This document shows positions 1 to 36,782 of a DNA stretch of 36,782 nucleotides, in pieces; position 1 is the stretch's first letter; each line of letters opens with the position of its first letter. This DNA is from Aurantimonas coralicida (lineage in GTDB: Bacteria > Pseudomonadota > Alphaproteobacteria > Rhizobiales > Rhizobiaceae). The notes beneath the pieces are model-generated. The model saw only the letters and a list, made by a program, of their open reading frames with translations. It was not told the origin of the DNA and searched no databases. The stretch covers positions 1 to 36,782 of the forward strand of contig DRFF01000112.1 of assembly GCA_011050685.1 (NCBI GenBank), read 5' to 3'. A program made the translations under genes and the position numbers.

Positions 1-813
1 GACGGTGACGAGGACGCTGTCGGCGCCGATCCGGCGCTCCGAGCCGTCGGCCAGTTCGACCAGAAGGTCGCCATCCCCGCCGGCAAGCCCCTTCGCCTTG
101 GCGCCGGTCAGGATGTCGACGCCGAGGGCCTCGAGCCGCGCGCGCACCGGCCGCACCAGATCGGCGTCGTAGGTCGGCAGGATGCGGTCCGTCGCCTCGA
201 CGATCGTCACCGTCGATCCGGCCTTGGCGAAGGCCGTGCCCAGCTCAAGGCCGATATAGCCGCCGCCGACGACAGCCAGCCGTTTGGGCGGCGCGGAGAG
301 GCTCAGCGCCTCCTCCGAGGACATCACCTTGCCGCCGAAGGGCAGCATCGGCAGTTCGACGGGGGCCGATCCGGTGGCGATGATGATGTTGTCGGCAACG
401 ATGCGCTGAACACTGGTCTCGCTGGTCACCTCCACGGTCTTGCCGTCGAGAAAGCGGGCGCGGCCAGGAACGAGCTTGACCCGCGCCTTCTTGAGGAGGC
501 CGGTGACGCCATTGGTCAATCGGTTGACGATGCCGTCCTTCCAGCCGACGATTTCGGCCCAGTCGAGGTTTGGCTCGGACGCCGAAATGCCGGGAATGCC
601 GCGCTTCGCAGCGGCCTCGCGCATCGCGAAAAATTCGTCGGCGGCGTGGATCAGAGCCTTCGACGGGATACAGCCAATGTTGAGGCAGGTGCCGCCCGGC
701 TTGCGATCGTCGACGATGACGGTGTCGAGGCCGAGCTGGCCGGCGCGGATCGCGGCGACATAGCCGCCCGGACCGGCGCCGATGACGAGAAGCTGGCAGG
801 AGATGTCGGCCAT
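1..813 (-). CDS. lpdA: Dihydrolipoyl dehydrogenase (E3), 3' end outside the window
   Basis: FAD-dependent E3 of a 2-oxoacid dehydrogenase complex; it reoxidises the dihydrolipoyl group of E2 and passes electrons to NAD+. The first 271 codons are present and the frame is still open at position 1, so the C-terminal dimerisation domain is missing from the window. Seen: an N-terminal FAD-binding GAGPGG (residues 12-17), the redox disulfide CLNIGC (C43 and C48), and a second Rossmann motif VGGGYIG followed by an acidic residue that fits NAD+. The ATG at 813 lies two bases after the E2 stop and has a GAGGAGGGG ribosome site. As the last gene of the bkd operon it is probably the E3 dedicated to the branched-chain complex; a generic Lpd shared with other complexes cannot be excluded. 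Confidence 0.93.
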   Translation of the reverse strand, partial: MADISCQLLVIGAGPGGYVAAIRAGQLGLDTVIVDDRKPGGTCLNIGCIPSKALIHAADEFFAMREAAAKRGIPGISASEPNLDWAEIVGWKDGIVNRLTNGVTGLLKKARVKLVPGRARFLDGKTVEVTSETSVQRIVADNIIIATGSAPVELPMLPFGGKVMSSEEALSLSAPPKRLAVVGGGYIGLELGTAFAKAGSTVTIVEATDRILPTYDADLVRPVRARLEALGVDILTGAKAKGLAGGDGDLLVELADGSERRIGADSVLVTV

Positions 814-815
814 GG

Positions 816-2156
816 TCAGCGCCCCTCCTCGACGAAGATCATCGCCGGGTTTTCCAACAGCGCCTTGATGCGCTGGACGAAGCGGGCGGCGTCCCAGCCG
901 TCGATCACCCGGTGGTCGAAGCTCGACGACAGGTTCATCCGCTTGCGGGGAATAAACCGGCTGCCGTCCCAGACCGGGCGAATTTCCATCTTGTTGACGC
1001 CGACGATGGCGACTTCCGGGTGATTGATCACCGGCGTCGTCACGATGCCGCCCAGCGCCCCGAGCGAGGTGATGGTGATGGTCGAGCCGGAGAGCTCCTC
1101 GCGCTTGGCGGAGCCGGTCTTCGCCGCCTCGCCGAGCCGTGCCACTTCGGCAGCGCAGCCCCAGATGTCGCGCGCCTCGGCATGGCGCACGACCGGCACG
1201 ACGAGGCCGGAATCGGTCTGCGCGGCGATGCCGATATGCACGCCGCCATGCTGATGAAGAACGCCGGCTTCGTCGTCATAGAGCGCGTTCAGCGCTGGCT
1301 GGTCGCGGATGGCGATCACCATGGCCCGCATCAGGAACGGCAGCAGCGTCAGTTTCGGTCGCCCCTCGCCCTGGCTCTCGTGACGGTCGCGATTGAGGGC
1401 GGCGCGCAGCTCTTCCAGCGCCTCGACGTCGATCTCCTCGACATAGGTGATATGGGCGATGCGGCTTTTGGCCAACGCCATCTTCTCGGCGATCTTGCGC
1501 CGCAGCCCGACGATCCTGACGTCGGTGACGGAGGTGTCGGCGACGAGCCCACGCGCCGCCGACGGCGCAGCGCCGCCGTCGAGATACGCGTCGAGATCGG
1601 TCTGCGAAATGCGCCCGGCCGGGCCGGAGCCGGCGACGCGGCGCAGATCGACGCCCGCCCCCATAGCGCGGCGCCGAACGGCGGGCGATGCCAGCGGTTT
1701 TTCGCCCGGCTTGCGGGGTGGGCCGCCTGCGCCCGCCGCCCCAGGATTTGTCGTCGGGCGGGCCGCCTTTTCGGCAAGCTGGTCAATGTTCTGGCTTGCC
1801 GTCTTGCCGTCGTCCGCATCCGACGCACCGGTTTTTGGCGGCGCTTGCGGTTCGTCGCCGGTTTTTTCCGCCCCCTCCGACGGGTCTTCGTCGGGTTCAT
1901 TGGTGCCGCCCTCTCCCGCGACCTCCAGCTTGACCAGTGCCGAGCCAACGGCGAGCGTGTCGCCGACCTCGCCGCCGAGCCACTTGACCGTGCCTTCCAC
2001 AGGCGATGGGACGTCGACCGTCGCCTTGTCGGTCATCACCGCGGCGAGGATCATGTCCTCCTGGACCGGATCGCCGATCGCAACATGCCATTCGACGAGT
2101 TCGGCCTCGGCGACGCCCTCGCCGACATCCGGCAGCTTGATCGTGTAGGTGCCCAC
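816..2156 (-). CDS. bkdB: Branched-chain 2-oxoacid dehydrogenase E2 (dihydrolipoyl acyltransferase)
   Basis: E2 core of the branched-chain 2-oxoacid dehydrogenase complex; it moves the acyl group from E1 through lipoyl-lysine to CoA. The 446-residue product has one lipoyl domain (about 1-75; lipoyl lysine K44 in TDKATV), a Pro/Ala/Lys-rich linker (about 80-150), a peripheral-subunit-binding domain (about 155-190, ASPAVRRRA and GRISQTDLDAYL), then the acyltransferase domain ending with the catalytic DHRVIDG. A longer open frame reaches 2366, but it only reads E1beta out of frame. I place the start at the GTG at 2156 because the product then begins directly with the lipoyl fold and a GGAGGG ribosome site lies six bases upstream, inside the end of the E1beta gene. 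The start overlaps the upstream gene closely, suggesting translational coupling. Confidence 0.92.
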   Translation of the reverse strand: MGTYTIKLPDVGEGVAEAELVEWHVAIGDPVQEDMILAAVMTDKATVDVPSPVEGTVKWLGGEVGDTLAVGSALVKLEVAGEGGTNEPDEDPSEGAEKTGDEPQAPPKTGASDADDGKTASQNIDQLAEKAARPTTNPGAAGAGGPPRKPGEKPLASPAVRRRAMGAGVDLRRVAGSGPAGRISQTDLDAYLDGGAAPSAARGLVADTSVTDVRIVGLRRKIAEKMALAKSRIAHITYVEEIDVEALEELRAALNRDRHESQGEGRPKLTLLPFLMRAMVIAIRDQPALNALYDDEAGVLHQHGGVHIGIAAQTDSGLVVPVVRHAEARDIWGCAAEVARLGEAAKTGSAKREELSGSTITITSLGALGGIVTTPVINHPEVAIVGVNKMEIRPVWDGSRFIPRKRMNLSSSFDHRVIDGWDAARFVQRIKALLENPAMIFVEEGR

Positions 2157-2158
2157 CG

Positions 2159-3172
2159 TCAGCCCTCCATCACCCGCTTGAGGGCGCCGCCGACCCGCGC
2201 CGGACCGGGGAAATAGTCCCACTCCTGCGCGTGCGGATAAGGCGTATCCCACCCGGCGACGCGCAGGATCGGAGCTTCGAGGTGATAGAAGCACGCCTCC
2301 TCGACCAGCGCGCAGAGTTCGGCGCCGAAGCCCGAGGTCATGGTCGCCTCGTGGACGACGACGCAACGGCCGGTCTTCTTCACCGAGGCCTCGATCAGCT
2401 CCAGATCGAGCGGCACGAGAGTCCTGAGATCGATGATTTCGGCGTCGACCTCGGTCATCCGCGCCGCTTCTTCCGCGACATGCACCATGGTGCCGTAGGC
2501 CAGAACGGTGACGGCGGCGCCCTCCCGTCTGATAACCCCCTGGCCGAGCGGCACGATGTAGCGACCCTCCGGAACCTCGCCGAGCGGATGCTTCGACCAG
2601 GGCGTGATCGGCTTGTCGTGGTGGCCGTCGAAGGGGCCGTTGTAGAGTCGTTTCGGCTCCAGGAAGATCACCGGGTCATTGTCCTCGATCGCCGCGATCA
2701 ACAGCCCCTTGGCATCATAGGGGTTGGAGGGGACGACGGTCTTCAGCCCGGAAACGTGGGTGAACAAGGCTTCCGGCGACTGCGAATGGGTCTGACCGCC
2801 GAAGATGCCGCCACCGGTCGGCATTCTGACGACGAGCGGAGCGGTGAAGTCGTTGGCCGAGCGATAGCGCAGCCGCGCCGCCTCCGAAACGATCTGGTCG
2901 TAGGCGGGATAGACGTAATCGGCGAACTGCATCTCGACGACCGGGCGAAGACCGTAGGCGGCCATGCCGATCGCCGTGCCGACGATGCCGCTTTCGTTGA
3001 TCGGCGCGTCGAAGCAGCGGTTCTTGCCGAAGCGCTCCTGCAACCCGGCCGTGCAGCGAAACACGCCGCCGAAATAGCCAACATCCTCGCCATAGACGAC
3101 GACGTTGGGGTCTTCTTCCATCTTCACCGCGTGAGCGTCGCGGATCGCCTCGATCATGGTCATGCGCGGCAT
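2159..3172 (-). CDS. bkdA2: Branched-chain 2-oxoacid dehydrogenase E1 beta subunit
   Basis: Beta chain of the thiamine-diphosphate E1 component (3-methyl-2-oxobutanoate dehydrogenase); with E1alpha it decarboxylates the oxo acids from valine, leucine and isoleucine. The product is 337 residues, normal for the family, and shows the transketolase central domain (GEDVGYFGGVFRCT, INESGIVGTAIGMA, MPTGGGIFGGQTHSQSPEA) and the C-terminal domain (VTVLAYGTMVHVAEEAA, DLRTLVPLD). Its last codons contain the ribosome site of the E2 gene. It is separated from E1alpha by 229 bases holding a palindromic element, unlike the tight joins elsewhere in the operon, so its level could be set partly by RNA processing there. 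Confidence 0.95.
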   Translation of the reverse strand: MPRMTMIEAIRDAHAVKMEEDPNVVVYGEDVGYFGGVFRCTAGLQERFGKNRCFDAPINESGIVGTAIGMAAYGLRPVVEMQFADYVYPAYDQIVSEAARLRYRSANDFTAPLVVRMPTGGGIFGGQTHSQSPEALFTHVSGLKTVVPSNPYDAKGLLIAAIEDNDPVIFLEPKRLYNGPFDGHHDKPITPWSKHPLGEVPEGRYIVPLGQGVIRREGAAVTVLAYGTMVHVAEEAARMTEVDAEIIDLRTLVPLDLELIEASVKKTGRCVVVHEATMTSGFGAELCALVEEACFYHLEAPILRVAGWDTPYPHAQEWDYFPGPARVGGALKRVMEG

Positions 3173-3220
3173 CAGGCGAGACTCCGCGTTGTGCGATGCG
3201 AGGCGTCATCCATATCGGCT

Positions 3221-3361
3221 TCGTCATCCCGGCCCCCGAGCCCGGATCCATGCCAAGCCACGGCAGCCGCCGGGACGGTGGAGGAAAAGCAATCTCCGAT
3301 CCAACGATTTTGCTGCGTTGGACGACTTGGAGTGGATCCCGGCTCAAGGCCGGGATGACGA
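3221..3361. repeat. Palindromic intergenic element between the two E1 genes
   Basis: Two roughly 30-base arms, 3221-3250 and 3333-3361, are inverted copies of each other with few mismatches (TCGTCATCCCGGCC against GGCCGGGATGACGA at the outer ends, CCGGATCCA against TGGATCCCGG inside). The right arm is itself a hairpin (ATCCCGGC, four-base loop, GCCGGGAT). The central 82 bases have no recognised content. The style, with outer TCATCCCGG and inner GGATCCA, resembles short palindromic repeats scattered in alphaproteobacterial genomes; that match is from memory and not searched. In the bkd transcript it would form a long stem between E1alpha and E1beta. Confidence 0.7.
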
Positions 3362-3401
3362 GGTTGGAAGTGCGGCGTCCAATTCTGCAAGGTCTCCATC
3401 C

Positions 3402-4688
<1,287 letters not shown>

Positions 4689-4735
4689 CTAACGGGATTG
4701 GATCGGGAGGAAAGCCATGCAGGCCGCCGTCGCGG

Positions 4736-4894
4736 TTATTCAGGCCGGATCAGCACCGCGAGGCTGAACAGCACCAGTGCGACGGCCGCGATTTTCCAGA
4801 AGTCGCCACGCTTTTTCAGCCCCGGCAGGCCGAAGGGCTTGATCAGGTGTGCCCCCATCAGAATCACGAACAGGAGAGAAAACAGCTTGCTCAT
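4736..4894 (-). CDS. Micro-membrane protein with two helices, function unknown
   Basis: A 52-residue, very hydrophobic product starting MSKLFSLLFVILMG and ending AVLIRPE. Two predicted membrane segments (about residues 3-18 and 30-47) flank a short polar loop (KPFGLPGLKKRGDFWK). An upstream in-frame ATG at 4921 would add nine residues; I prefer 4894 because the product then begins like a membrane hairpin, but neither start has a strong ribosome site. It lies 50 to 25 bases downstream of the anti-sigma gene on the same strand and could be its third cistron. The composition is clearly protein-like and I recall similar tiny proteins in Rhizobiales, but I cannot name a family. Confidence 0.6.
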   Translation of the reverse strand: MSKLFSLLFVILMGAHLIKPFGLPGLKKRGDFWKIAAVALVLFSLAVLIRPE

Positions 4895-4945
4895 CGCCAG
4901 AGCCAGTAGTGCATCCGGCATGCTGGCGCTACCGGACGCGGATGG

Positions 4946-5671
4946 TCAGATCGAATGCAACGCGCCCGACGCGACGACCGGCCCGGTCGGAAGGCCGGTT
5001 GGCGAGCCGCCTTCCGGCTCCATCGAGACCGCCAGCGCGGTCTCCGGAGCGTCGAGTTCGCCGCCCTTGAGCACCACCCGCAGCGGCCGTTCCATGGTGA
5101 TCAGCCCGAGCGATTGTGGTGCCCCACCGCCGGCCGGCAGCAGCCACAATTCCGGCACGCGGCCGGGTTCGGTGGCACCGGCGACCGGAATCAACGTCGC
5201 CGTCGCGGTGTTCATGTCGATTACCACCGTGACCAGCGGCGTGCCGGTATCGGAGGCGAGCGTCGCCGTCAGGGTTCCGTCCGTAGCGACTGGCGCGCCG
5301 AGGTCTTGCCCCGCGACAAAGATCAAAGCGGCGAGGCTCGCCGCCGCGAGCCCCATCGCGCCGATGCCGAGCCATTGCCAGATCGCGGAAACCCGGCGGC
5401 CCTTTGGCCCGGAACGCTCCGCCGGCCGGCGGGTGATGCGGTCGAGATCGGCGGCGATTCGCGGCCAAATTCCAACCAGCGGCTCCACGGGCGGAACGGC
5501 AGCGGCCAATGGCCCGAGGCGCTCGGCCCAGGCGTCGATCTCGGCGGCGAAGGCCGGATCTTTCGCGGCGCGGCGCTCGACCGACCGGCGCGTCGAACCG
5601 TCCAGCACGCCGAGCACATACTCGGCGGCCAGATCCGCGTCGTGCCGTTCCTGATCGAGCGACGAACTCAT
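4946..5671 (-). CDS. Anti-sigma factor, RskA type
   Basis: Membrane-bound inhibitor of the ECF sigma factor encoded just upstream. The 241-residue product has a cytoplasmic N-terminal anti-sigma domain (about 1-75, with AAEYVLGVLDGSTRR and WAERLGPLAA), one membrane helix (about 98-118, IGAMGLAAASLAALIFVAG) and an outer RskA (anti-sigma-K) domain with PELWLLPAGGGAPQSLG. I chose the ATG at 5671 because it overlaps the sigma stop as ATGA, the usual coupling of such pairs; an ATG at 5683 is possible but has its ribosome site too close. By family knowledge, the signal is expected to cause proteolysis of the anti-sigma protein and free the sigma factor; the signal itself cannot be read from the sequence. 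Confidence 0.87.
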   Translation of the reverse strand: MSSSLDQERHDADLAAEYVLGVLDGSTRRSVERRAAKDPAFAAEIDAWAERLGPLAAAVPPVEPLVGIWPRIAADLDRITRRPAERSGPKGRRVSAIWQWLGIGAMGLAAASLAALIFVAGQDLGAPVATDGTLTATLASDTGTPLVTVVIDMNTATATLIPVAGATEPGRVPELWLLPAGGGAPQSLGLITMERPLRVVLKGGELDAPETALAVSMEPEGGSPTGLPTGPVVASGALHSI

Positions 5672-6234
5672 TGCGACAGGCATCCCTTCAACTTCATCAG
5701 GCCGCGCCGGATCACGCTTTTCATCGTTCCGAGCGGCACCTCGGCCCGCCGGGCGAGTTCGTCATAGGTCAAGCCACCGAAAAACGCCGCGGCGACCGCG
5801 TCCCGCGTCCGCTCGTCGAGTTCGCCGAGACAGGCGGCAAGTTGGCGGCCTTCGTCGGCGCGATGCAGCAATTCCAGCGCGTCCGGATTTTTGTCCGCAA
5901 CGTCCACCGCCTCGTCGACCGATTTGTCATAGGCGCGCGGGCCGATCTGGCGCAGCCGGTCGATGGACCGGTTGCGGGCAATCGTCGCCATCCAGGTGAT
6001 CGGGCTCGCCCGACCGGGGTCGAAGCTGCCCGCCCGATTCCATACGGTCAGATAAACGTCCTGCAACACATCCTCGGCCTCTTCGCGATTGCCCAAGATA
6101 CGCAAGCATATACCGAAAAGCTTCGCCGAGGTGCGATCGTAGACCTCGCGCAAGGCCGCCTTGTCGCCATCGGCGACGGCGCGCAGCCTGTCCACGAGAA
6201 AGGCACGGCCCTCGTCGGCACTCATTGAAGACAT
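5668..6234 (-). CDS. ECF RNA polymerase sigma factor (SigK/RpoE-like)
   Basis: Group 4 sigma-70 factor that redirects RNA polymerase to a small stress regulon. Region 2 is LFGICLRILGNREEAEDVLQ through ITWMATIARNRSIDRLR; region 4 is LDERTRDAVAAAFFGGLTYD through GTMKSVIRRGLMKLK, holding the helix-turn-helix. Length is about 188 residues from the ATG at 6234 (MSSMSADEGR); an ATG at 6225 and an in-frame extension to 6303 also exist, and the extension looks non-coding. It is coupled by ATGA to the RskA-type anti-sigma gene. The RskA partner places it near the SigK group. No promoter matching a known ECF consensus could be assigned with confidence between 6235 and 6342. Confidence 0.88.
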   Translation of the reverse strand: MSSMSADEGRAFLVDRLRAVADGDKAALREVYDRTSAKLFGICLRILGNREEAEDVLQDVYLTVWNRAGSFDPGRASPITWMATIARNRSIDRLRQIGPRAYDKSVDEAVDVADKNPDALELLHRADEGRQLAACLGELDERTRDAVAAAFFGGLTYDELARRAEVPLGTMKSVIRRGLMKLKGCLSQ

Positions 6235-6342
6235 GTGGCGGGGGCTTCCGTTCGCGCGCCGATCGTGGAGCATAGCCGAACAATGTCGCGACCGGAAAGT
6301 CAACGCGCCGGAGGTTCGACATTCCGTCGGGTGCGTCGCCCG

Positions 6343-7806
6343 TCAGTACGGCGACTCGGTGACGCCCATTTCGACATATACCGACTTGACCTGGCTGTAG
6401 TGCTCTAGGGCGGCGCGACCGTTTTCGCGGCCGAGGCCGGAGCGCTTGACGCCGCCGAAGGGCATTTCCACCGGCGTCAGATTGTAGGCGTTGATCCAGC
6501 AGGTGCCGGCCTGGAGCTTCGCCACCACCCGGTGTCCGCGCTGGATGTCCTTGGTGTAGACGCCGGCAGCCAGGCCAAATTCCGTGGCGTTGGCGCGCCG
6601 GATCGCCTCGGCCTCGTCGTCGAAGTCGAGAACGCACATCACCGGCCCGAAGATCTCCTCGCCGGCGATGCGCATGGCGTCGGCAACGTCGGTGAAGACG
6701 GTCGGCTCGACGAAGCTGCCGTCGGCAAAGCCCTCGACCGAGGCCGCGCGGCCGCCGCAGGCAAGCGTCGCGCCCTCTTGCCGGCCGATCTCCAGATAGG
6801 AGAGCACCTTGTCGAACTGGGCCCTGGAGACCAGCGGCCCGAGATCGGTATCCTCCTTCATCGGATCGCCGAGCTTGATCGCCTTCACGCGCTCGACCAG
6901 CTTTTCGACAAAGGCCGGCCGCACGGAGCGCTCGACGAAGACCCGGGTACCGTTGGAGCAGATCTGACCGGTCGAATAGAAATTGCCGAGGATCGCGCCG
7001 GAGACCGCGGCGTCGAGATCGGCGTCGGCGAAGACCAGGATCGGCGATTTGCCGCCGAGTTCGAGCGTCACATGCTTGGTCGTCGCGGAGGCGGCTTCCA
7101 TCACCCGCGCGCCGGTCGGCACCGAGCCGGTGATCGAGACCTTGGCGATCTTCTTGTGGCTTGCGAGCGCCGCGCCAACGGCGCCCAACCCTTGCACGAC
7201 GTTGAAGACGCCGGCCGGCACGCCCGCCTCCGTCAGGATCTCGGCGAGCTTCAGGGCCGAGAGCGGCGTTACCTCAGACGGCTTGAAGATCATCGCGTTG
7301 CCGCAGGCGAGCGCCGGGGCGGCCTTCCACGAGGCGATCTGGATCGGGTAGTTCCAGGCGCCGATGCCGGCGCAGATTCCCAGCGGTTCGCGCCGGGTAT
7401 AGGCGAAGGAGCCACCGAGATCGATGTATTCGCCGTTGATGTCGGCGGCGAGCGCGCCGAAATATTCGAGGCAGTCGGCACCGGAGGCGGCGTCCGCCAC
7501 CAGCGTCTCGGAGAGCGCCTTGCCGGTGTCGAGGGTCTCCAGTTCGGAAAGCTCGCGGTTGCGCTCGCGCATGATGCCGGCCGCCCGACGCAGGATGCGG
7601 CCGCGCTCGGCCCCCGTCATCGCCGCCCAGACCGCCTGCCCCCGCTCGGCCGCCTCCACCGCCCGCTCGATCAGCGCGGGCGTTGCGGCATGCAGCCGGG
7701 CGATGGTCTCGCCGGTGGCGGAATAGGTGCTGTCGAAGACCGCGCCGGCCTCGTCCTCGGCATAGCCGCCGTCGATATAGTGGGAAGCGGTTGGCTGGGC
7801 GCGCAT
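6343..7806 (-). CDS. betB: Betaine aldehyde dehydrogenase
   Basis: NAD(P)+-dependent oxidation of betaine aldehyde to the osmoprotectant glycine betaine. The 487-residue ALDH fold shows the NAD-binding [44 protein letters not shown], the general-base glutamate in TLELGGKSP and the nucleophilic cysteine in [13 protein letters not shown]. The [14 protein letters not shown] context and the C-terminal [21 protein letters not shown] are typical of BetB and separate it from generic aldehyde dehydrogenases. The ATG at 7806 has GAGGA nine bases upstream. betA, betI and betC are not adjacent, so choline oxidation must be encoded elsewhere or the enzyme may serve another aminoaldehyde. Confidence 0.92.
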
Positions 7807-7858
7807 GGGCTGTGTCCTCTTCGTTGGTTGAACGGGTTCTAGCGGGGCGGACCCGTTT

Positions 7859-7944
7859 CGGCCACCGGAACAAGCCGATATTGAAAGCGGTGGCCGGCCC
7901 GCCTATTTGAGGCTCCGGGCCGAGGGAGCCCGCCGCTCGCGGGC
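7859..7944. other. Two inverted repeats in the betB upstream region
   Basis: The 261-base divergent region between betB and the next plus-strand gene holds a perfect 9-bp inverted repeat (CGGCCACCG at 7859-7867, CGGTGGCCG at 7888-7896, 20-base spacing) and a compact GC hairpin (GCCCGC at 7928-7933, GCGGGC at 7939-7944, five-base loop). Either could be an operator or RNA structure for one of the two diverging genes. No T-run follows and I recognise no riboswitch. Confidence 0.3.
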
Positions 7945-8067
7945 GAAAGCCTTTGGTGAATTCCCTTATCGAGCATCCGTGACGCCATCAGCGATGACAT
8001 GCGGCCGGACGGCAATCGCGAGCACCGAACCTTCGACGCCGCATGCGAAACCGCGAAAGGTACGCAG

Positions 8068-8502
8068 ATGACCGGCATGACCACATCCGTCAACGACTTC
8101 AAGGCCCAGGCCAAGCGCCTGAGGGCCGGCCTCGAGCAGGACGGCCATAGCCTCACCCACAGCGCCACGCTGGAACTCGTCGCCCGCCAGCACGGGTTTC
8201 GCGACTGGAACACGCTACACGCCTCGGCCGAGCGCAACCGGACTGTTGCCGATCTGCTGATCGGCTCGGCTGTCACCGGGCACTATCTTGGCCGGGAATT
8301 CACCGGCGAGCTGATCGCCTTGCAGCGACTGTCGAAGAGCGGCCGCTTTCGGGCGACCATCCAGTTCGACGCGCCCGTCGATGTCGTCGCCTTCGAGAGC
8401 TTTTCGGCCTTCCGGCGACGGGTGAGCGTCACGATCGATGCCAAGGGCGCGACCGTGGAGAAGACCTCCGACGGCCGGCCACATCTCGAACTGGCGCTCT
8501 AA
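8068..8502 (+). CDS. Glyoxalase-superfamily-type small protein, function unknown
   Basis: A 144-residue soluble protein. The N-terminal third (VNDFKAQAKRLRAGLEQDGH then SLTHSATLELVARQHGFRDWNTLHA) is the compact helical motif seen at the start of proteins annotated 'glyoxalase superfamily' in alphaproteobacteria (Pfam Glyoxalase_8, from memory). The C-terminal half (TGHYLGREFTGELIALQRLS and the following beta-rich stretch) has no recognised catalytic residues or metal ligands, so an enzymatic role is not claimed. The start at 8068 has GAAAGG about eight bases upstream; the earlier in-frame ATG at 7999 has no such support, and an ATG at 8077 is an alternative. It stands alone with no obvious operon partner. 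Confidence 0.72.
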   Translation: MTGMTTSVNDFKAQAKRLRAGLEQDGHSLTHSATLELVARQHGFRDWNTLHASAERNRTVADLLIGSAVTGHYLGREFTGELIALQRLSKSGRFRATIQFDAPVDVVAFESFSAFRRRVSVTIDAKGATVEKTSDGRPHLELAL

Positions 8503-8646
8503 GCGCATCTCAAGCAACGCGCCGGGCGGTGGCCTCTCCGCCCGGCGTCGCCGCCCCGACAACGGACCGTTCGCCGCAGCGGCGGAACCGGGGGATCGTC
8601 ATCCGGCTTCCTTGATGGATCGAATCTTTCGCGAAGGGACATGACC

Positions 8647-9012
8647 ATGACCGCCGACCTCGCCGAACGAACCAGAGAGCGCATCAGCATCGAGCCGGCC
8701 ACGGGGCCGGTGACCGTCACCTTCCACGGCGCTGTCATCGCCTCGGCCGACAACGCATTGGTGCTGAAGGAAACCGGTTACGACCCCGTCCACTACATTC
8801 CGAGGGACCGGGTGGAGATGGCGTTCCTGCATCCGACCGACCGCAGTACGACGTGTCCGTTCAAGGGCGAGGCGCGCTACTGGTCGATTTCCGCCGAGGG
8901 CACGGCAGCGGACAATGCGGTCTGGGCCTATGACAATCCGCATGACGGCGTCAGAGAGATCGCCGGCCATCTGGCGTTCGACAAGCGCTTCGTGACCATC
9001 GACGCGGCGTGA
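8647..9012 (+). CDS. DUF427 domain protein
   Basis: A 121-residue protein with the DUF427 (PF04248) pattern: NALVLKETGYDPVHYIPRDR, then VEMAFLHPTDRSTTCPFKGE and AVWAYDNPHDGVREIAGHLA. The family is widespread and small; its biochemical function is not established. The ribosome site AAGGGA at 8634-8639 gives good spacing for the ATG at 8647, whereas the ATG at 8641 would leave only one base, so I chose 8647. The stop codon is immediately adjacent to the stop of the convergent SelW-like gene, leaving no intergenic DNA. Confidence 0.85.
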   Translation: MTADLAERTRERISIEPATGPVTVTFHGAVIASADNALVLKETGYDPVHYIPRDRVEMAFLHPTDRSTTCPFKGEARYWSISAEGTAADNAVWAYDNPHDGVREIAGHLAFDKRFVTIDAA

Positions 9013-9300
9013 TCAGTGATCGTTGTGGCCGAGGTCGCGCGCCGGGTCGAGCCGGTCTCGCACGCGCTGCTTGAGGATCTTCGCGTCGGGAAACCCGCCA
9101 TCGGCCTTGCGCTCCCAGATCGTCGCGCCGTCGTAGCAAATTTCGAAGACGCCGCCCGTGCCCGGAACCAAGGCCACCTCACCAAGGTCTGACCCGAAGG
9201 TCGACAGAAGCTCCTGCGCCATCCAGGCGGCGCGGAGCAGCCATTGGCATTGCGTGCAATAGGTGATGGTTATTCGCGGGGCGGTGTTCGTCTCGCTCAT
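9013..9300 (-). CDS. SelT/SelW/SelH-family (Rdx) protein
   Basis: A 95-residue thioredoxin-like protein: ITITYCTQCQWLLRAAWMAQ carries the CxxC motif (CTQC, about residues 15-18) in the position where eukaryotic relatives have CxxU, followed by LGEVALVPGTGGVFEICYDG and WERKADGGFPDAKILKQRVR, the usual C-terminal pattern. The family is thought to be redox active, but the bacterial role is unproven. The start at 9300 (MSETNTAPR) fits the family length; a longer frame to 9375 adds 25 residues without family similarity. AGGA lies close upstream of the ATG. Its stop abuts the DUF427 stop exactly. Confidence 0.85.
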   Translation of the reverse strand: MSETNTAPRITITYCTQCQWLLRAAWMAQELLSTFGSDLGEVALVPGTGGVFEICYDGATIWERKADGGFPDAKILKQRVRDRLDPARDLGHNDH

Positions 9301-9407
9301 CGCTTCCTGGATTCCCTCACGCCCGGCAATGGACCACCGCATGTTAACGCCCCTTTGGTACCGACCGGTCCACACTTTAGCTTCCCGAGTCTGAACCGAC
9401 GGCCCTG

Positions 9408-10226
9408 ATGCTTCGAACGCTCCTTCCAGCCACCGACACGCATGGGCGAAGTCTCCAGACTCGTGTTACCCGCGCGCGGGTGAGGCTACGCCGGCTTTAT
9501 CACGGCCATACGCGCAAGGCGCTGCGGTTCCAGATGGCCGTGTTGGTCGTCGATCTCGCCATCATCGCCCTGTTCATTGCCAGTCCGGTGCTGCGCGAGA
9601 CGGAAGCGTTTCTCATTGTCGATTTTACCGTGGCTGCGATCCTGGCGCTCGATATCGCCGGCCGTGGTTTTGCGGCGCGCGAGCCATTGCGGTGGCTGCG
9701 CCAGCCCTTCGTGCTGCTGGACCTGGTCATCCTGGCGACGCTGCTGATGCCCTTTTGGCTGATCAATTTCGGCTTCCTGCGCATCATCCGCCTGTGGTCG
9801 ATCTCGCAGAGCGGCGTGCTGTGGCGGCCTCTGCGGCGGCATGGCTACCAGGAATGGGAGATCCCGGCGCGCGCGATCGTCAATCTGATCACGTTCCTGT
9901 TTCTGGCGACCGGCTTCGTCTACACGACCTTCTTCCGCAAGGGTTCCGGCATCGAGGGTTATCTCGACGCCCTCTACTTCACTGTCGCGTCGGTGACGAC
10001 CACCGGCTATGGCGACATTACCCTTGCCGGATCGTGGGGCAAGCTGACCTCGATCGTCATCATGATCATCGGCATCTCGCTGTTCGTGCGGCTCGCCCAG
10101 GCGGTGTTCCGGCCGAACAAGGTGCATTTCCCCTGCCCGCAATGCGGTTTGCAGCGCCACGAGCCCGACGCCGTCCACTGCAAGGCCTGCGGTTACGCCC
10201 TGAAGATCCCCGACCACGAGCGGTAG
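9408..10226 (+). CDS. Potassium-channel-like membrane protein with C-terminal zinc ribbon
   Basis: A 272-residue ion-channel protein. Hydrophobic segments lie at about 41-62, 67-88, 99-119, 155-176 and 211-234, with a pore loop at about 185-204 containing the potassium selectivity filter TTTGYGDI (G200-Y201-G202-D203). The segment after the third helix (FGFLRIIRLW) has only two arginines, so voltage sensing is doubtful. After the last helix comes VHFPCPQCGLQRH and AVHCKACGYALKIPD, two CxxC knuckles (C243/C246 and C258/C261) that should bind zinc. Most single-gene bacterial channels end in an RCK, cyclic-nucleotide or no domain, so the ribbon is notable. Neighbours give no functional clue. Transport specificity is inferred from the filter only. 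Confidence 0.86.
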   Translation: MLRTLLPATDTHGRSLQTRVTRARVRLRRLYHGHTRKALRFQMAVLVVDLAIIALFIASPVLRETEAFLIVDFTVAAILALDIAGRGFAAREPLRWLRQPFVLLDLVILATLLMPFWLINFGFLRIIRLWSISQSGVLWRPLRRHGYQEWEIPARAIVNLITFLFLATGFVYTTFFRKGSGIEGYLDALYFTVASVTTTGYGDITLAGSWGKLTSIVIMIIGISLFVRLAQAVFRPNKVHFPCPQCGLQRHEPDAVHCKACGYALKIPDHER

Positions 10227-10291
10227 GCGGCTGCTTCGAACGCATCGCCGATCCTCTCGGTACAGTGTCGCGGGTTTTGCGCCGTCATTGT

Positions 10292-10306
10292 GATGTTACA
10301 AACATC
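10292..10306. promoter_or_regulatory. Putative ArsR operator
   Basis: A perfect dyad, GATGT–TACAA–ACATC, lies 16 bases before the arsR start, within AT-rich DNA that contrasts with the surroundings. ArsR-family repressors usually bind such short dyads over their own promoter. The assignment rests on position and symmetry only. Confidence 0.5.
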
Positions 10307-10322
10307 GTTGTATTATCGCAGA

Positions 10323-10670
10323 ATGGATGATGACAACGCTGTCCCCGCGCTCGCGGCGCTCGCTCATATCGATCGCCTTTCGGCCTTCCGGCTGCTGGTT
10401 AAGACGGGCCCGAACGGCCTAGCCTCTGGCGAGATTGCCGATCGACTGGCGATTCCGGCGACCCGCATGAGCTTTCATTTGACGGCGCTGGAACGCTCCG
10501 GTCTTGTCCGCTCCCGGCGGGTTGGCCGACACATCTATTATGCCGCGAACTACGGCGCCATGCGCGAGCTGCTGGCATTTCTGACGGAGGACTGCTGCGG
10601 CGGCCGTCCGGAAATCTGCGGCGATCTCAGCGCGCTTCTGGGCGCATGTTCGAAGGTGGTCTGCCAATGA
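10323..10670 (+). CDS. arsR: ArsR-family arsenic-responsive repressor
   Basis: Winged-helix repressor of the arsenic cluster; As(III) binding should release it from DNA. The 115-residue protein has the recognition helix region ATRMSFHLTALERSGLVRSR and the wing RRVGRHIYYAAN. Metal-binding candidates are C91, C92 and C99 in EDCCGGRPEICGD near the C-terminus, like the arrangement of AfArsR (C95, C96, C102) and unlike the CVC site of the classic E. coli protein; C109 and C114 follow. The ATG at 10323 is chosen because the GTG at 10290 would place the operator dyad inside the gene. Its stop overlaps the next start as ATGA. Confidence 0.9.
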   Translation: MDDDNAVPALAALAHIDRLSAFRLLVKTGPNGLASGEIADRLAIPATRMSFHLTALERSGLVRSRRVGRHIYYAANYGAMRELLAFLTEDCCGGRPEICGDLSALLGACSKVVCQ

Positions 10671-10977
10671 CGCCCGACGCGCCGTTTAACGTTCTGTTCC
10701 TAACCTGGAACTTGGCCCGATCGGTTCTGGCCGAGAGCATCATGAACTGCACTCATGGCGATCGCTTTCGCGCCTATTCCGCCGGCAGCGATCCACGCGG
10801 CGAAATGTGGAGCGCGCCTTTCTGCGAGCGTTCCATCATCTAAGCAATCGCATCTCCGTCTTCGCGGCGTTGCCGGTCGATAAGCTCAAGCGAACCAGCC
10901 TGACCGCCGAAATCCGCGCCATTGGCCGCCTGGACGATACGACCGCGTCCGCTCCCAAGCCAGCAGGGACCTCATGA
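10667..10977 (+). pseudogene. arsC: Broken arsenate reductase of the LMW-phosphatase type
   Basis: Remnant of the LMW-protein-tyrosine-phosphatase-like ArsC. The first reading frame (from ATG 10667) gives APFNVLFLTWNLARSVLAES and FRAYSAGSDPRGEM, where family members read LFLCTGNSARS: the nucleophilic cysteine and most of the P-loop are gone. After about position 10807 the family sequence resumes in the +1 frame as ERAFLRAFHHLSNRISVFAA, LPVDKLKRTSLTAEIRAIGR and ends at the TGA at 10975-10977. The intervening ~70 residues with the other catalytic cysteines are absent. The original ATGA junctions at both ends, with arsR and with the next arsC, survive, so it was an intact member of the operon. 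Apparent translation to 10843 gives only a 58-residue dead fragment. Confidence 0.85.
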
Positions 10978-11399
10978 CTGTCACGATCTACCACAATCCC
11001 GACTGCGGTACCTCGCGCAACACCCTCGCCATGATCCGGCAGTCCGGCGAGGAACCCCGGATCATCGAATATCTGAAGGCCCCGCCCAGCCGCGAGACGC
11101 TGATCGCGCTTCTCGACCGGATGAAGATGACGCCGCGCGAGCTCCTGCGCGAGAAGGGGGCCCCCTATGCCGAACTCGGGCTCGACGACCCGAAACTGCC
11201 GGACGAGGAAATCCTGGCGGCGATGATGGCGCATCCGATCCTGATCAACCGGCCGATCGTCGTTACGGACAAGGGCGCGCGGCTGTGCCGGCCGTCCGAG
11301 GCGGTGTTGGAGGTCCTGCCGGCCCCGGAGATCGGACCGTTCACCAAGGAGGACGGCAAAGTGGTCACCGCGGGCGGTGGCCGGTTCGACGACGGATGA
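10974..11399 (+). CDS. arsC: Glutaredoxin-coupled arsenate reductase
   Basis: Reduces arsenate to arsenite using glutathione and glutaredoxin, before export. The 141-residue product matches the plasmid R773 ArsC family: nucleophile C11 in NPDCGTSRNTL, and arginines R59, R93 and R106 at the places of R60, R94 and R107. VVTDKGARLCRPSE is also diagnostic. The ATG overlaps the stop of the arsC pseudogene as ATGA, so its translation was originally coupled to a gene that is now broken. It presumably supplies all arsenate reduction for this cluster. Confidence 0.94.
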   Translation: MTVTIYHNPDCGTSRNTLAMIRQSGEEPRIIEYLKAPPSRETLIALLDRMKMTPRELLREKGAPYAELGLDDPKLPDEEILAAMMAHPILINRPIVVTDKGARLCRPSEAVLEVLPAPEIGPFTKEDGKVVTAGGGRFDDG

Positions 11400-11449
11400 G
11401 AAGACAGCGGCATTCGATCTGATCTTCTCTCCTCGTCCGGATAATATCC

Positions 11450-13141
<1,692 letters not shown>

Positions 13142-14242
13142 GGCCGCCGCCATTGTCGCATAGCCCTGAGCGTAGGCGATGATCTTGGCCGTTTCCAATG
13201 CCTGTTCGAGTTCGGCGATGGGCTCGGCCGCGCCGCCAAATTCGACGTCGTTTGTCTTGACCTCCCGATAGAGCGCGGAGGCCGTTTCGCGTTCGCTGCG
13301 CCGGGAAGATACGCCCCGCGCTGAGACCGCCGCCTCGATCGTCGTGGCGCCGACGCCGAGCTTTTGCGCCTCGATCACCGCCCAGCGGCCGGTGCCTTTC
13401 TGGCCCGCCTCGTCGACGATCACATCGACCATCGGCTGGTTGGTTTCCGGGTCGGACTCGGCGAGCGTCACGGCTGTGATCTCGATCAGGTAAGAGGCAA
13501 GGCCGCGGGTGTTCCAGTCGGCGAAGATTTTCGCCATCTCGGTTGGCTTCAGGCCAATGCCGTCGCGCATGATGCCGTAGATTTCGGCGATCATCTGCAT
13601 GTCGGCATATTCGATACCGTTGTGGATGGTCTTGACGAAATGCCCGGCGCCGTCCGGCCCGAGCCAGGCGACGCAGGGTTCGCCCTCGTATTTTGCCGCG
13701 ATCTTTTCCAGGATCGGCTCGAGCAGCGGATAGGTCTTTCTCGCGCCGCCGACCATGATGGAGGGCCCGTGTCGCGCGCCGAGTTCGCCGCCGGAGACGC
13801 CCATGCCGACGAAATGCAGGCCGGTTTCCTCCACAACGGCCGAGCGGCGGACCGTGTCGTTGAAATCGGCATTGCCGGCGTCGATCATCACGTCGCCGGG
13901 CGACAGCAGTGACATGACCCGCTGCATCTCATCGTCGACGGGTTTGCCGGCGGTGACCATGAACAGCACCAGTCGCGGGCTCTTCAGGGCGGCGACGAAG
14001 TCTTCCAGCGTTTCCGTCGGCAGGATGTTCTCGCCGAGATCGGGATTGTCGTCGCGAAGCGCGAAGGCTTTCGCCGTGGTCCGGTTGTGGACCGCGACCG
14101 TAAAACCCTTTTCGGCGATGTTGAGGGCGAGATTGGCGCCCATCGTGCCGAGCCCTAGAACGCCGATATCGGCCTGGCCGTCGTTCATCCCGTCCTCCTC
14201 CGCCTCGTCGAACCAAAACCCTTAAGCGCGGTCGCGCGCTGC

Positions 14243-15004
14243 TCAACTCTTCAATCGGTAACCGGTACGAAAGATCCAGCCGATGACCGCCAGGCTAACA
14301 ACGAGAAACGCCAGTGTCATGGTCAGGCTGACGCCGATCGAGACGTCCGACGTGCCGTAGAATGCCCAGCGAAAGCCGCTGATCAGATAGACGACCGGAT
14401 TGACGAGGCTGACGTCCTGCCAGAACTCCGGCAGCATCTTGATCGAATAAAAACTGCCGCCGAGAAAGGCCAGCGGCGTCACGATCAACAGCGGCACGAT
14501 CTGCAACTTCTCGAAACCGTCCGCCCAGATACCGATGATGAAGCCGAACAGCGAGAAGGTGATCGCCGTCAGAACCAGAAAGACGATCATCCAGACCGGG
14601 TGCTCGATCCTGAGATCGACGAACAGCGCGGCGGTCGCCAGGATGATCAACCCGAGAATCACCGATTTCGTCGCCGCGGCGCCGACATAGCCGAGCACGA
14701 TTTCGAAGGCGGAGATCGGCGCCGACAGGATTTCGTAGATCGTGCCGACGAATTTCGGAAAATAGATACCGAAGGCCGCGTTGGTCAGGCTCTGGGTCAA
14801 CAGCGACAGCATGATCAGACCGGGCACGATGAAGGCGCCGTAGGAGATGCCATCGATCTCGGTGATACGCGAGCCGATCGCCGCGCCGAACACGACGAAA
14901 TAGAGCGAGGTCGAGATGACCGGAGAGATCACGCTCTGCATGACGGTGCGCCAGGTGCGGGCCATCTCAAACACGTAGATCGCGCGCACGGCCTGAAAAT
15001 TCAT
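14243..15004 (-). CDS. ABC-2 type transporter permease
   Basis: Inner-membrane permease of an exporter, 253 residues with about six membrane helices and the ABC-2 pattern ([97 protein letters not shown]). It resembles the YadH/NodJ-like group, whose members export diverse lipids, polysaccharides or drugs; the substrate cannot be read here. Its ATG overlaps the ATPase stop as ATGA, with AAGGAG upstream inside the ATPase gene, so the two subunits are co-translated. Confidence 0.92.
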
Positions 15005-15927
15005 GCCCGCTCCTTCACCAGATTCACGAAAATCTCCTCCAGCGTGGACTGCTTGGTCGACAGATCCCGGAACCGGAGGCCCGCGTCGGACAGCTTGGCC
15101 ATCAACGTCGTGATCCCGGTCCGCCCGGCGTGGGTGTCGTAGGTGTAGGTGAGGCTTTCGCCGTCGGGCGCCAGGCTGAGATTATAGCCAGCCAGCGTCT
15201 CCGGCAGACGCTCCAGCGGCTCCTGCAATTGCAGCGTCAGCTCCTTGTGGCCGAGCTTGCGCATCAGTTCGGCTTTTCCCTCGACGAGGATCAGCTCGCC
15301 CTTGGAGATGACGCCGACGCGGTCGGCCATCTCCTCGGCTTCCTCGATGTAGTGGGTGGTGAGGATGATGGTGACGCCCGAATCGCGCAAGCGGCGGACG
15401 ACGTTCCACATGTCGCGCCGCAGTGACACGTCGACGCCGGCGGTCGGCTCGTCGAGGAACAGCAGCTCCGGCTCGTGCGACAGCGCCTTGGCGATCAGAA
15501 GGCGTCGCTTCATGCCGCCCGACAGCGTCATGACCTTGGCGTCCTTCTTGTCCCACAGGGACAGATCGCGCAGCACCGACTCGATATGCGCCGGATCGCG
15601 CCGTTTGCCGAATAGGCCACGTGAAAAGGACACCGTGTCCCAGACCGTCTCGAAGGCGTCGGTAGTGAGTTCCTGCGGCACCAGACCGATCATCGACCGC
15701 GCGGCGCGATAATCCTTGCCGATGTCGTGACCGGCGACGCTGATGACGCCTTCGGACAGGTTGGTGATGCCGCAGACGATCGATATGAGGGTGGTCTTGC
15801 CGGCCCCGTTCGGGCCGAGCAGCGCAAAGATTTCACCCTTGTCGATCGCCAGATCGATGTTCTTCAGCGCCTGGAATCCGCCCTCATAGGTCTTCGAGAC
15901 GTTCCGGACAGATAGGATCGGGGACAT
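15001..15927 (-). CDS. ABC transporter ATP-binding protein
   Basis: ATPase of the ABC-2 exporter; 308 residues from ATG 15927. Walker A is GPNGAGKTT, the signature is LSGGMKRR, Walker B is [10 protein letters not shown] and the switch histidine is in [15 protein letters not shown]. The C-terminal ~85 residues (from [11 protein letters not shown]) form the extra domain typical of CcmA-like exporters. The frame extends to 16038, and an ATG at 16008 (MSTHDVEPS) has an AAAGGG only two bases away; homologues usually begin at the [17 protein letters not shown] start, so I prefer 15927. A palindromic repeat lies directly upstream and could influence expression. Confidence 0.92.
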
Positions 15928-16050
15928 GGAAGGCCTTGGGAAACCGGGCTGGCAGGGCGCCTGCGCCGCAAGACGCGGCACCGACGGCTCGACATCATGT
16001 GTCGACATAGCCCTTTCGTCGAACTTGGCCAGAGGCATCTGGCCTCACTT

Positions 16051-16316
16051 ATACCAACCTGCGGCGATAGGGACCTATTCGATGGCGCTGAACGGGCTTG
16101 TCCGGCCAGGAGCGACGCGCAGTTCGATGCGGCGCATCGGGCAAGCGGTGCGACGCCGTCCGGCGAGCCCGTCCAGCCCACCTATGGCCGGGCGCTCGCC
16201 GCGCCTGGATTCGTCGCGGGCCTCGCCCGATGCGCCGCATCGCGCGTCGTCCCGCTCCTCGCCATGCATCGGCGATCGTCCCGGTCGAATAGGTCCCTAT
16301 CGCCGCAGCTTGGTAT
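16051..16316. repeat. Long palindromic intergenic repeat, copy 1
   Basis: A 266-bp element bounded by ATACCAA and TTGGTAT. Its outer ~32 bases form near-perfect terminal inverted repeats (ATACCAACCTGCGGCGATAG against CTATCGCCGCAGCTTGGTAT, continuing GGACC/GGTCC). An 18-bp perfect inner inverted repeat follows (16125-16142 and 16225-16242, CGATGCGGCGCATCGGGC type), flanked by AGGAGCG and CGCTCCT. The whole unit can thus fold as one long imperfect hairpin. A second copy lies at 32154-32431 in the same orientation. No transposase is present, so it is MITE-like. The rest of the 460-base gap between the ABC ATPase and the DUF3563-like gene shows nothing. Confidence 0.88.
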
Positions 16317-16387
16317 TAGGCCGATCGACGCTGCAGACGCAGGATTCGGCCAGTCGTTCCGGCCGCGCCCAAGATAGGAATATGGTT

Positions 16388-16546
16388 TTAGAATCCGTAG
16401 CCGCGCGGCTGGAAACGACCCTGGTCGACTTCGCGCATGCGACGCTCCAGATCGGCCATCGATATGGACTGGTCGAGATAGGCGCGAACGCGCTCCTGCT
16501 CGGGATTGCGGCGGAATGCGCTGCGGATCTTGTCGGTGATGTTCAT
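16388..16546 (-). CDS. DUF3563-like small protein
   Basis: A 52-residue protein below usual gene-finding length limits. It begins MNITDKIRSAFRRNPEQERV and continues with AYLDQSISMADLERRMREVD and GRFQPRGYGF. The YL-x-x-S-x-S-x-x-DLERRMRE-x-D pattern is that of DUF3563 proteins of alpha- and betaproteobacteria (from memory); their function is unknown. A well-placed GGAGAA lies upstream of the ATG at 16546. It appears monocistronic, with the palindromic repeat downstream. The strong ribosome site and the family pattern make it a convincing gene. Confidence 0.8.
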   Translation of the reverse strand: MNITDKIRSAFRRNPEQERVRAYLDQSISMADLERRMREVDQGRFQPRGYGF

Positions 16547-16692
16547 GGCATTCTCCTTTCCCGTTCAAGATGATCATTCTTGTGCAACGCAGCAATGGCC
16601 TGACGCGCAACGCTGCCATGCTCTGCGGGCAGAGCGACGGTAAGCATCTGTTAAGGATCGATGCATCGGCCGCAGCGGATGCCTTCGGGCGC

Positions 16693-17085
16693 TCAGCCAG
16701 TCTTCGCAGGCCACAGCCAGACTGCGACCGCCGCCAATCCGGCAAGCCACAGCGCGACGACAACCGCTGCCGCGGCGCGGCTGACGGGGCGGCCCGCCCG
16801 CGCCTCGGCCGCGATCCTGAACTCGGCCATCAGCGCTGGTGGCACCAGCCGAATGGTCAGCAAAATGCCGAGCGGCACAATCAGGAGATCGTCGAGATAG
16901 CCCAACACCGGAATGAAATCGGGAATGAGATCGATCGGAGATAAGGCATAGGCGGCGACCGAGGCGGCCAGCAGTTTCGCCAGCAGCGGCGTCCTACGAT
17001 CGCGCGCGGCGATCCACAGCGCAACGACGTCACGCTTCAGGTCGCGCGCCCAAGCCTTCACGCCGGACCAGAGGGGTTTGCTCAT
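16693..17085 (-). CDS. DUF1232 (YkvA-like) membrane protein
   Basis: A 130-residue protein with the DUF1232 core AAYALSPIDLIPDFIPVLGY followed by LDDLLIVPLGILLTIRLVP, then PPALMAEFRIAAEARAGRP, and a C-terminal membrane helix (about 107-126). Family members are small inner-membrane proteins of unknown function. The N-terminal third (KAWARDLKRDVVALWIAARD) is amphipathic and probably cytoplasmic. It is read away from the parS-like site and is not closely linked to either neighbour. Confidence 0.9.
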   Translation of the reverse strand: MSKPLWSGVKAWARDLKRDVVALWIAARDRRTPLLAKLLAASVAAYALSPIDLIPDFIPVLGYLDDLLIVPLGILLTIRLVPPALMAEFRIAAEARAGRPVSRAAAAVVVALWLAGLAAVAVWLWPAKTG

Positions 17086-17139
17086 GTTCCGCCCCGCAAG
17101 AATACTATCAGGAGAGGGACGACCCGCCCGCGCCGCCTT

Positions 17140-17155
17140 TGTTTCACGTGAATCG
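17140..17155. promoter_or_regulatory. parS-like site
   Basis: The 16-mer has TGTTTCACGTGAA followed by TCG, matching the broadly conserved ParB/Spo0J site TGTTTCACGTGAAACA at 14 of 16 positions, with an exact 10-bp palindrome TTCACGTGAA at 17143-17152. It lies in a 110-base intergenic region about 16.5 kb from dnaA, where such sites cluster in many bacteria. A chance E-box-like palindrome is the alternative. Confidence 0.45.
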
Positions 17156-17195
17156 TTGCCGCGTCTGCCGCGCTTTATGCGATCGCGGCCTCAGC

Positions 17196-17666
17196 CTAAT
17201 CCGCCATAATCTCGACGATCTCGGCATCGCTGGCGCCCGCCTTGACGATGTCGCCGAGCTCTTTTCCCATCAGGCTCTTGGCCAGCGGCGATATATAGGA
17301 GAGGAGGCCCTCGGCCGGGTCAGCCTCGTCGATTCCGACGATCTGGAACAGCTGCCGGCGACCATCGTCCCTTTCGATTGCCACGCGGCTTCCGAAGTGA
17401 ACCGTCGCCACCGAGGCTGGCGGGACGACGATTTCCGCGGTCGCGTGGCGTGCCTGCCAGTAGCGAAGATCGCGGTTGATCGTGGCCATGGCGAGCTTGT
17501 CGCCGGCCGTGCGCGCCTCGTCCAATTGCTTTTCCAGCGCCGCGATCTCGCTGTCGATCAGTTTTAGGCCGCGCGTAGTGACCAGGTTCGGGTCCGAGCC
17601 CAGTTCACGATCCGGCAGGACCTCGACCTGGTCCTCATTGGGTTCCTTGACGAAGGCGACACTCAT
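17196..17666 (-). CDS. GreA/GreB-like transcript-cleavage or RNA polymerase-binding factor
   Basis: A 156-residue protein with an N-terminal helical stretch (NLVTTRGLKLIDSEIAALEK, then QLDEARTAGDKLAMATINRD) and a C-terminal GreA/GreB FKBP-like domain (VATVHFGSRVAIERDDGRRQ, IVGIDEADPAEGLLSYISPL, AKSLMGKELGDIVKAG). The C-terminal block is the standard GreA signature. The N-terminus differs from housekeeping GreA, in which the hairpin tip carries acidic residues, so this is likely a paralogue of the second type common in alphaproteobacteria. Start 17666 has GAGGA about ten bases upstream; the frame is open to 17858, but that part looks non-coding. Confidence 0.85.
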   Translation of the reverse strand: MSVAFVKEPNEDQVEVLPDRELGSDPNLVTTRGLKLIDSEIAALEKQLDEARTAGDKLAMATINRDLRYWQARHATAEIVVPPASVATVHFGSRVAIERDDGRRQLFQIVGIDEADPAEGLLSYISPLAKSLMGKELGDIVKAGASDAEIVEIMAD

Positions 17667-18025
17667 CGATCCATATCCTCGCGTTTCCAGAGATATGTAG
17701 GACTTATCGCGTGTTTTCCCACCATGACGGACTTGGCAGACAGCGCGACACCGCAGTTTCTTCGGCGTCCGACCCGCTTTGTCGGCGTTCATCTTTGTTG
17801 CCCCCTGCAGACCGACTTCCCCGGCAATTCCGTCACCGAACCTGACCCTCGAATTCATGAATGTCGACCCCTGGCGAAGATCCGGTCATAGAAGTTGCCC
17901 ATTCCGGAGCAAGCTCAGGCTTCTTTGTTCGGCAGCCAACTAGCGACACCGACTTCCGTTTCTCATCGTTCATGCGCAAATACAGATCCCGGGGCGGGCT
18001 AGCGCGACTGCCGAGACGCTTCGCC
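17667..18025. other. Intergenic, no feature recognised
   Basis: The 359 bases between the gyrB stop and the GreA-like start hold no convincing gene, although one minus-strand frame stays open to 17858. I see no clear rho-independent terminator for gyrB and no repeat matching the others in this window. It presumably holds the promoter of the GreA-like gene. Confidence 0.5.
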
Positions 18026-20602
<2,577 letters not shown>

Positions 20603-20644
20603 CTACCCATATCCCGAACGACACCATAAAGGACCGCCGGCTTC

Positions 20645-22021
20645 ATGGATACGCCAATGGATATGCCCGTCCGACCGTTTCGCCCGCCGGCGCCGATTCC
20701 GCACGCCGAACCGCTCGGCTTTGCCAGCTTCCTGAAGACCGCGTCACGCAATCCGATCGAGATCTGGGGAACGCGCGCGTTCAAGGAGCCATATATCCGC
20801 GGCACTTGGCTGGGCGTCCCCAACATCGTCGTTAACGACCCCAAGGGCGTGCGCCACTGCCTCGTCGAAAATGCCGCCAACTACGTCATGCAGCCGCTGC
20901 GCCAGCGGATCCTGCGCCCGCTGCTGCGCGATGGGTTGCTGACCGCCGAGGGTGCGCTGTGGCGGCGCACCCGCAAGGCCATCGCGCCGGTGTTCACGCC
21001 GCGGAACATCGCCGGCTTCACGGAGACGATGCAGGCGCGCTCAGAGGTCTTCGCCGAGCGGATGGCCGGGCGGGTGGGCGAGACGGTCGACGGCAGCCAC
21101 GAGATGACGCTGCTCACCTTCGATATCCTGCAGGCGACACTGTTTACCGACGACATCGCCGGCGACGGCGAGACCTTCGCCACATCCACCCAGGCCTTTC
21201 TCGGCTCGATGGGCCGGATCGACCCGCTCGACCTGCTGGGCGCGCCGGCATTCCTGCCGCGCTTGCGCCGCATCAAGGGCCGACGGTCGATGACGCATTT
21301 CCGCGGCTTGATCGCGGCGACGATCGAAGGCCGCCGCGCCCGGATCGCGCGCGATCCCGAAGGTGCGCCGAACGACCTTCTGTCGCTTTTGATCAAGGCC
21401 GACGGCTTGTCGGCGAACGAGATCGAGGACAATATCATCACTTTCATCGGCGCCGGCCACGAGACGACGGCGCGCTCGCTCGCCTGGACGCTGTATCTGC
21501 TCAGCCAGGCGCCAGCCGAGCAGGCAGCGGTCGAAGCCGAGCTGGACAGCGTGCTGCCGACGCTGTCGCATCCGAGCGAATGGGTCGACCGCCTCGTCTA
21601 CACAAGGGCGGTGTTCGAGGAGGCGCTGCGGCTTTACCCGCCGGCCCCCTCGCTGAACCGGACGGCGCTGGCACCAGACCGCGTCGGCGATGTCGAGATC
21701 CCGGCCGGCGCGACGGTTCTGGTCATGCCGTGGCTGATCCACCGCCACGAAATGCTCTGGGACCGGCCTGACCATTTCATTCCGAGCCGCTTTCTGCCGG
21801 GCAACCGCGAGACGATCGACCGCTATCAATACTTGCCCTTCGGCGTCGGACCGCGTGTGTGCATCGGGGCGAGCTTCGCGCTGCAGGAAGGCGTCATCGC
21901 GCTCGCCGCGCTGCTCAAACATCTGCGGTTCGACTACGCTGGAAGCAGCCCGCCGGAGGTGGTTCAACGAATTACGGTGCAGCCGCTCGGCGGCCTGCCG
22001 CTGCGCGTCGCCAGGCGATAG
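20645..22021 (+). CDS. Cytochrome P450
   Basis: Haem-thiolate monooxygenase of 458 residues. Seen: the helix C WRRTRKAIAPVF motif, helix I TFIGAGHETTARSLAW with the oxygen-activating threonine, the helix K ExxR in FEEALRLYPPAPSLNR, the PSRFLPGN motif (PxRF type) and the haem loop LPFGVGPRVCIGASFALQE with the cysteine ligand. No membrane anchor is visible, so it is a soluble bacterial type needing separate ferredoxin and reductase; neither is adjacent. The helix K/PERF layout and the fatty-acid-hydroxylase-like helix I resemble CYP102/CYP4-like enzymes, but the substrate cannot be inferred. It stands alone, diverging from gyrB. Confidence 0.93.
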   Translation: MDTPMDMPVRPFRPPAPIPHAEPLGFASFLKTASRNPIEIWGTRAFKEPYIRGTWLGVPNIVVNDPKGVRHCLVENAANYVMQPLRQRILRPLLRDGLLTAEGALWRRTRKAIAPVFTPRNIAGFTETMQARSEVFAERMAGRVGETVDGSHEMTLLTFDILQATLFTDDIAGDGETFATSTQAFLGSMGRIDPLDLLGAPAFLPRLRRIKGRRSMTHFRGLIAATIEGRRARIARDPEGAPNDLLSLLIKADGLSANEIEDNIITFIGAGHETTARSLAWTLYLLSQAPAEQAAVEAELDSVLPTLSHPSEWVDRLVYTRAVFEEALRLYPPAPSLNRTALAPDRVGDVEIPAGATVLVMPWLIHRHEMLWDRPDHFIPSRFLPGNRETIDRYQYLPFGVGPRVCIGASFALQEGVIALAALLKHLRFDYAGSSPPEVVQRITVQPLGGLPLRVARR

Positions 22022-22361
22022 CAAGGAGGCCGGACCCGCCGGTTCGCCGCCGTCGATCTGTTTGCCACGATCGCATTCGAACGGTGGCTCTTGCACTTGG
22101 ACGCGTCAGAGGCCATAATCCTACTTCGGGTATTTGCAGACCCGGAGTCTGGCTGACGTTCCGCCACCGAAGAATCGGCGGTTTGCCTGGTTTTGCTGTG
22201 CAATGACCGGAGCGATGAGAACCAAACCTTTCGCCGAAACCGTGTGAAATTCCGAATCTCCGGCCGCAGCGTGTTGCTGTGTCCATACAACCATAGAAGT
22301 CTATCGCGTCGCGCGAAACTTCCAGCAGAGCCCAGACAGGGCAGCGACGAAAGGTTTATCC
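22022..22361. other. Long leader/intergenic region before cspA
   Basis: These 340 bases contain no plausible gene. Small dyads are visible, for example CAGAC–CCGGA–GTCTG (22137-22151) and CCACCGA–AGAA–TCGGCGG (22165-22182, one mismatch). They could end the P450 transcript or belong to a long cold-shock leader, which csp genes often have. I could not assign a promoter with confidence. Confidence 0.4.
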
Positions 22362-22574
22362 ATGAGCCAGACCGGCACCGTCAAGTTCTTCAACGAAGCC
22401 AAGGGTTTCGGATTCGTTACGCCGGACGGCGGCGCGAAGGACGTTTTTCTTCACGTCTCCGCGCTTGAGCGCGCAGGCATCTCCTCACTCAACGAGGGCG
22501 ACAAGATCAGCTTCGACACCGAGCCCGACACCCGCGGCAAGGGTCCGAAGGCGATCAACGTCCAGCGCGCCTAA
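22362..22574 (+). CDS. cspA: Cold-shock protein, CspA family
   Basis: A 70-residue single OB-fold RNA/DNA-binding protein. RNP1 is KGFGFVTPDG and RNP2 is DVFLHVSAL, both intact; the N-terminal MSQTGTVKFFNEAKG is typical of the alphaproteobacterial group. It acts as an RNA chaperone that melts secondary structure; whether it is cold-induced or constitutive is unknown. AAAGG lies seven bases before the ATG. Two hairpins follow the stop. Confidence 0.96.
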   Translation: MSQTGTVKFFNEAKGFGFVTPDGGAKDVFLHVSALERAGISSLNEGDKISFDTEPDTRGKGPKAINVQRA

Positions 22575-22587
22575 CACGTTAAGGTAC

Positions 22588-22640
22588 GACCGGCGGGGTC
22601 CGCTCCGCCGGTCGCATCGACCGAAACTTTATTTCGGGTC
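22588..22640 (+). terminator. Hairpins after cspA
   Basis: A perfect 9-bp stem GACCGGCGG/CCGCCGGTC (22588-22596 and 22605-22613, eight-base loop) lies 14 bases after the cspA stop. It is followed by an AT-richer hairpin ACCGAAA/TTTCGGGT (about 22619-22637). There is no proper T-run, so termination may be inefficient or the structures may protect the mRNA end. Confidence 0.5.
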
Positions 22641-22676
22641 GCTCCGCGTCTCGGTGCCAAGTGATCGAAAGTCGAG

Positions 22677-22934
22677 ATGATGGAGAATTCCCGAAAGGCG
22701 CGCGAGCGCGCCGAAGCAGCGCTTTCGGGTCCGCCGGAACGACCGGCCAAGGGTTCCGCGGTCGGCATCATCGCCGCAGAATCGCTGGCGACCCAGGAAA
22801 AGACGGCGCGGCTCAAGAAGCTCCGTATGGAGCGGGATGCCGCCGAGGCACCGAAGGTCGTCAAGGCGAAGGCTACTAAGGCAAAGGCGAAGACGACTGC
22901 GTCGAAGCCACGCGCAAAGAAATCCGCCGGCTGA
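22677..22934 (+). CDS. Lys/Ala-rich small basic protein, function unknown
   Basis: An 85-residue (84 from the second ATG at 22680) hydrophilic protein. Its middle, ESLATQEKTARLKKLRMERD, looks like a conserved helical motif that I recall in small Rhizobiales proteins. The last ~25 residues are almost all K, A, T and P (KAKATKAKAKTTASKPRAKK), resembling histone-H1-like or nucleoid-protein tails. The ribosome site is weak. Codon use and the low-complexity but ordered tail favour a real gene over chance. Nucleic-acid binding is an inference from charge only. Confidence 0.6.
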   Translation: MMENSRKARERAEAALSGPPERPAKGSAVGIIAAESLATQEKTARLKKLRMERDAAEAPKVVKAKATKAKAKTTASKPRAKKSAG

Positions 22935-23027
22935 CTGATCGTCGCCGGCCATGTGGCGGTCCCGCCCTCTCCCATTGCGAGGAGAAGCGGCGCGAGGCCC
23001 TTAATAACCGATCAGTGAGGAGTCGTT

Positions 23028-23354
23028 TTGAAAGTCGACGTCAGAGACAACAATGTCGATCAGGCCCTTCGGGCTCTGAAGAAGAAATTGCAGCGCGAAG
23101 GCGTCTTCCGTGAAATGAAGGCGCGCCGCGCCTATGAGAAGCCGTCCGAGCGACGCGCTCGTCAAAAGCAGGAGGCTATTCGCCGCTCCCGCAAGCTTGC
23201 TCGCAAGCAGGCGCAGCGCGAAGGTCTCGTTCCCGGTCCGAAGCGCAAGCCGCCCCGCGCCGGCGCAGCGCGTCCGGGTGCCGCAGGGTCCGGCGGCGCG
23301 AGCACGGGCTATTCCGGTGGCGACGCCCCACGGCCATACAACACGGCCGGCTGA
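23028..23354 (+). CDS. rpsU: 30S ribosomal protein S21 with a C-terminal extension
   Basis: Small-subunit protein S21. Residues 1-67 match the family closely: [60 protein letters not shown]. The start is a TTG at 23028, six bases after GAGGAG; no ATG or GTG is available at the right place, and starting at TTG restores the normal N-terminus. The last ~40 residues (from [11 protein letters not shown]) are rich in Gly, Pro and Ala and are absent from most S21 proteins; such tails occur in some alphaproteobacteria. The protein is likely expressed from its own promoter. Confidence 0.94.
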
Positions 23355-23464
23355 CCAGTCTCTTTTTTGGTTTGTCTATTCGATTGCCCGGTGGCCGCAA
23401 GGCTGACCGGGCAATCGCGTTTTTACGGTTGCGTCGACGCCGTGGTCCGGCCACGCGTCACTGC

Positions 23465-24457
23465 CTACTCCTCGTCACCCAGCCCTTCGAACAGCGCCGT
23501 CGACAGGTACCGCTCGGCGAAGGACGGGATGATCACGACGATGTTCTTGCCCGCCATCTCGTCGCGTCGACCGACGCGGATCGCGGCCGCGAGCGCCGCG
23601 CCGGATGAAATTCCCACCGGAACGCCTTCCAGCCGCGCGACCAGACGCGCCAGCTCAAAGGATTCCTCGTTCGAGACCTGGACGACCTCGTCATAGACCT
23701 CGCGATCGAGGATTGCCGGGGCGAAACCGGCGCCGATCCCCTGGATCTTGTGCGGCCCGGGAGCCCCGCCCGACAAAATCGGCGATGCCTCCGGTTCCAC
23801 GGCGATGACCTTGAGGCCGGGCTTCTTCTGCTTCAGCGCTTGGCCGGCGCCAGTGATCGTGCCGCCGGTGCCGATGCCGGCCACCAGCACGTCGACCTCG
23901 CCCTTGGTATCGTTCCAGATTTCCTCGGCGGTGGTGACGCGGTGTATTTCCGGGTTGGCCGGGTTCTCGAATTGCTGGGGCATCACAGCGTCCGGGATCT
24001 CGGCGACGAGTTCCTCGGCCTTGGCGATCGCGCCCTTCATCCCCTTGGCGCCCTCGGTCAGCACCAGGTCCGCGCCGAGCAGCCGCAGCATCTTGCGTCG
24101 TTCGACCGACATCGTCTCGGGCATGGTCAAGATCAACCGATAGCCTTTGGCGGCCGCCGCGAAGGCGAGCGCGATACCGGTGTTACCCGAAGTGGGCTCG
24201 ACCAGCGTCGTCTTGCCCGGCGTGATCCGACCGTCGGCTTCGAGTTTCTGGATCATCGCGACGCCGATACGGTCCTTGACGCTGGCGATCGGATTGAAGA
24301 ATTCGAGCTTGGCGAGAAGATGCGCCTTGACGCCCTTTTCCTTCGCCAGCTTGTCCAGGCGGACGATCGGCGTATCGCCGATGGTGTCGACGATGGAATC
24401 ATAGATACGCCCCCGCCCCCGCGTCCACGCCCTGCTGTCGTTTGCGGCTTTGTCCAT
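23465..24457 (-). CDS. cysK: Cysteine synthase A (O-acetylserine sulfhydrylase)
   Basis: PLP enzyme that makes L-cysteine from O-acetylserine and sulfide. The 330-residue product has the PLP lysine in [13 protein letters not shown], the substrate loop PTSGNTG, the phosphate-binding [13 protein letters not shown] and [20 protein letters not shown], and [30 protein letters not shown] is typical of CysK rather than CysM or cystathionine beta-synthase. The start at 24457 is supported by GGGAGA nine bases upstream; the open frame to 24745 adds 96 residues with no family similarity. No cysE is nearby. Confidence 0.95.
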
Positions 24458-24705
24458 GGCTTGGTTCTCCCTATCGCGTCGTGGCTCAGTCGCAGCCCGT
24501 CGCCCTATCCCGTCACGTGTGAAGCTTATGGCGAAAAGCCACCGGATGTGAGGCCGCGTCATCCAAACCGCGGCCGTCCGATAAAAAAGCATACCCCAAG
24601 TGCGCCAAAGCGCCATCGAACCGACGGCACAATACGAGCGAAGCATCGAATTGTCCGGATCCCGCCAACGCGATCTTATGACAATTGCGGGAAAACGGAG
24701 GCTCG

Positions 24706-25539
24706 GTGCAGGTAAATCCGCCGGCCGAGAAACCAGCGAGATCACCGTTGCGCCCTGCCTTTGCCCATATCCGAACCATCTGCGGCGAATTTCTCGTGCT
24801 GGTCGCTGCGATGACGCTGATGTCGGGGACGGCGGGGTTCTATCTATTCCGCGGGTTCGGACAACCGGTCATGATGACGGCGGCGCTTTTCGCGTTCGCC
24901 GTGCCGCTGGTGACCGCCCTTCCCTATGTCGTTTATCTGGCTGTCCGGTTGAACAGCCTGATGTCGGACAATGCCGGCCTCCAACGCGCCGCCACGACCG
25001 ACCGGCTGACGGGACTTCTCAACCGGGCCGGCTTCGAGGGCGAGATCCGCCGCCACATCGCGACACTTGAGAGAAAGCAGCAGGGCGGCCTGATGCTGCT
25101 CGTCGTGGACGCCGACAATTTCAAGCAGATCAACGACCGGCTGGGGCATCCGACCGGCGATCAGGCCTTGAAGGCGATCGCGACCGAGCTGCGTCATTCG
25201 ATCCGCGTCGGCGACGCCTTGGGCCGGATCGGCGGCGAGGAATTCGCCATCTCGCTGCCCTGCGCCAATATCGGACAAGGCCGGACGGTGGCCGAGCGCC
25301 TGCGGCTGGCCATCAACGCGATCAGCGTCGGTGAAGGTGACGACACCATCCGGCTCTCGGTTAGCGTCGGCGGCGCGTTTTCCGCGGCGCCGCAATCCTT
25401 CGATGTCATCTATGCAGCCGCGGACAGCAATCTCTACCAGGCCAAGCAGGCTGGCCGGAACCGCAGCACCATCTCGGCGATGGGGAACGCGCATGGCTAT
25501 CTTCGCGACGCGGGAAAATCGGTCCCCGCCACCCCCTGA
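24706..25539 (+). CDS. Membrane-bound diguanylate cyclase (GGDEF protein)
   Basis: Makes cyclic di-GMP from two GTP. The 277-residue product has two N-terminal membrane helices (about 26-48 and 55-80), a short linker, then a GGDEF domain: [39 protein letters not shown], the active-site GGEEF ([11 protein letters not shown]), and [10 protein letters not shown]. An RxxD inhibitory site (RVGD) lies exactly five residues before GGEEF, so product inhibition is likely. There is no EAL, PAS or other sensor domain. A TTG at 24685 extends the frame, but the GTG at 24706 has GGAGG at ideal spacing. The gene converges with dut. Confidence 0.93.
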
Positions 25540-25552
25540 CAGCCCCGGCCGG

Positions 25553-26005
25553 TCACCCGGTTCCCGTCGAACCGAAACCACCGTCACCCCGCTCGCTAAC
25601 CGCAAGACTTTTTCGCTCACCGAACTCTGCCTGGACGACCGGCGCGACGACCATCTGCGCGATCCTGTCGCCGCGCGCGACGGTGAATGCCTCCTCGCCC
25701 AGATTGACGAGGATGATCTTCACCTCGCCGCGATAGTCGCTGTCGATGGTGCCGGGCGTATTGAGGACCGTGACGCCGTGCTTGGCAGCCAAGCCGGAGC
25801 GCGGCCGCACCTGAACCTCGTAGCCCGCCGGAATCTCGAAGCTCAGGCCGGTCGGCACCAGCGCCCGCGCGCCGGGAGCCAGGGTTAGCGGTTCCTCCAA
25901 GGCAGCGCGAATGTCCGCCCCGGCCGCGCCATTTGTCGCGTAGGCGGGAAGCGGCAGATCCGCGCCATGGGGCAGACGGCACATGCCGATCGTTGGCGCG
26001 CTCAA
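25553..26005 (-). CDS. dut: dUTP diphosphatase
   Basis: Trimeric dUTPase: dUTP to dUMP + PPi, keeping uracil out of DNA and feeding thymidylate synthesis. The five motifs are present: [43 protein letters not shown], and the C-terminal glycine-rich [11 protein letters not shown]. Length is 150 residues. The start I give is a TTG that overlaps the coaBC stop (TTGA); an ATG seven residues later (25984) is the alternative and would still leave a complete fold. Following coaBC is a common arrangement in this group. Confidence 0.93.
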
Positions 26006-27222
26006 GGACGGTCACCCTCTGTCAGGCGGGCGGCGATCCATGCCGCAAGGCGCCGCGCGACTTCTGTCTTGTCGAGCTTGGGCCAATCCTCGACGCCGTC
26101 CCGCGTGACGATATGCACGGTGTTTGCCATGCCCCCCATGACGCCGGTCGCGGCCGACACGTCATTGGCGACGATCGCGTCGGCGCCCTTTCTGTCCAGC
26201 TTTGCACGCGCATTCGCCAGGAGAGCGTCGGTCTCGGCCGCAAAGCCGACAACGAGGCGCGGGCGCAATTGCGAGTGACCGACGGTCGCCAGAATGTCCG
26301 GATTCTCCGTCAAGGCGAGCGCCGGCGGGCCGCCGTCGCCCTTCTTGATCTTGGCCTCACCCTCCGCGACCGTCCGCCAGTCGGCGACGGCGGCAACGAA
26401 CACCGCGGCGTCTGCCGGAAGCGCCGCCTCGACGGCTTGCAGCATCTCGCGCGCGGTCTCGACACGGCGCATGGCGACACCGGGCGGATCTGCGATGGCG
26501 ACGGGGCCGCTGACCAGCGTCACCTCGGCCCCCAATCCGGTAAGCGCTGCGGCGATGGCGTGTCCCTGCCGCCCGGACGAGCGGTTGGCGAGGTAGCGGA
26601 CCGGGTCGATCGGCTCGTGGGTCGGGCCTGACGTGACCACGATGCGGCGACCCGCGAGCGGCTTGGCCCCACCGTCCAGCACAGCCTCCAGCGCCGCCGC
26701 GATCTCCATCGGCTCGGCCATGCGGCCAATTCCGGCCTCGCCCGCCTCGGCCATCTCGCCGGCATTCGGCCCGACGAAGCGCACGCCATCGGCGGCCAGC
26801 ACCTGATGATTGCGGCGCGTCGCCGGATGCGCCCACATCGCCGGGTTCATCGCCGGCGCCATCAGGATCGGCGCCTTCGCCGCGAGCAGCACGGCGGTGG
26901 CCAGATCGTCGACAAGGCCATTGGCGCAGCGCGCCATCAAATTGGCCGTCGCCGGCGCGACGAGAACCGCATCGGCCTCGCGGGCCAGACGGATATGGCC
27001 GACATCGTGCTCGTCCTCGCGGTCGAACAAATCGTCGAACACCTTGGAGGCCGACAGCGCGCCGACCGCGAGCGGCGTCACGAACTCCTTGGCCGCCGCC
27101 GTCATCACCGGCGTCACGCGCGCGCCGCGCTCGCGCAGGCGGCGGATGAGGTCCAGCGTCTTGTAGGCCGCGATGCCGCCGCCGATAATCAGAAGGACGC
27201 GCTTTCCGTCGAGCCCGCTCAT
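26002..27222 (-). CDS. coaBC: Bifunctional phosphopantothenoylcysteine decarboxylase/synthetase
   Basis: Two steps of coenzyme A synthesis: coupling 4'-phosphopantothenate to cysteine (CoaB) and decarboxylating the product (CoaC). The 406-residue protein begins with the flavoprotein CoaC domain ([56 protein letters not shown]), followed by CoaB ([63 protein letters not shown]). The ATG at 27222 overlaps the VapC stop as ATGA. It is an essential gene whose translation appears coupled to a toxin gene. Confidence 0.95.
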
Positions 27223-27620
27223 GCCACCAGCGCCGGTTCGATGTCGGTGTGGAAGAAATCGTCGCCCTTGAACAGCAGCGGCGCGTCGAGCGACCGGGCC
27301 AGCGCATAGGAGAAGCAATCGCCGAAATTCAGCCGCGCCGGGCTGCCCGACCCGCGGCCGAAGCGGCGATAGGCCTCGATGGCAAGTTCGATATGGGTTG
27401 AGTCGAACGGCACGACGTCGATCCCGGCCCCCGAAATCATTGCATGGACCACTTGGTGGCTACTTGTGCCCAAGCGTGACTTCGCGACGATGTGCGCTTC
27501 GACGAGCGTCGGCGCCGCAATAGCCAGTTGCGCGGAGTCGGATACAATACGTCGAAAGCTTTCCGCATCGGGTTCGACCAGCAGGATCGCAATGACAGCC
27601 GATGTATCGACCACAATCAC
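27219..27620 (-). CDS. vapC: VapC-type PIN-domain toxin
   Basis: Probable ribonuclease toxin of a type II toxin–antitoxin pair, 133 residues. PIN acidic residues are visible: D5 in MIVVDTSAVIAIL, the glutamate in APTLVEAHIV, the aspartate in LNFGDCFSYALARSL and D118-119 in LLFKGDDFFHTDI. The ALARSLDAPLLFKGDDF block is typical of the FitB/VapC group. It starts with a GTG overlapping the antitoxin stop by four bases and itself overlaps coaBC by four bases. RNase targets cannot be predicted from sequence. Confidence 0.93.
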   Translation of the reverse strand: MIVVDTSAVIAILLVEPDAESFRRIVSDSAQLAIAAPTLVEAHIVAKSRLGTSSHQVVHAMISGAGIDVVPFDSTHIELAIEAYRRFGRGSGSPARLNFGDCFSYALARSLDAPLLFKGDDFFHTDIEPALVA

Positions 27621-27934
27621 TCGACAAAGTTCCAGAGTTCGTCGGTGAATGCCTTCTGGTCGAACGGCACGGACTGTTCTCGCCCGAGAGATAGCAGATG
27701 CCGATAAACGCGCTCGCGTTCCTCATGCGAGCGCCGCGGTTGCGAGGTGTCGGACTCCGCAGACACCGCACCGGCCGCCGCGTGCTTTCCGACAGCGGAG
27801 GAAAAGTTCGCGAGCGCTCGCTCATAAAGAATCCTCCGAGCCTCCTCTTCGACCGAGAGCCCGTCTCGGTGCGCCATCGCCTTCAGGCGGCGCGCAAGCT
27901 CGTCGTCCAAATTGGGGATCGTCAGGCTGGCCAT
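27617..27934 (-). CDS. vapB: VapB/FitA-type antitoxin
   Basis: Ribbon-helix-helix antitoxin of the VapC downstream; 105 residues. The N-terminus MASLTIPNLDDELARRLKAM, continuing RDGLSVEEEARRILYE, is the FitA-like DNA-binding motif. The C-terminal part (ERERVYRHLLSLGREQ, VPFDQKAFTDELWNF) should bind the toxin and is longer than the usual ~80-residue form. GAGAGG precedes the ATG. By family knowledge the complex represses its own promoter, which would lie at 27935-28031; that spacer contains no clear dyad. Confidence 0.9.
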   Translation of the reverse strand: MASLTIPNLDDELARRLKAMAHRDGLSVEEEARRILYERALANFSSAVGKHAAAGAVSAESDTSQPRRSHEERERVYRHLLSLGREQSVPFDQKAFTDELWNFVE

Positions 27935-28031
27935 CCGTGCCTCTCGTCTAGCTCTTACCGGCCAATCTAAGTCCCGGATGATTGCAATGCAATCAAAGGG
28001 GTAAGCCGGATCATCGGCATCCCGGTTGCGC

Positions 28032-29615
28032 TCAAAATATCATCGAGATCGCAATCGACAGCAGCGACACGGCGATCACCCATTGGGCGACACGACCACT
28101 GATGATGCTGGTTCGCTTCTCCGTGGCGAGGTCCGTAAGAGTCTCGTCGTTCAGCCGGATACCGTTTTCGATCAGATCCGGCATCTGCTTGGCGAGGATT
28201 TCCAGCCCGACCGCGAGATCGGGCGCGCGGTGCAGCAGCCGCAGCATCGCATCGACACCCGCGCGGGCTTCCCGCAGCTTGGCCGCCGGCCCGAGCTCTT
28301 CGAGGATGTAGTCAGACACCACCGGCTCGGCGGCAACCCACATGTTGAACTTCGGGTCGAAGGTGCGTGCGACGCCTTCCACGACGACCATGGTCTTCTG
28401 CAACAAGACGAGTTCGGGCCGGGTCTTCATGTCGAACAGCTCGGTGACCTCGAACAAGAGCGCCAAGAGGTGGCCCATCGAAATCGTCTCGGCGGGCTGG
28501 CCATAGATCGGCTCGCCGATCGCGCGAAGCGCCTGGGCGAAGCTGGCGACGTTCTGGCTGCGCGGCACGTAGCCGGCCTCGAAATGCAGCTCAGCCACGC
28601 GCAGATAATCGCGGCGAATGAAGCCGTAGAGGATCTCGGCGAGGAAGCGCTTGGATTCCGCGCTCAGCCGGCCGACGATGCCCAGATCGACCGCAATAAC
28701 CGCGCCGTCCGGGCCGACGAACAGATTGCCCTGATGCATGTCGGCGTGAAAGAAGCCGTCGCGCATGGCATGGCGCAGGAACGATTGCACCACGGTCACG
28801 CCGATCTGCTTCAGATCATGCCCGGCCATCGCGATCGCGGCGACATCGCTCATCTTGATGCCGTCGATCCACTCCATGGTGAGGACGTCGCGGCCTGTGC
28901 GCTCCCAGTCGATCGTCGGCACCCGAAATCCGAAATCGTTCGCCGTGTTTTCGGCCATCTCCGACGCCGCGGCCGCCTCCAGCCGCAGATCCATCTCGAT
29001 CCTTGTCGACTGGGCGAGCGTCTCCACCACCGCCACCGGACGCAGCCGGCGCGACGAGCGCACGTAGCGCTCCAAAAAGCGCGCGATGGAGGCGAAGGTC
29101 TCCAGTTCATGCAGAAAGCGGACGCGGACGCCGGGCCGGACCACCTTGACGGCGACGAAGCGCTCGCTGCCGTCGGCGTCGCGAATACGCGCCTTATAGA
29201 CCTGGGCGATCGATGCCGCGCCAACGACCTCGCCGAGCTCCAGAAAGAGTTCGTCGACGCGCCGCCCGAGCGTCGTCTCGATCTCGATCACAGCCAGCGC
29301 CGTATCGAAAGGCGGGACCTTGTCCTGAAGGCTGCCGAGTTCGCTCGCCGCCGCCGCTCCCACAAGGTCCGGCCGGGTCGCCAGAAATTGGCCCAGCTTG
29401 ACGTAGGACGGCCCCAGACGGTTCAACGCGCGCGACAGATTGTCGGAGCGTTCCCGATTTTCAGCCGAGCCCCGCTCGATCAATCGCGCGAAGCGGTGCA
29501 GCAGCGCTGGCCCGGGCGGCAGGCCCTCGGCGGGAAACGAGCCGATGACACCCTCGCGGGCGAGAACAAAGACCGCGCGGACGAGTGCGATCGTGCCGGA
29601 AATGGGATTGGCCAA
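28032..29615 (-). CDS. ubiB: Ubiquinone biosynthesis regulatory kinase-like protein UbiB
   Basis: Member of the UbiB/ADCK family of atypical kinase-like ATPases needed for aerobic ubiquinone synthesis. The 527-residue product has KLGQFLATRPD (the KxGQ motif), the A-rich loop GAASIAQVYKARI, FVAVKVVRPG, the catalytic FFHADMHQGNLFV and VDLGIVGR in place of the more usual DFG. A C-terminal membrane helix (about 506-525) anchors it. The start is TTG at 29615 with GGAAAG shortly upstream; no better start is available. Only 21 bases separate it from ubiE. Confidence 0.94.
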   Translation of the reverse strand: MANPISGTIALVRAVFVLAREGVIGSFPAEGLPPGPALLHRFARLIERGSAENRERSDNLSRALNRLGPSYVKLGQFLATRPDLVGAAAASELGSLQDKVPPFDTALAVIEIETTLGRRVDELFLELGEVVGAASIAQVYKARIRDADGSERFVAVKVVRPGVRVRFLHELETFASIARFLERYVRSSRRLRPVAVVETLAQSTRIEMDLRLEAAAASEMAENTANDFGFRVPTIDWERTGRDVLTMEWIDGIKMSDVAAIAMAGHDLKQIGVTVVQSFLRHAMRDGFFHADMHQGNLFVGPDGAVIAVDLGIVGRLSAESKRFLAEILYGFIRRDYLRVAELHFEAGYVPRSQNVASFAQALRAIGEPIYGQPAETISMGHLLALLFEVTELFDMKTRPELVLLQKTMVVVEGVARTFDPKFNMWVAAEPVVSDYILEELGPAAKLREARAGVDAMLRLLHRAPDLAVGLEILAKQMPDLIENGIRLNDETLTDLATEKRTSIISGRVAQWVIAVSLLSIAISMIF

Positions 29616-29636
29616 GAGTCTTTCCGCCCGATCGAT

Positions 29637-30416
29637 TCAGAGCTTCCAGCCGGAATGGATGGCGGCGATGCCTCCCGACAGGTTGCGATAGGCGACGCGC
29701 TCGAAGCCGGCGGCGCGAATGGCCGCAGCAAAATTCGCCTGGTTGGGAAAGCGCCGGATCGACTCGACCAGATACTCGTAGGATTCGCGATCGTTGGCGA
29801 CGGCCTCGCCGATCCTCGGGATCGCCTTGAACGACCACGCTTCGTAGACCCGGTCGAGAACCGGCATGTCGACCTCGGAAAATTCCAGGCACAGGAACCG
29901 GCCGCCGGGCTTGAGCACCCGATAGGCTTCGCTCAAGGCCTTGTCGATCCGCGGCACGTTACGAATGCCGAAGGCGATCGTGTAGGCATCGAAGCTCATA
30001 TCGGGGAGCTTCAGTTCCTCGGCATTGCCTTCGACGAAAACCAGATTGCCGTCGAGCTGCCGCTTCGCTGCCCGTTCGGCACCGACGCCGAGCATCGAGG
30101 CGTTGATGTCGAGGACAGTGCCCTCGGCGCGCCGCCGCGATGCCTCGACAATGCGGAAGGCGACATCGCCGGTGCCGCCCGCGACGTCGACGAACCGCCA
30201 GCCGGCGCGATGCGGCGGCGCCAGCCAGGCGACCATGGCGCTCTTCCAGGCGCGATGGAGGCCGGCCGACATCAAGTCGTTCATCAGGTCGTAACGCTCG
30301 GCCACGCGGTGGAAGACATCGTTGACGCGCGCCTGCTTCTCCTCCCGGCCTGCCACTGTGGCATAGCCGTAGGAGGTCTCCATCGCTTCGGCTCCGGTGA
30401 CACGGGTTCGCGACAT
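29637..30416 (-). CDS. ubiE: Demethylmenaquinone/2-methoxy-6-polyprenyl-1,4-benzoquinol C-methyltransferase
   Basis: SAM-dependent C-methylation in ubiquinone (and, where present, menaquinone) synthesis. Seen: [20 protein letters not shown] and GLHRAWK, the SAM-binding [34 protein letters not shown] with [15 protein letters not shown], and the C-terminal [15 protein letters not shown]. The ATG at 30416 gives 259 residues; the ATG at 30383 ([10 protein letters not shown]) gives a product closer to many homologues and is a real alternative. First gene of the ubiE–ubiB array, diverging from mutM. Confidence 0.95.
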
Positions 30417-30562
30417 GGGACGGCCCCTTACATTGCATCGCATCGACCGGATGCGGATATTGGAACGGCGAACCCTCGCCGGTCCTGCGAGAGACAGGGA
30501 GCGGCGGAGTTCGACAGGCGCTTCGATCGGAAGCGCTGCATCAATCAGGGACTTAATCGAAA

Positions 30563-31456
30563 ATGCCGGAATTGCCAGAGGTGGAGACGGTGCGCCGCGG
30601 CCTTCTTCCCGTTGTCGAAGGCGCGCGAATCGAGCGGGTGCTGCTCGGGCGGCCCGACCTGCGCTTTCCGCTGCCGGCGCGATTCGCCGAGCGGCTGGGC
30701 GGCCGGCGGATCGAAAGTCTCGGGCGACGGGCCAAATATCTCGTCGCTGACATCGAGGGCGGGCTGGTGCTAGCCATGCATCTCGGCATGTCGGGCTCGT
30801 TCCGGATCGAAGTGCCGCAAGGCGACAGCGTTCCCGGCGCGTTCGCGCATCCGCGGTCCGACGTCCGGCGCCACGATCATGTGCGCTTCGATATGATCAC
30901 ACGCGATCTCGCACCGGCCTCGATCATCTATAATGACCCGCGCCGCTTCGGCTACATGACGCTGATCGAGCGCGCCAAACTGGCGGAACACCCGCATTTT
31001 CGCGGCCTCGGCATCGAACCCACGGGCAACGGGCTGTCCGGACAGGCGCTCGCCCCGCTCTTTGCGGGCCGCAGCGCGCCGCTGAAGTCAGTGCTGCTCG
31101 ACCAGCGGATCATCGCCGGCCTCGGCAACATCTATGTCTGCGAGGCATTGTGGCGGAGCCGCCTGTCGCCGCGGCGGGCTGCCGGAACGCTGGTGAAGAA
31201 GGACGGCACCGCCAGCCAGCGGCTGGAAGCCCTCGCTCTCAATATCCGCGAAACGATCGCCGATGCCATCGCGGCGGGCGGTTCATCGCTGCGCGACTAT
31301 CGCCAAGCGGATGGATCACTCGGCTATTTCCAGCATCGCTTCGCCGCCTACGACCGCGAAGGCGAGCCCTGCCGGAACGCGGCTTGCCGCGGGATCGTCC
31401 GCCGCATCGTCCAGTCGGGGCGCTCGACCTTTTTTTGCCCGGCCTGCCAGCGCTGA
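30563..31456 (+). CDS. mutM: Formamidopyrimidine-DNA glycosylase
   Basis: Base-excision repair of 8-oxoguanine and formamidopyrimidines; glycosylase plus beta/delta lyase. The mature N-terminal proline and glutamate are in [22 protein letters not shown] holds the catalytic lysine; [19 protein letters not shown] and [18 protein letters not shown] are diagnostic. The C-terminal zinc finger is CRNAACRGI … FFCPACQ (CX4C, CX2C), as in other alphaproteobacteria. 297 residues. The lack of a strong ribosome site is unusual but the start is fixed by the required N-terminal proline. Confidence 0.97.
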
Positions 31457-31588
31457 CGATGGGAAAAGGCGGACGCAGCACGATGTTGCGGGCAGGTCGC
31501 GCGGCTCCAAGCCGGCTGCGCCTGGTTGCTGCCCAGGCCATCCGCCTTGTCGGCGATCACATTCGCCGATCCGCCTTCGTGCCGGATA

Positions 31589-31618
31589 TTGACGGCTCCC
31601 GACGCATCTGCCTATAAG
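31589..31618 (+). promoter_or_regulatory. Putative sigma-70 promoter of rpsT
   Basis: -35 TTGACG (31589-31594), an 18-base spacer and -10 TATAAG (31613-31618), about 120 bases before the rpsT ATG. This is among the closest consensus promoters in the window and fits a highly expressed ribosomal gene with an autoregulated leader. Confidence 0.7.
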
Positions 31619-31740
31619 GGCTCGACTTTCGGCGGCGCTTCATGGCGCGGCCCGTTTTTTCGTGCTGCCGCGTCGCTTGAAGGCGCAAGCCGCACTCCAC
31701 CCGATCCGACCGACACGGTTACGATAGAGAGAGACGATCC

Positions 31741-32010
31741 ATGGCCAATACCCCTTCGGCCAAGAAGGCCACGCGGAAGATCGCGCGGCGTACCGCCATC
31801 AACACCAACCGCCGCAGCCGCGTGCGCACCTTCCTGCGCAACGTCGAAGAGGCGATCACCGCCGGCGACAAGGACGCGGCTGTCTCGGCATTCCGGATTG
31901 CCGAACCGGAACTGATGAGTGCCGTGTCCCACGGTGTGTTTCACAAGAACACGGCGTCGCGGAAGGTCTCCCGCCTTGCCCATCGCGTGAAGACGATCGG
32001 CGCCGCCTGA
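31741..32010 (+). CDS. rpsT: 30S ribosomal protein S20
   Basis: Primary 16S rRNA-binding protein of the small subunit; 89 residues, helical, basic. [37 protein letters not shown] and [19 protein letters not shown] are family blocks. AGAGAGA upstream serves as the ribosome site. It has its own promoter and a strong terminator, so it is monocistronic. Its place upstream of dnaA is conserved in many Rhizobiales; the enoyl-CoA hydratase gene that often lies between mutM and rpsT is not here. Confidence 0.97.
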
Positions 32011-32061
32011 TCTGAACGGCGCGTCACACCCGAGTCGATGACCGGGTGACTGGATGATGAC

Positions 32062-32089
32062 AAAGCCCTGGCTTCGGCCGGGGCTTTTT
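32062..32089 (+). terminator. Rho-independent terminator of rpsT
   Basis: AAAGCCCTGGC – TTCG – GCCGGGGCTTTTT: an 11-bp stem with one G:T-type mismatch, a UUCG tetraloop and a run of five Ts, 51 bases after the rpsT stop. Confidence 0.92.
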
Positions 32090-32153
32090 GATTCCAAGGC
32101 CGAGACTGGCCATCCGATGACAATACGAACGGCCTCAGCGCGGACCACCGCTC

Positions 32154-32431
32154 ATACCAACCTGCGGTGATAGGGACCTGTTCGATGGAGCTGAACGGGC
32201 TTGTCCGGCCAGGAGCGACGCGCAGTTCGATGCGGCGCATCGGGCAAGCGGTGCGACGCCGTCCGGCAAGCCCGAGCAGCCCACCGAAGGCCGGGCACTC
32301 GCCGCGCCTGGATTCGTCACGGGCCTCGCCCGATGCGCCGCATCGCGCGTCGTCCCGCTCCTCGCCATGCATCGACGCCAAGGTGCGGGAAATGGCCGGT
32401 CTAATGGGTTCCTATCGCCGCAGGTTGGTAT
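32154..32431. repeat. Long palindromic intergenic repeat, copy 2
   Basis: A 278-bp element in the same orientation as copy 1 (16051-16316). The first ~217 bases are about 95% identical to copy 1 by eye (about ten differences). The last ~60 differ in the middle (copy 2 has about 12 extra bases) but return to TCGCCGCAG–TTGGTAT. The same 18-bp inner inverted repeat is at 32228-32245 and 32328-32345. It lies between the rpsT terminator and the putative origin region. Both copies are followed by AGGCCGA, so the true unit may extend a few bases to the right. Confidence 0.88.
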
Positions 32432-33169
32432 AAGGCCGACGGAGATCGACAAGCGGGCATCCGCGCCGCGTTCCAGCTCCGCTCGCCACCCGCCCCTGGC
32501 CGTGGGCACCGCGACAATTCGACGGGCACAGTTGGCCCGTCGCCGTTGGCGCATGCCCTGGTTTCGCGATTCGCAGCCGCATTCGCGGGCGTTTTGGTCG
32601 ACTTATCACAGTGCTTTCGCACCCGGCGGACACCGAACCACGCCATCCACAAGACGGGTCCAGAAAAGTGTATCGATTCCAGTCGCTTGCAGAAGGTCAG
32701 TGAACGCTTATGCATTGGCGGTCCGGGAGCTTTTTGAGTTCCCCGGAGTCAAGCAGGCCCGCCACAATTTTTTCATATTTATTCTTCCCCTCCGAGGCGT
32801 CGACGCCGGGATCGGGGAAAGCCCCGTGAGCAAAGTGTTTAGCGTGACATCGCCGCACGACCCGCATGGCGAGTCTGCAACAGGCGCCCTACTCGCATAA
32901 CGATTCAGGCTGGACTCGGCTTGCTCACCGCCGCGCCGTTTCGTAGTTTCCCCCTCGAAGCAAGTGCGGGGAAAGACGAAATGCGGGGACAATCCAGGTT
33001 ATCCAAAACTTCCTGGAATTTGTGGAAGGTTACGACCCTTAGGGTCGCTCCCGCATAAATTTAGTATCCGGTCTTTTCACGATTTATCCGAGTAAAAACG
33101 AGCGTTGGGCGAACCCTGGCGCAGCAAACTTCTGTGCCCATGCGGGACAGAGGCGGGGGACCTTTTTGC
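32432..33169. other. Long non-coding region upstream of the dnaA cluster, possible oriC
   Basis: 738 bases with no convincing gene. It holds six GANTC methylation sites within 350 bases (32568, 32675, 32746, 32871, 32902, 32913), DnaA-box-like 9-mers (TTATCCAAA at 32999-33007, 8 of 9; CCATCCACA at 32643-32651, 7 of 9; weaker TTATCCGAG near 33084) and an AT-rich run in otherwise GC-rich DNA (about 32766-32787). Such features are expected of an alphaproteobacterial origin or a CcrM-regulated dnaA promoter, but no single box is perfect. Confidence 0.45.
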
Positions 33170-33604
33170 ATGTCTAAAGACTACAGAGGCGATGTTTCAC
33201 CTGGGGAGTGCTGGTCAGCGCTCGCAGAGAAACCGGACGCCCTGCTCGTCGACGTCCGCAGCACTGCCGAGTGGGCCTATGTCGGATTGCCGATGCTCTC
33301 TTCGCTCGGCAAGACGCCGCTGCTCGTCGAGTGGCAGAGCTTCCCTTCGATGGCGGTGGATCCAGCCTTCGCGGAGAAGCTCGCCGATCAGGTCAAAAAG
33401 GCGGGCGGCACCCCGGTCTCGCCGATCTTCTTCCTCTGCCGGTCGGGCGTGCGCTCGATCGCCGGCGCCGTGGCGCTAACCGCCCACGGCTTCGAGAATT
33501 GTTTCAACGTCCTCGGCGGCTTCGAAGGGCCGCCGGACGCGGAAGGACATCGCGGGCGGAAAGCCGGTTGGAAAGCGGAGGGTTTGCCTTGGGCACAGAA
33601 TTAG
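33170..33604 (+). CDS. Rhodanese-like domain protein
   Basis: A 144-residue single rhodanese domain: LLVDVRSTAEWAYVGLPML at the front, then PIFFLCRSGVRSIAGAVALT with the active-site cysteine C90 in the CRSGVRS loop, and FENCFNVLGGFEGPPD. Rhodaneses move sulfane sulfur to acceptors such as cyanide or thiols; the physiological acceptor is unknown. The loop length is that of sulfurtransferases rather than Cdc25-like phosphatases. GGGGGA precedes the ATG at 33170. It is 95 bases upstream of dnaA on the same strand, and the dnaA promoter may lie before or inside it. Confidence 0.92.
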   Translation: MSKDYRGDVSPGECWSALAEKPDALLVDVRSTAEWAYVGLPMLSSLGKTPLLVEWQSFPSMAVDPAFAEKLADQVKKAGGTPVSPIFFLCRSGVRSIAGAVALTAHGFENCFNVLGGFEGPPDAEGHRGRKAGWKAEGLPWAQN

Positions 33605-33699
33605 GTCTTCGCCGGCGCATTGCAGCTGTGAGTCCCAACGCGGACGGGACTCACGCGCTGCGCCAATCAACAACCAACAACAATGATTTCGGGGCAGGT

Positions 33700-35172
33700 A
33701 TGGACGGCGGCGCGAGGGGCACAGCAGAGATTATGGAGCGGGTGAACGCCCGGCTGAAAGCGCAACTTGGGCAGGACATCTTCTCCAGCTGGTTCCAACG
33801 GATGAAACTCGAGGCGACCGGCAAGGGGGTCTGCCGCATCTCGGTGCCGACTGCGTTTCTGCGCAGCTGGATTCAGTCACATTACCACGACCTTCTGACC
33901 GAAATCTTCAGCGCCGAAGTGCCAGGAACGCTGCGCGTCGACATCGCGATCCGCAGCGCCGTTCGCGGTGGCGGCGTCACGATTCGCCAGGCGCGCATCG
34001 CGGGCCAGAGCGAGCCGGAGGTGGCGCGGGTTGCGGAACCGGCGCGCAGGGCCGTCGCCGGCTCCCCGGCACCGGCAAAGGCGTTTCTTGGCGGCGACGC
34101 TCGAACCCCTGCTTTATCCCAGAGCGCCGAGTTCGGCTCGCCCCTCGACCCGCGCTACGTTTTCGACACCTTCGTGGAAGGCGCCTCCAACCGGGTCGCC
34201 CTCGCCGCCGCGCGAGCGATCGCGGAGAACGGGCCGCAGTCGGTCCGCTTCAATCCCCTGTTCATCCACGCTGCCGTCGGCCTCGGCAAGACCCACCTGC
34301 TCCAGGCGATCGCCAATGCGGCCTCGCGCCGCGAGGACCGGCCGCGCGTCGTCTATCTGACGGCGGAGTATTTCATGTGGCGTTTCGCGACCGCGATCCG
34401 CGACAACCGCGCCCTCGATCTCAAGGAGACGCTGCGCGGCATCGACATATTGATCATCGACGACACCCAGTTCCTGCAAGGCAAATCGATCCAGCAAGAG
34501 TTCTGTCATCTTCTGAACGCGCTGGTCGATTCGGCGAAACAGGTGATCTGCGCCGCCGACCGCCCGGCGATGGAGCTGGAATCGCTCGACCCGCGAGTCC
34601 GCTCGCGGCTGTCGAACGGCGTCACGCTTCAGATCGCCGTGCCGGACTACGAAATGCGCCGCTCGATCATCGGGAGCCGGGCCGCGGCGATGCGAGCCGA
34701 GGATCCGAGTTTCGATATGCCCGAACGGGTGATCGACACGATCGCCGAGCGCGTCGCCGGCTCCGGTCGCGATCTCGAAGGGGCGTTCAACCAGATCGCC
34801 TTCCGCCACTCCCTCGGCCAGCCGCTCTCGGCGGAACATCTGGACGATCTGCTCAACCAGCTGACCCGGGCCAATATCGAACGGCGGGTTCGCGTCGAGG
34901 ACATCCTGAAATTCGTCTCGCGCCACTACAATGTGACGCGCACCGACCTTTTGTCGGCGCGCCGCACCCGGACCATCGTGCGGCCACGTCAGATCGCCAT
35001 GTATCTCGCCAAGACCATGACGCCGCGCTCGCTCCCCGAGATCGGCCGGCGCTTCGGCGGCCGCGACCACACCACGGTGCTGCACGCGGTGCGCAAGATC
35101 GAGGGCGAACGCGCCAATGACGAGAAGCTGTCGGAGGAGCTCGATCTGATCCGCCGTATGATCGAGGAATAG
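33700..35172 (+). CDS. dnaA: Chromosomal replication initiator protein DnaA
   Basis: AAA+ initiator that binds DnaA boxes and opens oriC. The 490-residue product has domain I (IMERVNARLKAQLGQDIFSS, WFQRMKLEA), a variable linker, the ATPase domain (FIHAAVGLGKTHLLQAIANA; Walker B IDILIIDDTQFL; DPRVRSRLSNGVTLQI) and the C-terminal DNA-binding signature GRDHTTVLHAVRKI. The first Walker A position, usually glycine, is alanine (AAVGLGKT). The open frame extends upstream through the rhodanese gene; I chose the ATG at 33700, while a GTG at 33628 is an alternative. The start is followed immediately by domain I. Confidence 0.96.
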   Translation: MDGGARGTAEIMERVNARLKAQLGQDIFSSWFQRMKLEATGKGVCRISVPTAFLRSWIQSHYHDLLTEIFSAEVPGTLRVDIAIRSAVRGGGVTIRQARIAGQSEPEVARVAEPARRAVAGSPAPAKAFLGGDARTPALSQSAEFGSPLDPRYVFDTFVEGASNRVALAAARAIAENGPQSVRFNPLFIHAAVGLGKTHLLQAIANAASRREDRPRVVYLTAEYFMWRFATAIRDNRALDLKETLRGIDILIIDDTQFLQGKSIQQEFCHLLNALVDSAKQVICAADRPAMELESLDPRVRSRLSNGVTLQIAVPDYEMRRSIIGSRAAAMRAEDPSFDMPERVIDTIAERVAGSGRDLEGAFNQIAFRHSLGQPLSAEHLDDLLNQLTRANIERRVRVEDILKFVSRHYNVTRTDLLSARRTRTIVRPRQIAMYLAKTMTPRSLPEIGRRFGGRDHTTVLHAVRKIEGERANDEKLSEELDLIRRMIEE

Positions 35173-35194
35173 GCCCCGTCCAGATCCAGTAACG

Positions 35195-35259
35195 CAAGCG
35201 GCGGTCGGCGCGCGATGCAGCGCGCCGCTTGAGCTAGAAAGCCGCCGCTTTTGGCTTTC
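35195..35259 (+). other. Two hairpins between dnaA and dnaN
   Basis: Hairpin 1 (35195-35231): inner stem GGCGCGC/GCGCGCC with a six-base loop and outer CAAGC/GCTTG. Hairpin 2 (35237-35259): perfect 7-bp stem GAAAGCC/GGCTTTC. Without a T-run after either, they look like an attenuator or processing site rather than a full terminator, and may set the dnaA:dnaN ratio. Confidence 0.5.
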
Positions 35260-35346
35260 CATGTGCGGTGCAAATCATTAAGACCATCGAACCCGGAACC
35301 GGCGCCGCCTCCCGTGGCGCCTGCCCCGAACAAAACGGCCTTCGTC

Positions 35347-36471
35347 ATGCGTATCATCATCGAACGATCCAACCTCCTGAAGTCGCTGGCCCACGTCCAC
35401 CGGGTCGTCGAACGCCGCAACACCATCCCGATTCTGTCGAATGTGCTGTTGAAGACCGAGGACGGCGCGCTTCGCCTGAAGGCCACAGATCTCGATCTGG
35501 AGATCACCGAAAGCGTCGCGGCCACCGGCGAGCAGGAGGGCGCGACGACGGTGCCGGCGCATCTGCTCTACGACATCGTGCGCAAGCTGCCGGACGGCGC
35601 CGAGGTCAAGCTGTCGACCAATCCCGACGGCAACCAGATGACGGTCTCGTCGGGCCGCTCGAATTTCCGTCTCCAGTGCCTGCCCGAATCGGACTTTCCC
35701 GATATCACCGCCGGAACGCTGAGCCACGCCTTCACGATCAAGGCGGCGGAATTCGCGCGGCTGATCGACCGGACGCATTTCGCCATCTCCACAGAGGAGA
35801 CGCGCTACTATCTCAACGGCATCTTCCTCCACACGATCGAAGCGGACGGCGACCTCAAGCTGCGGGCGGTTGCCACCGACGGCCATCGTCTGGCGCGCGC
35901 CGAGATGGCGGCGCCAGCCGGATCGGAGGGCATGCCCGGCATCATCATACCGCGCAAGACCGTGGGGGAGCTGCAAAAATTGCTCGGCGACGGCGAGGAC
36001 GACGCGGCGATCGAGGTCGAACTGTCCGACGCCAAGATCCGCGTCACCATCGGCCCGGTCGTCCTGACCTCGAAGCTGATCGACGGCACCTTTCCTGATT
36101 ACCAGCGCGTCATCCCGCAGAACAACGACAAGGCGCTGACCCTCGACCGGCAGAGCTTTTCGGCCGCCGTCGACCGGGTGTCGACGATTTCGTCCGAGCG
36201 CGGACGCGCGGTCAAGCTCGCGGTCAGCGATTCCCAGTTGACCCTCACCGTCAACTCGCCCGATTCGGGCACGGCGACCGAGGAACTGGCGGTCGGCTAC
36301 GATTCTGATGACATCGAGATCGGTTTCAACGCGCGTTATCTTCTCGACATCACCGGGCAGCTCACCGGCGACGAAGCCGTCTTCATGCTTGCCGATGCCG
36401 GTTCCCCCACGCTCATCAAGGACGGCGGCGACGACGCGACGCTTTACGTCCTGATGCCGATGCGGGTCTGA
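35347..36471 (+). CDS. dnaN: DNA polymerase III beta sliding clamp
   Basis: Ring-shaped processivity clamp; 374 residues with three tandem folds. MRIIIERSNLLKSLAHVHRV, RRNTIPILSNVLLKTEDG, FAISTEETRYYLNGIFLH, AVATDGHRLARAEM, IIPRKTVGELQKLLGD and the C-terminal TLYVLMPMRV are family blocks. The frame is open from 35251, but the ATG at 35347 gives the canonical N-terminus; its ribosome site is poor. It lies 174 bases after dnaA and 14 bases before the likely recF start. Confidence 0.97.
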   Translation: MRIIIERSNLLKSLAHVHRVVERRNTIPILSNVLLKTEDGALRLKATDLDLEITESVAATGEQEGATTVPAHLLYDIVRKLPDGAEVKLSTNPDGNQMTVSSGRSNFRLQCLPESDFPDITAGTLSHAFTIKAAEFARLIDRTHFAISTEETRYYLNGIFLHTIEADGDLKLRAVATDGHRLARAEMAAPAGSEGMPGIIIPRKTVGELQKLLGDGEDDAAIEVELSDAKIRVTIGPVVLTSKLIDGTFPDYQRVIPQNNDKALTLDRQSFSAAVDRVSTISSERGRAVKLAVSDSQLTLTVNSPDSGTATEELAVGYDSDDIEIGFNARYLLDITGQLTGDEAVFMLADAGSPTLIKDGGDDATLYVLMPMRV

Positions 36472-36485
36472 TTGCCGCGACGGTC

Positions 36486-36782
36486 TTGACCGGGGAACGC
36501 CAAACCGGCGACGCGGCCGGGACACAATCCGGCTTACCGGTCGTCCGACTGAGCGAATTGCGGCTTGCCGATTTTCGCAATTACGAGACCCTGCGCCTGA
36601 CCTTCGACCGGGGTTTCGTGGCCTTCGTCGGCGATAACGGCGCTGGCAAGACCAATCTCATCGAGGCGGTGTCGCTGCTGACGCCGGGACGCGGCCTGCG
36701 CCGGGCGACCTATCAGGACATCGCGCGCAAGGACGGCAGCGGCGGGTTTTCCATTCGCGCCGGGCTGGTTTCGCTCCAGAGC
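36486..36782 (+). CDS. recF: DNA replication and repair protein RecF, 5' part only
   Basis: SMC-like ATPase that loads RecA at gaps. The window holds the N-terminal ~99 codons: VVRLSELRLADFRNYETLRL, then the Walker A in FVGDNGAGKTNLIEAVSLL and TPGRGLRRATYQDIARKDGS. The frame is open to the window end. I give the TTG at 36486 as the first plausible start in frame; it would put ~19 extra residues before the usual N-terminus and has no good ribosome site, so the start is uncertain. Confidence 0.92.
   Translation, partial: MTGERQTGDAAGTQSGLPVVRLSELRLADFRNYETLRLTFDRGFVAFVGDNGAGKTNLIEAVSLLTPGRGLRRATYQDIARKDGSGGFSIRAGLVSLQS

Follow-up and report, generated by a model that had tools for sequence, protein, structure and literature searches.

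The locus analysed here raises the question of whether a long gene-less palindrome, present in two similar intergenic copies, represents a mobile element or a dispersed structured RNA. The window, that is, the whole stretch of DNA under analysis (36,782 nucleotides of Aurantimonas coralicida), is the entire contig C112 of a genome of 4.86 Mb in 202 contigs. Our analysis indicates that the element is by kind a palindromic MITE-like repeat, and probably a copy of a non-autonomous MITE-like transposable element whose family is found in many Alphaproteobacteria. The observations that carry this reading are the dispersal of the element, its absence at several orthologous sites, a fold preserved through substitutions on both sides of its pairs, two hairpins that are inverted homologues of each other, and short ends that are conserved.

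A direct repeat of 227 nt at 95% identity joins positions 16048-16274 and 32151-32377 (start-to-start spacing of 16,103), as the original prediction had stated for a pair about 95% identical and some 16 kb apart. Aligned with each other, the two copies lose their similarity at the element ends, and therefore a larger duplicated block was ruled out as its source. Copy 1 is an imperfect palindrome of 264 bp (16052-16315, with the ends set at TACC...GGTA), which the family alignment described below reads on the minus strand; copy 2, also on the minus strand, measures 276 bp (32155-32430). Self-comparison of the window detected inverted arms of 108 nt (74%) in copy 1, and the terminal inverted repeats, predicted to span 32 bases, match at 31 of 32 positions in copy 1 and at 27 of 32 in copy 2. 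Direct reading of the sequence showed the inner 18-bp inverted repeat that had been noted, and the claimed folding over most of the length agrees with a predicted RNA fold of -176.1 kcal/mol for the repeat; 200 shuffles averaged -123.4 (z = -11.3), and none of them folded as well.

According to self-comparison and fold, the terminal repeats of copy 1 form an outer stem with its left arm at 16052-16083 and its right arm at 16285-16315. Inside this stem, on the minus strand, fold and family alignment place hairpin B at 16084-16181, with the core CTTGCCCGATGCGCCGCATCG at 16124-16144; sequence and family alignment place the centre linker at 16180-16192 (CCGGCCTTCGGTGG in the family, CCCGGCCATAGGT in copy 1) and hairpin A, the inverted homologue of hairpin B, at 16188-16284. 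TTA flanks the element on the left (16049-16051) and on the right (16316-16318), a proposed 3-bp target duplication read from the flanking 3-mers. Copy 1 has as neighbours a DUF3563 gene (16394-16546, minus strand) and an ABC ATPase ORF (15001-16038, minus strand) followed by an ABC-2 permease, and these positions agree with the predicted location in the leader of an ABC exporter operon beside a DUF3563-like gene. Copy 2 has on one side an ORF (31742-32011) recognised by eye as ribosomal protein S20 and on the other dnaA (33208-35172), and may be close to the replication origin.

The two copies are not the only ones, since further copies were detected in the same genome and in its relatives, and the condition under which the original prediction would have failed (two copies in all and none in relatives) does not hold. 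The search of the Aurantimonas genome returned 45 BLAST matches, some of which are the two strands of one place. They correspond to five intact long copies (two in C112, and those in C36, C155 and C143:196), four halves at contig ends (C157, C186, C57 and C86) and 11 shortened, degenerate or fragmentary copies, a copy number that is provisional because contigs end inside copies. For the same reason, these elements matter for genome finishing. The shorter forms include a copy of about 200 bp (C57:35091), shortened copies in C26 and C182 (173 bp each) and C100, a degenerate copy in C152, copies of 43-55 bp that are barely more than the outer stem (C104, C106 and C143:49756), and element fragments in C131, C1 and C74.

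Thalassospira mesophila contains 49 end matches, which form 21 pairs and seven single ends, and 18 of the 21 pairs measure 267 bp, which suggests a recent spread in this species. Full reading of nine copies showed them to be near-identical except for two hairpin inversions. In each of nine copies examined, TA flanks both ends, with Y before it in eight and R after it in nine. We also observed two complete elements about 2 kb apart in a composite-transposon-like arrangement (L152:5114-7666). With its signs of recent activity, T. mesophila offers a system for testing how transposase-less palindromic repeats such as ERIC and REP spread.

The distribution in other genomes is wide and patchy. Among 60 genomes searched, the own genome included, seven match at E up to 1e-4; within the genus, two of the seven other genomes match (G002 and G005) and five do not (G001, G003, G004, G006 and G007). 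The single match of G014 sits in sequence without a palindrome. Of 397 genomes sampled in the order, 25 contain the core pattern (up to two mismatches), and these belong to 17 families; the reversed control pattern was found in none. Single two-mismatch matches to the core may be remnants or chance. Scanning named genomes for the exact 22-base core gave 48 stretches, which we take to come all from Alphaproteobacteria, and the carriers include T. mesophila, Tistlia, Kiloniellaceae, Denitrobaculum, Pelagibius, Roseibium aggregatum and Rhizobiales bacterium IMCC20636. Aurantimonas marina and an uncultured Aurantimonas are also among the core matches, with TACCAACCTGCGG-type ends. Two elements gave no blastn match against 72,556 plasmids, S. 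meliloti pSymB included. A full element with TACCAACGGTC ends was observed on a viral-classed contig (IMGVR_UViG_3300033407_000880, L294:5535-5793), and in Denitrobaculum (L145:5639-5924) the core of hairpin B is expanded to tandem CGGATGCCGCCGCAT repeats, with a shorter expansion in L164. One mobile fold would tie together many alphaproteobacterial genera; its structure is retained as arms and ends diverge, and for this reason a search by sequence alone recovers only a part of the family.

To describe the element across the family, 96 candidates were reduced to 37 non-redundant elements, of which 26 were aligned. The other 11 (L001, L061, L065, L072, L092, L101, L103, L134, L143, L145 and L169) were left out by eye, because hairpin A was lost or altered, extra repeats were present or they were close relatives of kept rows. 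Common to the aligned elements are short ends and an outer stem (24 aligned pairs); they also share TTTGA and hairpin A, the centre CCGGCCTTCGGTGG, hairpin B, which contains GCTTGCCCGATGC.CCGCATCGCGC, and CATCAAA. Most of the ends read are TA followed by GAGC or CCAA, with GTACC in some copies of G058; G370 carries both end types. Hairpins A and B share, in inverted orientation, an internal loop in which GGCAAGGC stands opposite AACGnnG, as recognised by eye. The outer stem holds about 0.4 bits per column (1.3-1.5 in its last five bases) and the hairpin arms 0.76-0.87, against 1.2 for TTTGA, 1.4-1.5 for the loop motif of hairpin A, 1.6 for the centre and CATCAAA, and 1.7 for the core of hairpin B. 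On this evidence, conservation is higher in the interior motifs than in the outer stem and the terminal repeats, partly by the search itself: the hairpin B core and the centre linker served as search and filter patterns, which makes their conservation in part an artefact of how candidates were picked, whereas the A motif, TTTGA and CATCAAA did not.

Against a generally better conserved interior, comparison of G302, a genome of another family, with Aurantimonas revealed ends identical at 22 and 23 of 25 positions and an interior of 62% identity, and therefore ends and interiors have partly separate histories. In addition, alignments read by eye uncovered copies in which the content of a hairpin is inverted relative to near-identical copies. 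The apical part of hairpin A is inverted between the arms in two of nine full T. mesophila copies (L152:5114-5376 and L160:4136-4398), and hairpin B in one of eight Aurantimonas copies (C143:196, seen at L009:197-472). Template switching at short inverted repeats, or the processing of folded single strands, would explain these inversions.

The joined flanks of ten copies of the own genome were searched in four sister genomes of the same genus and two genomes of other families. For the C104 copy, G002 shows a precise empty site (CTTA[element]TTTGATT versus CCTAGATT), the length of which agrees with a duplication of 3 bp rather than with a 2-bp TA, although its flanking 3-mers, TTA and TTT, are not identical. 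The C26 copy is cleanly absent from a sister genome with 96% flank identity, where the length is also off by three bases and the junction reads differently. G003 lacks the C182 copy, at a site about four bases too long, and the C57 and C106 copies are absent from G002, with diverged spacers; for both window copies, divergence of the G002 flanks prevents a reading. For IMCC20636, five copies were compared within its genus, and in 12 alignments the position of the element is taken by 15-83 bases; some of these "empty" sites keep TAGAG at the junction and may thus be remnants of an older lost copy.

Equal flanking 3-mers were found in six of 11 own copies, where 3.6 are expected (3.4% of shuffles as high), and in seven of 17 after adding copies from other genomes, where 4.6 are expected (6.8% of shuffles as high). 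The 3-mers therefore support a target duplication only weakly, being little above chance, while the empty sites that the original prediction had proposed to look for do occur at several sister loci, and in C104 with a length that fits 3 bp. ORFs of at least 90 codons have their stop codon exactly at the junction at 10 of 65 ends in three sets, a count made without a control, which fits a T-rich target in GC-rich genomes. The copy at L012:1505-1677 lies at a stop codon, where the sister gene in G002 ends in TAA and the ORF of the own genome continues to a stop 13 bases inside the element. Dispersed copies in differing flanks, absence at sister sites and the 21 pairs of T. mesophila support the MITE reading put forward originally.

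A transposase with ATACCAA ends had also been expected. The own genome has 12 matches to PF01609 and seven to PF13340 (19 loci; two overlap and several lie near contig ends), and TACCAA...TTGGTA at IS distance is absent from all 19 loci, among which the expected enzyme was accordingly not found. In five carrier genomes, PF13358 matches in two and PF01609 in three; G431 has two matches to PF01609 and none to PF13358, and both G370 (8 contigs, 99% complete) and G058 (draft) contain the element and no match to PF01609 or PF13358. The 24 DDE loci of the carriers yielded three 6-mer pairs as candidate matching ends, which were rejected as the following bases mismatch. Y1_Tnp was matched in four of eight carriers, with no match in T. 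mesophila, IMCC20636, G370 and G002, and none of six Y1_Tnp loci has the core or the linker nearby. Overall, no mobiliser was found among the IS4/IS5, IS630 and RAYT-type matches examined.

Single ends at C131, C1, C74, C67, C181 and C100 were considered as parts of an autonomous copy and read by eye as halves, remnants or chance ends in ordinary sequence (ORFs listed for two). No protein family stands out beside the elements. The largest cluster of neighbouring ORFs covers six genome labels, its printed member being an ABC ATPase by eye, and was taken as chance.

These data bear on a narrower explanation, in which the repeat is an ordinary deletion derivative of an IS5-like IS with TNA or YTAR targets, and the intact copy has disappeared, is hidden in repeats that were not assembled, or has no more than its final few bases in common with the element. 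A 3-bp TNA duplication and YTAR or TA flanks, such as those proposed here, are of a kind known for groups of the IS5 family. An intact IS could have been missed, since the genome is in 202 contigs that end inside copies and its own search covered PF01609 and PF13340, and the shared ends and divergent interior of G302 are what a normal MITE would show. However, the nearly complete G370 has the element, both types of ends and neither PF01609 nor PF13358. The 27-base end pattern of T. mesophila gave no pair at the distance of a single IS, the only wider pairing being the two elements about 2 kb apart, and the alignment of 26 elements shows conservation of interior motifs, not of the outer stem. 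We consider an IS5-like origin possible, if somewhat unlikely.

The original prediction had offered a dispersed structured RNA as its alternative and suggested a check for compensatory changes. In the alignment of 26 elements, 92.8% of 2414 cells are paired, against 36-40% in slid controls; 522 cells changed on both sides (shuffle mean of 148), and a double change is seen in 76 of 93 pairs, against 50 on average in shuffles. The structure was derived from the same alignment, which favours pairing, but the controls fall far below these values. From family to family the sequence varies and the fold of an outer stem with two hairpins stays.

Such very strong paired substitutions would also be expected of a dispersed structured RNA or a cis-regulatory element that host selection retains wherever it lies, mobility being incidental. 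This explanation is further favoured by the position of copy 1 upstream of the ABC operon, by a consensus fold of the alignment that is better on the plus strand (-148.1 versus -135.6 kcal/mol), and by the variation within genomes, which is lower in paired than in unpaired columns in Aurantimonas (30/1386 versus 48/462) and IMCC20636 (56/1764 versus 47/493), with no clear difference in T. mesophila (12/1512 versus 6/329), a comparison biased by the choice of paired columns through the same folding. Since paired columns vary less, we dropped the idea that resident copies simply decay neutrally, and these copies may also be under selection. Single elements, however, show no strand preference: the plus strand folds lower in only 12 of 26, which gives no specific indication of a one-strand RNA. 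Folding of the plus strand is lower for hairpin A in 25 of 26 elements and for hairpin B in six of 26, as expected for an inverted dimer and not for one transcript. An excess of G-U over A-C, taken as a sign of a one-strand RNA, was rejected, since it is similar on the folded strand (181 to 61) and on the other strand when that is folded (143 to 50), and therefore reflects a folding bias.

Most differences within genomes, in addition, affect one side of a pair only: single and compensated changes number 29 and 0 in Aurantimonas, 13 and 1 in T. mesophila, and 38 and 9 in IMCC20636. Some sites are also empty in sister species. Rfam gave no match in the window at gathering scores and none inside the element at eight loci, where three matches fall outside the elements, and a known Rfam family was ruled out by this absence of covariance-model matches within elements. 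A match below the gathering score to the Brucella sRNA family BASRCI27 was seen outside the element in Roseibium (L146:713-794). We consider improbable an RNA or regulatory element maintained by host selection at each site with only incidental mobility. The structural part of the alternative is supported by the paired changes, and its extension to one RNA strand is not, as single elements fold equally well on both strands. From these predicted folds, we read the element as an inverted dimer of one polar hairpin, without a clear sign of a single functional RNA strand.

Membership in the REP/RAYT (REPIN) system, in which an inverted dimer of tagged hairpins is moved by a Y1 (HUH) transposase, would account for two polar inverted hairpins with a shared internal loop and TTTGA ahead of each on its own strand, and recalls the REP dimers of A. 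variabilis nested in long palindromes with TA ends, as described in PMC3733652, but is very improbable given Y1_Tnp in only half of the eight carriers, six Y1_Tnp loci without core or linker nearby, a conserved tag that is neither GTAG nor CGTC, and a clearest empty site that suggests target duplication.

Under the preferred reading of a non-autonomous MITE-like element, the DNA can fold into a T whose outer stem, formed by the terminal inverted repeats, bears the two polar hairpins, one inverted relative to the other. A trans-acting transposase may recognise the folded interior together with the short ends, and insertion would take place at T-rich TNA or YTAR sites, sometimes stop codons, presumably with a short target duplication made at that step. 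Shortened copies might arise later through deletion of hairpin tips. We advance only tentatively, as unlikely in this full form, the proposal of a class-wide "inside-out" mobile family, in which the mobilising enzyme, from a group so far not connected with repeats of this sort, would read the folded single-stranded T, with its two inverted polar hairpins and their common internal loop, and not the sequence of the terminal repeats, and the outer stem and hairpin arms would drift while remaining complementary.

No paper describing this double-hairpin family was found in the open-licence literature. In shape, the element recalls the T-shaped terminal hairpins of parvovirus type, a stem with two small hairpins whose parts are inverted between copies; the analogy is one of shape only, as the element has no gene and does not lie at a genome end. 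It shares with MITEs a short length (264 and 276 bp), terminal inverted repeats (31 and 27 of 32) and multiple dispersed copies. The ERIC, RUP, Nemis/Correia and YPAL repeats are described in PMC3733652 and PMC10969869 as gene-less elements of about 70-300 bp with terminal inverted repeats, a robust secondary structure and many copies. Our element resembles these ERIC-type palindromic MITEs in size, lack of a gene, terminal inverted repeats, structure and copy number, and differs from their description there in its two inverted polar hairpins on an outer stem that differs between lineages. REP and REPIN elements have a GTAG/CGTC tag, a hairpin of 20-40 bp and a RAYT in the genome; here the tag is TTTGA, the hairpins are about 90-100 nt long and four of eight carriers have no Y1_Tnp match. 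The nearest description found in the open-licence literature is that, in PMC3733652, of REP dimers in long palindromes (A. variabilis GTAG-15 and H. neapolitanus CGTC-1), which likewise have an inverted hairpin pair nested in a palindrome, and from which the element differs in its tags, its longer hairpins with variable arms and those carriers without Y1_Tnp. By description only, it can also be likened to the RIME, Sm, AB and C palindromes of rhizobia, intergenic Hyphomicrobiales repeats that PMC2573895 presents as of unknown function and, like the element studied here, of conserved secondary structure.
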